From an uncultured Anaerolineae bacterium (GTDB lineage: Bacteria; Chloroflexota; Anaerolineae; Promineifilales; Promineifilaceae), in NCBI GenBank assembly GCA_905479495.1, contig CAJQMR010000029.1:62001-126000 (forward strand): a DNA stretch of 64,000 nt, read 5' to 3'. Below, piece after piece: positions 1-64,000 of this stretch (position 1 is the stretch's first letter; each line of letters starts with the position of its first letter). Under the pieces are notes generated by a model. It saw only the letters and a list, made by a program, of their open reading frames with translations, made no database searches and was not told the DNA's origin. The position numbers and the translations under genes are program-made.

Positions 1-433
1 TCTGCCCGCCACGTTGAAAAAAAGTGGTTAACCGACCGGCAATCGCTGGCCCAAATAGCGCCTGTCCTTCGGCTACGGCCTGCACCGTGGCTAGCACCTC
101 TGCTTTGTCCGCCCCTTTCAAAATATAGCCCCGCGCCCCGGCGCTCATCGCCGCAAAAAGCGAATCGTCATCTTCCAGCATCGTGAGCATGATAATGCCC
201 ACTTCGGGCAAATCGGCCAAAATGCGGCGGGTGGCTTCGATGCCGTTCATGTCCGGCATCTGGATGTCCATCAAAATCACATCAGGGGTTACCGCTTTCG
301 CCTGCGCAAAGGCTTCTTGGCCCGTGCCTGCTTCGCCCACAACGGCCGTTTCCGCCGCCGAATTCAGCAAGAGCTTAAGCCCTTCACGAAACAAATTATG
401 ATCATCTACCACCAGGATGCGAATGGGTTCCAT
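1..433 (-). CDS. NarL/FixJ-type response regulator, receiver domain (truncated by window start)
   Basis: Minus-strand translation from ATG at 433: MEPIRILVVDDHNLFREGLKLLLNSAAETAVVGEAGTGQEAF...PDVILMDIQMPDMNGIEATRRI...GARGYILKG; receiver DD/D/K residues. Not in the ORF track because it is open at the edge. Confidence 0.9.
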   Translation of the reverse strand, partial: MEPIRILVVDDHNLFREGLKLLLNSAAETAVVGEAGTGQEAFAQAKAVTPDVILMDIQMPDMNGIEATRRILADLPEVGIIMLTMLEDDDSLFAAMSAGARGYILKGADKAEVLATVQAVAEGQALFGPAIAGRLTTFFQRGGQ

Positions 434-447
434 GCGGTTGCTCCAGG

Positions 448-1719
448 TTATCGTTTGTTATGGTGAACGATTTGCTCAACCAGATTGACAGCTTTGGCCA
501 CACCATCTTCTTGCTGAATGATTTGCGCCAACGCAACAGCGCGTTGGCGCATGTTGGCGTCGGAGACGGCCGTTTCAATAGCAGCAGCCAACTTAACGGC
601 CGTGAGCTTTTTAAAAGGTATTGGCGCCGGACCAATACCCATCGCCCCAATGCGTCGTCCCCAGTAAAACTGGTCAAACAAAAACGGCGTCAGAATAGTA
701 GGCACACCGGCCCAAAAGCCAAAACCCGTGGTGCCCGACCCGCCGTGATGAATCACCGCCGCCATTTTGGGGAAAAGCCAGCTGTAGGGCGCATAATCCA
801 GCAGATAAACCGTGTCTGGCAGTTCGGTCTGACCAATACCCGCCCAACCTGCTTGCAGCACAGCCCGCTGCCCGGATAGTTCCAGGGCATCCAAAACTAC
901 CTGCGTTATGCGCTCCGGCTCGCGCACCGGCATGCTGCCAAAGCCAACAAAAATGGGCGCTGATCCTGCTGCCAAAAAATCGGCTAGCGCTTGAGGCGGG
1001 GTCCAGTTGGGTTCCTCTGGCCGCCAGTAGCCAGTGTAGTGTACATGCGGACCCCAATCCGGCGGGCGGGGCACGATGGCTTCACTAAAGCCAAGCAGCG
1101 TGGGCATCTGGCCTATTTGCGCAAAGTTGCCGAGGAACGGCCGTGCCGCCAGCCCCAACGCCTCCTGCCGCCACCGGTTAACCGCCCGGCGAAAGCCAGA
1201 CCAGACAAGCTGCTCAGCAATGCGGTAAGACAGGGCATTGTAGCCGGGCAGGAATCCTGGCCCGGCCGGGAAGGCCACCATGGGAAAGGCGCTGGTGCGA
1301 ATCATCGGAATGACGGCCATGGTGATCATGGGGATGTGCAGCTTTTCTGCCAGGTCCACACCAAACAAGCCGCCCGGCAGCTGATTGATGATACCGTCCG
1401 TTTGCCACAGGTTTGGCCGTGAGAGCACATTGGCAATGCCGGTAGCCAAATCCCAAAACAGCGCCTTGACGGAACGCCACATCTTCCACACGTTCTGCCC
1501 TGATTCGGTCAGCGTGATGCCACCACCGCTGGTCAGCAAGGCTTCGGCATCACCGGGCACGGGGCAAAAATCGAGACCGTATTGGGCCGCCAGCGGCGCA
1601 AAGTTTTCCAAGGAAATGAGCCGAACTGAAAAACCAGCCGCTTGCAAACCTTGCCCCAAAACAACACAGGGCAAGACGTCCCCGCGCGATCCTAGTGCCA
1701 AAATCGTGAGATGGGTCAT
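448..1719 (-). CDS. UGT/MGT-like glycosyltransferase (GT1 family)
   Basis: MTHLTILALGSRGDVLPCVVLGQGL N-terminus and HHGGSGTTGFGFWAGVPTILTPFLFDQFYWGRR donor-binding motif; ORF extends to 1806 but MTHLT is the likelier start. Confidence 0.85.
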   Translation of the reverse strand: MTHLTILALGSRGDVLPCVVLGQGLQAAGFSVRLISLENFAPLAAQYGLDFCPVPGDAEALLTSGGGITLTESGQNVWKMWRSVKALFWDLATGIANVLSRPNLWQTDGIINQLPGGLFGVDLAEKLHIPMITMAVIPMIRTSAFPMVAFPAGPGFLPGYNALSYRIAEQLVWSGFRRAVNRWRQEALGLAARPFLGNFAQIGQMPTLLGFSEAIVPRPPDWGPHVHYTGYWRPEEPNWTPPQALADFLAAGSAPIFVGFGSMPVREPERITQVVLDALELSGQRAVLQAGWAGIGQTELPDTVYLLDYAPYSWLFPKMAAVIHHGGSGTTGFGFWAGVPTILTPFLFDQFYWGRRIGAMGIGPAPIPFKKLTAVKLAAAIETAVSDANMRQRAVALAQIIQQEDGVAKAVNLVEQIVHHNKR

Positions 1720-1786
1720 GAGTGTGTGACGATCTCCTTTTGGTACCGGGCGACTTTGCCGTCGAGGATGGTTGGGAACGTGATTT

Positions 1787-4700
1787 TCATGCGCGTTCTG
1801 ACTCACTGGCGAGTAACAAAGGAAGTACGGCCGTTACCCGCGTGCCTTTCTTTTGTTTAACCACCGTCAACGATCCACCTAACTCTTCAGCCCGTTCCCG
1901 CATGGAGCGGATGCCCACGCCCGACGGTGGCGCTGGCGGCAGCCCAATGCCGTCGTCACTGACGGTGATTTGCAGGGTGGTACGGCCGTTTCCCACCACC
2001 TGTAACTCCACCGCACACCGCCGCGCCTGAGCATGGCGCATCACGTTGGTGATCGCTTCCAGGGTGATGCGGTAGGCGGCCACTTCCACAGCAGCAGAAA
2101 GCGGCGGCAGGGGGTCCGGTGCGGCGTTGAGTTGGATGATGAGAGGAGAACGGCCGTTTAGCTTCCCCACATGCGCCTGTAACGCCTCCATCAGACCCAA
2201 CTCATCCAGTGCTGGCGGCCGCAGCGCGTACACCAGCCGCCGAATCTCGGCCACCGTTTCTTGATTTTGCGACTTCAAGCCACGCAGCAAGCGTGCTGCC
2301 TCAGCTGGATTCGTTTCCATCAAATCCAAAATGGCGTCGAAGGCAAAGGTTTGGCTGGCTAGCGTGGGACCCAGCCCGTCGTGCAGGTCGCGGCGAATGC
2401 GGCGGCGTTCCTCCTCACGAGTGAGCACCAACTTTTCCCGCGACTGCTGCAAGGCTGTGGCCGAGCGTTGCAAGGCGGCTGTCAGGCGCACCGAGTAGGC
2501 CATGGCTCCCGTTTGGGCTGCCATGTCAGCCAACAGCCGCTGTTCCCGTTCGGTAAACGCCTCGCCCGGCGAACGTGGCGAGACAACCAGTTGGCCAACC
2601 GCTTCATTTTGGTAACGCAGCGGCAGGTTCACGGTAGCGGCCACCGGCTTGCCCGTTGCTGCCCCGCCTAACTGCCCTTGCTCGTCGCCCAGCTCAACGG
2701 CCACGTAAGGCAGCTTTAACGTGCTGGCTATTGTTTCCACCACCGATTGCAGCATGGCTTCCGGCGTTGTGGTGGTTTGTAACTGCCCAGCCAATTTTGA
2801 CAGGGCCGCGTACGGGTCGTCCCGCTCGCCAAACATGAGGCGGTTCACACTATGCTGCAACCGCTCGCGCACCGGCTGGAAGAGCACCGCGATAACGCCA
2901 GTAGCCAGCAGGGCGATTAAAAAATTACCCTGTGCTTGAAAGAGTGTCCCCAAAGCGCCCACGACCAGCACGTAAATGGCCACAATCCCCAGCGACAGGC
3001 CGCCATAAACCAGGGTGCGGTTGATGATGATGTCAATCTCCCACAGCCGGTAGCGGAACAGCGCCACGCCAATGGCCAGCGGAATAAAACTGGAAGCCAT
3101 GCCAAGCAATAACATGGCTGTCCCCATAAAAACACTCGACTGAACAGGTTGTAATCCCAGGAAAAGGGCAACGGAAAACAAGCCCAAATTGGCGACCGCA
3201 AAGCCAGCAATCACCCATTTGGCCTGTTGTTTTTCATCAGAGGCAGAAAGGCGACGATAGCGAATAATCTGGAAGCCAATGCCTAAAAACACAACAACGG
3301 CAAAGATGAGCGGGGGCCAGATAGTAGTGGCCCGGTGCAGGTTGAGCTGGGGAAAGGGCAGCCACAGCAACATGTAGCCTAGCCAGGCGGCAGCGGCATA
3401 ACGGGACCATTTGGGGTAGAAACGGCCGTTTGGAAACAAACACAAAAATAAAAACACGCTGCCAAACAGACCCGCCTGAAACAGCGTTGCGGGCAGGTGC
3501 CAGGCAGGTGCCAGCAACGGCAAAAAAACAATCGTTGGCGTAAATCCCAGGCCAACGGCAATGAGCATCATCGAGGCTAGCACCCCCATCAGCTCCCCAG
3601 ACCGTCGCCAGAATAAGAATAAACCAACGAGGACAAAGATCGCTGCCTGGATATAGGCAGCAATCAGGGCAAATGGATACAAACCACTTTCCAGCAAGAG
3701 GGTGTTCCCCGCAGGAATCGAGGCCAACAGGGGCACAGTTGTCAAAGCCTCAGGGGGCGGCATTTGCCAAAAGCCATAGCTGGCCTGCCACGTTAACCCG
3801 GCGCTGAATAAAATGACCGCCATCAAAAAATTGAACACCCAGGCAGTTTGCAGCAGAATCGACCGGGTGCTTCTGTGGGTTGTTGCCCGACTAGTGATTT
3901 GAGGCGGTGGGGGCAGCAGTCTGTCTACTTGTTTTTGCAGCCAGCGGTGCAACGGCCGTATCCCCAACAATACCAGCACCGTCGCCACCACAAAAGCAGC
4001 CAGGTTACTTTGCTCCGTGATGGCTAAGGAACCGACGCCGCCAACGAGCAGAATGTAAACGGCCGTCACCAACGCCGTCAAACCGCCATAAATCAACGTC
4101 CGGTTAAGCCAGATATCCACATCCCACAACCGGTAACGCAAGATAGAAAAGGCAATGGTTGCCGGAATCGCCAAAGCAGCCAGCAAGATAAAACCGCCCA
4201 TAACGATGGTAAACAGGGTGCGCTGATCCGGCACATTTCGTAAGGCAGGGATGCCAATAAGCAGCAAAATGCTAATCGTACTGCTGAAAATAAGCAGCAT
4301 AGGCCCCCACAAAAGCCATTTCATTTGCTGTCTTTCTGTTGTAGTGGCAAAGCGACGATAGCGTACAATTTGCCCCAGCAGGCCAGCGGTAAACCAGCCC
4401 GCACCAAGCAACAGCCAGAGGCCATCGGTCAACGTGCGCGTGTTGGGCAGCATGGCCATATCGGCCATCAATAAGGGATTGTTGAGGAAGGCAAACACAC
4501 AAATAAATAGCCACAACAGAAACAGCCAGCCGGTCCAGCGGGGCATAAAACGGCCGTTGGGGAACAAACAAATCAGTGCCATTGTGCAGCCCCACACCAG
4601 CATCCGCAGGGCCGAGAGAGGAATGGCCCACGCAGGCCTGGCGTAGATCAAGCCATCGGCTAGCGGCGGCAAGAGACCGAACAGGGCGAGCGTGACGGCC

Positions 4701-5011
4701 GCCAGCATCGCCATCCAATCATTGGGGCGTTTCCAGGCGATCAACGCCGCCACCCCCAGTGAGCCGATGATCAAAATTAGCTCCAGGATAGTAAAGTAGG
4801 TGGCAAAGAAGGGGAGCGACAGCCCCAGTGATTGCAAGCCATCAGCAAAGCCATAGACGTCGGCTTGCAGCATTTGGTAACGTAGCGGCGTGGCGGCAAC
4901 AACCAGGCTGACCACGCCAGCGGCAATGAACAACCAGACAGCGCGGAAAACGGCCGTTTGGTTGACGCGCTCAGGAAACCCTGCGCTTAATTGCTGATTT
5001 TGGTTATCCAT
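1787..5011 (-). CDS. Membrane sensor histidine kinase, NarL/HisKA_3 type, with two TM modules and a GAF-like region
   Basis: LTREEERRRIRRDLHDGLGPTLASQ (HisKA_3 H-box) and DDGIGLPP / GVGIRSMRERAEELGG ATPase motifs; multiple TM helices in duplicate. Confidence 0.9.
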   Translation of the reverse strand: MDNQNQQLSAGFPERVNQTAVFRAVWLFIAAGVVSLVVAATPLRYQMLQADVYGFADGLQSLGLSLPFFATYFTILELILIIGSLGVAALIAWKRPNDWMAMLAAVTLALFGLLPPLADGLIYARPAWAIPLSALRMLVWGCTMALICLFPNGRFMPRWTGWLFLLWLFICVFAFLNNPLLMADMAMLPNTRTLTDGLWLLLGAGWFTAGLLGQIVRYRRFATTTERQQMKWLLWGPMLLIFSSTISILLLIGIPALRNVPDQRTLFTIVMGGFILLAALAIPATIAFSILRYRLWDVDIWLNRTLIYGGLTALVTAVYILLVGGVGSLAITEQSNLAAFVVATVLVLLGIRPLHRWLQKQVDRLLPPPPQITSRATTHRSTRSILLQTAWVFNFLMAVILFSAGLTWQASYGFWQMPPPEALTTVPLLASIPAGNTLLLESGLYPFALIAAYIQAAIFVLVGLFLFWRRSGELMGVLASMMLIAVGLGFTPTIVFLPLLAPAWHLPATLFQAGLFGSVFLFLCLFPNGRFYPKWSRYAAAAWLGYMLLWLPFPQLNLHRATTIWPPLIFAVVVFLGIGFQIIRYRRLSASDEKQQAKWVIAGFAVANLGLFSVALFLGLQPVQSSVFMGTAMLLLGMASSFIPLAIGVALFRYRLWEIDIIINRTLVYGGLSLGIVAIYVLVVGALGTLFQAQGNFLIALLATGVIAVLFQPVRERLQHSVNRLMFGERDDPYAALSKLAGQLQTTTTPEAMLQSVVETIASTLKLPYVAVELGDEQGQLGGAATGKPVAATVNLPLRYQNEAVGQLVVSPRSPGEAFTEREQRLLADMAAQTGAMAYSVRLTAALQRSATALQQSREKLVLTREEERRRIRRDLHDGLGPTLASQTFAFDAILDLMETNPAEAARLLRGLKSQNQETVAEIRRLVYALRPPALDELGLMEALQAHVGKLNGRSPLIIQLNAAPDPLPPLSAAVEVAAYRITLEAITNVMRHAQARRCAVELQVVGNGRTTLQITVSDDGIGLPPAPPSGVGIRSMRERAEELGGSLTVVKQKKGTRVTAVLPLLLASESERA

Positions 5012-5282
5012 ACAATGTTTGCCACCAGTTCCTTGTGATCATCGGCCATCATGATGATGGGGATAAACGGCCCTCACTGTAAGCCGTTGTCTGGCAAAAA
5101 GGGATCAAATGTGCTCCTGTATGAGTGAAAGTTTAACTTTCAATTGCTGGCGTCCTGAATCAGGGTTTTGACTTTTCCATTCGTTTCTGTAGGTAATTCT
5201 CATGGGACATTATAGCATGGTCAATCAAACGTCTGGCTTCCAATCATTGAGAATAAAATCGAGCGTTACATGTGAAAGCGAG

Positions 5283-6329
5283 CTATGGCCGAACGGCCGT
5301 TAACAATGTATTCCCCGGTAGGCTGGTCAGGTTGTGGAATTGGAGGTCTGTAAACCCAGCACTGCTGCATATCTCGGTCATCTCCGTGCGAGAAAAAACA
5401 CGGCCGTCGGCAAAAACGTAATATTGCAGGGCAATGAGACGAATGAGGGCGTTAACGGCCGTTCCCGGAATCTTGCCCGTGATTTGGTCCAATATGGCAA
5501 CTTGGCCGCCAGGTTTTAATGCCTGTTTTGCTTTCTGTAACAACTTTACGTTCGTCTCAATGTCATATTGGTGCAGCACATTAAACAGCAAAATCATGTC
5601 AAAGCCCTCACCCCATTCTGCCTGCCACATATCTCCCTTTTGCAAGGTGATGCGAGAGGCGACCGGCTGACCTGCCAGCTTTTGCCGCGCCGTTTCCAAA
5701 CCAGCAAAGTAATCCAGAATCGTGGCTTCCAGCGAGGGATATTTTTGGCACATGAGGATGCTGTAGGTGCCATGCCCCCCACCCACATCCAGCAGGCGGG
5801 TTGGCCCGTCTGGCAAGGTGAGCTTTTTGATAACACTGGGGCCTGCCGTGACCGCATTCATGGCCAGCTGACGCTGGTAGGCATCGGACAGGTCGGCATC
5901 AGCTTCGGTCCAGTCGTAAAATTCAAACGGCCGTTCCCCCGTGCGAATGATTTCTGTGGTGTGGGGCAGCAGCTCATGGCTGGCTGCACTCCAAAAATGG
6001 AGCAGTGCCTGGGCATCAAAAGCGTCATGTTCGATGAGCCATTTTGTCGTTAAGCTGCTGTTGTGGTAACGGCCGTTCTTCTCCTCCACATAGTGCAAGG
6101 CCGCCAGCGCTGGCAGCAGGGCCAGCAAGCCGCGTTCTTGCAGTTGCAGTTGCTTGGCCAACTCACTTACTGTTGCTGGCTGTTTGGCCAGGGTTTGGAA
6201 GATGCCGAGTTCAACGGCCGTCGTCACCGCCTGCATGGCCAGCATCCCGGCGAAATCCAGCATCAAACCGGGCACCATATTTAGCGTATTGAAAGCAGTC
6301 CGTTCCAAAATATTGGGGGTAATTGGCAT
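5283..6329 (-). CDS. O-methyltransferase-like SAM-dependent methyltransferase with N-terminal dimerisation domain
   Basis: RLLDVGGGHGTYSILM SAM motif; start MPITPNILERTAF preceded by AGGAGAAA; paralog of 6946..7989. Confidence 0.8.
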   Translation of the reverse strand: MPITPNILERTAFNTLNMVPGLMLDFAGMLAMQAVTTAVELGIFQTLAKQPATVSELAKQLQLQERGLLALLPALAALHYVEEKNGRYHNSSLTTKWLIEHDAFDAQALLHFWSAASHELLPHTTEIIRTGERPFEFYDWTEADADLSDAYQRQLAMNAVTAGPSVIKKLTLPDGPTRLLDVGGGHGTYSILMCQKYPSLEATILDYFAGLETARQKLAGQPVASRITLQKGDMWQAEWGEGFDMILLFNVLHQYDIETNVKLLQKAKQALKPGGQVAILDQITGKIPGTAVNALIRLIALQYYVFADGRVFSRTEMTEICSSAGFTDLQFHNLTSLPGNTLLTAVRP

Positions 6330-6375
6330 TAGATTTCTCCTGAGAGACGTGAGTCCCTTATGATTGGTAACAACT

Positions 6376-6933
6376 TTATTGGCTGTATTGTGGATAGCTT
6401 TCTTTATAGCCCAGTAAACGGCCGATTCCACCCAAAACCGTCATCGCTAGATTCGTAAGCGAGATAGGAACGTTGGGTGCATAGCTGTCGGCCAGGGGGG
6501 CAACGACGGCCAACTGTAGCAGATTGGGCATCCCATTTTTGCCTACCTTCCCCTCTTCTGCCAGACCAAAAACCGTTTCCCAGTAGGTTTGCAGCTGCCC
6601 CGGCGGGCGCACATCGGTGATGAAGCGCAGCTCGCCTTCACCAGCGTTCCAAAAGGTGTGCGGCGTGCCAGGCGGGATGAGCACTTGCTCGCCCACGCTC
6701 AACAGCCGTTGCTCACCATCCAAAATAACGCCAAGCTGACCTTGCACAGCTTCAAACCGCTCTTCACATTGCAAATGAATATGAAGCGGGATGGTTGGTT
6801 TTGTTTCTGGCGTTTCCACTGCGTACATAATTTGCAACAATTCACCGTTGGTTTGGGTTCCGGTTTGCAAAAAGGTAATCCGGTGACCAATGGCTGGATT
6901 TCTAACTGTTTTGTTCATACTCATCTTCCCCAT
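6376..6933 (-). CDS. Cupin-domain protein
   Basis: PLHIHLQCEERFEAVQGQLGVILDGEQRLLSVGEQVLIPPGTPHTFWNAGEGELRF cupin motifs. Confidence 0.8.
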   Translation of the reverse strand: MGKMSMNKTVRNPAIGHRITFLQTGTQTNGELLQIMYAVETPETKPTIPLHIHLQCEERFEAVQGQLGVILDGEQRLLSVGEQVLIPPGTPHTFWNAGEGELRFITDVRPPGQLQTYWETVFGLAEEGKVGKNGMPNLLQLAVVAPLADSYAPNVPISLTNLAMTVLGGIGRLLGYKESYPQYSQ

Positions 6934-6945
6934 TGCTTCTTATTA

Positions 6946-7989
6946 CTATTTCACGGCCGTTATCAAGCTAGACCCTGGTGACAGCCGCATCTTGGTTATC
7001 TGTTGATTCTTAAAACCAACTTCCGCTAATAAAGCCATCAACTCATCAGCCGCATAGACACGGCCGTTGGCAAACAAATAAAACATAAAAGCCAGCATCT
7101 GCACGATGCCATTACTGCCGCTGCCAAACACACTGCCCTCGATCTGGTCAAAAATGGCCACCTGACCACCCGGTTTGAGCGCCGCATATGCTTTTTGCAG
7201 CAGCTTACGATTGGTATCCAAATCATAGTGATGCACCATATTAAACAGCAGGATCAGGTCGTACGGCTCGCCCCAATCCATTTGCCACATATCGCCGGGC
7301 AGGAGGTGGATACGGCCGTTCAAATTATGCTGGCTAATATGGTGTTTGGCGGTTTCCAGGGCAACAGCCGTGTCCAGGATGGTTGCCTGCAAGTGGGGCT
7401 GGGCATTGGCCAGCATCACGCTGAATACCCCATGCCCGCCGCCAACATCCAGCAGCCGCGCCACGCCAGCAGGCACGGTCAGCTTTTTGAGGACTTCTGC
7501 ACCAACCACGTTGGCATTGCCGACCATCATCTGCTGGAAGTTGTGGGCCAATTCAGGATCGCTGTAGACAAACTCATAGAAGTTAAACGGCCGTTCCCCC
7601 GTGCGCACCACCTCCGCTGCATGGGGCCACAGCTCATGCAAAAAAACATTGAACACAGACAGCGCCGCATTCATGTCCAGCACCCCGCTCTGCACAAACC
7701 ATTTATCTGTCATAGGGCTGTTGTGATAACGGCCGTTTTCCTCCACAACGTAGCCAATGGCCAGCAGGGCCCGCAGTAAGGCACGAACACCTCGTTCATC
7801 GGCCTCTAGCCGCTGCGCCAACTCAGCCGCAGAAGCTGGTTGGGCAACCAATGCGGTAAACAGGTGCAGCTCAACGGCCGTATTCACCGCTTTATAAGCC
7901 AGCAGCCCGGCCAAATCCAACATCGGCCCTGGCGCTGCGTTTAGTGTAAAAAAAGCGGTTCGTTCCAGAAAATTGGGTTGAATGGGCAT
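6946..7989 (-). CDS. O-methyltransferase-like SAM-dependent methyltransferase
   Basis: MPIQPNFLERTAFFTLNAAPGPMLDLAGLLAYKAVNTAVELHLF...RLLDVGGGHGVFSVMLA. Confidence 0.8.
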   Translation of the reverse strand: MPIQPNFLERTAFFTLNAAPGPMLDLAGLLAYKAVNTAVELHLFTALVAQPASAAELAQRLEADERGVRALLRALLAIGYVVEENGRYHNSPMTDKWFVQSGVLDMNAALSVFNVFLHELWPHAAEVVRTGERPFNFYEFVYSDPELAHNFQQMMVGNANVVGAEVLKKLTVPAGVARLLDVGGGHGVFSVMLANAQPHLQATILDTAVALETAKHHISQHNLNGRIHLLPGDMWQMDWGEPYDLILLFNMVHHYDLDTNRKLLQKAYAALKPGGQVAIFDQIEGSVFGSGSNGIVQMLAFMFYLFANGRVYAADELMALLAEVGFKNQQITKMRLSPGSSLITAVK

Positions 7990-8009
7990 ATAAGTCTCCG
8001 GTGAACAGT

Positions 8010-8055
8010 TATCGGTGATCGGTAGTCGGAAACAGATTACCGATTACGGTTTACC
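8010..8055. repeat. Heptamer hairpin repeat (GATCGGT-like / ATTACCG-like)
   Basis: TATCGGT GATCGGT AGTCGGA AACAG ATTACCG ATTACGG TTTACC. Confidence 0.75.
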
Positions 8056-8130
8056 AAATATCTTACACAAGCGTCACCCTCACCGTCATGGGGGCAGGCT
8101 CCTATTTGGACCGGGAAATCTGACTTAGTG

Positions 8131-8218
8131 GCCGTCCGCAAATAACTTGCCGGAATTGTGCGGACGGCGTGAAGTAAGCGGCCTTCTAATCGGGTAAGTT
8201 ATTGTTGGCCGCTTACTT
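8131..8218. repeat. Two stacked inverted repeats downstream of the protease gene
   Basis: GCCGTCCGCA (8131-8140)/TGCGGACGGC (8159-8168); AAGTAAGCGGCC (8172-8183)/GGCCGCTTACTT (8207-8218). Confidence 0.8.
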
Positions 8219-8954
8219 AGGGCAGACTTTCAAGCACGGCTGCCACGCTCACATCGGTTGCCTGTCGCTCAGCATTCTGCCCGTTTTCTATCATCACGGC
8301 CGTCCAGGTGATGGCGGCTAAACGGCCGTTTGCCCACACCCCACCACCTGAATCGCCGCTCACAACCGCCTGCCCCTGCAATCGCCAGACGGCTACCCCA
8401 TTCCTTACATCCACCGCTTCCTTTTGCACAGGCGATACCCGCACCCGTCCCGCCTGTCGATGCACCAGCCAAAGCTCATCTCTTTCGGTAACGCCGCCGT
8501 TCGTTGCCATGATTGCCATATTCTGCAACGCATCTGGCGCAGACAAGATCATTGTGCCGCCATTGCGCGACAGGATCAGGCGCTTGAACCGGTATAACGC
8601 CATCTCCGCCAGCAGCGTGCCGGCCGCATCGCGAAACTGCACCTCGCCTGCATTAGCCGCCAGCTGACTCCAATGATCGTGCGTGATGAGGTACGTAAAG
8701 CCATTGGCCTGCACCACGGTTCCCAATCCTTCGGCAACGATGTATGTTTCGGCTTTGGCCATGGGACGAACCTCATCCGGGGGCACGGGCAGTGGCTCAA
8801 TCGCCTGCTGCTCAACTTCTTTCCATTGGGGCACAATCATCGTGATTTGTACCGTTGCTTCCAGAATCTGTTGTCGCTCCCTGGCCTGCTGCCATTGAGG
8901 ATATCCGGTTAGACCCATTATCATGACTGTTATGAAGAAAAAATACTTTGCCAT
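8217..8954 (-). CDS. Trypsin-like serine protease family protein with N-terminal hydrophobic segment
   Basis: GDSGGGVWANGRLAAIT (nucleophile Ser motif), candidate His in YLITHDHW, N-terminal FFFITVMIMGL. Confidence 0.6.
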   Translation of the reverse strand: MAKYFFFITVMIMGLTGYPQWQQARERQQILEATVQITMIVPQWKEVEQQAIEPLPVPPDEVRPMAKAETYIVAEGLGTVVQANGFTYLITHDHWSQLAANAGEVQFRDAAGTLLAEMALYRFKRLILSRNGGTMILSAPDALQNMAIMATNGGVTERDELWLVHRQAGRVRVSPVQKEAVDVRNGVAVWRLQGQAVVSGDSGGGVWANGRLAAITWTAVMIENGQNAERQATDVSVAAVLESLP

Positions 8955-9030
8955 CGCTGCTGCTCTCCTGATATAGTTGGCAGCAACGTAGCAATAGGGC
9001 GTATGGTAGGCGTGCGCAAAACGATCGGAA

Positions 9031-12000
9031 ATGAATAAACAACTGGCAATTCACTGTTTGGGCGCTTTTACCGTTACTCTGGCGGGTGCTGAACGCTCCG
9101 GCTTCGAGTCGGATAAGGCGCGCGCCTTGCTGGCCTATCTCGCCACCGAATCTGAGCAGCCCCACCACCGCGAACGGCTGGCCGGACTGCTCTGGCCCGA
9201 TTTTGCTGACCAGGCGGCGCGTACTAATCTGCGCCGCGTCCTCAGCAATGTGCGCCAGGTCATCGGCGACCGCACCAGCGACACGCCCGCCCTCATCGTG
9301 GCTGGCCAAACAATCCAGCTGGACACGGCGCACGCCTGGGTGGATGTTCACACTTTTCAGGAGAACATTGCCGCAGATGATCTGGCGCAGCTGGAAACGG
9401 CCGTTGACCTGTACAACGGCCGTTTCCTCGACACTCTCTCTGTCAAAGACAGCACCCTCTTTGATGAATGGCTGACCCTGACCCGCAGCCAGCTGCAGCA
9501 GCAAATGATGCGCGCGCTGCAGCGGCTGGCCCAGGCGGTTGAACAGCAGGGCGATTGGGAAAAAGCGGCGGCTTTCTCCCAGCAGCAGCTCGCCCTGGAG
9601 TCCTGGTACGAACCGGCGCACCGGCAGTTGATGCATCTTTTGGCCAGGAACGGCCGTCGCGCTGAAGCTCTGAAACAATATGAAATGTGCCGCTCCCAAT
9701 TAGCACAAGAGGTGGGGGTCACGCCCGAGCCAGCCACGATCGCCCTTTATGAGCAGATACGCGAAGGCAAATTGGCGACCGGGACGGCCGTTCACCAGGC
9801 GCGTGAAAAGCCGGGCAATTTGCCCACGCCGCTACGCCCTCTCATCGGCCGCCAGCGCGAATTGTCTGAGCTAAGCCATCTTTTACTGGACAAGCAGCGA
9901 CGCCTGCTGACGATTCTGGGCGTGGGCGGCAGCGGCAAGACGCGGCTGGCGATTGCTCTGGGAACGGCCGTGCACCAGCAGTACCCGCATGGCGTGTACC
10001 TGGTTAATTTGGCCGACCACGGCCATGCTGAGGCAATCGTCCCCGCCATCGCCGAAGCATTGCGCTTCACTTTTTACGAAGGCCGGCCGCCTCCGCAGCA
10101 GCTGGCCGACTATCTGCGTCAGAAAACCTGCCTGCTTATCCTCGACAACTTCGAGCATTTGCTAGCCGGCAGCCCCCTGTTGACCGATCTGTTGCAAGCT
10201 GCGCCCCACTTGCAAATCATTGCCACTTCGCGGGAACGGTTGGCCTTGCAGAGCGAACAGCTCTATCCTCTGGCCGGTCTTGATGTGACCGCAGCTGACG
10301 GTGAGGCGGTGCAGCTGTTTCTGCAAAGCGCGCAATTGGTACAGCCCGATTTTGTCCTGTCGCCCCAGAACCAGACGGCCGTTCACCAGATTTGTCGCCT
10401 CGTAGAAGGAATGCCGCTGGCTCTGCTGCTGGCCGCTTCCTGGATCACCTTGCTCACCCCGGCAGAAATTGCCGCCGAACTTACCAAAACCACCGGGGAG
10501 AGCTCCGGCCTCGATTTGTTGCAAACCGAGCTGCGTGATGTCCCTTCCCGCCAGCGCAGCCTGCGCGCCGTGTTTAACACCTCCTGGCAACTGCTTTCCT
10601 CTTCTCAGCGGACTGTTTGTGCCCGGCTGGCCCTGTTTCGCGGCGGCTTTACGCATGAAGCCGCGCAGGCGGTCACCGGGACGTCGCTGCCCCTGTTGCT
10701 GGGGTTGGTGCATCGTTCCTTTTTAAGCCGAGGCACAGACGGCCGTTTTGCCATGCACGAACTGCTGCGTCAATTTGCGGCCGAACGGTTAGCCCAAACG
10801 CCCGATTTGCAGGCGGCGACGGCCGCCAACCACGCCGACTATTACAGCCACTTTGTTCACCTACAGACCGCTCACCTGGCGAGCGCAGAACAGGAAACTG
10901 CCCTGACGCAGTTGGAAACAGAGCAAGAAAATATCCATCTGGCCTGGCAGTGGGCGATTCAGCAGCGGGCAGCGGGGCATCTGGCCCAAATTTTGCCCGG
11001 GATCACGCTCTTTTTCCTGTGGCGGCATCGCTATCAGGAAGGCGTGCAGTGGATGGCGGAGGCACGAGACCAGGTGGTAGAAGACAGAAAGTTTCTGGCG
11101 GCATTAACGGCCGTACAGGCGCGCTTCAGTGCCCGGCAGCAGCTGCACGATGAGGCTCAAAGGCTGGCGCAAACGGCCGCTGCTCTGACCTCCGCTGACC
11201 CCTTTGCCCATTTGCAGCTTGGCCATACCTGGCTGGGACACAGCGTATCGGATAACAGTCAGCACCATTTTCAGCAGGCGCTGGACGGCTATCGGGAAAC
11301 GGCCAACAGCTGGGGCGAGGCGCAGGCGTTGGCGGGATTGGCGGAGACGGCCAACATGCAGGGCCGTTATGATGTGGCCCGCGCTCATTTCGAGGCCAGC
11401 CTGCGCCTGTTTGAACAAAGCGGCGACCGGCGCGGTCAGGCCTGGGTGCTGGAGCGGCTTAGCTACGTCTTACGCGATCAGGGACGGTTGGGCGAGGCAG
11501 AGCAGGTTGCGACGGCGGCAGTGGCTCTCTATCGCGCCATTGGCGACCAGGAGAAAATTGCTGATGGATCGCTGGCGTTAAGCTGGCTGTTCGTTTATAT
11601 GGGGCGTCTTGAGGAAGCGTATGCCGCAGCGGAAAAAGGAGCGGCCATTTTAGGCCAGGCAGGACGCCCTCTGCCGCTAAGTTTGTTGGGCATCATCAAC
11701 GTGGATTTGGGGCGCTATGCGGAAGCGCAAAGCCTGCTGCAGCGGCATGTGGCGCTGTGCCGCCAAAGTGGGGATACGGTGGAGCTGGCACTGGGGCTAA
11801 ATGTGCTGGCAGGGGCCGCCGCAGCCAACGGCCGTTACGCTGAGGCCCAATCTTTGCTCAAAGAAAGTATGCCGCTGCTGCAAGAGCTCGGCCAACAGGA
11901 CCGTCTGGCCCATGCCCAGACTTTTTGGGGCTACGCCGCACGGGGGTTGGGTCAGGTTGAGGAAGCGTGGCATTATTTTCGACTGGCTTTGCAAACGGCC

Positions 12001-12258
12001 GTTGAGATTCACGCTATCATTCCCTTATTGTTTAGCCTGCCGGGGATGGCGCTTTTATTGGTCGATAGGGGAAAGACAGACAGGGCAGCGGCCGCGTACG
12101 CATCCCTGCAAGCTGTGCCCATGTTTGCCAATTCCCAACTGCGCGCTGATCTAGCCGGTACGGAGCTGGCGGCACGCCTCAAAATGGTGCCGGCAGAATC
12201 AGCCGATTTGTGGGCGTTGGCGGAGGCTTTATTGGCAGAAACGACTGTCTATCCGTGA
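9031..12258 (+). CDS. BTAD/AAA(NB-ARC-like)/TPR transcriptional regulator (SARP-like N-terminus)
   Basis: N-terminal LGAFTVTLAG...DKARALLAYLATES...RERLAGLLWPD; Walker A GVGGSGKTRLA; LLILDNFEHLL; C-terminal TPR repeats. Confidence 0.88.
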   Translation: MNKQLAIHCLGAFTVTLAGAERSGFESDKARALLAYLATESEQPHHRERLAGLLWPDFADQAARTNLRRVLSNVRQVIGDRTSDTPALIVAGQTIQLDTAHAWVDVHTFQENIAADDLAQLETAVDLYNGRFLDTLSVKDSTLFDEWLTLTRSQLQQQMMRALQRLAQAVEQQGDWEKAAAFSQQQLALESWYEPAHRQLMHLLARNGRRAEALKQYEMCRSQLAQEVGVTPEPATIALYEQIREGKLATGTAVHQAREKPGNLPTPLRPLIGRQRELSELSHLLLDKQRRLLTILGVGGSGKTRLAIALGTAVHQQYPHGVYLVNLADHGHAEAIVPAIAEALRFTFYEGRPPPQQLADYLRQKTCLLILDNFEHLLAGSPLLTDLLQAAPHLQIIATSRERLALQSEQLYPLAGLDVTAADGEAVQLFLQSAQLVQPDFVLSPQNQTAVHQICRLVEGMPLALLLAASWITLLTPAEIAAELTKTTGESSGLDLLQTELRDVPSRQRSLRAVFNTSWQLLSSSQRTVCARLALFRGGFTHEAAQAVTGTSLPLLLGLVHRSFLSRGTDGRFAMHELLRQFAAERLAQTPDLQAATAANHADYYSHFVHLQTAHLASAEQETALTQLETEQENIHLAWQWAIQQRAAGHLAQILPGITLFFLWRHRYQEGVQWMAEARDQVVEDRKFLAALTAVQARFSARQQLHDEAQRLAQTAAALTSADPFAHLQLGHTWLGHSVSDNSQHHFQQALDGYRETANSWGEAQALAGLAETANMQGRYDVARAHFEASLRLFEQSGDRRGQAWVLERLSYVLRDQGRLGEAEQVATAAVALYRAIGDQEKIADGSLALSWLFVYMGRLEEAYAAAEKGAAILGQAGRPLPLSLLGIINVDLGRYAEAQSLLQRHVALCRQSGDTVELALGLNVLAGAAAANGRYAEAQSLLKESMPLLQELGQQDRLAHAQTFWGYAARGLGQVEEAWHYFRLALQTAVEIHAIIPLLFSLPGMALLLVDRGKTDRAAAAYASLQAVPMFANSQLRADLAGTELAARLKMVPAESADLWALAEALLAETTVYP

Positions 12259-12327
12259 AGGTCCGCCGCAAAGTCGCGTTCACTTCCCGGCATCCCGCCA
12301 CAGTCAGGGTTGAGAAAGACGTATCCA

Positions 12328-13410
12328 TTAAAGCAGTTGCCCACACCGCAAATCATCAAATGCTGTCAGGGTGCGGGATACCAGGCCATGGCGAAATTCA
12401 TTCCAGTCGGGGTCACCGCCGTCACGCATGTACTCCACGGCTATCGGCACCGTCAGCGCCACGCACAGGCGGTAATCGTCAAATAGCTGTTCCCATGTGT
12501 AGCCTTGCACGCCCCGTTCGATAAGCGTGTGATGATAATGATGAAGAACGGCCGTTTCTAATTCCCGGCGCAACTCCGTTTCCCAGTAGAGGGCCATCAC
12601 GTAGGCTAAATCAAACGCGCCAGACCAGGTGGTGATGCTCCAATCAAACGGCTGCTGGTCGATGAGGTATAACGGCCGTTCCCCCACTTTTGGCACCAAC
12701 ATATTTCCCGGATTGGCATCACCGTGAATCAGCGTCATGTGTGTTTTGTCCTGGCCGCGTGCTGCCAACGCATCAGGCAGTTGGGCAAAAATCTGCTGGA
12801 TTAATCTTGGCCAATGGGATTTGAGCTTAGCGCCAAAGTGGGCCTGCACGTGCGGTATGCCCGGTTTACCAATCGTCACAAAGCGGCGCAGGTGAGCCGC
12901 ATCATGAAATGCCGCCCCAATCTCTTGTAGCCGAGCTTCGCCCCACCAGTGGGCATGCATAATGGCCAGCCCTTCAGCCAAGGCCTGGCCATGTGCCAGG
13001 GTGGGCTGCAAGTCGTAGGCCGCTTTGTGCGTAGCAGACATATCATCGAGCAGCAGGTGGTAGCGGTTTTGCGCAAGGTCATAGGCACCATCATAACAGC
13101 GCACCAGCGGCGCATCGGGCAGGTCAACGTAGTCGCGCGTGTAGTAGGTTATTTCAGACGGCAGGAAAAATTCCCCGTCACCTGTATCGGTATTCACTAG
13201 CTTCAAGAAAAGGTTTTTTTGGCATTCCCCGCGCGCGTCCTCGCTGTAGGTAAGTTTGAGCTGAGCATTGCTGGACCAATTCCCGCCGCCGCTGTTTGCC
13301 GTAAAATCTGTTACCTGGCCTGCTGTTAAGGCACCGCTTTGGGTGAGAACGGCCGTTAACCATTCCGATGTTAATTGTTCCAAATTGGTGATGACTGGAT
13401 TTTGTTTCAT
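12328..13410 (-). CDS. Phosphotransferase (APH/ecdysteroid-kinase-like)
   Basis: MTLIHGDANPGNMLV catalytic HGDxxxxN motif, followed by LIDQQPFDW. Confidence 0.75.
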   Translation of the reverse strand: MKQNPVITNLEQLTSEWLTAVLTQSGALTAGQVTDFTANSGGGNWSSNAQLKLTYSEDARGECQKNLFLKLVNTDTGDGEFFLPSEITYYTRDYVDLPDAPLVRCYDGAYDLAQNRYHLLLDDMSATHKAAYDLQPTLAHGQALAEGLAIMHAHWWGEARLQEIGAAFHDAAHLRRFVTIGKPGIPHVQAHFGAKLKSHWPRLIQQIFAQLPDALAARGQDKTHMTLIHGDANPGNMLVPKVGERPLYLIDQQPFDWSITTWSGAFDLAYVMALYWETELRRELETAVLHHYHHTLIERGVQGYTWEQLFDDYRLCVALTVPIAVEYMRDGGDPDWNEFRHGLVSRTLTAFDDLRCGQLL

Positions 13411-13532
13411 AAGTGCTATTTTATGTAGCCAATAGCAAACAGCCCAACCGAGAAATATCGTCGCGCCGTTTTCCCTTGACCAATCCCCCTACCATCTGCC
13501 AAAATAGGCACACATCATTCATGGAGGAACCG

Positions 13533-14543
13533 ATGCCAGTTTATAACTTCGCCAAAATTCGTGAACTGTTAACCGCCGCCTTTAGCAGTGGTGAAATTAA
13601 CACGCTCGCTTTTGATCTGTTTCGTCCGCTTTACGACGATTTTTCTGGTGGCATGTCCAAAGGTGACCGCATTGAGCAAATTGTGATGGAGGCTGAGCGG
13701 AACGGCCGTATCCCCCAATTGCTCAACTATGTGCAGGAAAAGAATGCGTACCAATACGGCCGTTTTGCCCCCCACCTCATCCAGGAGGAACCCATGCCCC
13801 ACCCCACCACCCAACTAGCAGGCTGGCAGCAGCGCCAGGCCGATTTAGAGAAACACATTCAGACCGATTTGCAATTGCTGGCTGACTATGAAAACAAGCT
13901 GCGCTTTGAGGACGATCCCCGGCAAAAACGGCGCTGGGAAAGTGAAATTGAACGGCAGCAGGCAGGACTGACTAAATGGCGGCACGAGTTGGCCGACCTG
14001 GTTGGTGAAGTCGAACAGACGGATGAGAAAACGTCAACTGAACAGACGTTGCTCCAGGAGCTTAGGCAGTTTCAGGCGACCATCACTGGAAAGTTAGATA
14101 CCGTTACCAACCAGTTAGATAGTATTGAGTCCCAGTTGACCGCCTCACAAAAAGCCATTTTGCTGCGCATCGACGAACAGCACCGGCAAACGGTGGCTGT
14201 ATTGGTGGAAAAGCTGGATGCCAACCAGGTGGAACTGGTTGATTTGCTGCTGGACGCCCATGACCAGCAGCAGATTGCTCAATGGCAGGGGGAACAACTG
14301 CTCCTGCTCACCCAGCAAGCCCTGGTCGATTTGCACAACTTGCGGCAGGGGCAGCCGGAAGCGGCGCAGTGGCAGGCGGTGCTGGACTTGCTGCAAAAGG
14401 AAACCGGCTGGCAGCAAAAGCTGAAGTGGACCGTGCCCATTATTCCCGGTATTTTGGAATTTGAATCGGAAGCATCTGTTGACGTCCTCCCCGCGCTCAA
14501 ACAAAGCTGGCAAAATTTAGTGAGCCGCTTTCGGCCCCGCTAA
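13533..14543 (+). CDS. Effector-associated-domain-like protein with central coiled coil
   Basis: Start MPVYNFAKIRELLTAAFSSGEINTLAFDLFRPLYDDFSGGMSKGDRIEQIVMEAERNGRIPQLLNYV resembles the EAD/death-like adaptor fold; coiled coil LLADYENKLRFEDDPRQKRRWESEIERQQ; GGAGGAA RBS before 13533. Confidence 0.55.
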   Translation: MPVYNFAKIRELLTAAFSSGEINTLAFDLFRPLYDDFSGGMSKGDRIEQIVMEAERNGRIPQLLNYVQEKNAYQYGRFAPHLIQEEPMPHPTTQLAGWQQRQADLEKHIQTDLQLLADYENKLRFEDDPRQKRRWESEIERQQAGLTKWRHELADLVGEVEQTDEKTSTEQTLLQELRQFQATITGKLDTVTNQLDSIESQLTASQKAILLRIDEQHRQTVAVLVEKLDANQVELVDLLLDAHDQQQIAQWQGEQLLLLTQQALVDLHNLRQGQPEAAQWQAVLDLLQKETGWQQKLKWTVPIIPGILEFESEASVDVLPALKQSWQNLVSRFRPR

Positions 14544-14576
14544 AACCAGGATTGCACAGAAATGTTGTCAGGCAAG

Positions 14577-14658
14577 CGTCCTGGAAATGGCCTTGCCCGC
14601 GAATGCGGGAATCCATTCGTTGGCCAGGCCGTGGATGCCCGCCTACGCGGGCATGACA
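14577..14658. repeat. Intergenic double hairpin (CCCGCGAATGCGGG ... GCCCGCCTACGCGGGC)
   Basis: Two GC-rich stem-loops in ccttgcccgcgaatgcgggaatccat...tggatgcccgcctacgcgggcatgac; a dispersed repeat type common in many bacteria. Confidence 0.65.
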
Positions 14659-14700
14659 GGTAGATTTAGATTTTTTCTAACAATATTTACCTGATTCCCA

Positions 14701-14760
14701 AGGACTGGCAGTGCTGAACTGACCTAACTCCGCTACAATACGGTCAGCACTGCCAGTCCT
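14701..14760. repeat. 17-bp perfect inverted repeat upstream of STAND gene
   Basis: AGGACTGGCAGTGCTGA (14701-14717) and TCAGCACTGCCAGTCCT (14744-14760). Confidence 0.85.
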
Positions 14761-14778
14761 AGCCTAACGAAAAACCTT

Positions 14779-17337
14779 ATGAGCGAAACCATCACCGACC
14801 TACAAAACAAAATTAAACGCGAACAAACCCTGCTGCTGCAATATGAAGAGATGGAGCGCCTGGAAGAGAATCCGCGCCGCCGTATGCGCTTGCAGGAAAA
14901 CATTGAAGAAGCCAAGCAAAACATCCTCAACACCGAAGTGCGCATTGCCCAGATACGAGCGGAGTCCCAACCTACCGTGGCCATCCAGCAGCGGGAAAGC
15001 GTGTTTATTGCCAACGTGCCCTACGGCCTGGAAACGCGCCTGTTTGGCCGCGACTTGGAGCTGGGGCTGCTGGATGACTGGTTCCACCACGACACAGCCC
15101 ACCCGCTGCTGGCGGTGATTGGCCTGGGCGGGCAGGGCAAAAGCGCCCTGACCTGGCAGTGGCAAAAACAGCTGCAAACAGCCAAGCTGGCCCCACCGCT
15201 GGTGGTCTGGTGGAGCTTTTACGAGCAGGACGGCACGATGCGCGCCCTGCTGGCCGAGCTGTTGGAATATTTTGGCGAAGACCCCAGCCGCTTTGCCAGC
15301 CTGCGCCAGGCGGTAGACCGTTTGCGCCACCATTTGGCCCACACTCCGGCCTTAATTGTGCTGGACGGGGCGGAGCGGCTGCTGCGAGCTTACAGCAGCT
15401 TGGGCGCGGCGTACCAGGGAGATAATGAAACATTGGATGTGCACAACGCCAGCCTGGAGCGCCGCCAGCTGCGCGGTTGCGTAGACCCGGCGGCGGGATT
15501 ATTGCTGCGCTGGCTGGCCGAACCGGGACAGACCCAGGCGCAAACGCTGCTGACCAGCCGCCTGTTCCCGGAGGAGTTGGCGGGCAGCAGTGGGCTGGGT
15601 TTGCAGGGGGTGCGGCGGCACGATTTAACGGGGCTGAACAACGAAGCAGCTTACGCCTTGTTTAGCGAATTGGGCATAACCACCACCCGGGCCGAGGTGC
15701 AGGCGGTGTGCGAACCGCTGGGCTACCACCCGCTGAGCCTGCGCCTGCTGGCCCGGGCGGTGCGCTACAGCCCCACCGCCCCCAACGATTTACGCGCCGC
15801 CGCCAACTATGACCCAAACCTGGAACTGTTGGGCAAGCGGGAGCACGTGCTGCGCCGCGCCTACGACAATTTGCCAGCCCGGGCGCAGCACACCTTGAGC
15901 CGTTTGGCGGCGTTTCGCAGCAGCGTGGCCTGGCGGGTGCTGGCCGATGTGTTTGGCGGCGGCGAAGCGGTGGGGCAAGGGGACTTGCCAGCTGACTTGC
16001 GCTTGCTGGAGGAGCGCGGCTTGCTGCAACGTACGGTGCGCCAGCTGGCCGACGGCCAAACTGACACCAGTTATGACCTGCACCCGATTGTGCGCCGCTA
16101 CGCCTATGACCAGCTGGCTGACCGGGGGGCCACCCACACCCAACTGGTGGTGTACTTTGAAGCGGTGCCAGAACCGCAGCGCATCACCAGCCTGGACGAT
16201 TTGGCCCCGGCAATTGAGCTGTACCACCACCTGACACGCGCCAGGCGTTATGATGAAGCCGTTAGGTTTTTTCGTGACCGAATCAACCAGGCCACTTACT
16301 ATCAATTAGGTGCTTACCAGACCAGGATCGAACTGCTGCTGGCGCTGTTTCCTGATGGCGTGGGAGCGTTACCTCGCTTGAGCGATGAAGCGTGGCAAGC
16401 GTGGACGCTGAATTCGTTGGCAAACAGCTATAGTTTGACGGGACGGCCGTCTACGGCCGTTCCCCTCTTTGAACAAATTGCTGTCCTTGACGAAAAACTA
16501 GGCGACAAAAAGAACCAGGCCATTACCCTGGGCAACGTGGCTAACCGACATCACGAATTGGGTAACTTAACGGCCGCTGCCGACAACCTGCGCCGCCGCA
16601 TCAGCCTCTGCCGTGAGATTGAAGATCGGTTTCGGGAAGCGGTGGGGCATAAGGAATACGGCCGTCTCCTGGCCACCACCGGCAGTTGGGCCGAAGCTTC
16701 ACAAGAATTCGATATTGCCTTAGACCAGGATACAGAAGGAAATGCGATTCAAGGGCAATGCATAACCTGGGCCTACCGCGCCCAGGCGGCGCTGCTGCAA
16801 GGGGAGGCGACCACCGCCCTCCGCACTGCCCAGGAAGCGCTCCGGTTGGCAGATGAAACGGCCCGTACTCGCCATCCAGTTGAGCGGGATTATGTGCGGG
16901 TACATTGGCTTTTGGGCTGGGCACAGCTGGGGCTGGGGGCGCTGCCCGCTGCCCAAAGTCACCTGGATGAGGCGCTGCGCCGCTGCCGGGCCATCAACAT
17001 GGTTGACCATGAACCGGCCATTTTGCTGGCGCAGGCACAGCTGGCGGTAGCGCGTGGCTCAAGTGGGACGCACCTTGAAGGTGCGTCCCACTTAAAAGAA
17101 GCCGCCCGGCTGGCGCAGGAAGCGCTGCTGATTGCGGAGCGGGCAGGCTATGTCCTCAATCTGGCCGACATCCACAACTTTTTGGCGCAGCAGGCGCTGG
17201 CCGCTGGTCAGCTAGAAGCGGCCCAGCGCCACGCCCAGCTGGCCCACGACTTCGCCTGGTGCGACGGCCCGCCCTTTGCCTACCAATCGGCGCTGGATGA
17301 GGCGCAGCGGCTGTTGGCGGTGATCGGGGGGCAGTAA
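14779..17337 (+). CDS. STAND NTPase (NB-ARC-like) with N-terminal coiled coil and C-terminal TPRs
   Basis: Walker A GLGGQGKSALTWQWQ; LIVLDGAERLL; TSRLFPEEL; TPR-like C-terminus; coiled coil LLLQYEEMERLEENPRRRMRLQENIEEAKQNI. Confidence 0.8.
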   Translation: MSETITDLQNKIKREQTLLLQYEEMERLEENPRRRMRLQENIEEAKQNILNTEVRIAQIRAESQPTVAIQQRESVFIANVPYGLETRLFGRDLELGLLDDWFHHDTAHPLLAVIGLGGQGKSALTWQWQKQLQTAKLAPPLVVWWSFYEQDGTMRALLAELLEYFGEDPSRFASLRQAVDRLRHHLAHTPALIVLDGAERLLRAYSSLGAAYQGDNETLDVHNASLERRQLRGCVDPAAGLLLRWLAEPGQTQAQTLLTSRLFPEELAGSSGLGLQGVRRHDLTGLNNEAAYALFSELGITTTRAEVQAVCEPLGYHPLSLRLLARAVRYSPTAPNDLRAAANYDPNLELLGKREHVLRRAYDNLPARAQHTLSRLAAFRSSVAWRVLADVFGGGEAVGQGDLPADLRLLEERGLLQRTVRQLADGQTDTSYDLHPIVRRYAYDQLADRGATHTQLVVYFEAVPEPQRITSLDDLAPAIELYHHLTRARRYDEAVRFFRDRINQATYYQLGAYQTRIELLLALFPDGVGALPRLSDEAWQAWTLNSLANSYSLTGRPSTAVPLFEQIAVLDEKLGDKKNQAITLGNVANRHHELGNLTAAADNLRRRISLCREIEDRFREAVGHKEYGRLLATTGSWAEASQEFDIALDQDTEGNAIQGQCITWAYRAQAALLQGEATTALRTAQEALRLADETARTRHPVERDYVRVHWLLGWAQLGLGALPAAQSHLDEALRRCRAINMVDHEPAILLAQAQLAVARGSSGTHLEGASHLKEAARLAQEALLIAERAGYVLNLADIHNFLAQQALAAGQLEAAQRHAQLAHDFAWCDGPPFAYQSALDEAQRLLAVIGGQ
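17061..17093. repeat. 16-bp perfect hairpin embedded in the STAND CDS
   Basis: AAGTGGGACGCACCTT g AAGGTGCGTCCCACTT, in frame. Confidence 0.9.
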
Positions 17338-17410
17338 TCGGTGGTCGGTGGTCAGTAATCAGTGGTCGGTAGTCGGCTAACCGATAACGGATAACCGATT
17401 ACCGATTACG
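17334..17410. repeat. Heptamer hairpin repeat (GTAATCG-like / ACCGATT-like) starting in the STAND gene stop codon
   Basis: GTAATCG GTGGTCG GTGGTCA GTAATCA GTGGTCG GTAGTCG GCTA ACCGATA ACGGATA ACCGATT ACCGATT ACG. Confidence 0.9.
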
Positions 17411-17415
17411 AAAAT

Positions 17416-17907
17416 TCAGCCTCCCCAACGGCCGTATGAAATTTTATGCAGCAGCCAATCCGTGGAATTGCCCAACAAATTGCCCATGCGGATGAGGCGC
17501 AGGACTGTTTCGATCGCTTCGGCGCGGGCCGCCCCGTAGATGCTTTGCAGCGATTGGCGGGTGACGGGGTCGGGACGGCCGTTTTGTTCTGCGTAATGTT
17601 GGGCATAAAGCAAGGCGGGCAGTTCCTCTTCCGGGGCCAGGGCCAGCTCGCCAGAGAGCAACGCCCGGATTTCGTTTTGGGGCAGGCCCACGCGGGCGCT
17701 TTCATGCGAGTGATAGGAGGCACAGTAGCGGCATTGATTTACGGCCGTAACCGCCATCATCAACCGCTCCCGAAACTGGGGCGACACCAGCCCGCTGCGC
17801 ATCGCCTGCCGCAGTCGCCCCCGATGTCGCAGCGGCCAGACCAGATCCGTCGCCATCTCTTTTAAACTACTATAAATTCGACGCTTAAATGCCTGCATTT
17901 TTACCAA
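17416..17907 (-). CDS. Carboxymuconolactone decarboxylase/AhpD-like protein
   Basis: CRYCASYHSHESARVGLPQNEIRALLSGE, CxxC...H motif. Confidence 0.75.
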   Translation of the reverse strand: MVKMQAFKRRIYSSLKEMATDLVWPLRHRGRLRQAMRSGLVSPQFRERLMMAVTAVNQCRYCASYHSHESARVGLPQNEIRALLSGELALAPEEELPALLYAQHYAEQNGRPDPVTRQSLQSIYGAARAEAIETVLRLIRMGNLLGNSTDWLLHKISYGRWGG

Positions 17908-18058
17908 GCTCCCATGTAAAATTGAATACCCTTTATTTTTTAGATGGAAAAAGTGATCAAACGTTACACGCAGCCCGATCTGCTGCTAAAATTGAGCAAT
18001 CAAAATCACAGCACAACACGCAATCACCAGCGAACCAACCCGCTCAGGAGAAATCACC

Positions 18059-18553
18059 ATGAAAACATTACTCATTCTGCGCCATGCCAAATCAGATTGG
18101 GGCAACAGCCAACTGTCGGACCACGATCGGCCGCTAAACGGCCGGGGCCAATATGATGCGCCGCGCATGGGAGCCTGGCTGAAGCAGAAAAAGATGGTGC
18201 CAGAGCTGATCATCAGCTCCACGGCGGAGCGGGCCTTGACCACGGCCGAATTGGTAGCCCAGGCTTGCGAGTTTGAGGGGGAGCTGCGCCCGACGCGAGA
18301 TTTTTACCTGGCGGGACCACCAGAGTACATCGACACGCTCAATGAGCTGCCAGACAGCTACGAGCGGGTCATGATCGTGGGGCACAATCCGGGGATGGAA
18401 GAGCTGGTGTCGCTGCTCACGGACAAAGATCGGCCAATGACCACGGCCAACGTGGCGGTAGTGGAGCTGCCGATTACATCATGGGGGAAATTGACGATTT
18501 TTTCAGACGGCCGTCTCAAACATCATTGGCAGCCGAAGGATTTACCAGCTTAA
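18059..18553 (+). CDS. Histidine phosphatase family, SixA-like
   Basis: MKTLLILRHAKSDW...DHDRPLNGRG; VMIVGHNPGMEEL. Confidence 0.9.
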   Translation: MKTLLILRHAKSDWGNSQLSDHDRPLNGRGQYDAPRMGAWLKQKKMVPELIISSTAERALTTAELVAQACEFEGELRPTRDFYLAGPPEYIDTLNELPDSYERVMIVGHNPGMEELVSLLTDKDRPMTTANVAVVELPITSWGKLTIFSDGRLKHHWQPKDLPA

Positions 18554-18554
18554 G

Positions 18555-19088
18555 CTACCAGGAAAATTTGTAACGAACGCCCTCCGGCGTTTTCTGTTCC
18601 TGCCAGCCAAACTGCTTAAGATTAATATCGGCACGACGGCCAAAGGAACGCAACGTGCCAGCCAGCCCCGGCTGAGCATAGCGCGCCGCTTCAGAAAATA
18701 GGTCTTCAGGGGATATGCCAATCTTTTGGGCACAATGATGGTAAACGGCCAGACTCACATCGACGTTGCGCTTGGGGGGAATGATGTAGTTGGAAATGAC
18801 GGCACCCACCAGGCCACTAAGCAGCCAATCGCGGCTGTTTTGCCGTACAGCCAGCGTTGCGGCCCGATGGCCATAAATGCCAAAATGGGAGCGATGTTCC
18901 TGCGCCAGGGCCAGTTGAAACTGTTCTTGCTCAACGGCCGTTCCCCGCATAAACCGGGCCACAACAGCCTGCATCTTTTCATCCGTCGCCGAAGGAATGG
19001 GTTCCGCATAATACACAACCACCTTCAGACCGGATAAATAATGCACCGTCTCATCCATAAAGGTGCGAAAGGCATTCCCATTCTTCAT
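18555..19088 (-). CDS. Conserved hypothetical protein
   Basis: Long ORF between annotated neighbours; start MKNGNAFRTFMDETVHYLSG preferred; no family recognised. Confidence 0.6.
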   Translation of the reverse strand: MKNGNAFRTFMDETVHYLSGLKVVVYYAEPIPSATDEKMQAVVARFMRGTAVEQEQFQLALAQEHRSHFGIYGHRAATLAVRQNSRDWLLSGLVGAVISNYIIPPKRNVDVSLAVYHHCAQKIGISPEDLFSEAARYAQPGLAGTLRSFGRRADINLKQFGWQEQKTPEGVRYKFSW

Positions 19089-19126
19089 GTTTCCCTCCAA
19101 ATAATTTATCTCATTTGGCTGGCCGC

Positions 19127-20605
19127 TTAGCGCGGACTCCAAAAGGGCATTGAGCCTTCAGCCAGCAATTGCTTTCGCCCACTCATCACGTTGACGATGA
19201 AGATTTGGTTACGGCCGTCTGCCACCATTGGCAGCACCAGGGCCTGGCTGTCGGGCGACCATAAACGGTGGCTCAGGGCATATTGATCAAAAAAGGGCAA
19301 AAATTGCGTCAAAAAGGGCAGCGTGGGCACAAAGCTAAACAAATATCGTCCCTCGTCTGCGTTTACATCATAAACCAGCAGGCGCAGCAAGGGCAAATTT
19401 TGCTGCTGGGCCGGTTTACCGACAGCATTTTTGTCCGTTCGGGCGTTAATGTCCCCTTCCCCACTGCGGAAAATACTCAGGGCGGCCAGGTAACGGCCGT
19501 CTGGCGACCAAAAGAAGGCAATGATGGGATCACTGCTCAACAGTCGTATCTTGCCAGTGGCCGCGTCCATCAACCGCAGCGGCCCGATAAAACTGCTGCT
19601 GTTCGGCTCTGTGCCGTTGGTAAAGGCCAGCTGGTTTGCCGTCGGGCTCCAGGCCAAAGCCACCTGGCCCGCATGGCGCTGCTGCTCCACCGCCTCCGAT
19701 TGTGTATCAACAACGGCCAGACGACTGCTGCCGCCCGGAATTTCTTCAGCATAGGCCAGGTAACGGCCGTCTGCCGAAATGCCTGGCGTCTGGAAAAAGC
19801 CTGGGGCAGCAATGTCATCCCCTGTCCCATCACCATTTGCCGTAACCAGTTCCAGCCGAGAAGCTTCCCCAGAAAAACCACTGTGGATCAACATCTGTTG
19901 GCTGTCGGCGGTCCATTGCCAATAAAGTGGCCCGCCAATGGTGAGCAAGCGGCTGTCAGCAGAGCCATCGGCCTGCACCAGATGCAGCCCCATGCCATCG
20001 GGGTGGCTGGCTAAAAAGCTAACCTGGCTGCTGTCTGGCGACCAGTAAAGGTAAAATGGGCCTTCATCCCGGTCGGTATACAGGGGTTCAGGGGCCACAT
20101 CGGTGGGGCCATCAGCCAGCACAAACAGTCCAGCCCCCGTGCGATCCGCACCAATGGCCGCAATGGAACGGCCGTCTGGTGACCAGGCTGGAAATTGAAA
20201 ACGTTGTTGTGCATCGGTGAGCCGTCGCACCTCACTGCCATCGGGGGCCAGGGTCACAATTTGCCCCGCACCATTCACATAAACAATACGATTGATAGCT
20301 GCCCCATCCTCAGCTGGGAACAGCGGCTGGACGGTGGCGATTGGGTCACCAACTGTGCTGGTTTCTTCCTCGGCCAAATCAGATTCGCTAGAAACGGCCG
20401 TTGCCTCAACAATAGGATCGGGCTGGCTTGGCTGATCCGGTTGCGACTGCTGCTGGTAGAAAAAATACCAGATTGCCCCGCTGGCAGACATCCCAATAAG
20501 CGACAACACCACAATAATTGTCAGGATAATGCGACAACCGCTGGGACCGCTTTTTGGTTCCGGTATCGCTACAAAAGGATCATCACCAGGCTCAAATTCA
20601 GACAT
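19127..20605 (-). CDS. Membrane-anchored TolB/PD40-like beta-propeller protein
   Basis: N-terminal TM IILTIIVVLSLIGMSASGAIWYFF; repeated WSPDGRS / WSPDSSQ / ISADGRYLA / WSPDGRYLA blades. Confidence 0.85.
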   Translation of the reverse strand: MSEFEPGDDPFVAIPEPKSGPSGCRIILTIIVVLSLIGMSASGAIWYFFYQQQSQPDQPSQPDPIVEATAVSSESDLAEEETSTVGDPIATVQPLFPAEDGAAINRIVYVNGAGQIVTLAPDGSEVRRLTDAQQRFQFPAWSPDGRSIAAIGADRTGAGLFVLADGPTDVAPEPLYTDRDEGPFYLYWSPDSSQVSFLASHPDGMGLHLVQADGSADSRLLTIGGPLYWQWTADSQQMLIHSGFSGEASRLELVTANGDGTGDDIAAPGFFQTPGISADGRYLAYAEEIPGGSSRLAVVDTQSEAVEQQRHAGQVALAWSPTANQLAFTNGTEPNSSSFIGPLRLMDAATGKIRLLSSDPIIAFFWSPDGRYLAALSIFRSGEGDINARTDKNAVGKPAQQQNLPLLRLLVYDVNADEGRYLFSFVPTLPFLTQFLPFFDQYALSHRLWSPDSQALVLPMVADGRNQIFIVNVMSGRKQLLAEGSMPFWSPR

Positions 20606-20614
20606 AAGCTTCTC

Positions 20615-21718
20615 TCACGTTTCTAACGGCCGAAAACCACCACCACGCACATCTTCCACCGAGGTCAAAATAACAAACGCCTGGGGATCAGCCTGATAAA
20701 CCAGCCGCTTGAGGTGCGCCTTTTGCCGTGCTTCCAAGACACACATCAATACCCCATGATCTTTGCCGGTATACATTCCTTTGGCATTAATCAGCGTCAC
20801 GCCTCGCCCCAGCTCTTTTAGCAGCAGCTTGCTCACCGCCTCTATTTGGTCAGAAATCACATAGGCCAGTTGTTTGCGGGTATCAAACCGGGCCAAGCGA
20901 GGCAGATCCGTCTCGAATGTTTCCCAGGTAAGCTGCCGCAGGCGCTGCAGAAAATTACTCCAACGGGAAGTGGTTTCGGATAACACTTCCCCCTGCGTTT
21001 CTCGCAAACTAGCAGTAAACAGTCCCAGCGCAATCAACGTCCCATTAAATACAAAACCGGTCGCGATGACGAGCCAACCCGGCAGCGGCCCCATCGACGC
21101 CCGCTCTATAAACTCAGGCAAACTATCAATTTCTGTAGGATGCATAAATATTTTGCCAATCCAGCTGCCCGCCAAAATCAAAAAAATGGGCGCGTAGTTC
21201 CGCCGATAACGACGCCCCAAGGCCTCCATCAGCCCAATGGGGAAGCGGGGATTGTTGAGGCTGTCAGTAATTTTGTCGGCCCAATCGGCATGGGGCATAA
21301 AGGGAGGGGACAGCAAGCCAACAAAGAAGTTCTTTTCCATCACCCGCACCCGGTACGTCCACAGCTCGTAATAGCGGTACCGGCGTGCCTCAATGAATAG
21401 AAACAGCAAAACGAGAAATGAATCAATCAGCAAAATGGAGGCCGTGTTCTCTGGTTCGCTAAAAACAAACGTCAGCGCCGCACCGGTGGTGATCACCGCC
21501 CAATTGGTGGTGGCATCCAGCCGCTGCCGCCAGGAATTGGAGCGCGACATCTCGCCACGATAGAAATGAATCATGGCGTTGGTAAAGTTACCGCTGTCTA
21601 AACGCTGTCCGGCAAACTCCCAGACGTGCTCCAAATCCGTATTCCCTGGCGGGGGTGGGTAGGCATATTCATTGGGTTGTTTGTCAGGTTGTTGATCCAT
21701 AGTCTCCTTCCTAATCAT
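20615..21718 (-). CDS. DUF2270-like integral membrane protein
   Basis: AMIHFYRGEMSRSNSWRQRLDATTNWAVITTGAALTFVFSEPE; RRYRYYELWTYRVRVMEKNFF. Confidence 0.75.
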   Translation of the reverse strand: MIRKETMDQQPDKQPNEYAYPPPPGNTDLEHVWEFAGQRLDSGNFTNAMIHFYRGEMSRSNSWRQRLDATTNWAVITTGAALTFVFSEPENTASILLIDSFLVLLFLFIEARRYRYYELWTYRVRVMEKNFFVGLLSPPFMPHADWADKITDSLNNPRFPIGLMEALGRRYRRNYAPIFLILAGSWIGKIFMHPTEIDSLPEFIERASMGPLPGWLVIATGFVFNGTLIALGLFTASLRETQGEVLSETTSRWSNFLQRLRQLTWETFETDLPRLARFDTRKQLAYVISDQIEAVSKLLLKELGRGVTLINAKGMYTGKDHGVLMCVLEARQKAHLKRLVYQADPQAFVILTSVEDVRGGGFRPLET

Positions 21719-21817
21719 ATCCCACCGCTTACATGGGCTTATCTATTTTAATCGAATGCCAACATTGGGGGGAAATTTGGGCGATAGATACGGCCGTTCG
21801 TGTTAAAATTGATGCTT

Positions 21818-22321
21818 ATGAAACAACGAACAATCGAACCAAAAAATTCACAAGCAGTTCCCGAGGATGTGCGCTCTCCTTTCATTCGGCGGGCCGGTAC
21901 GGTTCTGGCCATTTCATATCCTGTTTTGGCCATTTCTACCGGATTCCGTGCGGCCTACCAGCTGTTCCTAAAAGAAGGTGTGGTTAACTATACGGGTCCA
22001 ACCTTAAGTGCCATTGCCGCTCTATGTTACCTTACGGCCACAATTGGCTTCGCCTATCGTCGCCGTTGGGCCTGGTGGCTGTCTGTTTTGGTATTGGGCT
22101 TTGAGACGTTAATGACGCTGATTGTGGGCACACTCAGCCTCAGCAATCCTGAATTAATTGGCAGCACGGTGTGGCGGATGTTTGGCATTGATTATGCTTT
22201 CTTCCCGCTGGTCCAGCCGCTGTTGGGGCTGGCCTGGCTGTTCCACTGGGAAACGCTGGAATCGTATGGGATACGGCCGTCTGATCCCCCTACAGATGCG
22301 TCCCATGCTCCGCATGAATGA
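21818..22321 (+). CDS. Small multi-TM membrane protein
   Basis: Four hydrophobic stretches after [27 protein letters not shown]. Confidence 0.6.
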
Positions 22322-23270
22322 TGCGCCGCGTGCCCGTTTCTGAACGAATGAGCAAGGAATGGGTTGAGGCGTAGCTGCCCCAAAACTGCATCGCTCGCAG
22401 CAGGGCGCTGTCTGTGATACTGGTCGCAGCAAAAAAGATCTGATTGCTGTTGACCAATTCAGAGCAGGTCATAATCCGATTTTCATCCAGGCCCGCCCGT
22501 TGAATATTTTCCCGCTCGACGGCGTTTTGCGGCCGTAAACGGGCCAGCATCGCCCCCGCAGAAGCCTTTACAGCACAGGCGGCCAGCACACCCTGCGACA
22601 CACCGCCAATGCCCATGAGTACATCCACATCTGTATCGGTCGTAGCGGCAATGAGCGCCCCCTCAGCATCGCCCTCATCACGCATCAACACACGAGCGCC
22701 GCTCTCCCGAATTTCATTAATCAAATCCCGATTGCGCTGTCTGTCTAACACAATCACCGACAAGTCACGCACAGACTTGTTTTTATGGCGGGCAATGAGC
22801 GCCAACGTCCAGGCGGCTGGCGCATCCATACATTGCGGCACCAGGGCAGCGGCTGCCTTGCGATCGACTACAATTTTGTCCATGTACTTGGCGGGCACAG
22901 GTGACCAAACCGAACCGCGCGGGGCAATGCCTACCACCGAAATGGCTCCCGGCTTGCCCTGAATCAGCAGATTGGTCCCGTCAATGGGATCGACCAACAC
23001 ATCCACTTCTGGACCATTGCCCGTGCCCACAGCTTGGCCACTGCACAACGGCGAATCATCTCCCAACCGACTTTCTTCACCAATGACGATACGGCCGTCC
23101 ATTTCTAGCGTGTTTAAAGCATCGGCCATCGCCCGCGTCGCCGCTCGATGGGCACCGGCAAAATCACCAGACCCCACCCAGGACCCAGCCGCCAAAGCAG
23201 TCGTTTCCGTCACGCGCACTAAATCAAGCCCAATATTCCGCGATAGTTGCTCATCAAAATGATTGTTCAT
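22290..23270 (-). CDS. glpX: Class II fructose-1,6-bisphosphatase
   Basis: [36 protein letters not shown]...[13 protein letters not shown]...[17 protein letters not shown]. Confidence 0.93.
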
Positions 23271-23274
23271 AATC

Positions 23275-25434
23275 CTAAAACTCCACTGCTTCCAGGAGTC
23301 CTGCTGAGGCCCAGGCCAGCATGCCACCTTGCAAAATCTGCACATTCATACACCCGATGTGCTGTAAAGCAGACGCAGCACGTCGGCTGCGGCGGCCGCT
23401 GCGGCAAACCAGCACAATCTGTTTATCGGCTGGTAGTTTCACCTCTTCAGCCAATATTTTTGGCAGCGGAACCAGCCTGGCCTCGGCAATATGTCCCTGG
23501 TTATATTCACGCGGTTCACGCACATCCACCACATACGGTTTGTCGCCATTGCTCACCGACCCAGGATTCAGCCATTGCCAAAGCTCCCTGGCTTCCACGG
23601 TCAAAATATGGTCCGCTTCTATGTCACCCATCAGCGGAATGTCGGCCAAATCTATGCGCTTGGGCAAATTCTGGCACTCCCGAAAAGCCCGAATGGGGCA
23701 TTCGTAAATGCAAACGGCGGGGTCTAGCTCCTGGTGGAAAATCTTACCAATGGCTTCGTCTTCATTCAGGATATGATCCGCCCCCAGAAATGAATCAAAT
23801 TGTGATGACAGCATCATCTGCTCGACACGATAATTGGTTCCCACCATAAACACATCGCCACCCTGTTCACGGTAGGATCGCACCAAACTTTCTAACATAT
23901 GAATGCCGCTAAAATCACAGGTGTTCACATGATCCAGGCGAAGCAACAAGTAACGCTGATCGGGATGGGCTTCTGCATAATCGGTAATGAATTCTTCCAC
24001 ATAATTCACCGCACCAAAATACAGATCGCCATAGACTTCGATGATGGACAACTGCGGACAAGGCTCTTTGTCGGGACGATAAATAAAATGGCTAAAGTTC
24101 TCATCCGGCAACACGGCTTGAATACGGGGCGTGCTGGTGCGCCAGATAAACAGCGCCAGCGAAAAAATGATACCCATCAAAACAGCAAATTCAATCGCCA
24201 AAAACAGGGTGCCCACCAAGGTAATCACCATGATGGCCGCATCTCCAGGATGGCTGCGCCAAATACGCGAAATTTCGGCCCGGTCGATCATGCCATACGC
24301 GGTAACAATCAAGACGCCAGAGAGGGCAGAGATGGGCAGGTAGGCGGCCAGTGGGGCCAGGGTGAACATGGCAATCACCATGAAAACACCAGAAAAGATA
24401 GAGGCCATCGACGTTTTCGCACCAGCTTTATAGTTGACGGCCGATCGTGAAAACGACCCTGCGCCAGCATAGCCAGAAAACAGCCCCATAAAAATGTTGG
24501 CCACTCCCTGCCCCACAAACTCTTGATTACTGTCCAACCGCTGCCCTGTTTGCGCCGCAATGGAGCGGGTAATGGCAGCTGCTTGTACCAAACCAATTGC
24601 CCCCACCGCCAATGCCCCAGCCGACAGTTTGCTGATAAGATCCAGGTTGAAGAACGGTAAATTTGCCAGAGGTGGCAGGGTAGCTGGGAGCTGGCCAATT
24701 ACTGCAACATTTTGCTTGTCCAGCCCAAAAAGATACACCACGAGTGACGCCAAAACCATTACCAACAGAGCCGCTGGCAATCGGGAACTAATCCGTTGCA
24801 TAATGATTATGAGGAGCATGGTGCCGATACCTATCATGGCCGTCGGTGTATTCAAATGGATAAATTCTGCTACCACGCTGGTAAGCGTGCCAATGGTGCC
24901 AGAACCAGCAGAGGCCAGCCCAAGCAGTGGGTGCAGTTGCTTGATGGCAATTAAAATCCCAGCACCACTCGCGAAACCCACAATAACCGAATGGGAAACG
25001 AAGTTTACCAGCATGCCCAACCGAACTAAACCCAACCCGAGCTGAAAAACACCAGCCATAGCAGCCATTAGCCCGGCAGCTATCGCATATTCTGGCGTTC
25101 CAACAGCGACAACGGCCGTTAATGAACTGGCAATCAACAAAGAAAGGGCGTTCGCTGGCCCTGTATGCATCTGGTCAGATGATCCCCAAAGCCCCCCAAC
25201 AATAGAGCCAACTATAGCTGCATACAGTCCCATTTGCGGGGGCAGCTCGGCAATAAGGGCAAACGCAATCGATTGTGGTAATAAAATGACGGTAACAGTT
25301 AAGGCAGCAATGAGGTCTGGGCGCAAATTGGCACGATCATAGGTGCGGAAAAGTTGAACGGGCTTTTGGAGATAGTGGACAGCCGGGGCAATGGATTGGT
25401 GGACATTGACTCTAGCTCCCAACTTGGCGAACAT
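23275..25434 (-). CDS. SulP-family anion permease with STAS and C-terminal rhodanese domain
   Basis: LRPDLIAALTVTVILLPQSIAFALIAELPPQMGLYAAIVGSIVG; STAS region; rhodanese YVVDVREPREYNQGHIAEA...VLVCRSGRRSRRAA. Start MFAKLGARV at 25434 preferred over 25644. Confidence 0.88.
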   Translation of the reverse strand: MFAKLGARVNVHQSIAPAVHYLQKPVQLFRTYDRANLRPDLIAALTVTVILLPQSIAFALIAELPPQMGLYAAIVGSIVGGLWGSSDQMHTGPANALSLLIASSLTAVVAVGTPEYAIAAGLMAAMAGVFQLGLGLVRLGMLVNFVSHSVIVGFASGAGILIAIKQLHPLLGLASAGSGTIGTLTSVVAEFIHLNTPTAMIGIGTMLLIIIMQRISSRLPAALLVMVLASLVVYLFGLDKQNVAVIGQLPATLPPLANLPFFNLDLISKLSAGALAVGAIGLVQAAAITRSIAAQTGQRLDSNQEFVGQGVANIFMGLFSGYAGAGSFSRSAVNYKAGAKTSMASIFSGVFMVIAMFTLAPLAAYLPISALSGVLIVTAYGMIDRAEISRIWRSHPGDAAIMVITLVGTLFLAIEFAVLMGIIFSLALFIWRTSTPRIQAVLPDENFSHFIYRPDKEPCPQLSIIEVYGDLYFGAVNYVEEFITDYAEAHPDQRYLLLRLDHVNTCDFSGIHMLESLVRSYREQGGDVFMVGTNYRVEQMMLSSQFDSFLGADHILNEDEAIGKIFHQELDPAVCIYECPIRAFRECQNLPKRIDLADIPLMGDIEADHILTVEARELWQWLNPGSVSNGDKPYVVDVREPREYNQGHIAEARLVPLPKILAEEVKLPADKQIVLVCRSGRRSRRAASALQHIGCMNVQILQGGMLAWASAGLLEAVEF

Positions 25435-25533
25435 GAACGCAGCTCCTTCTAAGTTTTTTTGGTGAATGCTTGACTTATCTGGAGTGTACGTCGGCAGGAA
25501 ACGGCCGTCAAGAAGAATGACTGGAAATGGGGG

Positions 25534-25597
25534 CCAGACCCCAAGGATTTGATAACCACAAAATTCAGACGTCTTAAAATAAACCCTTGGGGTCTGG
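25534..25597. repeat. 13-bp inverted repeat between sulP-like gene and TPR gene
   Basis: CCAGACCCCAAGG (25534-25546) / CCTTGGGGTCTGG (25585-25597). Confidence 0.8.
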
Positions 25598-25606
25598 ATG
25601 ATGAGC

Positions 25607-28594
25607 TTATGGCAAGAACTGGATGGAAGCCATGATTTCTTCAATCAGCGGCAGATTCGGCTCAAAATCGGGTGCTGACGTTTCGGCCGTAAAAAACCAG
25701 ACGATGCTGTTCTTATACACAAGATATTGACGCCCCATCAAAATCTCGTCATTACCCAAGCCATCTTGCAGAACCAGCTCATACTCCTGAATATAGGTTC
25801 GGACCCCGTCAATCTCGCCATATTGGGTTTGGGTAATCGTGAGCCCTTCCGTTTGGCTCAAATTCTCCGAAACAATGGGCACAATATCATTAAGTGTCAG
25901 GCCAAACACACCGGTAACGGGGATCAGATTAACAACGATATAGCCACCGTCTTGAAATTCCTGAAAAACAAGAAAACTAAAATCATCTTCTGAACTCAGT
26001 AACGGCCGTTCCCATTCTGCCGGGTACGAAATCTGGAAACCCAAATCATCATCGGTGTAAGTAGCCAACCCGTTCACCGCTACCAGCAGCCCTTTTTCGG
26101 CAGCCAGCCAATACTCCGCCTCACTAATCAGATCAATGATGGAAGCCATACCCAGGAATTGCTCAAAATCTGCTTTGTAATTGGCTTCTTGTTCCAGGTT
26201 CAAATAAGCAAATGCCCGACTGTATAACAACCCTTCGGCCAATTCAGAGGATTCCTCTTCGTCCAGGCCAGCAGAGAAGGTAGCTATCGCTGCCTCAAAC
26301 CGACCCAGTGCCATTTCCATGTCGCCCTGGGTGTAAAATTCGTCAACGAAATCTGGCTTTACCGCCAGCCACAAATCATATTGCCTCTCCGCCTCCGCCA
26401 AATCTTCCAGGCCATAGGCAGCATAAAACAGCAGCCGATGCGCGTCATAAGCCTCTGGCTCGTATGCCAAAATCTGTTCGGCCGTTTCCATCACATCCTC
26501 ATACTGCTCATCGGCCAACAACGTTTCGGCACGAACAAAATAGGCAAAAACGAACTGGGGATTTATATCCAGTGCCCGGTCCACATCCGCCAGGGCGCGT
26601 CGGTTATTATCTTCAAATTGGTGAATAACAGCTCGGATGGCATAGGCACCGGCAGAGGATGGGTCTTCGGCCAAAACTTCATTAACCAGTTCCCAGGCAG
26701 TTTCCAATTCATCATTAAACAGCAAGTGCCAGGCCAAATCCAATCTTTCAGCCAAACCATTGTTGCTAACAGCCACCGCTTGCTCTAAATACTCTCTTTC
26801 CAAGGCCACGTCATCATTGGCTTTAGCAACCGAAGCTAAACCATATCGGGCCTCGCTAGATTCGTCATCGAGCATCAGGCTGGTTTCAAAATCAGCCTGG
26901 GCGTTTTCATATTCCCCCAGGTCTAAATAAAGATAGGCGCGTACCTGGTAACTTTGCGAGTTTTCAGGCAGCAACTCAATGGCCTTGCTGTAAGCTGCCA
27001 ATGCCTGCTCTTTATCTCTCACAACATATTGGTAATAGTAACCAGACAGCATGTGCGCTCGATACCAATTTGGCCACTGCTCTAATACATGCTGGCTGAT
27101 TGCCTCAATATCGGTGTAGTCATATCGTTCCCCCCGAAAAGTAGCCTGGTAAGCAATGGCCGGAGCAAAATCGGGGTTGAGCGCCAAGCTTGCTTCTAAA
27201 TCGGCTGCTACTTTCTCGCGGTCGCTGGTATACGGGTAATAAATTGACCGGTAATAGTAGAATTCAGGACGGCCGTTATCCAGCGCAATCGCCTGGTTCA
27301 TGAGCGCCACAACCAGCGCATGATCGTAATTGTCCGCCGCAACCATCGCCTGAGCCCACAATGTCGCCGGGGCTTCGGGTTGCAGGGCAGCCGCAGACTC
27401 AGCCTGAGATTCCGCTTCAGCATACGCACTTACCTCACGCAAGTTGTACACGCGCAGCGCCATCGCCTCGATGTCTTCAGGATCATGCGTCAGGGCCATT
27501 TCCAATTCGGTCAGTGCCTCATGCACTTTGCCTTGCCAGGTCAACACCCCCCCTTTCACAGTGTAAGCCAAAGCCGTCGTCTCATCTTGGGCCAGTGCAG
27601 CATCCGCTTCGGTCAGCGCCGTTTCGTTATCAAAAGCACGGTAGGCTTGCCAGGCCAGCACGGCGTGGGGCCAGGCCAGGGCATCATCCAGTGCCAAAGC
27701 GGCCTCGGCTTCGGTGACGGCCGTATCCAAATCTCCCTGCGCAAAATAAATGCGAGCGCGCAGCTGGTGCAGCGCCGCCATGTCAGCCTCAGATAATTCA
27801 TCCGTAAGGGCTAGAGCCGCTTCGCTCACGGCCAGGGCACCCGGCCAGCGCCCCACCTCAGCCAACAACATCGCTTTCTCTGGCAGCAGCCGCGCCTGCT
27901 GCTCGGGGGTCAAGTCAACCTCAAGCGTTAAAGCGCGATCAAGTGTGGCCAATGCTTCTTCTGCGTCCAAATTGGCCAGAGCAAATTCGGCATTGAGGGT
28001 GTGTAGTTCAGCAACCGTATCTTCTGGCAGGTAGTTTGCTAAAGGGATAGCCGTGGCAACGGCCGTTTCTCGGTCATCATCCCCCAACAATTCGGCAGGC
28101 AGCAGGGCCAGATTGGCATTTAGCCTGGCTTTTAAATGCTCGGGCAGCAGATCTGCCTGGGTCAACGCTTCCCCAGCGCCAGCTTTCGCATTCTCATAGT
28201 CCGCCTGCTGAAAATAACTGTCTGCCTGATACGCCACAATATCCACCTGATTAGGGTCTGCCAGCAGCGCCAACTCAAAATCAGTCTGGGCCGCTTCCAA
28301 ATCGTCGTTTTGGTAGTAGGCTACGCCGCGCAGCGCCGTGGCTTCCACCGTGTGCTGGCGGATAAACGGCGGCCATAATTGCAATAAACTGGTGAATTCA
28401 GTTACGGCCGTATCCCATTCCCCCGCAGCAATCGCCGCCTGCCCCGCTTCCCAATGCCGCGTCTCTAACTGACGCACCACCACACCGCCAGCAACAACGG
28501 CCAACAACAGCACAATAAAAACAACCAGCCACCAGCGGCGACGTTTCTTTACAGGCGGGGTCATATTCATTTCGGCTTCTGGCAACGTATCCAT
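25607..28594 (-). CDS. TPR-repeat membrane protein with C-terminal PsbP/MOG1-like domain
   Basis: N-terminal TM WWLVVFIVLLLAVVAGGVVV, many TPR-like repeats, C-terminal LGFQISYPAEWERPLLSSEDDFSFLVF. Confidence 0.75.
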   Translation of the reverse strand: MDTLPEAEMNMTPPVKKRRRWWLVVFIVLLLAVVAGGVVVRQLETRHWEAGQAAIAAGEWDTAVTEFTSLLQLWPPFIRQHTVEATALRGVAYYQNDDLEAAQTDFELALLADPNQVDIVAYQADSYFQQADYENAKAGAGEALTQADLLPEHLKARLNANLALLPAELLGDDDRETAVATAIPLANYLPEDTVAELHTLNAEFALANLDAEEALATLDRALTLEVDLTPEQQARLLPEKAMLLAEVGRWPGALAVSEAALALTDELSEADMAALHQLRARIYFAQGDLDTAVTEAEAALALDDALAWPHAVLAWQAYRAFDNETALTEADAALAQDETTALAYTVKGGVLTWQGKVHEALTELEMALTHDPEDIEAMALRVYNLREVSAYAEAESQAESAAALQPEAPATLWAQAMVAADNYDHALVVALMNQAIALDNGRPEFYYYRSIYYPYTSDREKVAADLEASLALNPDFAPAIAYQATFRGERYDYTDIEAISQHVLEQWPNWYRAHMLSGYYYQYVVRDKEQALAAYSKAIELLPENSQSYQVRAYLYLDLGEYENAQADFETSLMLDDESSEARYGLASVAKANDDVALEREYLEQAVAVSNNGLAERLDLAWHLLFNDELETAWELVNEVLAEDPSSAGAYAIRAVIHQFEDNNRRALADVDRALDINPQFVFAYFVRAETLLADEQYEDVMETAEQILAYEPEAYDAHRLLFYAAYGLEDLAEAERQYDLWLAVKPDFVDEFYTQGDMEMALGRFEAAIATFSAGLDEEESSELAEGLLYSRAFAYLNLEQEANYKADFEQFLGMASIIDLISEAEYWLAAEKGLLVAVNGLATYTDDDLGFQISYPAEWERPLLSSEDDFSFLVFQEFQDGGYIVVNLIPVTGVFGLTLNDIVPIVSENLSQTEGLTITQTQYGEIDGVRTYIQEYELVLQDGLGNDEILMGRQYLVYKNSIVWFFTAETSAPDFEPNLPLIEEIMASIQFLP

Positions 28595-30813
28595 TAGTCA
28601 CCCTCCCCTGCTTCTGGATTGATGGCCAGGCGCGGCACAATCGGCGCACCAACTGGGGAAACCACATACCCTTCCAGCCGCTCACTCACCAGCACGTCGC
28701 TCACGCTATGCAGCAGCGGAATCGCTACGCCGTCCCGCAGCAGTTGACCCTCAATAAATTGGTACAGCAACAAGCGCGCCGACACATCCAACTCCACCCT
28801 GGCCTGCTCCAACAAATCATCAATAACTGGGTCGTTAAAACTAGCCACATTAAAGTCGCTTTCACTGTGGTACAGAACATCTAAAAAGTTTTGCGGATCG
28901 GGATAATCGGCACACCAGCCATAAGACACCATATGCCCGCCATTTTGCCGCAGGTTGGAAGTCGAGTTTACAAACTCGACCGACACGTCAGCGCCCAAAG
29001 TCTCGCGCCAGTTTTGGATCATCGCGTTCAAATCGTCCCGCTCTGCGTTGCCCAGCCCCGTAGCCGTAATGATGATCGGCGGCAAACCATCAGCATAACG
29101 GGAGGCAGCCAGCGCCTCTTGAGCCAAAACGACGTTGTTCTGATTGGCTGCCTGCTCTTGGGCCAGCTCTAATGAATAACCGGGCATCGCTGGCGGCAAA
29201 ATAGTGTCGGCGCGCACACTTAGATCATTGGCTAACAATGTGTTTAAGGCATCCTTGTCCACCGCCAGGGCAAAGGCACGCCGCACCTGCACATCGTCAA
29301 AGGGGGGCAAGGTGTTGTTCATTTGCATAAGCGTGGTGCACAGCGAGGTGCCGGATTGTAATTGAGCATTCAGTGGGTCAGACGGCCGTCTGATCTGTTC
29401 CGCGTCTGTGTTGTCTAAAAAGAGCAGGTCCACGCCCCCAGATTTGAACATCGTAAGCGGATCAGCCACGTTCGACAGCAGATAAACCACATTTTTCACC
29501 GCTGGTAGCGTGGGGTACGTTTCATTGCGCTCAAATATCAGCGCTTCGAATTCACGATATTCCTTGAGCGTGTAGGGACCGCTGGGATTGGGCGACAAAG
29601 CCCAGGTTTCTAACGACTCATCATCCACTGTTTCCCGATCCACTACGTAAGAAGTTGGATAGGTAAGCTTGGCCAAAAAATACGGTTTGGGTCCATCCAG
29701 CGTAACCACCAGCGTGCGTTCATCAACCACTTCAAGGCCAGAAATCTCATTGGCCCGGTCTGCCAGTTTGTCCGTCACACCTGCAATGTCGTTTAAATAA
29801 GTGGCGGCGGTTCTGGAGCCAGTTTCGGGGTCTGTGGCCCGTTCCCAACTGTACTGTACATCTTCAGCCGTTAATGGCCGTCCATCGGCAAACGTCAAAC
29901 CTTCACGCAATGTAAAGGTGTAGACGGTGCCATCCTCGCTCACATCCCAGCGCTCCGCCAGCTCTGGCACAATTTGCAGCTCTGGTGTCAGGCGCACCAA
30001 ACCACTGTACAGCAGCCCCACATACCCGGCCGCCGAACCAGTGGTGAGGGCCGGGTCCAGGCTAGCCAATGCCGGATCGCCGCCAAACAGCACCAACGTT
30101 TCATCATGGTTAAGGCCAAACAGTGTCCGGGCACCCAGAGAAACCTGGTTTACAATCGCATCCAGTGTGTGCAGTCGGGCATTCACGTTATCAGGCACAC
30201 CGAAGGCAAAGAGGCTGAAAAAATGATCGTCAACGAGCGTATAGGCCATATAAACGCCAATCGGCTCCCCATTGCGATCCGTGCCATTGAGAATGGCTCG
30301 TTGGGCCGTGCGCTCGGTGGCAAAGGCAACCTCCATCTCGCTGATCGTTTGCATATCGTCTAAGTTAAGGGATTCACCATAGTCGCCCAAAATATCATCA
30401 CGCAGGCGTTCATAAGAAAAATCAGCCTCGGCAAAATCGTAATTCACGGTGACAATCAAATCCAGGCTGGGATCACGCAAAGCAACTACATTGCCGGATT
30501 CGCCCTCAAATATCCATTGCGATGGGTAGACAAAACCAAAGCCATCAAAATCTCGGGTGAAGGTTCCTTCGGGAACGGCCGTTGCGGCTCGGGTCGGTAT
30601 CTCAAAATCGGTGACGGCCGTGGGCGTGGGTTCCAACGTGGGCAATGGCACAAGTGTGGGCGTGGGAATGGGCGTCGGCGTGTCGGCAAAAGCATACGCG
30701 TTCGGGGCGTCTGGGGCCCAACTGGCCACCTGCCGGGGGTCGCCCGGCTCACTTTGGCACGCCGCCAACAGCGCAAACAGCAACATCAACCAGCCAACCT
30801 TTTTAAACCGCAT
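28594..30813 (-). CDS. Lipoprotein: PsbP-like domain fused to ABC oligopeptide solute-binding domain (SBP_bac_5)
   Basis: Lipobox LLFALLAACQSEP; FGFVYPSQWIFEG; YVGLLYSGLVRLTPELQIVPELAERWDVSEDGTVYTFTLREGLTFADGRPLTAEDVQYSWERA. Confidence 0.88.
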   Translation of the reverse strand: MRFKKVGWLMLLFALLAACQSEPGDPRQVASWAPDAPNAYAFADTPTPIPTPTLVPLPTLEPTPTAVTDFEIPTRAATAVPEGTFTRDFDGFGFVYPSQWIFEGESGNVVALRDPSLDLIVTVNYDFAEADFSYERLRDDILGDYGESLNLDDMQTISEMEVAFATERTAQRAILNGTDRNGEPIGVYMAYTLVDDHFFSLFAFGVPDNVNARLHTLDAIVNQVSLGARTLFGLNHDETLVLFGGDPALASLDPALTTGSAAGYVGLLYSGLVRLTPELQIVPELAERWDVSEDGTVYTFTLREGLTFADGRPLTAEDVQYSWERATDPETGSRTAATYLNDIAGVTDKLADRANEISGLEVVDERTLVVTLDGPKPYFLAKLTYPTSYVVDRETVDDESLETWALSPNPSGPYTLKEYREFEALIFERNETYPTLPAVKNVVYLLSNVADPLTMFKSGGVDLLFLDNTDAEQIRRPSDPLNAQLQSGTSLCTTLMQMNNTLPPFDDVQVRRAFALAVDKDALNTLLANDLSVRADTILPPAMPGYSLELAQEQAANQNNVVLAQEALAASRYADGLPPIIITATGLGNAERDDLNAMIQNWRETLGADVSVEFVNSTSNLRQNGGHMVSYGWCADYPDPQNFLDVLYHSESDFNVASFNDPVIDDLLEQARVELDVSARLLLYQFIEGQLLRDGVAIPLLHSVSDVLVSERLEGYVVSPVGAPIVPRLAINPEAGEGD

Positions 30814-32270
30814 CAGGCACCTCCCCTTCGGCGTACGCGGAAAAACAAGATAAGTCCAGCGAGCAAGACAACCCCTCCACCAGCCCACCAAACCCAGGGC
30901 GGCAATGTATCCTCTGGCACCACTGTGGCGTCCGGTTCACTTGTCGGGGCAGCGGGTGTGCTGGCCTGGGCAACTTCGGTGGAAACGGCCGTATCCGTGG
31001 GCAAACGCGTGGGGGTGGCTGAAGGCAGCGGTGTTTCAGTAGGCAGGGCTGTTTCGGTGGGTACATCTGTGGGCGTATCCAGCATAGGCACACCGCCCAG
31101 GGCAATTGTCGCTACCTGGGTGGGTGTGGCTTGCAGCGCAATGGCATCAGCTTCAGATGTGGGCGTGGGATCGTAGCCAACGGCCGTACGCCAGGCAGCA
31201 TCCAGGCTGTTGGTGTCCAGCCCATAGACCGACATCAGGGCCACGTCAATGGTTTGGCCAGATTGAATGGTTTGCAGCAGCGTGTTCATCTGCGCCGCAC
31301 CAAAGGTATCAACCAGATATTGCACCACCTGCCCACTTTGGGTGTAGGCTAATGAAGCGCTATCGGTATATGCCGAAAATCCATTGGCCAAAGAACGTAG
31401 CGTGGGCAGACGGCCGTTTTGCAGAGCCAGTTCAACCTGGGCCACCTCGGCCTCATCTGCTTCCCCCTCAGCATAACGCGCCAGCCCCTCACTCAGCCAA
31501 GTGGGTAAGCGAAGCCCCCGGCAGTTAAAGGTCAACATGCCTTCCACCAGGTGCGTCAGTTCATGAGGCACAATCTGGGAAGCCCAATCCAGCTCGCCCG
31601 GAGCCACGCCTAAAACGGTCACGTTGTATTCGGGAAAAGCTACCCCGCCGGTCCACTCCGGCACGTCAAAAATCACCTGGCGCACATCAGAAGCAGCCGG
31701 GTAAAACCATAGCGCCACTGGCTCCACAGCAGGCAAGCCCAGCTCGTTTTCCAGGCGGTCCAGGCTGGTAGTGGCTTCGCGCAGCAGCGCCTGCCCGAAG
31801 CTGTTGTTGCCCACATACCAATGCACCGTCACATCTCCAGAACGGGCCGACTGCCAATCGTGATTTTCATCTTCGACCAGCATTTCCTGCCGCTCGGTGG
31901 TGAACAAGTTGCCCTGTGAATCAACCATTTCCCACTGCCACCACACCGTAACGCCCGGTGGTAACGCCCCGCTGCGCGATAAATCCCATTCCCAAATGGC
32001 AAATACGGAACTGCTGGCAAAAACGTCAACTTCTTGCCGGGCACTGCCTTGCTGGCAGCTACGGCCGTTTAGCCCATAAACCAGCGTCACAGATTCAATC
32101 TGTCGCTGGTGGGTGGCAAACATCTCAAAACGAATTAAAAATGGATATTCAACGCGAACTTCGTTTCGGGAAATTTCTGGCGGATTTTGGGCAATTGCAG
32201 TTTGGGTGGCTCCCAAAATAAAAACTGTGACTACAAAAAGAAAAAGGCTCCGATAAGTTTTCATCAGCAC
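30813..32270 (-). CDS. Exported zinc-peptidase-like protein (HExxH, peptidase MA-like) with C-terminal TM anchor
   Basis: IVPHELTHLVEGMLTF; signal peptide; Thr/Pro-rich linker then WWAGGGVVLLAGLILFFRVRRRG. Confidence 0.8.
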   Translation of the reverse strand: MLMKTYRSLFLFVVTVFILGATQTAIAQNPPEISRNEVRVEYPFLIRFEMFATHQRQIESVTLVYGLNGRSCQQGSARQEVDVFASSSVFAIWEWDLSRSGALPPGVTVWWQWEMVDSQGNLFTTERQEMLVEDENHDWQSARSGDVTVHWYVGNNSFGQALLREATTSLDRLENELGLPAVEPVALWFYPAASDVRQVIFDVPEWTGGVAFPEYNVTVLGVAPGELDWASQIVPHELTHLVEGMLTFNCRGLRLPTWLSEGLARYAEGEADEAEVAQVELALQNGRLPTLRSLANGFSAYTDSASLAYTQSGQVVQYLVDTFGAAQMNTLLQTIQSGQTIDVALMSVYGLDTNSLDAAWRTAVGYDPTPTSEADAIALQATPTQVATIALGGVPMLDTPTDVPTETALPTETPLPSATPTRLPTDTAVSTEVAQASTPAAPTSEPDATVVPEDTLPPWVWWAGGGVVLLAGLILFFRVRRRGGA

Positions 32271-32357
32271 TTAGCTTTTTTAACTGGCAACGATTACGAG
32301 ATGATGCTTATATCAACAGACTCAATTATTCCCCATTTTTGCCCAATTTCCAACCCT

Positions 32358-33005
32358 TTATTTTACAGCTGGTGGATTTTCGAAATCGATCAGGCGATAA
32401 GGGTAAATGTTGATGATGGTGGTTTCTTCAAATTGGGTGACGGTTGTGGTATCGCGACGATAAATGTGGATATGCCCATGCAGCATGTAGCGCGGCTTCA
32501 CCCATTGCAGCAAATTGCGCATGATTTTGAAGCCAGTATGGGGAATATCGGTCTTGTCGTGAATGCCGTAAGGTGGGGAATGGGTGACGAGGATGTCCAA
32601 GAAACGGCCGTAACGCAATTTATTACGCAGCAGCAGCGGCAGCAGTTGAGCTACCTGATAACGCATCTCCGACTCGCTGTACATATAAGGCGCATTCGGC
32701 CGGTAACGCATCGATCCTTCTAGCCCGGCCAGCAGCAAACCCTCGCGTTTGACCACCCGGCCATGAATATCGTCGCCCCCTGGCACCTGTTCTAAAATGC
32801 GACCTTCAACCGTGTACTGCGGCCCCTTGTCGTGGTTACCTCGCACATACACCAACCGCCGATCCAGCGCCGAAACGAGGAAGTCTAAATAATAAAAGGG
32901 TAAATCACCGCAGCCAATGATCAGATCGATGCCCGGGTACTTCTGGCGCACATCACTGCAATACAGCTGATCCATTACCCGGTCACTGACCGCCAAAATT
33001 TTCAT
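32358..33005 (-). CDS. Metallophosphoesterase
   Basis: MKILAVSDRVMD...IIGCGDLPFYYLD...VRGNHDKG...VTHSPPYGIHDKTD...LHGHIHIY. Confidence 0.9.
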   Translation of the reverse strand: MKILAVSDRVMDQLYCSDVRQKYPGIDLIIGCGDLPFYYLDFLVSALDRRLVYVRGNHDKGPQYTVEGRILEQVPGGDDIHGRVVKREGLLLAGLEGSMRYRPNAPYMYSESEMRYQVAQLLPLLLRNKLRYGRFLDILVTHSPPYGIHDKTDIPHTGFKIMRNLLQWVKPRYMLHGHIHIYRRDTTTVTQFEETTIINIYPYRLIDFENPPAVK

Positions 33006-33307
33006 GGGTCAGGCCATTCACGGTGTTGATTCACAGCTAATTTTTGCAAAATAGCATCTTCCAAGTCGATGCCGGATATGCTGGCCAATTGCAGTAGGTA
33101 AAGCGCAACATCAGCCAGCTCACCAGCCAATTCATCCGGCTGGGCCACATCACTGCGCCACTGGAAATGTTCCAGCACCTCCGCAGCTTCAATGGCCAGC
33201 GAGGCTGCTAAATTGCGCGGGGTTTGGGGTTTGGGAGAATCGGGTTCGTACCAGCCCTTGCTGCTGACAAAGTCATGCATTCGGGCTTCAAGCTCTTTCA
33301 GTTCCAT
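33002..33307 (-). CDS. MazG-like/RS21-C6-type nucleotide pyrophosphohydrolase
   Basis: NLAASLAIEAAEVLEHFQW...ELADVALYLLQLASISGIDLEDAI. Confidence 0.85.
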   Translation of the reverse strand: MELKELEARMHDFVSSKGWYEPDSPKPQTPRNLAASLAIEAAEVLEHFQWRSDVAQPDELAGELADVALYLLQLASISGIDLEDAILQKLAVNQHREWPDP

Positions 33308-33312
33308 GAAGC

Positions 33313-33363
33313 GAGATTGGAGATTAGAGATTGGAGACTGAAATCTCCAGTCTCCAATCTCCC
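33313..33363. repeat. Heptamer hairpin repeat (GAGATTR)n / (CAATCTC)n
   Basis: GAGATTG GAGATTA GAGATTG GAGACTG AAATCTC CAGTCTC CAATCTC. Confidence 0.85.
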
Positions 33364-33372
33364 TATTAACTA

Positions 33373-34413
<1,041 letters not shown>

Positions 34414-34589
34414 TCAAACGGAAACAAAATATTGTTAAGAAAGCACCAGCCCCCTCACAAAAGGGTGAGCCAGCACCTCCAATCATTAGTAAACAACGAT
34501 CTGCGATATGCAAATTTTACCGCCGTTTACTATACCGTGTACGCTAAACACCAGTCATGGTCAAATGTCATGCCTCAGGGCGTCAGGTA

Positions 34590-35897
34590 TCACGATAGCA
34601 GACGCATTACCACTTGTGCCAGTTTTGCGCCATCGTGCCGCCACGGTCGGGCCTCATCAACCAAATCGGCCGTAACCATCGGCAGCTCTTTTGGTGGGGT
34701 AAGCTGAACGTAAATTGTATTGCCGCCACCCCGATTCGGGGGAATAGATAGATTGTCGTTGGCGATAACCATATCCAGGCAGCCAGTGGGAATATGTTGA
34801 AAAAGTGTTGCCACATGATCCGCAACAGAGTAATTATCCGTCTCTCCGGGCTGTGTGGCAAGATTACATATATAAATCTTAGGTGCGCGGGCATGCAGCA
34901 GCGCTTCGGCCAGGTCTGGCACCAGCAAATTAGGTAAAATACTGGTGTATAAACTACCTGGCCCCATCACAATCAGGTCTGCCTGGAAGATAGCTTGCAA
35001 GGCGGCGGGATACGCTTTGACTTGACTTGGTTGGAGATAGACGTGTTGGATACGGCCGTTTACCTCCGGTATCGCACTTTCCCCTACCACCCGCTGCAAC
35101 GTGCCATCTGGCAGCAAAATATCCGCTTCCAGAACCACATCTGCCAGGGTGGAGGGCAGCACCCGCCCACGCAGCGCCAGCACCCGTTCCGCCGCCAGCA
35201 ATGCCTCGTCGAAGCTGCCCGTAATACCCGTGAGCGCTGCCAACAGCAAATTACCAAAGGCATGACCTTGCAAGGGCGAATGGCCATTTTCACCCACGGC
35301 CGCGCCAAAACGATATTGCAACACCTGGGTCATCAGCGCTTCGTCACGTGACAGCGCGGCGATGTTGTTGCGAAAATCCCCCGGCGGCAGCAGGCCAAAC
35401 TCACGCCGTAAACGGCCGCTGCTGCCCCCATCATCCGCCACCGTCACGATGGCGGTGATGTTGCGCGTGTACGTCGTCAGGCCACGCAGCAAGCCAGGCA
35501 TCCCCGTACCGCCACCAATAGCCACAATGTTTGGTCCGCGCCGCTGGCGACTATGTTCATAAATACGCTCGGCTACGCTGGCTTCTGGCAACTGGAACGG
35601 GGCCGTGAGGGCACGCCCCATTTTTAACACGCCCGACACCATTAGCACCGCGCCTACCAACAACGGCAAGATAATTTGCCAGGGGTCAGGCAAAAACTGG
35701 AGGGTTAACACATTGTAAACGGATTCAGGTAGCCAATTTTGCCGCTCCAACAAAAAGAGCAGATTCACGACGCCGAGGCCAGAAACGGCCGTACCCACTC
35801 CCAACAGCAACAACCAGCGCTTCAAGCCAATGCCGGGTGATAACCAGCGGCTGCTAGAAAAAAAGATAAATCGCTTGAACGGTGATGTTTTTTGCAC
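34590..35897 (-). CDS. YvcK/CofD-like gluconeogenesis factor family protein
   Basis: PNIVAIGGGTGMPGLLRGLTTYTRNITAIVTVADDGGSSGRLRREFGLLPPGDFRNNIAAL; N-terminal TM segments. Confidence 0.93.
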   Translation of the reverse strand: MQKTSPFKRFIFFSSSRWLSPGIGLKRWLLLLGVGTAVSGLGVVNLLFLLERQNWLPESVYNVLTLQFLPDPWQIILPLLVGAVLMVSGVLKMGRALTAPFQLPEASVAERIYEHSRQRRGPNIVAIGGGTGMPGLLRGLTTYTRNITAIVTVADDGGSSGRLRREFGLLPPGDFRNNIAALSRDEALMTQVLQYRFGAAVGENGHSPLQGHAFGNLLLAALTGITGSFDEALLAAERVLALRGRVLPSTLADVVLEADILLPDGTLQRVVGESAIPEVNGRIQHVYLQPSQVKAYPAALQAIFQADLIVMGPGSLYTSILPNLLVPDLAEALLHARAPKIYICNLATQPGETDNYSVADHVATLFQHIPTGCLDMVIANDNLSIPPNRGGGNTIYVQLTPPKELPMVTADLVDEARPWRHDGAKLAQVVMRLLS

Positions 35898-35958
35898 CTG
35901 GCGATTCTAACAAGTCGGCAGGTGGTGGTCAAAGCTCCCAATAAGAATGAAGAATGTC

Positions 35959-36020
35959 GGACACAGATTTCACAGATAGTAAGAAAATTTAACTGCGTTT
36001 ATCTGTGAAAACCTGTGTCC
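35959..36020. repeat. Intergenic imperfect inverted repeat (GGACACAGATTTCACAGAT ... ATCTGTGAAAACCTGTGTCC)
   Basis: Arms read directly; near-perfect complementarity between 35959-35977 and 36001-36020. Confidence 0.75.
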
Positions 36021-36052
36021 CATTTCTACTAATTGAGGAACAGATCAATAAA

Positions 36053-37717
36053 TTAGTGAGTGACAAATGGCAAATAAATCCGGCATTGGTTCAATGTCCA
36101 CGCTGCATAATCATGCAAGGCAAATCCCTGAAAGGCCCAACTGGCGCTTAAAGCAGCCGCAACATTCTCTAGCTCCTGCTCCATGTAAGCGGTACATTCT
36201 TCAGCAAATGTGACATGATCATAATCATTTGGCGTAAGTTCCAGGCCAATCATGACAGGCGTGCCTAAAGCGTTGCCATCTGCCATAAAACCTTCTGCCC
36301 AGGATAAGATACCGTCGGTACGGCCGTCCCAGCGCACATCTGCAAAATCCCGATAATCCATAAGCGTCAGCACATCGAGCAGCGGCATCACATCCCAATT
36401 GGACAGGACTTCGCCACTGTTTTGCGGCCCGGTTAAAAATCGAGCCGGAATATCGGCGTTGAGGATAATGGGATCATAGGTTTGGTTATACAAATCAATG
36501 GCTGTGCGGCAGTAAGTGAGCAATTCCAAGAAGCGATCCCAGTGATTATCTATTTCCCAACTGTCATGTTCAACATCCAGATGAATCCCATCGAATCGCT
36601 CAGCGGCCGTTACACCTGACTGGTTAAAGGCGAGAATGGCATCACAACTGTCTTTGCCTTCCTGCAACAACACGTCTGAGTTGACCCATTCAAAAGTACC
36701 GGCGAGTGCTTCTACTTTTAGCCCATTTTGATGGGCTACCGTGAGGAAGTTCTGAAACGCTCCTGCCTCTGTGTAACCTGTTGGGTTCATGTATGGGTAA
36801 ACAGAGAGGTAGGCAGTTGATGCGTAAGCAGATTCGTCGCCATGCGGCGCTCCGAAAAATGACAGCCATTCATCCCGATCACCCAAACCATTGCCGTTAA
36901 AATCCCCATTGGTAAGCAGCGCCCATATTTCTGGATTGCCAGATTCATTAGCTTCGCCCCAAATCCAGGCCGAGCGACCGGACATTTTTATAAAGGCATC
37001 AATCCCGCTGTGCCCACCATCGCCATCATCCAGGGTTAGTTGAACGCGGTACAGGGGGTTAGGATTAGCGGGGGGTGACCAGGTTAACTGGTAACGGCCG
37101 TTTCCCCCATCACTCAAAACCAGATTACCGCTGTCATAGCCACCTGCCGACAGGATGCGTCCAGTGCCGGTTAAGTTGGAACGGCCGTCTCTATCCGCCA
37201 GCCAAATTTCAATAGCTCCCATTCCCGGTTTATATATCCAAGACTGTTCTGTGGCATCGGCGGCAAGCTGTGACCCAAAATCTGCCACGCCGCTCAAATT
37301 GAGACAATCCAGGTCTGGTGAAACAGCCACCTCAGAGCCATTCAGCCCCAGGCTGGCGCGCACATTTCCCGTAAAAGCATTGTTGTACATGCAAGCACTC
37401 CACACCCGCTCAGAAGCAAGACCAGCCTCATCTGTGGTTACCGTAAATGTGGCCTGGGGATAGGGCATATCGGTGTGGTGAATGGTGGTAACAGTGTAGG
37501 TTGTATTGGGCATGGCGTCTAACACCCGAACCGTAAACCAGAATGGGTTTTCTATCCCTTCCCAAGAAAGCATGTCAATTTGTGGTGTTGCCCCAAACCC
37601 GGCAGCCACATCAGCAATGCCGCCTTGTTCAACCAACACAATATTCAAAATCAACAAACCAATTCCCAAGGCGATAGTGACAAATAAAGATGTGTAACGG
37701 GTAGATTCAGTTTTCAT
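36053..37717 (-). CDS. Exported protein, possible TIM-barrel glycosidase-like domain, C-terminal CRIYLPFVTH
   Basis: Start MKTESTRYTSLFVTIALGIGLLILNIVL preceded by GGAGG RBS; RFDGIHLDVEHDSWEIDNHW and LTLMDYRDFADVRW resemble glycosidase barrel strands. Confidence 0.6.
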   Translation of the reverse strand: MKTESTRYTSLFVTIALGIGLLILNIVLVEQGGIADVAAGFGATPQIDMLSWEGIENPFWFTVRVLDAMPNTTYTVTTIHHTDMPYPQATFTVTTDEAGLASERVWSACMYNNAFTGNVRASLGLNGSEVAVSPDLDCLNLSGVADFGSQLAADATEQSWIYKPGMGAIEIWLADRDGRSNLTGTGRILSAGGYDSGNLVLSDGGNGRYQLTWSPPANPNPLYRVQLTLDDGDGGHSGIDAFIKMSGRSAWIWGEANESGNPEIWALLTNGDFNGNGLGDRDEWLSFFGAPHGDESAYASTAYLSVYPYMNPTGYTEAGAFQNFLTVAHQNGLKVEALAGTFEWVNSDVLLQEGKDSCDAILAFNQSGVTAAERFDGIHLDVEHDSWEIDNHWDRFLELLTYCRTAIDLYNQTYDPIILNADIPARFLTGPQNSGEVLSNWDVMPLLDVLTLMDYRDFADVRWDGRTDGILSWAEGFMADGNALGTPVMIGLELTPNDYDHVTFAEECTAYMEQELENVAAALSASWAFQGFALHDYAAWTLNQCRIYLPFVTH

Positions 37718-37769
37718 GGAAACCTCCTTTTGAACGCAAATTAACACCATGAGGAACAGAGAACCGCTC

Positions 37770-39530
37770 TTATTTTTGCACGTAAGGGATGTAAAGACAT
37801 TGCCGCTCATCGGCTCCAAGGTCGGGGAATGGCGTACAGGAAGGTCGTGCACCGCCATCAACGTCTGTAGAAACATCAGACGGGGTGGCTTGATTCAAGG
37901 CAGGGGATGTCATCAGTAAATGAAATCCGTCGGGCTCAAATTGGGGAACGGCCGTCATCGCCTCCGTCACTGCTACTGGGCCATTGGTATTTTGCCCATT
38001 GCCGTACCACAGCACATCAAACACAGTGGCTGTGCTTCCAGACACAGCATCAATGCCAATGGCCTGGCTTACGACAATTGCATTGCTAATGCTCAATGTG
38101 GAAGTAATATCTGAAACAAAAACCCCAGTCCCTGTGAGCGGATTATTGCCAGCAATGGTGGGATGCTGTATCGAGACATTACTCAAGGCCAGATAAACAC
38201 CACTCCCCCTCTCAGCCAGATCCGCGTCATTGTCAACAATCACACTATTTGAAGCCACAATATCCGTCTCAACCGCAACCAGTCCGCCGCCATAACCATC
38301 ATCATTCGCGGGCATGTCAACGGCTAAATTGTTGCGAATGATGTCAGACAAAAGTTCAACCGAATTGTCTTGATCTAGATAGACGCCGCCGCCTATGGTG
38401 GCAACATTGTCGTAAATTATATTTTGACGAAGGGTTAAATTGTCGGATAACCTGGCAAAAAGCCCACCGCCCCTGAGTATTCCCAAATTAGCAATATTTA
38501 CGCCACCATTACCGTAAATGCTGTTTCCCACAATCTGGACAAAATCACTTGTTAACAAATAAATGCCTGCACCGGCCCCCTCAAAACTAGCCAAACGAAC
38601 ATTGTTGTAAACCATATTGCCTTGGATTAGTGCCTTGTCGGCCGTTTCCAGGCAAAGTCCCCCACCATTATTTGCGGCCGTATTTCCATAAATAACGTTG
38701 TCCACGAGCTGCACATTGCTGCTGTTTAGAACTCGACCGCCACCGCAATGTTTTTGACCTGGTCCAGCATAATTTGCTACATTTTGGAAGATTCCATTGT
38801 TTTTCACCGTGGCATCATTGCTCCCAATCATATATAAACCACCCGCATAAACAGTGGCAACGTTTTGGTTAATCCCATTATTCATTACCACAGCTGCTGG
38901 GCTATTTATGATAAAAATGCCGCCACCGTGACAGGCTGTACTGGTTTGCACTTTATTGTTTGTCAGGGTTACGCTGGCGTTGCTCACAAAAATAGCGCCA
39001 CCGGCATCGACACAATTAGTCGTTGCCCCACCCCCTTGCCCGGTTGCATCCCCATTTTGGATGGTCAGGTTTTCAATAACGGCCGTTGCCGTCCCCGTAA
39101 TCACCAAGCCCCGGCCAAGCGATTGGGCATCTAAAACTGTTGTCTGCGTCTGAGGATAACTTTGCGTAAAGTCCGTTGACGAATAACCACCCCGAATTGT
39201 CAACGAGACATCCACATAGCCAATCTGATCGAGGCCGTTGATCTGCACCACGTCGCTGTATACGCCCTCTGCCAGACGAATCTCGTCGCCAGAAACCACA
39301 TTGTTGATGGCATGTTGCAAGGTGGCACAGGGGCTTGTTGGATTGGTACAGACGTTGGCAGCGTCTGCTCCAGCTGGTGATACATAGCGAATCGTTGTCC
39401 CCCCTGAACCATTTTCAGAATACCCACTAACCAAGGAGCCAAAAGTGGCGCTCACCGCCCATAGACCGATTAGCAGCACCAGGCCAATACGGCCGTAACG
39501 CTGCCAAATCCCCATTCTATTCAATTGCAT
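37770..39530 (-). CDS. Secreted right-handed parallel beta-helix repeat protein
   Basis: RYVSPAGADAANVCTNPTSPCATLQHAINNVVSGDEIRLAEGVYSDV; repeated NN.I..N / GGGL turns; C-terminus QCLYIPYVQK. Confidence 0.85.
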   Translation of the reverse strand: MQLNRMGIWQRYGRIGLVLLIGLWAVSATFGSLVSGYSENGSGGTTIRYVSPAGADAANVCTNPTSPCATLQHAINNVVSGDEIRLAEGVYSDVVQINGLDQIGYVDVSLTIRGGYSSTDFTQSYPQTQTTVLDAQSLGRGLVITGTATAVIENLTIQNGDATGQGGGATTNCVDAGGAIFVSNASVTLTNNKVQTSTACHGGGIFIINSPAAVVMNNGINQNVATVYAGGLYMIGSNDATVKNNGIFQNVANYAGPGQKHCGGGRVLNSSNVQLVDNVIYGNTAANNGGGLCLETADKALIQGNMVYNNVRLASFEGAGAGIYLLTSDFVQIVGNSIYGNGGVNIANLGILRGGGLFARLSDNLTLRQNIIYDNVATIGGGVYLDQDNSVELLSDIIRNNLAVDMPANDDGYGGGLVAVETDIVASNSVIVDNDADLAERGSGVYLALSNVSIQHPTIAGNNPLTGTGVFVSDITSTLSISNAIVVSQAIGIDAVSGSTATVFDVLWYGNGQNTNGPVAVTEAMTAVPQFEPDGFHLLMTSPALNQATPSDVSTDVDGGARPSCTPFPDLGADERQCLYIPYVQK

Positions 39531-39658
39531 TTTCTCCTCTCCTGGAAACTAACTGGCACGGTGAACAACAGGCAGCTGCACGAAGGCGCGGCCCACTGCC
39601 CTGACTGAACAGACTTTGAGCCAGGTTCTGCTATGCACTTAGAAAAATTGTCAAAACG

Positions 39659-40372
39659 TCAGCTTAAATAAAAACGCTCGTTCGCACGATAAACCGAGCG
39701 GCAATACTCGATGGGACGGCCGTTTGCCAAATAGTTTGTTTGTCGAATGACCAGAACAGCAGTTGGTAGGGTCAGGTTCAGCAGCTTTGCTTCAGTTTCA
39801 TCCGCCAAACGCGCTTCAAAAGAGCTTTTTACTTTTGCCAAAATTAGCTGGCACTCATTCTCCAATACCTGATATAAAGATTCCTTTTCAAAATCGTGCT
39901 CCGCCAAGGCAGTACAGTAAGACAACGGAATAAAGGCCTTTTGGATAATTCGTGGCTCCCCATTGGCAAAACGGACTCTGTGGATCATTAGTACCTTTGT
40001 GTTTAGAGGTATTTCTAATTCCCGGACTAAACCAGTTGCCGCATAAATAATTTCCTGATTGAGTAAACGGCTGGTTGCAACCTGGCCTTGCATCTGCGTG
40101 GCAACCGTAAAACTGGTGCTTGGCTTAAATTCAGCGATGGCCTTGTATTGAACAAAATTCCCTTTGCCGGGAACACTTTCGATCAGGCCATCCCTCGTTA
40201 ATTCCTTAATGGCTTCCCTAACCGTTATGCGGCTGATGCCATACTTATTGCACAGACTTCGCTCTGAGGGTAATTTGTGCTGTGGCTGCCATTCACCAGA
40301 CTCAATCTTGGTCAGCAAGAGGTCCTTAAATTGAATATATAGAGGAATTGGGCTGTTAATATCTAATTTCAT
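39659..40372 (-). CDS. GntR-family transcriptional regulator (HutC/UTRA type)
   Basis: PIPLYIQFKDLLLTKIESGEWQPQHKLPSERSLCNKYGISRITVREAIKELTRDGLIESVPGKGNFV. Confidence 0.93.
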   Translation of the reverse strand: MKLDINSPIPLYIQFKDLLLTKIESGEWQPQHKLPSERSLCNKYGISRITVREAIKELTRDGLIESVPGKGNFVQYKAIAEFKPSTSFTVATQMQGQVATSRLLNQEIIYAATGLVRELEIPLNTKVLMIHRVRFANGEPRIIQKAFIPLSYCTALAEHDFEKESLYQVLENECQLILAKVKSSFEARLADETEAKLLNLTLPTAVLVIRQTNYLANGRPIEYCRSVYRANERFYLS

Positions 40373-40385
40373 ATCTATTCCATCC

Positions 40386-40407
40386 ATAACTGGTTATAAC
40401 CAGTTAT
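40386..40407. promoter_or_regulatory. Perfect 22-bp palindrome, candidate GntR operator
   Basis: ATAACTGGTTATAACCAGTTAT immediately upstream of the GntR gene start (40372). Confidence 0.75.
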
Positions 40408-40462
40408 AATATACTACAAAACGAGTTTCACTGTCAAGAAGGAAATTGACGAAGTGTGGTTC

Positions 40463-41368
40463 TCAAAAGGCTCTCTGAAACAAGGTCAAGACAAAGTCAA
40501 CTTCTATGCTGAGTTTTTCTAGTGACATCACTTTTTCTCTGGTCGTCGGCGATGCGTTCCAGGAATAGGGTGTCATGACAAATAAATTAATGATGTCCTC
40601 GTTTTGCAGCTCACGGGTAAACTTAACGCGTTGGCTAGTCAACAGCTTAAAGCCAGGCAACGCCTGCTTGGGCATCTCATGTTTTTGGGGATTTTCATAG
40701 ATGTGCTGCCGCAAGCTAAACAGGTGCTCGGGGGCAGGGGTCACGACCAAAACACGGCCGTTTCCCCGCAAAACCCGCGCAAACTCTTCCGTGCTAAAGG
40801 GAGCCATCATATTAAGCACAAAATCCACAGACCCAGGCAAAATCGGCAAATCAAAACTGCTGGCAACCGCCCATTTGACAGATTTATCTCGCTTGGACGC
40901 AGCCTTGACGGCAAATTTGGAAATGTCGATACCGTAGAGGGAATACGGCCGTTTATCGTCCTGCAAAAACGCATTGAGCCTGTGCAAAAAATAGCCTTCA
41001 CCGCAACCGCTATCTAATAAATTGAAGGAATATTTCCCCTCATGGCTGGCCAAAGAAGCTTGGACAATTTTGTTAATCGCGTCGGAGAGCGATTCGTACA
41101 GGCCAGAAGCAAAAAATTGGCGGCGATGGCTGATCATCTTTTTGTTATCACCGGGCTCCTGGGAGCGCTTTTGGTTGGCCAGCAGCAGATTGACATACCC
41201 TTCCTTGGCGATGTCGTAGCTGTGGTTATTGATACATTGGAAGGAACGGCCGTTTACCCTCAACTCTTCACGGCAAACAGGACAACTATAGATGAAATGA
41301 TCGTGATGCAGCACACAAGACTCCGAGTTTTGAAATGTTTGAAACGCTGTCAATTTTAACACAGCCAT
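40463..41368 (-). CDS. RlmA-like 23S rRNA (guanine-N1) methyltransferase
   Basis: YSCPVCREELRVNGRSFQCINNHSYDIAKEGYVNLLLANQKRSQEPGDNKKMISHRRQFF. Confidence 0.85.
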   Translation of the reverse strand: MAVLKLTAFQTFQNSESCVLHHDHFIYSCPVCREELRVNGRSFQCINNHSYDIAKEGYVNLLLANQKRSQEPGDNKKMISHRRQFFASGLYESLSDAINKIVQASLASHEGKYSFNLLDSGCGEGYFLHRLNAFLQDDKRPYSLYGIDISKFAVKAASKRDKSVKWAVASSFDLPILPGSVDFVLNMMAPFSTEEFARVLRGNGRVLVVTPAPEHLFSLRQHIYENPQKHEMPKQALPGFKLLTSQRVKFTRELQNEDIINLFVMTPYSWNASPTTREKVMSLEKLSIEVDFVLTLFQRAF

Positions 41369-41612
41369 GAGAAACGGCCGTTCCTGTCCACATTTGTGCA
41401 AAACCTAACAATGTTGACCCCTTTTTGGCCAGCCGTTAAACTTTTTGCACGCTCAATTCGATGTGTGTTCAATTCAATTTGATTTCATCTAACGCCTTGC
41501 AACCATGTAATGATCTGTTCTCCCCCTGTTTTGAACTTGGTGACAACTGTTTTGTGTCATCAATCAATTTTCCCCTGAGCCGGCAACGGCCGTATTCCCC
41601 ACGGAGGTCTAC

Positions 41613-43979
41613 ATGAACCCATTTCCCATGAACCCCAAACAATCCAGAAGCAGGTTTCGCTGGCGCAGCGTCGTCTGGCTGCTGCTGCTTTTCTTGCTGC
41701 TGGCCGTGCCCGCCAGCGTGCTGGCCGTGCGCGACCCAGGAGCATTTGCCGTCACGGCCGTTTCCAGCGCCGCCGATCAAGTTACCGGCGGTGATGCTCG
41801 CCTGCACATTGAAGTGCCAAACGGCTTCCCCCTGGACCGGATTAGCATCACCATCAACCGGGTTGAGATGCGCGATCATTTCAGCCAAATTCCCGGCACC
41901 ACCACCCTTACTGGCGTGGTGGATGGCCTGCATTTAGGCGACAATGACGTGCGGGTGCGGGCAATTGGTTTTGGACGACAACGGCCGTATCCCGCCAACC
42001 TCACCCTGACCAACTATCCCAGCACCGGACCCGTTTTCTCCGGCCCTCACCAGCATCCGTTCGTTTGCACCGTGCAAGATCACGGCCTGGGGCAGCCGCT
42101 GGTAGATAACAACACCACCGGCATTCCCGTTTACGCCACCGATGCGAGCGGCAATTTGACGGATGAAATTGTCGGCTACAGCAAGGATTGCAGCGCCGAA
42201 ACCCTGGTTGTGTACGTTTACCAAAACACAAGCGGCAGCTGGTTACCGTATGAGCCGGGGCAGGAACGGCCGTCTGACATGGCCCAAACCACCACCATGG
42301 ACGGCAAAACCGTCGATTACATCGTGCGCTGGGAGCGCGGCACCATTAACCGCTTCATCTACAGCGTGGCCATGCTCGCCCCGGACGACACCAGCCCCGA
42401 CGATTTGACCACCACCGCCTGGAACGGCAAGCTGATTTATTACTTCCAGGGCGGCGTCGGCATTGGCCATACCCAGGGCAGCCCCAGCGGCTCGCGCATG
42501 TTGTACGATTACGGCCTCAGCCAGGGCTATGGCATCGTCTACTCCACCGGCACCAAAACCGGCGAGCATTATAATTTGGAACTAGGCGGCGAAACGGCTC
42601 TAATGGTCAAAGAACGCTTCATCGAACTATATGACACGCCGATTTACACCGTGGGCGTGGGTGGCTCTGGTGGTGGTATCCAGCAATATGTCTACGGCCA
42701 AAACCACAAAGGGCTGATTGACGCCGCCATTCCCCAATATTCTTATCCAGACATGATTACCCAGGCTGTGCACGTCGGTGACTGCGAACTGCTGGAGTAC
42801 TTTATGGATGTCACCGACGCCGCCAATCCGCGCTGGCAAACCTGGACCAATCGCACACTGATCGAGGGCATGAACGCCAGCGACACGTTCCCCAACCCCT
42901 ACACACAAGCGCTGGGCAGTTCCGAATGTATCAACGGCTGGCGTGGCCTTTCGCCGCTGGCCTTTAATCCATACTACGGCGCAGCCGATAACATGGAGCA
43001 GTACGTACCCTTGTCGGACATTGCCGCGATTGAGTGGACTCACTTTGGCGATCTGGTTAACGTCTACGGCGTAGCTGACGATGGCTACGCCCGCAACCCG
43101 TGGGACAACGTCGGCGTGCAGTACGGCTTGCAAGCTGTCGCCAATGGCAGCATTACGCCAGAAGAATTCCTGAATCTAAACGCCAACGTCGGCGGCTGGA
43201 AAAATGAACCAGAGATGGTACAAGAAGGCTCCCCCTTCTTCCCGCCCGGCGTGATTGATTTTGCCAATTGGGACCCGTGGAGCGCCCGCAACCAGGTGCT
43301 CAGCCCGGACGGCGGCCTGACGCCTGCCCAACGTACCGAAGGCGACATGATCGCCGCGCAGGCCGCGTATGAATCCGGTCTGGTTTTCATGGGCGACATG
43401 CAAATCCCCATTATTGACTGGCGGCATTACCTGGAGCCTGTGCTGGACATGCACAATTCGCACCAATCGTTTGCCTCCCGCTTGCGCCTGCTCAGCTATG
43501 ATGGCGACGCCAGCAACCAGGTCATCTGGTTCACAGCCATTGGCGCTGGCGGACCAGAGTTTGACCAAACACCCGAAGCATTCAAGGTGATGGATGAATG
43601 GATGACAAACATCCAGGCGCACCCGGAGCTGGGCGTGGCGGGCAACAAACCCAGCCGGGCCACTGACCGCTGCTTCGATTCAGCAGGCAATGAAATTGCC
43701 AGCGGCGCTGACGTCTGGAACGGCACGATTGATAACGAACCTACCGGTGCGTGTACGGCGCTGTTCCCGGTGTATGCCACGTCCCGCATTGTGGCCGGTG
43801 GGCCATTTAAGGGCAGCATCTTCAAATGCGCTCTCCAGCCCGTAGCTGACGCCATTGCCAGCGGCGACTACGGCGTCTGGCAGCCCACAACCGATGAGCA
43901 GGCCCGTCTGGAGCAAATCTTCCCCGACGGCGTCTGCGACTTTAGCAAGCCAGACATGGGTCTTCCGCCTGGCTGGTAA
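41613..43979 (+). CDS. Exported DUF6351-like (alpha/beta-hydrolase/tannase-like) protein
   Basis: TM/signal SVVWLLLLFLLLAVPASVLA; VTAVSSAADQVTGGDARLHIEVP; GVGGSGGGIQQYVYGQNHKGLIDAAIPQYSYPDM nucleophile-elbow-like motif. Confidence 0.7.
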   Translation: MNPFPMNPKQSRSRFRWRSVVWLLLLFLLLAVPASVLAVRDPGAFAVTAVSSAADQVTGGDARLHIEVPNGFPLDRISITINRVEMRDHFSQIPGTTTLTGVVDGLHLGDNDVRVRAIGFGRQRPYPANLTLTNYPSTGPVFSGPHQHPFVCTVQDHGLGQPLVDNNTTGIPVYATDASGNLTDEIVGYSKDCSAETLVVYVYQNTSGSWLPYEPGQERPSDMAQTTTMDGKTVDYIVRWERGTINRFIYSVAMLAPDDTSPDDLTTTAWNGKLIYYFQGGVGIGHTQGSPSGSRMLYDYGLSQGYGIVYSTGTKTGEHYNLELGGETALMVKERFIELYDTPIYTVGVGGSGGGIQQYVYGQNHKGLIDAAIPQYSYPDMITQAVHVGDCELLEYFMDVTDAANPRWQTWTNRTLIEGMNASDTFPNPYTQALGSSECINGWRGLSPLAFNPYYGAADNMEQYVPLSDIAAIEWTHFGDLVNVYGVADDGYARNPWDNVGVQYGLQAVANGSITPEEFLNLNANVGGWKNEPEMVQEGSPFFPPGVIDFANWDPWSARNQVLSPDGGLTPAQRTEGDMIAAQAAYESGLVFMGDMQIPIIDWRHYLEPVLDMHNSHQSFASRLRLLSYDGDASNQVIWFTAIGAGGPEFDQTPEAFKVMDEWMTNIQAHPELGVAGNKPSRATDRCFDSAGNEIASGADVWNGTIDNEPTGACTALFPVYATSRIVAGGPFKGSIFKCALQPVADAIASGDYGVWQPTTDEQARLEQIFPDGVCDFSKPDMGLPPGW

Positions 43980-44175
43980 CTTTAACCGGCTGTAGCTGGG
44001 CAGACTTGCGAGTTTGTCCGGCTACAGCCGGTTTCAACCACACCCACAAACGCGACAACAAAGAAGGCGTCTCTTGCCCCAACAGACGCTCCAGTTCATA
44101 CTGCTGTCGAATTGGTTCCACCCGTTCTTGAGCACGTTCAAACATTAGTTTTGCATCCATCAAATGGTTCATCAC
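43942..44175 (-). CDS. Small hypothetical protein
   Basis: 77 aa, MMNHLMDAKLMFERAQERVEPIRQQYELERLLGQE, upstream AGGAGAG RBS and palindromic operators. Confidence 0.5.
   Translation of the reverse strand: MMNHLMDAKLMFERAQERVEPIRQQYELERLLGQETPSLLSRLWVWLKPAVAGQTRKSAQLQPVKVTSQAEDPCLAC
43984..44033. repeat. Inverted repeat AACCGGCTGTAGC ... GCTACAGCCGGTT
   Basis: 13-bp perfect arms at 43984-43996 and 44021-44033, in the convergent gene overlap. Confidence 0.8.
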
Positions 44176-44184
44176 ACTCTCCTT

Positions 44185-44267
44185 TATCGTAATATTACGA
44201 TATGCGCTGCTAAAAAAATAGCAGCTGAAAATTTATTTATTGTACACTTCATCGTAAATATACGATG
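44185..44267. promoter_or_regulatory. Paired palindromic operator-like sites (TATCGTAATATTACGATA; CATCGTA-AATA-TACGATG)
   Basis: Perfect 18-bp palindrome at 44185-44202 and a related 7-bp-arm dyad at 44250-44267 in an AT-rich promoter region. Confidence 0.7.
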
Positions 44268-44435
44268 ATACAATAACAGACACAACACAGCCTGTCAACC
44301 CCTTATTTCTACATTCCTTTATCTCCCTCCCCTAACCGCTCACAGAGCTTTCCGCCAACTGGCAGGCGGTTCCCGGCTGTGTTATGATCTCGCCCGAATT
44401 TGGCAAATACATTTGCACACTATTTCGAGGCAACC

Positions 44436-45494
44436 ATGAGAACCGTTTTTTGGGATTACGATACCCATAGCACCAAGATGATCGACCAGCGGCAATTGCC
44501 CTGGGAATTTGTCATTGCTGAGTTCAGCGATTACAAAGAAGTAGCCCGTGCCATTAAGGAAATGTACGTACGCGGCGCACCGGCCATCGGCGCAGCGGCA
44601 GCCTTTGGCATGGCGTTGGCGGCGCGGCAGTCCAGCGCCACCGACCGGCTGACCTTGCTGCGTGATTTGGAAACGGCCGCATCCACCCTCAACGCTGCTC
44701 GACCAACGGCCGTAAACCTGGCCTGGGCTGTGCGGCGCATGCTGCGTGTCGCCGCCAACGAAGAGCTAGAATCAGTCGATGACGTGCGCGACGCCATTCT
44801 GGCCGAAGCGCAAATGCTGGCCGATGAAGACGTGGCCCTCAACAAGCGCATGGCCTACAACGGGGCCGAACTCATCAGTGACGGCGACACGATTTTGCAC
44901 CACTGCAATACCGGTGCGCTGGCCACCGTTGATTGGGGCACGGCCCTGGGCGTGGTTTTTGCCGCCCACGAGCAGGGCAAAAAGATTCATGTGCTGGTCG
45001 ATGAAACGCGCCCTCGGCTGCAAGGTGCCCGCCTCACCGCCTGGGAGTTGCACCAGCGCGGCATCCCCTTCGACCTGATTGCCGATAACGCTGCCGGGCA
45101 TTTTATGCGCACCGGGCAGGTAGATATTGTGCTCGTTGGCTCTGATCGAACGGCCGCAAACGGCGACGTCGCTAACAAAATTGGTACCTACAAACTGGCC
45201 GTCGTGGCCAAAGAAAACGGCATCCCCTTTTATCCCGTTGTGCCCACCAGCACGGTGGATTTAGAGCTCGAAAACGGCGATCTTATTCCCATCGAGGAGC
45301 GCGGCGACGAAGAAGTGCTGGAAGTTTTTGGCAAATCAATTGCCCCGGCAGGCATCACCGCCCGCAACCCTGCCTTTGACGTGACGCCGCACCGCTACGT
45401 CACCGGCATCGTCACCGAAGCGGGCATCGTTTATCCGCCGTTTGTGAAGAATTTGCGGCAGGCGGTGGAAGCGGAACAGAAGAAAGGAGATTAG
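44436..45494 (+). CDS. mtnA: S-methyl-5-thioribose-1-phosphate isomerase
   Basis: [25 protein letters not shown]...[21 protein letters not shown]...[21 protein letters not shown]...[23 protein letters not shown]. Confidence 0.95.
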
Positions 45495-45550
45495 AGATTG
45501 GAGATTAGAGATTTGCCTGTATAGACACAATCTCCAATCTCCAATCTCCA
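45486..45550. repeat. Heptamer hairpin repeat (GAGATTR)n / (CAATCTC)n
   Basis: GGAGATTA GAGATTG GAGATTA GAGATTT ... CAATCTC CAATCTC CAATCTC CA; includes the mtnA TAG stop and abuts the next ATG. Confidence 0.9.
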
Positions 45551-46357
45551 ATGACAATGTCAGAAATCCCAGTCGTGATCATGTGCGGCGGACAAGGCAC
45601 GCGCATGGGCAACACGCTCACCAAGAAGGAATTGATCGACATCGGCGGACGGCCGTTGCTGTGGCACGTCATGCGCATTTTTTCGGCGTACGGCCACAAC
45701 CGCTTCATCTTGGCGCTGGGCCACCAGGCCGACCAGGTGCGGCGCTACTTTTTGGAATACGAAGCGATGACCCGCGACGTCACCATTCAATTAGCTGATC
45801 CTGCCAGCGGCAATAGCCACCCCCTGGTCACCTTTAGCGGCGAGTATGAGCATCCCCCCTGGGAAGTGACAATGGTAGACACCGGTCTAGAGACGGAGCG
45901 CGCGGCGCGGCTGGCAAAGGTAGCGGATTATTTAGGCAACGGCCGTTTCTTCGTCGCCTACGGGGAAGCGGTAGCCAATATCGATCTGGCCGCGCTGGTA
46001 AAGTTTCACGAAGCCCATGGGCAGCTGGCCACTATCACCGGCATCCGCTTTCGCTCGCAGTACGGCCAGGTGGAAGCAAACGACGCCGGGCAGATTACCC
46101 AATTTATCGAGAAACCCGTTTTGCCGTATTGGGTCAATGGCGGCTTTATGCTGTTTGAAACGGCCGTACTCGACCTCATCCGCGCCAAAAATCGGGAAAC
46201 GCTGGACCTGGAGCGTGACATTTTGCCCCAACTGGCCCAGCAGCAGCAGCTCATGCTTTACCAACACACCGGCTACTGGCAGTCGATGAAAACGTTAAAA
46301 GATGCCCTAACTTTAAAAGAGGCGTGGCAAGAAAAACGGCCGTGGCAGGTCTGGTAA
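45551..46357 (+). CDS. Sugar-1-phosphate nucleotidyltransferase (glucose-1-phosphate cytidylyltransferase-like)
   Basis: IPVVIMCGGQGTRMGNTLTKKELIDIGGRPLLWHVMRIFSAYG; YWVNGGFMLFETAVLD; GYWQSMKTLKDALTLKEAW. Confidence 0.85.
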   Translation: MTMSEIPVVIMCGGQGTRMGNTLTKKELIDIGGRPLLWHVMRIFSAYGHNRFILALGHQADQVRRYFLEYEAMTRDVTIQLADPASGNSHPLVTFSGEYEHPPWEVTMVDTGLETERAARLAKVADYLGNGRFFVAYGEAVANIDLAALVKFHEAHGQLATITGIRFRSQYGQVEANDAGQITQFIEKPVLPYWVNGGFMLFETAVLDLIRAKNRETLDLERDILPQLAQQQQLMLYQHTGYWQSMKTLKDALTLKEAWQEKRPWQVW

Positions 46358-46411
46358 GAGATTGGGCCAATTTTGAAAATTGGCCCAATCTAGACTTTTG
46401 GAGAAGACATA

Positions 46412-47392
46412 TTGAACAGTAATAACTGGCAAGGAAAACGCGTATTTATCACCGGCTGTACCGGTTTGCTCGGCTCCTGGCTCACCGACGCGCTTATCGG
46501 CATGGGCGCTGATGTCGTCGGGTTGATCCGGGATCAGGTGCCGCAGTCCCAGTTGGTGCGCTCCGGCACCATTGACAAAATAACTGTAGTGCGTGGCGAC
46601 CTGTGCAACTACGATTTACTGGAGCGCACGCTGGCCGAATATGAAATTGAGGTCATTTTCCATCTGGCCGCCCAAACCATCGTCACCATCGCTAACCGTG
46701 CGCCGTTGTCTACATTTGAGACAAACATTCGCGGCACCTACCTGCTGCTGGAAGCGGCACGACGTAATCCCACCATCAGCGGCATCATCATCGCCAGCAG
46801 CGACAAGGCGTACGGCGACCAGCCCGAACTCCCCTACCATGAAGCTGCTCCGCTGCAAGGCCGTCACCCCTACGACGTTTCCAAAAGCTGCGCCGATCTC
46901 ATTTCACAAAGCTATGCCCACAGCTATGGCCTGCCCGTCATCGTTACCCGCTGCGCCAATTTGTACGGCGGCGGCGATTTAAACTGGAACCGCATCCTGC
47001 CTGGCACCATTCGCAGCGTGCTTTTGGGCGAACGGCCGATTATCCGGTCTGATGGCACGTTTAAGCGGGATTTTGTTTACGTGAAGGACGCCGTGCGCGG
47101 CTACTTGATGGCTGCCGAACAAATCGGCAAGCCGGAGTTGTGCGGCCAGGCGTTTAACTTTGGCATGGGCCATCCAGAAACGGCGCTGGACGTGGTGCAA
47201 ACCATCATTCGCGTCTCCGACCATCCCAACCTGGAGCCAATCATCTTAGACGAGGTAGAAAACGAAATCCAGGACCAATACCTCAACTCCGACAAGGCGG
47301 GCCGCTTGCTGGGCTGGGAACCCCAATACACCTTGGAAAGCGGCCTGGCCGAAACAATGGCCTGGTACCGTGAATTTCTGAACCTATCGTAG
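46412..47392 (+). CDS. NAD-dependent sugar epimerase/dehydratase (CDP-glucose 4,6-dehydratase-like), TTG start
   Basis: [45 protein letters not shown]. Confidence 0.85.
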
Positions 47393-47426
47393 GGTCAAGG
47401 CATGACTTGACCTTACATTTTCATCA

Positions 47427-47831
47427 ATGGTAAATACTCCAAAGCGGCCAATCTTTTTTAGAACGGTTTCAATAGTGTTAGCTATTTTGCTAATATCAAG
47501 TTTGTATAAAGTTGCCACAAACTTATTTGCCCAAATCGGGGAAATAGGCACAATCACTGAGCAAATTCCATTTGACCAAGAGGGTTGGAATGCTCCTATG
47601 ACAAACTCAGAAGGGCATTTTACAGGTACCCGCCTTAAAATGGTTGATGATTTGTTGGATCGTTATGACTTTAAAGGTTGGAGTACACAAGAAATTCAAA
47701 ATTTACTGGGGGAGCCAGACCTTCGGCAAGAACACTCATTGCAATATGATCTCCGTGAAGGCTTGAATCTTTTAATTTTTACGATTGATTCGCAAAACAC
47801 AGTTCTTAAATATCATGTCCGAAAACCTTAG
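47427..47831 (+). CDS. Hypothetical membrane-anchored protein (BamE/SmpA-like fold possible)
   Basis: N-terminal TM; FKGWSTQEIQNLLGEPDLRQEHSLQYDLREG. Confidence 0.55.
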   Translation: MVNTPKRPIFFRTVSIVLAILLISSLYKVATNLFAQIGEIGTITEQIPFDQEGWNAPMTNSEGHFTGTRLKMVDDLLDRYDFKGWSTQEIQNLLGEPDLRQEHSLQYDLREGLNLLIFTIDSQNTVLKYHVRKP

Positions 47832-47846
47832 TAAAAATAACAACTT

Positions 47847-48752
47847 GTGAAGATTCTTGTAACAGGCGCGACGGGGTTTGTGGGACGGGCGCTGGTTCCA
47901 TTTTTGGTGAGCCAACCAAATGTTGAAGTGACAATTTTGGTGCGGGAGGTGTACAGCCATGTGGATTTACGGCCGTTCCCCCCACCCCTCCAAGCCATCC
48001 GCCAACAACTCAACGTGGTTTACGCCGATTTGCGTAACTTCCAGCTCACCAGCCGCGCTGTTGCTGTCGCCAATCCGACACACGTTATCCACCTGGCAGC
48101 GGCGGGCGTGACGGACCCATTTTTGGGCCTGGACACCGCCCTGCGCCACAACCTCACCGGCACGCTCAACCTGATTCGCGCCTGCTTTGAGAAGCGCCAG
48201 GGAATACAGCAGCTCATTGTGGCCCGCACGCCGGGCGAACGCAGCAGCATGAATGTGTACGCCGCCAGTAAAGCCGCTGCCTGGAACTTTTGTGAAATGT
48301 ACGGCCGTACCCACCACTGGCCCATCCACGGCGCGATGATCTACCAAGCATATGGCCCTGGCCAATCCCCGCGCAACCTCATTCCGGCAGCCATTGCGGC
48401 CGCTTTGGCCGGGCAAGATTTTCCCATGACCCGTGGCACCCAGCAGCGGGATTGGCTTTATATTGAAGATTTGGTCAAAGGATTATGGGCCATGCTAAAT
48501 GCGGAATTGGCCCCGGCGGAGACAGTTGAATTGGGCAGCGGTGCCGCGACCAGTGTCGCTCAGGTGGTGCAGCAAGTTTACGAGATTGTGGGTGGTGTGG
48601 GACGGCCGTTACTCGGCGCTCTCCCCACTAGGCCCGGCGAAGAAACAAGTCAAATCGCCAACGCCCAGCAAACTCAGCAACAAATCAACTGGCAAGCCAC
48701 CACTCCCCTAAAAACCGGCCTCGCCCAAACCATTCAAACCGACTATGGATGA
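47847..48752 (+). CDS. NAD-dependent epimerase/dehydratase, GTG start
   Basis: MKILVTGATGFVGRALVPFLV; HVIHLAAAGV; NVYAASKAAAW; GPGQSPRNLIP. Confidence 0.85.
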   Translation: MKILVTGATGFVGRALVPFLVSQPNVEVTILVREVYSHVDLRPFPPPLQAIRQQLNVVYADLRNFQLTSRAVAVANPTHVIHLAAAGVTDPFLGLDTALRHNLTGTLNLIRACFEKRQGIQQLIVARTPGERSSMNVYAASKAAAWNFCEMYGRTHHWPIHGAMIYQAYGPGQSPRNLIPAAIAAALAGQDFPMTRGTQQRDWLYIEDLVKGLWAMLNAELAPAETVELGSGAATSVAQVVQQVYEIVGGVGRPLLGALPTRPGEETSQIANAQQTQQQINWQATTPLKTGLAQTIQTDYG

Positions 48753-48832
48753 CAAGTTCCCGGTCCCCTTACCATAGGACTGCCCCCCTTGGGCCATTGA
48801 GGTTACCATGCGAAGCACGTAAACTACTGGTA

Positions 48833-49021
48833 AGGTGGTCGAATCGAGAGACAGCAAAATGAGCTTGCTCTCGGTGGGGAGCTATAACCTACCGTATTCT
48901 TACAATACACACACACTGTTGCAAGCACGGCAGCAACTTCATAGGAGCTGGCTGACTATTTCATTGCAGACAGCATCGTCGTCGCAAATAGTTAGCACAT
49001 TTGCTGCTCATTCGACCACCT
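48833..49021 (+). ncRNA. Candidate structured RNA or MITE-like element with closing 12-bp inverted repeat
   Basis: AGGTGGTCGAAT (48833-48844) pairs perfectly with ATTCGACCACCT (49010-49021); inner complementarity GAG-CAGC-AAATG / CATTT-GCTG-CTC; no credible ORF. Confidence 0.4.
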
Positions 49022-49063
49022 GCCCAACAACCCGATCAATGTAAAATACACCCAAAAACGCAA

Positions 49064-49104
49064 AACCAGCCTGGAGCGAAAAATGCTCCAGGCTGGTTTG
49101 GTTT
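49064..49104. terminator. Intrinsic terminator hairpin
   Basis: AACCAGCCTGGAGC gaaaaat GCTCCAGGCTGGTT followed by T-rich sequence, in a convergent intergenic region. Confidence 0.8.
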
Positions 49105-49126
49105 TATTAAAAAATCAGACTATTTC

Positions 49127-49291
49127 TTAACGCGTTTCGCGATAAATCACATGCCGACGCAAGGTCGGATCATACTTTTTCAGCTCAATCCGATTGGGAT
49201 CGTTGCGCCGATTTTTGGTCGTGTAATACATGTGATGGCTTTCTGTGCTGCGCAATTTGATTACGCCACGAACACCTTTTTTCTTTGCCAT
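49127..49291 (-). CDS. rpmG: 50S ribosomal protein L33
   Basis: [54 protein letters not shown] (54 aa; below the ORF-track length cutoff). Confidence 0.96.
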
Positions 49292-49386
49292 GAGTGCTGC
49301 TCCTAAAGATTATCAACGTGGAGGCGCTGAGACGGAAAGGGGAAAACCTGATTGCCTCATTGCGCATCCGGGCGCGCTTCTTTAAA

Positions 49387-49629
49387 TTACGATGTGACGT
49401 CTTTTAACGTCAACCCTTGCTTCTTGAGATAGGGCATCAAGCCAATCTTGTCTACGGTGCGCATAGCGCGTACAGACATTTTGATGCGCACATGCCGATC
49501 CAGTTCGGGCACAAAAATGCGCTTGACCTGGATATTGGGCAAGAAACGACGCTTGGTTTTCTTTTGCGAGAAAGAGACATTGTTTCCGGTCAAGGGACCT
49601 TTGCCAGTAAGTTTACATTTGCGAGACAT
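49387..49629 (-). CDS. rpmB: 50S ribosomal protein L28
   Basis: MSRKCKLTGKGPLTGNNVSFSQKKTKRRFLPNIQVKRIFVPEL...KIGLMPYLKKQGLTL. Confidence 0.95.
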   Translation of the reverse strand: MSRKCKLTGKGPLTGNNVSFSQKKTKRRFLPNIQVKRIFVPELDRHVRIKMSVRAMRTVDKIGLMPYLKKQGLTLKDVTS

Positions 49630-49813
49630 AATCAATCCTCTGTTTCAGAATTATTCAACCTGCTTCTTGCCACTAGTCACTTCATATGGTCTGAAACGCC
49701 AGTCTACAGGCAAAAAAACAAGAACCCCAATTCTACTGGATTCTTGTGCTGATTCAAAATATTAAACCACTTTGTTGAGAGCGGCTAATAGAATACCTAA
49801 TTTTGCTAATTTG

Positions 49814-50647
49814 TCAATGATTTTTCGGCCGTCCTGCCTTCACAAATTCTGCGGCCGTTTTGTATGTATCTTTGCTTTTTACCAGCGTTTCCCCCACCAG
49901 AATGGCATCCACACCAATTTGAGCCATTTTCCGAACATCAGAAGCGTTTTTCAAGCCACTCTCCCCCACAGTTACCACCTCTGCTGGGATTTGCTGGCGC
50001 AGCCGAGCAGTATTGGCAAAATCCACTTCGAAGGTTTGCAGATTGCGATTGTTCACCCCCACAATACGCGGCTTCAGCGGCAGCACCCGGGCCAGTTCTT
50101 CTTCCGTATGCACTTCGATAAGCGCATTCATCCCCAGGCGATGGGTAAGTACCAACAACTCTTTGAGATCGCTGTCGCTAAGCACCGAGGCAATGAGCAG
50201 CAGTGCATCCGCTCCGGCAACGCGGGATTCGTACACCTGGTAAGGATGAAAGATGAAATCTTTGCGCAGCACCGGCACCTTTTTTTTACCTACTGATTCC
50301 TTGACGTCGCGCAAATCGGCCAAAGAACCCTGGAAGTGACGGCCGTCTGTGAGCACAGAAATGGCGCTGGCTCCCGCTTTGGCATACGTTTGGGCCAGTT
50401 CCACTGCATCGTAATGCGGCACCATGAGCCCTTTGCTGGGCGACGCTTTTTTGCACTCGGCAATGAGCGATACGCCCGGCTTTTTCAGCGCTACATAAAA
50501 GTCCAGTGTGGGCGGGGCGACGCTGGCCAGGGCACGCAGGTCGGCTAGCGGCACCTCGCGCATAATTTTCGGCAAGTTTTCCCGATGAAAGGTCATGATT
50601 TCATCGAGGATAGTGCCACGACGCTTAGCCAGGTTGGTTACGCTCAT
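49814..50647 (-). CDS. trpC: Indole-3-glycerol phosphate synthase
   Basis: VSLIAECKKASPSKGLM; VPVLRKDFIFHPYQVYESR; IVGVNNRNLQTFEVD; VTVGESGLKNASDV. Confidence 0.96.
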   Translation of the reverse strand: MSVTNLAKRRGTILDEIMTFHRENLPKIMREVPLADLRALASVAPPTLDFYVALKKPGVSLIAECKKASPSKGLMVPHYDAVELAQTYAKAGASAISVLTDGRHFQGSLADLRDVKESVGKKKVPVLRKDFIFHPYQVYESRVAGADALLLIASVLSDSDLKELLVLTHRLGMNALIEVHTEEELARVLPLKPRIVGVNNRNLQTFEVDFANTARLRQQIPAEVVTVGESGLKNASDVRKMAQIGVDAILVGETLVKSKDTYKTAAEFVKAGRPKNH

Positions 50648-50671
50648 AATATTCGCCTCGGAATTAACAAT

Positions 50672-51601
50672 CTAATTCCCTGTTGCCCAAAAATTGGTTA
50701 ATAGTTCCGTGTATCGTTCCGGCTCGTTTAAATAGGGAAAATGGCCGACGGCGTGTAAGGTGTGAACGGCCGCATCCGGGTACGTTGCTTTCAACATCTC
50801 GCGCAGCGTTTGGGCCACCAACGGATCGTTGTCTGCTTCAACAATCATAGCAGGAATGCCCAAAGCCGCTAAGTCTGGCGGGGCAAAGGGGTCGATGACG
50901 GCGTGATAGCGGGCCAAAAATTGGGCTTTGCTCATACGGCCGAATGCCTGCTCCAGCACATAGGCCCGCACCAGTTCAGAATTGCCCGCCGCCGGATAGA
51001 GGGAATCCTCTGCGCTGCCTTTGAGCACACCCATCACAACCCATTCAGGAATGATGGGCAGCAGTCCGCCCAGGGTTTTATTTTCCTCGGCAATGATCTC
51101 GTTAGGGGGAAAAGTATTGGCAAAAACGGCCGTTTCCACCCGATCAGGATAATTGGCCACCAAATATTGGCTAAAGTAGCCGCCCAAAGAGCTGCCCACC
51201 AGATTGACGCTTTCGATGTGTTCGGCATCCAAAACGGCCGTTACCCCCTCAGCCATCCCCGCCAAACTGTCAACTGGCGGATACGTCACCGACATCACCT
51301 GGTAATCGGCTGCCAGATTTTCCATCACCTGCCACCAGATGTCGTAAGCTCCGGTCATGCCATGCAGGAACAAAACCGTCTGTTCACCTTTGCCAAAAAC
51401 AGTGTACGCCCAGGTTTCGCCGTCCACTTCTAGCTGTTGGGGCGCATGCTCTTGGCGGAAGGTTTGCAGGGAAACGGCCGTTGCCTCATCCACCTGCCCA
51501 TACACCTCAGCAAATGATTGGCTGGGCGTGGGGTACAAATAAATTCCCAGAATGAGCAGCAGCAAAATGCCCAATAAGATCAACATTATTCTGCGAATCA
51601 C
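50672..51601 (-). CDS. Alpha/beta hydrolase with N-terminal TM
   Basis: VLFLHGMTGAYDIWWQ; VNLVGSSLGGYFSQYLV; HAVGHFPYLNEPERY. Confidence 0.9.
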   Translation of the reverse strand: MIRRIMLILLGILLLLILGIYLYPTPSQSFAEVYGQVDEATAVSLQTFRQEHAPQQLEVDGETWAYTVFGKGEQTVLFLHGMTGAYDIWWQVMENLAADYQVMSVTYPPVDSLAGMAEGVTAVLDAEHIESVNLVGSSLGGYFSQYLVANYPDRVETAVFANTFPPNEIIAEENKTLGGLLPIIPEWVVMGVLKGSAEDSLYPAAGNSELVRAYVLEQAFGRMSKAQFLARYHAVIDPFAPPDLAALGIPAMIVEADNDPLVAQTLREMLKATYPDAAVHTLHAVGHFPYLNEPERYTELLTNFWATGN

Positions 51602-51628
51602 GTTTTATCCCTCAATTGGTAGGGACTC

Positions 51629-52654
51629 TCAGACATGGTTGGTTTTGTGCACCCAGCGATTGAGCGTATCCAGCGCCGCACCGCTGTCGATGGATTCCCG
51701 CGCTTCGGCCAGGCCCGCAGGCCAGTCGTTGCATTCTACGCTCAGAGCTGCTGCGGCATTCAACAGTACAATGTCGCGGCGCGGCCCTTTGTCTTTGCCG
51801 CTCAGGATGTCGTGCGTGATCTGGGCATTTTCTTCTGGCGTGCCACCCACAAAATCATCAAGCGTGGCGCGCGGCAGGCCGAGTTCCAACGGATCAAAGT
51901 CACGAGTGGTAACGCTGCCCTCATGCCAATGGCTGAGGCGGTTCACGCCGGTGGTGGAGAGTTCATCCAGTCCGTCAGCCCCGTGGACCACAAAGGCGGC
52001 TTTACTGCCCAATTCACCCAGCACCTGGGCCAGCGGTTCGGTCAGCGCCGCATCGTAGACGCCGATGAGCTGGTGGGTAGCCCCGGCCGGATTGGTCAGC
52101 GGCCCCAGCACATTGAAGATGGTGCGCTGCCCCATTTCACGGCGCGGCCCGATGGCAAAACGCATCGCAGGATGGTGGTTGACGGCGTACAAAAAGCCAA
52201 TGCCTACCTCGCTAATGCACTCGGCCACTTGCTCGGCATTGAGATCAAGATTGCCACCCAGGGCCAGCAGCACATCGGCCGAGCCGGATTTGCTGCTGGC
52301 AGCGCGGTTGCCATGTTTGGCCACTTTCACCCCATGACCAGCCACCACAAAAGCGGCCGTTGTGGAAATATTAAAGGTATGTTTGCCATCACCGCCGGTG
52401 CCACAGGTATCAACCACCATTTCGCCCGATTCCAGCACGGGCAGGGTTACCGGCACCACATGGCTGCGCATGGATTTGGCGCTGCCGGCAATCTCGGCTA
52501 CGGTTTCGCCCTTCATGCGCAGGGCGGTGAGGTAGCTGCCAATTTGGGCAGGCGTTGCTTCGCCATTCATGATGCTGTCCATGACGGATTCAGCCTGTTC
52601 CAGGGTCAGGTTACGGCCGTTTATCACCACCCCAATCGCTTCTTTAATTTCCAT
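51629..52654 (-). CDS. trpD: Anthranilate phosphoribosyltransferase
   Basis: VVDTCGTGGDGKHTFNISTTAAFVVAGHGVKVAKHGNRAASSKSGSADVL; FNVLGPLTNPAGATHQLIGVY. Confidence 0.97.
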   Translation of the reverse strand: MEIKEAIGVVINGRNLTLEQAESVMDSIMNGEATPAQIGSYLTALRMKGETVAEIAGSAKSMRSHVVPVTLPVLESGEMVVDTCGTGGDGKHTFNISTTAAFVVAGHGVKVAKHGNRAASSKSGSADVLLALGGNLDLNAEQVAECISEVGIGFLYAVNHHPAMRFAIGPRREMGQRTIFNVLGPLTNPAGATHQLIGVYDAALTEPLAQVLGELGSKAAFVVHGADGLDELSTTGVNRLSHWHEGSVTTRDFDPLELGLPRATLDDFVGGTPEENAQITHDILSGKDKGPRRDIVLLNAAAALSVECNDWPAGLAEARESIDSGAALDTLNRWVHKTNHV

Positions 52655-52683
52655 CTTGTCTCTCCTCAAACAAATACTCAGCC

Positions 52684-53565
52684 CTAATCATCTGATACGA
52701 GCTGGAAAGTTTCTGCAATTGCCCGTGATGGTTCCAGATATTCACCAGCCAACTCTATGCCCATTCCCACCGTCACAATATAAATTTTTCCGCCGGAAAT
52801 GATGAGATACTGAGTATTGAGCACTTCCGTTTCAATGCCAACGGCCGTTACCAAATTCATCGTATAGCTAAGCCGGATGCTTTCATTCTGGCCCAACATA
52901 AGGGGTGTCTGCTCGATTTCCGAAGTGAGATCAAAAATTGATTCAAACTGACCCACATTGAGCGCCACAAATTCTTCCAAATTTAGACCAAAATCAGTTT
53001 CCTGGCGCAGAATATTGATACTAATCGGAATAGGATTGCTCAAAGATTCCGCATCTCCTTGAACTGCATAAAACTTCATCCCGCTGGCAGCAAGTGTTTG
53101 GGCATACTCCTCAGAGAAAAAAGAGAGAGATTCGTTCTGACCAGCCACCATTCCAAGCATCCGGGAAAAATCATCGCTCGATAAATCGAAAACCAGCCAC
53201 TCCGATGGCAGAGTAATTGAATAACCCACCTCTGTATCAATGTAAAGAATGTCTCCATTATCCAACTCGGTCTGTTCCAGGCTGGAGGCTGGCGTGGCCG
53301 TTTCTGTTGGCTCTGGTGTCTCCGTTGGCGTGGGGGTATCGGTGGGAAGCGGAGTCTCGGTCGGCTCTGGCGTTGGCGTGTTGGTAGCTGTTGGCTCCGG
53401 CGTCGGTGTTTCAGTTGGTGGCAGCGGCGTGGCGGTGGGTGCGGCCGTTTGCGTGGCGCTTAGGGCGGCAACGGCCGTTGCGGCCACCTCCTCATCAGAA
53501 AGTGATGACCCACAGGCTGCTAAGAAAAGCAAAGCCAACACAATAAAAAGCAAAACCCTTTTCAT
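52684..53565 (-). CDS. Lipoprotein with Thr/Pro/Glu linker and PsbP-like domain
   Basis: MKRVLLFIVLALLFLAACGSS lipobox; PTATPLPPTETPTPEPTATNTPTPEPTETPLPTDTPTPTETPEPTETATP; VGYSITLPSEWLVF. Confidence 0.8.
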   Translation of the reverse strand: MKRVLLFIVLALLFLAACGSSLSDEEVAATAVAALSATQTAAPTATPLPPTETPTPEPTATNTPTPEPTETPLPTDTPTPTETPEPTETATPASSLEQTELDNGDILYIDTEVGYSITLPSEWLVFDLSSDDFSRMLGMVAGQNESLSFFSEEYAQTLAASGMKFYAVQGDAESLSNPIPISINILRQETDFGLNLEEFVALNVGQFESIFDLTSEIEQTPLMLGQNESIRLSYTMNLVTAVGIETEVLNTQYLIISGGKIYIVTVGMGIELAGEYLEPSRAIAETFQLVSDD

Positions 53566-53602
53566 TTTTCCTCTCCCTCCCAAAACATTCAGGTGTCCAG
53601 AC

Positions 53603-54301
53603 TCATCCACCTGAAACGGTAAAGGTCTCAACGGCCGTTTCCCCAGCCGCCAAATAATCATCCACCAAATCCTGACCCATCTCCAACGTTATGATGTACA
53701 AATCACTGCCGTTTATCAGGAAATACTGGGTGTTGTGCACCTCTATTTTGGAGCCTGCGTCCGTTTGCATTTGCATACTGTACCGTAACTGTATCGCTTC
53801 ATCGTCGCCCAACATCACAGGGGCTTGTTCCAAAGCCGAAGTCAGCTCCAAAATTGCTTCCAGCTGGGTGGCCGTGTCGGTCACATACGCCTCCAGACTC
53901 ATCGTCTTTGGCGCATCCAGACGCATGATTTTGAGGGAAACAGGCAAATCACTATTCAGCGCGGTTGTCGCCTCATTAAGCGCATAGAGCTGCAAACCGC
54001 TCTCCAGCAGCGCCTGCACATATTCATCCGTTAAAAAGGTGAGGGCATTGTTTTGCCCCGCAGCGCCACGCATTTGGGCAAACGCCTCAGTTGAAGCTTC
54101 CACGGTGGTCCAGTCAGCGGGCAAAGCAATAGAAAAACCAGCTTCCTCGTTGGTATAGGTGGTCATGTCGCTGTTAGCTGTGGTGGAAACGGCCGTTTCG
54201 CCAGCTTCTTCATTTTCCACCGACGGCTCTACCGCAGCCGGACCTGCACACCCCATCATGAAAATTATCAATAGTAAACTTAACCAATACAGACGTTTCA
54301 T
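53603..54301 (-). CDS. Lipoprotein with PsbP-like domain (paralog of 52684..53565)
   Basis: MKRLYWLSLLLIIFMMGCAGP; AGFSIALPADWTTVEAS; aligns along its length with its neighbour. Confidence 0.8.
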   Translation of the reverse strand: MKRLYWLSLLLIIFMMGCAGPAAVEPSVENEEAGETAVSTTANSDMTTYTNEEAGFSIALPADWTTVEASTEAFAQMRGAAGQNNALTFLTDEYVQALLESGLQLYALNEATTALNSDLPVSLKIMRLDAPKTMSLEAYVTDTATQLEAILELTSALEQAPVMLGDDEAIQLRYSMQMQTDAGSKIEVHNTQYFLINGSDLYIITLEMGQDLVDDYLAAGETAVETFTVSGG

Positions 54302-54345
54302 TACTTTTCTCCCCATTTTTAGTTTTACAAATCAGTCAGATAGTT

Positions 54346-57276
54346 CTATAAAACCTTGGTCACGGTTAGCCAACCACGGTGTTTCTCTTCATTGGCTCGG
54401 GCAATCGCTTCTGCCGAGCCGAGTACGGTCACGACAGCCTGCTCAGAATTTGTCAGGGCAGCTACTGCCTCGCCAAAACGGATGAAGTCGGCTTGACTGG
54501 CACCCAGCACCTCATCCCGGATTTGCTGACGATACGCATCACTGCTATTGACCAGGATGCGGCTCATCGCCGTGTACCCTTTGGCATCTGGCAGCTTATA
54601 GTTATCCATGCTGCTAATCGCCCCAATAATGCTTTTGGTCAGATCATCATTTGAAAGGCCACGCTGCAAGAAACCGGCCACATGGTCGTACACATCAATC
54701 GTTTGCAGCAAATTCGGGTCACGGTATGAGTAGTAGCTGAGCACCCCGGTGGTGTTGCTAAAACCCACCATGCCGCCGTAAGCACCACCCTGGACGCGCA
54801 CTTTTTCCCACAAGTAGGTCGTGCGCAGGTAGTTGACGATGGCTGCCACGGAGCCATGTTCCTGATAGCCCAAATCGTACAGATTGCCGCCTTTGGCCAC
54901 GTAATTGACCTGAGTTGGGATGGTGAGGCCTTCGTTTTGAAACGGCCGTTGCCAATCCCACACCTTCTTTTCCACCGGAACGTCCGGCATGTGCGCCAGC
55001 AAATTGGCCAGCTGCGGCTGAAATTCGCGCCAGCCGCTTGCATCCAGCGTCACATTGGCCAACATATTCTGGCGGCTAACCAAAATGGCGCGCACGGTTT
55101 CCAGCTTTGCCAACACTGATGGCCAATCTTGCTCAACCGCATCCGCCAACCGCCGCAGGAATAACAGATAATCGATACCGTTGACCTGCTCAGACACCCA
55201 GGAGGATTCTGTAAAATAGCTGCGCAGACGGCGGTTGACCACCGAATGTCCGCTGGGGATCAGGCCAGATTCCAGGCTGGCTTTGGCCCGCAGCACCATC
55301 TGGCGGAACCGCTCCTGGTTGTCCAGCGACACCGTCAGCAGCACATCCCGCATGATGTCCAGCATCTCCTGCGCCTGATCCAACGTGGACTTCCCGCGCA
55401 AAAAGAGCCACGCGGCGGCCTCCGCTTCACCACGCTTGGCAGAGAAGAAGGTCGTCGGATAAATGCCGCCCGTTTTGCGCCCAATGCGCTGCTGGAGCTG
55501 CACAAAATCTTCAGTTTCCGTACCAATTTCCACCAGCGCCCGACCAAACAACTTCACGTAAGGCAGCAAATCGGCGGGCAGCGTGTGCAGATTCATCCCC
55601 AGTTCCAGATAGACAATGCCATTAGTGAACAGATCATGAAACAGCACTTCTACGCCAGCCGCTTCGGCCCGCTCAGTGGGGATCGGCTTATTTTCTTTGT
55701 CCAGATCGTCCAGCGTCAGGCGCGGCAGTTTGGCGATGGTTTCCGGTGAGTCCGGCTTTTCTTGCAAAGCTTTCAACTCGCGCGTCTGGCGAATGATGTC
55801 TTGGAGCTGTGCCTCGTTGAGTCTGGCCTTAATCGCCGCCAGTTTTTCTTTTTCGGCCGTTTCTTGCCGCTGCTGTAAGGTGGGGTCCGGCTCTAAAATC
55901 ACGGTGCTGCGGTGATTGTTTTCTAGCAGGTAGATGCGGATCAGGTTAGGCAGATACATCGGGTCTTTGGTGATGGTTTCTTTTACGGCCGTTAACGGCG
56001 CTTCAAATTTCAACGGCAGCAGTGGGTCTAAATCACGGAGCCAGTTGAAAAACGCACCAAACGCCAAACTCAGGCCACGGGGGAATGAGCCCGTATTGTT
56101 TTCCCGTAGGCTAAACTCAATGGTGTTAACGGCCGCTTCCACTGCGTCTGGCTCAAACCCTTCATCCGCCAGCTTGGCCAGGGTGCCCAAAATCAACCGT
56201 TCTACGGCCTCCACGTTTTCGGCCTTCACCCCTTTCAGGCCAACAGAGAAGGTTCCTTGCCGCATCTGGCTAGAGAAGCCGCCACCAATTACGTCCTCGC
56301 CCAGGCCCGAATCGACCAGCGTTTTGCGCAGCGGTGACCCGGTCGTGCCCAGCAGCGTCATGGACAAAATGTTCAGGGCACGCTGCAATTCCATATCGTC
56401 ATCGGCTGGGGGCAACACCCAGTTGACGGTGACGTAATGTTTTTGGCTATTATCGCTATCAGCCTCAACGCTGTAAGGAAAGGTAAAGCGCTGCGGTTTT
56501 TCAAAGGGGGCATGAAGGGGAACGGCCGTATCCACCTCACTCTTGTCAAATGCTTGTAAATAGCTATCCGCCAGCTCTAATCGGCGCTCTGGGTCGTCAT
56601 CACCGTAAAATACCATGCGTGAATTCGCCGGATGGTAATACGTCTCATGGAAGCTGCGGAACTGCTCATACGTCAGGTTCGGCATCACCTCCGGGTCACC
56701 ACCCGAGTCATACCGGTAAGCATTGTCCGGAAACATCGCCTGTTTAATCTGGCGATACAGCACGCCTTCCGGGGACGAGTACGCTCCCTTCATTTCGTTG
56801 AAAACAATGCCTTTGTAGGTTAACGGCGCATCTACGTTTTCTAATTCCAGATGCCAGCCTTCCTGCGCCAAATGGTTGGGCGTAATCAGCGGGTTCAGCA
56901 CAGCATCCAAATACACATCCACCAAATTGTAAAAATCCTGCGTGTTGGTGCTGGCTACCGGATACGCCGTCATGTCGGCCGAAGTAAAGGCATTCAAAAA
57001 TGTCTTCATCGACCCCTTCACCAGCTCCACAAAAGGTTCCTTCAATGGATACTTTTTAGAACCGCCCAATACCGAGTGCTCCATAATGTGCGGCAGGCCG
57101 GTAGAATCTTCCGGCGGTGTGCGGAAAGCAATGCCGAACGATTTATTTTCATCATCATTTTCTAAGGAAAGCAGCTCCGCCCCGCTCTTCACGTGGCGAT
57201 ACAGGCGGGCGGTGACGTTCCGTTCTTCAATTTCTTCTTCGCGCAGCAGCTCAAAGCCGTGTGTCATGGTCATCAA
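54346..57276 (-). CDS. M16C-type insulinase-family metallopeptidase (presequence-protease-like)
   Basis: GLPHIMEHSVLGGSKKYPLKEPFVELVKGSMKTFLNAFTSADMTAYPVASTNTQDFYNLVDVYLDAVLNP. Confidence 0.92.
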   Translation of the reverse strand: MMTMTHGFELLREEEIEERNVTARLYRHVKSGAELLSLENDDENKSFGIAFRTPPEDSTGLPHIMEHSVLGGSKKYPLKEPFVELVKGSMKTFLNAFTSADMTAYPVASTNTQDFYNLVDVYLDAVLNPLITPNHLAQEGWHLELENVDAPLTYKGIVFNEMKGAYSSPEGVLYRQIKQAMFPDNAYRYDSGGDPEVMPNLTYEQFRSFHETYYHPANSRMVFYGDDDPERRLELADSYLQAFDKSEVDTAVPLHAPFEKPQRFTFPYSVEADSDNSQKHYVTVNWVLPPADDDMELQRALNILSMTLLGTTGSPLRKTLVDSGLGEDVIGGGFSSQMRQGTFSVGLKGVKAENVEAVERLILGTLAKLADEGFEPDAVEAAVNTIEFSLRENNTGSFPRGLSLAFGAFFNWLRDLDPLLPLKFEAPLTAVKETITKDPMYLPNLIRIYLLENNHRSTVILEPDPTLQQRQETAEKEKLAAIKARLNEAQLQDIIRQTRELKALQEKPDSPETIAKLPRLTLDDLDKENKPIPTERAEAAGVEVLFHDLFTNGIVYLELGMNLHTLPADLLPYVKLFGRALVEIGTETEDFVQLQQRIGRKTGGIYPTTFFSAKRGEAEAAAWLFLRGKSTLDQAQEMLDIMRDVLLTVSLDNQERFRQMVLRAKASLESGLIPSGHSVVNRRLRSYFTESSWVSEQVNGIDYLLFLRRLADAVEQDWPSVLAKLETVRAILVSRQNMLANVTLDASGWREFQPQLANLLAHMPDVPVEKKVWDWQRPFQNEGLTIPTQVNYVAKGGNLYDLGYQEHGSVAAIVNYLRTTYLWEKVRVQGGAYGGMVGFSNTTGVLSYYSYRDPNLLQTIDVYDHVAGFLQRGLSNDDLTKSIIGAISSMDNYKLPDAKGYTAMSRILVNSSDAYRQQIRDEVLGASQADFIRFGEAVAALTNSEQAVVTVLGSAEAIARANEEKHRGWLTVTKVL

Positions 57277-57401
57277 TTACCCTTCCAATTGTCAGTTTAC
57301 AGGTCGCAAAGCAACTATTTTGCCTTACAAATCATTAAAGAATCAATCGTAGAGCGGTATGTGTAAAACGTCAATTTTGTGGTGGAAACGGCCGTCGATC
57401 C

Positions 57402-57965
57402 TTAGCGTCCTTCGAGAAAATTCTGCAAAATCCGCTTACCGTGTTCCGTGAGGATGCTTTCTGGGTGGAACTGCACGCCAACAGTGGGATATTTTTTATG
57501 GCGCACCCCCATCACTTCCCCCTGGCTGGTGAAAGCCGTTACTTCCAATTCATCGGGAATTGGCTCCTCCACAATGAGCGAATGATAGCGCGTGGCATTA
57601 AACGGACTGGGCACGCCGGAAAAGATGCCGCCGCTGTTGTGGTAAACGGCCGAAGTCTTACCATGCATCAAACGCGGCGCGCCTGTAACCTTACCACCAT
57701 ACGCCTGACCAATGCATTGGTGCCCCAAACAAACCCCAAAGATCGGCGTTGTTGGCCCAAACTCGCGCAAAACGTCCAGCGAAATCCCGCCATCGTCAGG
57801 GGTACCCGGCCCTGGGCTGATGACGATGTGGTCCGGGTTCAGCGCCCGAATCTCCTCCAGCGTCACCTGGTCATTGCGGAACACCTGAATCTCCTGCCCC
57901 AGTTCGCCCAGGTACTGCACCAGGTTATACGTAAACGAATCGTAATTATCAATTACAATGATCAT
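57402..57965 (-). CDS. trpG: Anthranilate synthase glutamine amidotransferase component
   Basis: MIIVIDNYDSFTYNLVQYLGELG; ISPGPGTPDDGGIS; GVCLGHQCIGQAYGG; VQFHPESILTEHGKRILQNFL. Confidence 0.95.
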   Translation of the reverse strand: MIIVIDNYDSFTYNLVQYLGELGQEIQVFRNDQVTLEEIRALNPDHIVISPGPGTPDDGGISLDVLREFGPTTPIFGVCLGHQCIGQAYGGKVTGAPRLMHGKTSAVYHNSGGIFSGVPSPFNATRYHSLIVEEPIPDELEVTAFTSQGEVMGVRHKKYPTVGVQFHPESILTEHGKRILQNFLEGR

Positions 57966-57979
57966 AACTTTTCCTCAAT

Positions 57980-58657
57980 TCACTCACTCTCGTGAACTTC
58001 CAAACTGCAAATTATCGACTCAAAAATCTCCGCAAACGTCTCCTCATCGGCTCGATCTGCCAAAGCCACAATCTGAATAACCTGATCGTCAATGATTGTG
58101 AGACCCCACCAACTTTTTCGAAAAGGAGAAAATATCGGGGATGTAATGTAATCCTCTGCTCTCAAAACAATAACTTCTTTATCACAAAATCGAACGGCCG
58201 TTGGCGGCTCATAAACGTTTGGCACCAAAAGCGGTGGCTGTTTTATCACACTTACAAGACCATTCAGCCGATTTAATTCTTCCAGATCCTCATCTTCAGC
58301 AGCTTGCCACATTGCCAAGAACTTTTCGTACTTTTCGTCCATCATTTCAGATGGCAACATATTTGCCGTTCCATATTCCTCAACCAACTTCTCCGAAGTC
58401 AAGATTGCTACGCCAACACCAATAGTGCCCGCAAAAAAACCAGTCAATTGACCTTTATCATTCAACTCAATTTCTTCGGTATCCTTGAACGCCCACGTTG
58501 ACCCGCTGTCATATAAAACTTCCCAACCGAGGGGATACTCGAAGGAAAATGGTGACGCTTCAGATCCATCTTCATTGAATGTTCTTGAGCCAACCACACC
58601 GCAAGCGGACACAATTAAAACCAACAGAATCAGCCCAAGAACCTTGAACTTTTTCAT
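57980..58657 (-). CDS. Lipoprotein with PsbP-like domain
   Basis: MKKFKVLGLILLVLIVSACGVVG lipobox; SPFSFEYPLGWEVLYDSGSTWAF. Confidence 0.75.
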   Translation of the reverse strand: MKKFKVLGLILLVLIVSACGVVGSRTFNEDGSEASPFSFEYPLGWEVLYDSGSTWAFKDTEEIELNDKGQLTGFFAGTIGVGVAILTSEKLVEEYGTANMLPSEMMDEKYEKFLAMWQAAEDEDLEELNRLNGLVSVIKQPPLLVPNVYEPPTAVRFCDKEVIVLRAEDYITSPIFSPFRKSWWGLTIIDDQVIQIVALADRADEETFAEIFESIICSLEVHESE

Positions 58658-58714
58658 CTTGCTCATCCAAGCATCCCCAGACGGCCGTTCGCATCTGAGG
58701 ATGCTCACTCCTCA

Positions 58715-58753
58715 CTGATTACCGATTACCGACCACCGATTACTAATCACTGG
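58715..58753. repeat. Heptamer repeat (CCGATTA)n overlapping trpS stop
   Basis: CTGATTA CCGATTA CCGACCA CCGATTA CTAATCA. Confidence 0.8.
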
Positions 58754-59762
58754 AAACCGGCAGAACCAGTCCCATAATTTCCTTCATTTGGCGCAGTTTG
58801 GGCATAGAAACGGCCGCAGCCTGTTCCGCCCCAATCGCCAAAATTCTGTCCAGCTCCGCCGGATCATCCATCAGGGCTTTGTAGCGGGCCTGCATCGGGG
58901 CCAAAAACTCAATGACCACCTCAGCTACGCCAACTTTCAAGTCACCGTAGCCACGGGCGTTGGCAAAATCTGCTTCCACCTCGTCGTTGGCTTTGCCCGT
59001 CACTGCTTTGTAGATGCCCAGCAAGTTGTTCACACCCGCCTTTTCTGGATCGTCAGAGAAGCGAATCTCCCGCCCAGAATCCGTCACGGCCTTCTTGAAG
59101 GAGCGCAGGATCTCTTTTGGCTCATCCAGCAGGCGAACGGCATGACCGCGCGTGTAGGCTAGGCTCTTAGACATCTTCACGGTCGGGTCATCCAGCCCCA
59201 TCAGCCGCGCCCCATCTTGGGGAATCTTCGGTTCGGGAATGATGAAAAATTCCTCTTCGTAGATGTGGTTAAATCGCTGGCCAATGTCCCGGCACAGCTC
59301 CACATGCTGCTTCTGATCTTCACCCACCGGCACCTCATGCGCATCGTACAGCATGATGTCGGCCGCTTGCAGCACCGGGTAATCCAACAGCCCCATGCCC
59401 ACGCTTTCTTGCTTGGCCGATTTGTCCTTAAATTGGGTCATGCGTTGCAGCCAACCCAGCGGCGTCACGCAGTTGAGCAGCCAACAGCCTTCCGCGTGAG
59501 CAGTGACGTGACTTTGGATAAACAGAGTTGTTTTATCGGGATCAATGCCCGAAGCCAACAGCACAGCCGCCAAAGAGCGGGTCTGGAAGCGTAGTTCCAC
59601 CGGGTCTTGCGGCACGGTGAGACTGTGCAAATCAACCACGCAAATGAAGTTTTCCTTCTCATCCTGTCCTTCAACCCATTGTTTCACCGCGCCTAAATAG
59701 TTGCCCAGGTGAATATTGCCCGATGGTTGAATGCCGCTAAATACTCGTTTTTTTGTGGTCAT
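58743..59762 (-). CDS. trpS: Tryptophanyl-tRNA synthetase
   Basis: RVFSGIQPSGNIHLGNYLGAVKQWV; TVKMSKS. Confidence 0.97.
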   Translation of the reverse strand: MTTKKRVFSGIQPSGNIHLGNYLGAVKQWVEGQDEKENFICVVDLHSLTVPQDPVELRFQTRSLAAVLLASGIDPDKTTLFIQSHVTAHAEGCWLLNCVTPLGWLQRMTQFKDKSAKQESVGMGLLDYPVLQAADIMLYDAHEVPVGEDQKQHVELCRDIGQRFNHIYEEEFFIIPEPKIPQDGARLMGLDDPTVKMSKSLAYTRGHAVRLLDEPKEILRSFKKAVTDSGREIRFSDDPEKAGVNNLLGIYKAVTGKANDEVEADFANARGYGDLKVGVAEVVIEFLAPMQARYKALMDDPAELDRILAIGAEQAAAVSMPKLRQMKEIMGLVLPVSSD

Positions 59763-59788
59763 AGTAAACCTCGCTATTACTTAACATA

Positions 59789-59848
59789 ATTGCCTAATTA
59801 CGCAATTACCTAATTACCCAATCCGTAATTGAGTAACTGGGTAATTAC
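59789..59848. repeat. Octamer-type repeat (TAATTACC-like) overlapping trpE stop
   Basis: TGCCTAAT TACGCAAT TACCTAAT TACCCAAT CC GTAATTGA GTAACTGG GTAATTAC. Confidence 0.8.
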
Positions 59849-61359
59849 AACAACCCATCCTCCGCACGATCTACCGCCACAAAGAGGGCCTTGGCCTTGT
59901 TCACTGATTCCTGATGCTCTGTAGCCGGGTCGCTGTCCGCAACGATGCCTGCACCCGCCTGCACGTGAATCTGGTCATCCTGCATCAGCATGGTGCGGAT
60001 GGCAATGCAGGTGTCCATGCTGCCATCGTAACTGACGTAGCCAGCAGCCCCAGCGTACAGCCCGCGTCGCTCGCCTTCCAGCTCCTCGATGATTTCCATC
60101 GCCCGCACCTTTGGCGCGCCACTGACGGTGCCTGCGGGAAAGGTAGCCCGCATCAGGTCGTAGGCGTCCATGCCCTCACGCAGCTTGCCCTCCACATGGC
60201 TAACGATGTGCATGACGTGGCTGTAGCGTTCCACGACCATCAAATCGCGCACATTCACCGTGCCATATTCGCTGACGCGGCCGATGTCGTTGCGGCCCAA
60301 ATCAATCAGCATAACATGCTCGGCGCGCTCTTTGGGATCGGCCAACAGCTCTTCGGCCAGCGCGTTATCCTCGGCAGGAGTGATGCCGCGTGGGCGCGTG
60401 CCCGCGATGGGGCGTACGCTGGCGATACCGTCTTCCAGCCGCACGTGCATCTCTGGCGAGGCACCAATCACCTGCATGTCCGGTCCAAAGTCAAAGTAGA
60501 ACATGTAAGGAGACGGATTCAACATGCGCAGGGCACGATAAATGGCAAACGGGTGGGCGCTGGTCTGGCGGCTAAAGCGCTGGCTCAGCACCACCTGGAA
60601 GATGTCTCCCGCAGCGATGTGCTCTTTGGCCTGGCGCACCATCTCTTCGTAACGGCTTTGCGGCATGTTGCTGTGCAGGGTATCAGCCAAATTTTTATTA
60701 TCGCTGCGCCAACGGCGGCGGGGAATGGCGGGCAACGGCCGTAACAACCGTTCGCTCACCCGTTCAATCCGCTGAATGGCCTCCACGTAGGCGGCTTCCA
60801 CATCGCCATTCACATGGGTGTTGGCCAAAATGAGCAGGCGGTGACGGGCATGGTCGAACACCACCAGGGTGTCGGCCAGTAAAAAGATGGCGTCGGGAAT
60901 GTTGAGGATGGATGCGGCCGTTTCTGGTAGTCGTTCAAAATAGCGCACCACATCGTACCCCAGGTAGCCTACCGCGCCGCCGTTAAAGCGGGGCAAGCCC
61001 GGCAAATCAGCGTGGACAAACTGGCCCAGTTCGGCTTTGAGGACGTGCAGCACATCTTCGCCTTCGGCCAGCTCCCGGCTTGTTGTTTGTTCGCCAAAGG
61101 TGGTGGTGATGGTACGGCCGTTTAAAGCAATCGAGCCACGCGGTGCCACACCCACAAACGAGTACCGCCCCACCTGCTCGCCACCTTCCACTGACTCCAG
61201 CAAAAACGATGGCCCCAGTTCATCCATCAGCTTGAGGTACACCGAAACGGGCGTTTCCAGGTCAGCAGCAAACTCTCGGTAGACCGGTATTAAATTAGCT
61301 GGTCCTGCTGCCAATTCACGAAACTGTTCCAATGGTGGTGTATAAACTTGGTTATTCAT
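59845..61359 (-). CDS. trpE: Anthranilate synthase component I
   Basis: FSRQTSAHPFAIYRALRMLNPSPYMFYFDFG; RPIAGTRPRGITPAEDNALAEELLADPKERAEHVMLIDLGRNDIGRV; AGAAGYVSYDGSMDTCIAIRT. Confidence 0.97.
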   Translation of the reverse strand: MNNQVYTPPLEQFRELAAGPANLIPVYREFAADLETPVSVYLKLMDELGPSFLLESVEGGEQVGRYSFVGVAPRGSIALNGRTITTTFGEQTTSRELAEGEDVLHVLKAELGQFVHADLPGLPRFNGGAVGYLGYDVVRYFERLPETAASILNIPDAIFLLADTLVVFDHARHRLLILANTHVNGDVEAAYVEAIQRIERVSERLLRPLPAIPRRRWRSDNKNLADTLHSNMPQSRYEEMVRQAKEHIAAGDIFQVVLSQRFSRQTSAHPFAIYRALRMLNPSPYMFYFDFGPDMQVIGASPEMHVRLEDGIASVRPIAGTRPRGITPAEDNALAEELLADPKERAEHVMLIDLGRNDIGRVSEYGTVNVRDLMVVERYSHVMHIVSHVEGKLREGMDAYDLMRATFPAGTVSGAPKVRAMEIIEELEGERRGLYAGAAGYVSYDGSMDTCIAIRTMLMQDDQIHVQAGAGIVADSDPATEHQESVNKAKALFVAVDRAEDGLL

Positions 61360-61387
61360 AAATTATTCTCATTCTGCCGCTGTTGGC

Positions 61388-61469
61388 AGGTAGGTGAGAG
61401 GTGGCAAGTTGCAAGTTGTAGGTTGCATAGCTTACTTGCAACCTGCCACTTCTCACTTTTTACTTTCCA
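61388..61469. repeat. Heptamer hairpin repeat (GTTGCAA-like)
   Basis: GTGAGAG GTGGCAA GTTGCAA GTTGTAG GTTGCAT AGCTTAC TTGCAAC CTGCCAC TTCTCAC TTTTTAC TTTCCAC. Confidence 0.8.
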
Positions 61470-61472
61470 CTG

Positions 61473-62840
61473 TTAATCACCCACTTGCGGCAGTTCGGAC
61501 ATCGCTTCAGCAATCGCCTCTGCCGGATATTCGTAGTCTTCCAGCTGGCCCTTGTGGTACGCATCGTACGCCGCCATGTCGAAGTGGCCATGGCCGCTCA
61601 GATTGAAGGCAATTACCTTCTTCTCGCCGCTTTCCTTGCACTTCATCGCTTCGCGCAGAGCCACAGCGATGGCATGGGTAGATTCTGGCGCGGGGATGAT
61701 GCCCTCGGCGCGAGTGAAGGCCATAGCTGCCTGGAACGTTTCCAGCTGCGGCACAGCCTGGGCCTGGATGTCGCCATTGTTGACCAGGGCGCTAACCTGC
61801 GGGGACATGCCATGATAACGCAAACCACCTGCATGAATCGTTGGCGGCACAAATCCGTGTCCTAGCGTGTGCATTTTCACGACGGGAGCCATCTTGGCCG
61901 TGTCGCCGTAATCGAAGGCGTAGGTGCCACGCGTGAGGCTGGGGGAAGCAGCTGGTTCGGCAGCAATGATCGTCGTGTTTTTGCCGTGGCGTAGATTCTC
62001 ACGAACAAACGGGAAGGCAAAACCACCAAAGTTGGACCCACCGCCAGTACAGGCAACGATAACGTCAGGATATTCGCCCGCCATTTCCATTTGCAGCAGC
62101 GTTTCTTCACCAATAACGGTTTGGTGCATCAGCACATGATTAAGCACGGAACCCAGGCTGTATTTTTTGGTCCCGCCAGAGGTAGCTGCCACTTCAACCG
62201 CTTCGGAAATGGCAATCCCCAGGGAACCAGGGGAATCGGGATGCTCGGCCAAAACGGAACGGCCGTACTGCGTGCGGTCGGTCGGACTGGCATACACTTC
62301 TGCCCCATAATTTTCAATGACCATACGCCGGTATGGCTTCTGGTTATACGAAACCTTCACCATATACACTTCCAAATCCAGCCCAAAAAAGTTACAGGCC
62401 ATCGCCAGGGCCGAGCCCCATTGGCCCGCTCCGGTTTCAGTGGTGAGCGCTTTGGTGCCTGCTTCTTTGTTGTAGAATGCCTGGGCAACGGCCGTATTCG
62501 GCTTGTGCGATCCTACCGGGCTAACGCCTTCATATTTGTAATAAATATGCGCGGGCGTATCCAGCGCCTTTTCCAACCGACGGGCGCGAAACATCGGCGT
62601 GGGCCGCCACAATTTATACACCTCACGCACCGGTTCCGGAATCTCAATCTGGGCTTCGGGGCTCATCTCCTGCATGATCAGGCTCATGGGGAAAAGGACG
62701 CTCAAGAAATCTGGCGTCACTGGCTCTAGCGTCTGCGGATGCAGTACCGGTTCCGGCGGCACAGGCATATCGGCATTGATGTTGTACCAGGCCTTGGGTA
62801 GCTTGCTTTCATCCAAAATGTATTTCATTGTATCGTTCAT
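61473..62840 (-). CDS. trpB: TrpB2-type tryptophan synthase beta subunit
   Basis: [70 protein letters not shown]; long N-terminal extension and [12 protein letters not shown] are TrpB2-like. Confidence 0.92.
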
Positions 62841-62860
62841 TTGCCACTCCTTATTTTTTT

Positions 62861-62934
62861 AGCCACAGAGATAAACGAGGTTTTAACCTTGGGCATTACA
62901 GGTCCTCTCTAAATCCTCTGTGCCCTCTGTGGCT
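62861..62934. repeat. Intergenic inverted repeat AGCCACAGAG ... CTCTGTGGCT
   Basis: 10-bp perfect arms at 62861-62870 and 62925-62934. Confidence 0.7.
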
Positions 62935-62948
62935 ATTCCTAAAAACAA

Positions 62949-62996
62949 AAAACGCTCTCGTCCCAGCGAAAATATTCGCTACTGGGACGAGAGCGT
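62949..62996 (-). terminator. T-box attenuator terminator hairpin
   Basis: ACGCTCTCGTCCCAG / CTGGGACGAGAGCGT arms followed by TTTTTT on the minus strand. Confidence 0.93.
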
Positions 62997-63300
62997 CTAA
63001 AATTTACTCTCGCGGTGCCACCCGGTTTAAGCTGAAACAAAAAACGCGCCTGTGATAGCGCGTTGTGTGTTAGCCAGCTCCACTCTGTTCAACCCATTAA
63101 CAATTAATGATGAATAATTAATCGTTAGTAAGTCTATGCCCTGATAACGGTGGCATTTCCGACTTAGACTACTTTTCTGGGCCATATTTTGGCTTCAGAT
63201 TTTGCCTAAGCAACTCCCCGATCCATTCGGCAACGGCGCTGTTGTGTGTCTTCCAGCTCTTGGACCCACTCTCTAGAACCCGCTATGCTGCATACTCTTT
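62949..63300 (-). promoter_or_regulatory. T-box leader, Trp-specific (specifier UGG at 63225..63223), with T-box and terminator
   Basis: Minus strand: AGAGAG ... GCUGGAAG ... GAA-UGG-AUCGGGGAGUUGC (specifier region), T-box GGGTGGCACCGCGAGAG (63023..63007), terminator ACGCTCTCGTCCCAG...CTGGGACGAGAGCGTTTTTT, upstream of trpB. Confidence 0.92.
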
Positions 63301-63367
63301 CGGTTCAACGTCTTTGTTTTTTAAGTTGGACGAGATGGTAACACGGCCGTTTTGCCGTGTCAAGAAA

Positions 63368-63556
63368 TTATTTTTGTTGCTTATACCACAAACGGAAGAA
63401 GATAGGCATTAGCAAAGCCAATATCGTTAGCAGAGCCCCAAACCAGCCAGGAAGATTGACCGATTCTGCTTCCATGAGCGGCGCAGCAGAAACGGTAAGC
63501 GGCAGAAGCAGTAGACAAAAAGTAAAATAAAGTGCTAAGCGTAGTTGTGTTTTCAT
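63368..63556 (-). CDS. Small exported/membrane protein (62 aa)
   Basis: MKTQLRLALYFTFCLLLLPLTVSAAPLMEAESVNLPGWFGALLTILALLMPIFFRLWYKQQK: signal peptide plus TM. Confidence 0.5.
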   Translation of the reverse strand: MKTQLRLALYFTFCLLLLPLTVSAAPLMEAESVNLPGWFGALLTILALLMPIFFRLWYKQQK

Positions 63557-63886
63557 GAATTTGTTCCTTTTGGTACCAAATGCTTCAGACAGATTACCAT
63601 TATAGACTGCTTGCGCCTATTTGGCAGCAAAAACTCTGGAATTTGATTGTAATTTATTTTGTAATGTTGTTTCGTTATAAAAGAGGCAAGGTTTGCAAAA
63701 ACCTTGACTGGGCAGGGCCTGATCAACATCGAAGCGACAACATCAACACATCGCAACCGCATCGCAGCTAACAACCTACCCGCATCGGAGCCATCAGCGT
63801 ACAAGCATTGCACCAACATTATTGCCGCATTGACGTCTACATCGCTGCCGCATTGCCGCCTTGATTAGTACCTATCCAAACGAGGA

Positions 63887-63947
63887 AAGAGCTTAGGCCA
63901 TCATTGTTTTCGTTCCCACGATACTTGATTGCGGTCTAAGCTCTTTT
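63887..63947 (+). terminator. Intrinsic terminator/attenuator hairpin
   Basis: AAGAGCTTAGGCC (63887-63899) / GGTCTAAGCTCTT (63933-63945) then T-run on + strand. Confidence 0.8.
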
Positions 63948-64000
63948 TTCTTCTATTTTAGCCAAAAGGGCTTGCAAACCTAACGTGTAGCTGCGCCAGC

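Follow-up and report, generated by a model that had tools for sequence, protein, structure and literature searches.

The window, i.e., the whole analysed stretch of 64,000 nt, carries on its + strand between 44400 and 48752 a series of genes which, by their look, belong to nucleotide-sugar and related metabolism; two of them are NAD-epimerases/dehydratases according to Pfam, and the rest was assigned by eye. A 134-aa protein without a Pfam match (47427-47831) is encoded between two epimerase genes. The end of the NAD-epimerase gene is followed by an intergenic element of about 189 nt and then by the convergent genes rpmG and rpmB. The following features were assigned to this region, with coordinates and strand:

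48780-48799, + strand: upstream box CTGCCCCCCTTGGGCCATTG, a possible activator or UP-like site, the last three bases of which open the -35 hexamer; conserved in the related genomes G001 and G003
48797-48825, + strand: promoter candidate TTGAGG-17 nt-TAAACT; TTGnnn, the 17-nt spacer and CACGTAAACTA are common to all three species
48833-49021, + strand: structured ncRNA of ~189 nt with a predicted start at or beside 48833, based on the fold z-score, 74-89% identity in three species and the covariance model R1
48833-48844, + strand: 5′ strand of the closing helix H1, paired with 49010-49021; 11 of 12 pairs are preserved throughout the three species, with a single U-A to U-G replacement
49010-49021, + strand: 3′ strand of H1, paired with 48833-48844
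48848-48858, + strand: 5′ strand of helix H2, paired with 49000-49009; 100% of cells paired, one A-U changed to G-U
49000-49009, + strand: 3′ strand of H2, paired with 48848-48858
48845-48873, + strand: alternative 5′ hairpin CGAGAG/CUCUCG, which excludes H2 and vice versa; pairs invariant
48872-48894, + strand: hairpin H4, CGGUGGG/CCUACCG; 95% of cells paired
48931-48950, + strand: hairpin H5, CAGC/GCUG; pairs invariant, predicted in two of the three species
48951-48996, + strand: long hairpin H6/H7 with the outer stem GCUGACUAUUU/AAAUAGUUAGC; the chief evidence for covariation is six pairs that are altered on both sides
49063-49107, + strand: bidirectional intrinsic terminator shared with the convergent rpmG; 16-bp stem and a T tract on both strands

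The initial annotation had described a candidate structured RNA closed by a perfect 12-bp helix, and the two sequences, AGGTGGTCGAAT and ATTCGACCACCT, are indeed present at the ends of the element and fully complementary. The 12-bp arms taken alone are not beyond chance, since ~0.8 such inverted repeats are expected per window at this spacing (64,000 x ~200 / 4^12), whereas the whole fold is. The + strand of 48833-49021 folds with -72.9 kcal/mol compared to -46.4 +/- 3.6 for shuffled sequences (z = -7.46), and none of 200 shuffles was as good; the reverse strand folds less well (z = -4.32). The imperfect inward continuation of the closing helix was found in part: GAG/CUC and CAGCAAA/UUUGCUG extend it, but the minimum-energy fold does without the proposed AAAUG/CAUUU pairing. 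Both internal hairpins which had been noted, H4 and the outer stem of H6/H7, were recovered in the fold.

Full-length homologs were identified in two further species (G001 and G003) of the same genus of uncultured Anaerolineae (Chloroflexota) among the 98 relatives searched, with pairwise identities of 89, 74, and 75% across the three species. The promoter region is 69-73% identical, the DNA immediately upstream of it 40-52% and the spacer downstream of the element 27-43%. In all three genomes the locus has the same arrangement and orientation, comprising the end of the NAD-epimerase gene, the element and the convergent rpmG-rpmB. The source assembly (G000) has a contamination estimate of 7.4%; the syntenic homologs in the two other genomes establish the locus as native to the genus.

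The three homologs allowed an analysis of covariation. Their fold z-scores are -7.5, -5.4, and -4.0, and each of the predicted folds contains a multi-branched junction. In the consensus structure of 59 pairs, 96% of the pair cells are kept across the three sequences. Six pairs are altered on both sides, compared to 2.6 in shuffles (2 of 500 shuffles reach six) and 0-2 in slid controls; this covariation rests on three sequences, and the compensatory changes are concentrated in H6/H7 (48951-48996). The consensus energy is -67.1 vs. -33.2 +/- 3.9 and the structure conservation index (SCI) 0.93 vs. 0.66 +/- 0.06 in column shuffles, none of 100 being as good in either case. H1 and H2 barely vary, and the closing helix is supported mainly by the persistence of its pairs, one of which changes from U-A to U-G. 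The inner folds differ among the species, with H3 and H5 in G003 being predicted at 4% only. The pair cells comprise 16 G·U against 3 A·C, and the RNA was therefore assigned to the + strand. The proposed RNA structure at 48833-49021 is thus real; it is backed by its conservation, the compensatory changes, the excess of G·U over A·C cells, and promoter-like and terminator signals that are kept across the species.

Upstream of the element, the box CTGCCCCCCTTGGGCCATTG has a single occurrence in the genome when no mismatch is allowed and is conserved in spite of the low identity of the DNA just upstream (40-52%). It overlaps the promoter candidate at 48797-48825, in which the CACG preceding the -10 hexamer is likewise conserved. 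This promoter is a candidate put forward by comparison of the three species; it was not called by a simple consensus scan and lies below a generic sigma-70 threshold. Its -10 hexamer TAAACT ends at 48825, which places the predicted transcription start on the first nucleotide of the element, at about 48832-48833. On the other side, the strong terminator of the initial annotation was found at 49063-49099; it reads in both directions and is kept in G001 and G003. Since the next gene, rpmG, is convergent and the terminator lies in between, a role as 5′ leader, be it cis-regulatory or as a riboswitch, was rejected.

The distribution of the element was analyzed using R1, which scores 220, 218, and 177 bits on the three homologs, i.e., on its own training sequences. 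The searches of the order and the class were run with stricter filters, which may lose weak matches. At this setting, the element was found in 3 of the 56 genomes of the order, all of one genus, the other 53 being without a detectable match; the best matches outside the genus in the order are two of ~32 nt with 17 bits. A draw of 396 genomes of the class, which left out G001 and G003, yielded no further genome. The lack of a match in G002, a fourth genome from the genus, carries no information, as this assembly is 75% complete and rpmG is missing from it too. With the filters off, the loci examined in other genera gave only short scattered R1 matches, of which the best covers the closing helix alone; all are taken as chance. 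The same applies to a 22-mer pattern searched over the family, which had chance-like matches only, mostly in DNA that looked coding by eye, while a 17-mer searched over genome and viral contig collections returned the two known species and chance matches only. No homolog was found by distant blastn in plasmid and phage records. In neighboring genera the gene junction and the element are both missing at either flank, and in other genera rpmG and the epimerase are each followed by different content. The element may have been born in the genus, or it may have diverged beyond detection.

The comparison with known families gave no counterpart. A scan of the whole window at gathering thresholds matched no Rfam 15 family, and a local search of 48700-49160 at E<=10 returned nothing credible and no 6S row. 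The proposal of a novel ncRNA stands, and we read the element as a new intergenic ncRNA gene of narrow distribution. It is new as a family, being covered by no Rfam model, and of a familiar kind, namely a lineage-specific structured intergenic RNA. A displaced housekeeping RNA was rejected as well, as 6S RNA, RNase P RNA, and SRP RNA are all located on other contigs. We infer that the element is transcribed and probably is an ncRNA gene acting in trans. Long conserved stretches lie in the structured 5′ half and the unpaired middle is variable, which favors an RNA bound by a protein; this mode of action is plausible, though somewhat short of an even chance. A decoy for CsrA was dropped, since G003 does not retain the AUAGGAG loop site.

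The main rival reading is a base-pairing sRNA, in which the unpaired middle of the molecule (about 48895-48920, UAUUCUUACAAUACACACACAC) would act against mRNAs. The stand-alone gene with its terminator and the unpaired A/C/U-rich stretch of the consensus fold would suit such an RNA. However, few parts of the element vary as much as this stretch, which is gapped in G003, and the invariant parts lie mostly within helices, so that base pairing with mRNAs is considered unlikely.

Still less probable is the 6S-like RNA of the initial annotation, or a second 6S RNA, which would bind RNA polymerase by mimicking a promoter. The element resembles 6S RNA (RF00013) in its size (187 model positions in 6S), in its ends joined in a long terminal helix and in being a stand-alone intergenic gene with its own promoter- and terminator-like signals, and it has the 10-mer ATGAGCTTGC in common with the 5′ part of the 6S RNA of this genome. 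Yet it fails the 6S model even at E<=10, its predicted fold has a multi-branched junction in place of a rod whose single central bubble mimics an open promoter, and the genuine 6S RNA was found on another contig (G000:C10:425191-425381) with 68 bits and E = 7e-13. The 10-mer is located at 48859-48868 of the window and at L022:1521-1530, and the rough chance of such a match between two 190-nt RNAs is ~3%.

Further known RNAs share parts of this architecture. Retron msr-msd RNAs are multi-hairpin RNAs closed by terminal inverted repeats of ~12 bp, which is also the layout found here. A retron ncRNA was rejected, as no adjacent reverse transcriptase was found among the flanking genes checked (epimerases, L33, L28, trpC, a hydrolase, and one protein without a Pfam match). 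Y RNA/YrlA, the Ro-associated RNAs, are alike in their helix-closed ends and branched interior, but the element has no Rfam match, and the Ro/TROVE protein (PF05731) is absent from the genome, while a control search found PF05731 in one known genome; a Y RNA was thereby ruled out. The Chloroflexi-1 motif (RF01698), listed for Chloroflexus aggregans (Weinberg et al., 2010; PMC2864571), is likewise a structured RNA candidate restricted to one group of Chloroflexota; unlike it, the element matches no Rfam 15 family at gathering thresholds.

A small protein gene is very improbable. In the window species a GTG/ATG frame of 69 codons (48835-49044) is open and spans the element, but its counterparts contain an internal stop in G001 and a frameshift in G003, and no reading frame conserved across the three species was found. 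It also lacks a convincing ribosome site, and the conservation is accounted for by the pairing constraint. The initial judgement that there is no credible ORF is in line with this. Equally improbable is a MITE or other mobile element with the 12-bp helix as its terminal inverted repeats, which had been considered at first, given a single copy in the genome (7.28 Mb, 52 contigs), the same locus in three species, flanks without a target-site duplication at the element ends (ACTGGTA/GCCCAAC), compensatory changes inside the element and a conserved promoter.

The element represents an RNA family missing from Rfam and comes from a lineage of Chloroflexota for which RNA biology is scarce; it also illustrates how narrowly a structured RNA can be distributed. 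Provided that it is transcribed, this single-copy ncRNA gene confined to one genus offers a clean case in which the complete anatomy, namely promoter, fold, and terminator, is legible by comparison. A short literature search found no such RNA described for Anaerolineae, the absence being weak evidence.

For the preferred ncRNA gene acting in trans, the following course can be proposed, in which we infer a folding switch and a protein partner. RNA polymerase would start near 48833 from the candidate promoter at 48797-48825. In the nascent RNA, the 5′ strand would initially favor the local hairpin at 48845-48873; as the 3′ end emerges, the 3′ strand would capture the 5′ arm, and the local hairpin would be replaced by the closing helix, which may hold both ends together and shield the molecule. 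In thermodynamic predictions for each length, which do not describe kinetics, the local hairpin starts at a probability of 0.95-1.0 in each of the three species when the RNA is 60 nt long, varies between 0.35 and 0.95 at 100-170 nt and ends at about 0.01 or less at full length. The invariance of the 5′ arm fits both predicted pairings and is no proof of a switch. Once finished, the RNA would act in trans, with protein binding as decoy, scaffold or regulator being the most likely mode. The more far-reaching version, in which a lineage-born RNA refolds during transcription from the 5′ hairpin into the end-to-end helix and functions in an undescribed type of RNA-protein complex, is speculative and a little less probable than the base-pairing sRNA.

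The product would be a multi-branched RNA of ~190 nt with a short tail, and transcription would stop at the hairpin 49063-49107. The window species has no terminator of the ncRNA's own and would depend on the bidirectional one that serves rpmG. In both G001 and G003, an additional intrinsic terminator lies after the element and ahead of the rpmG-shared one; the stretches compared with 49063-49107 in this respect are about 1767-1812 of L003 (G001) and about 1422-1474 of L004 (G003, - strand).
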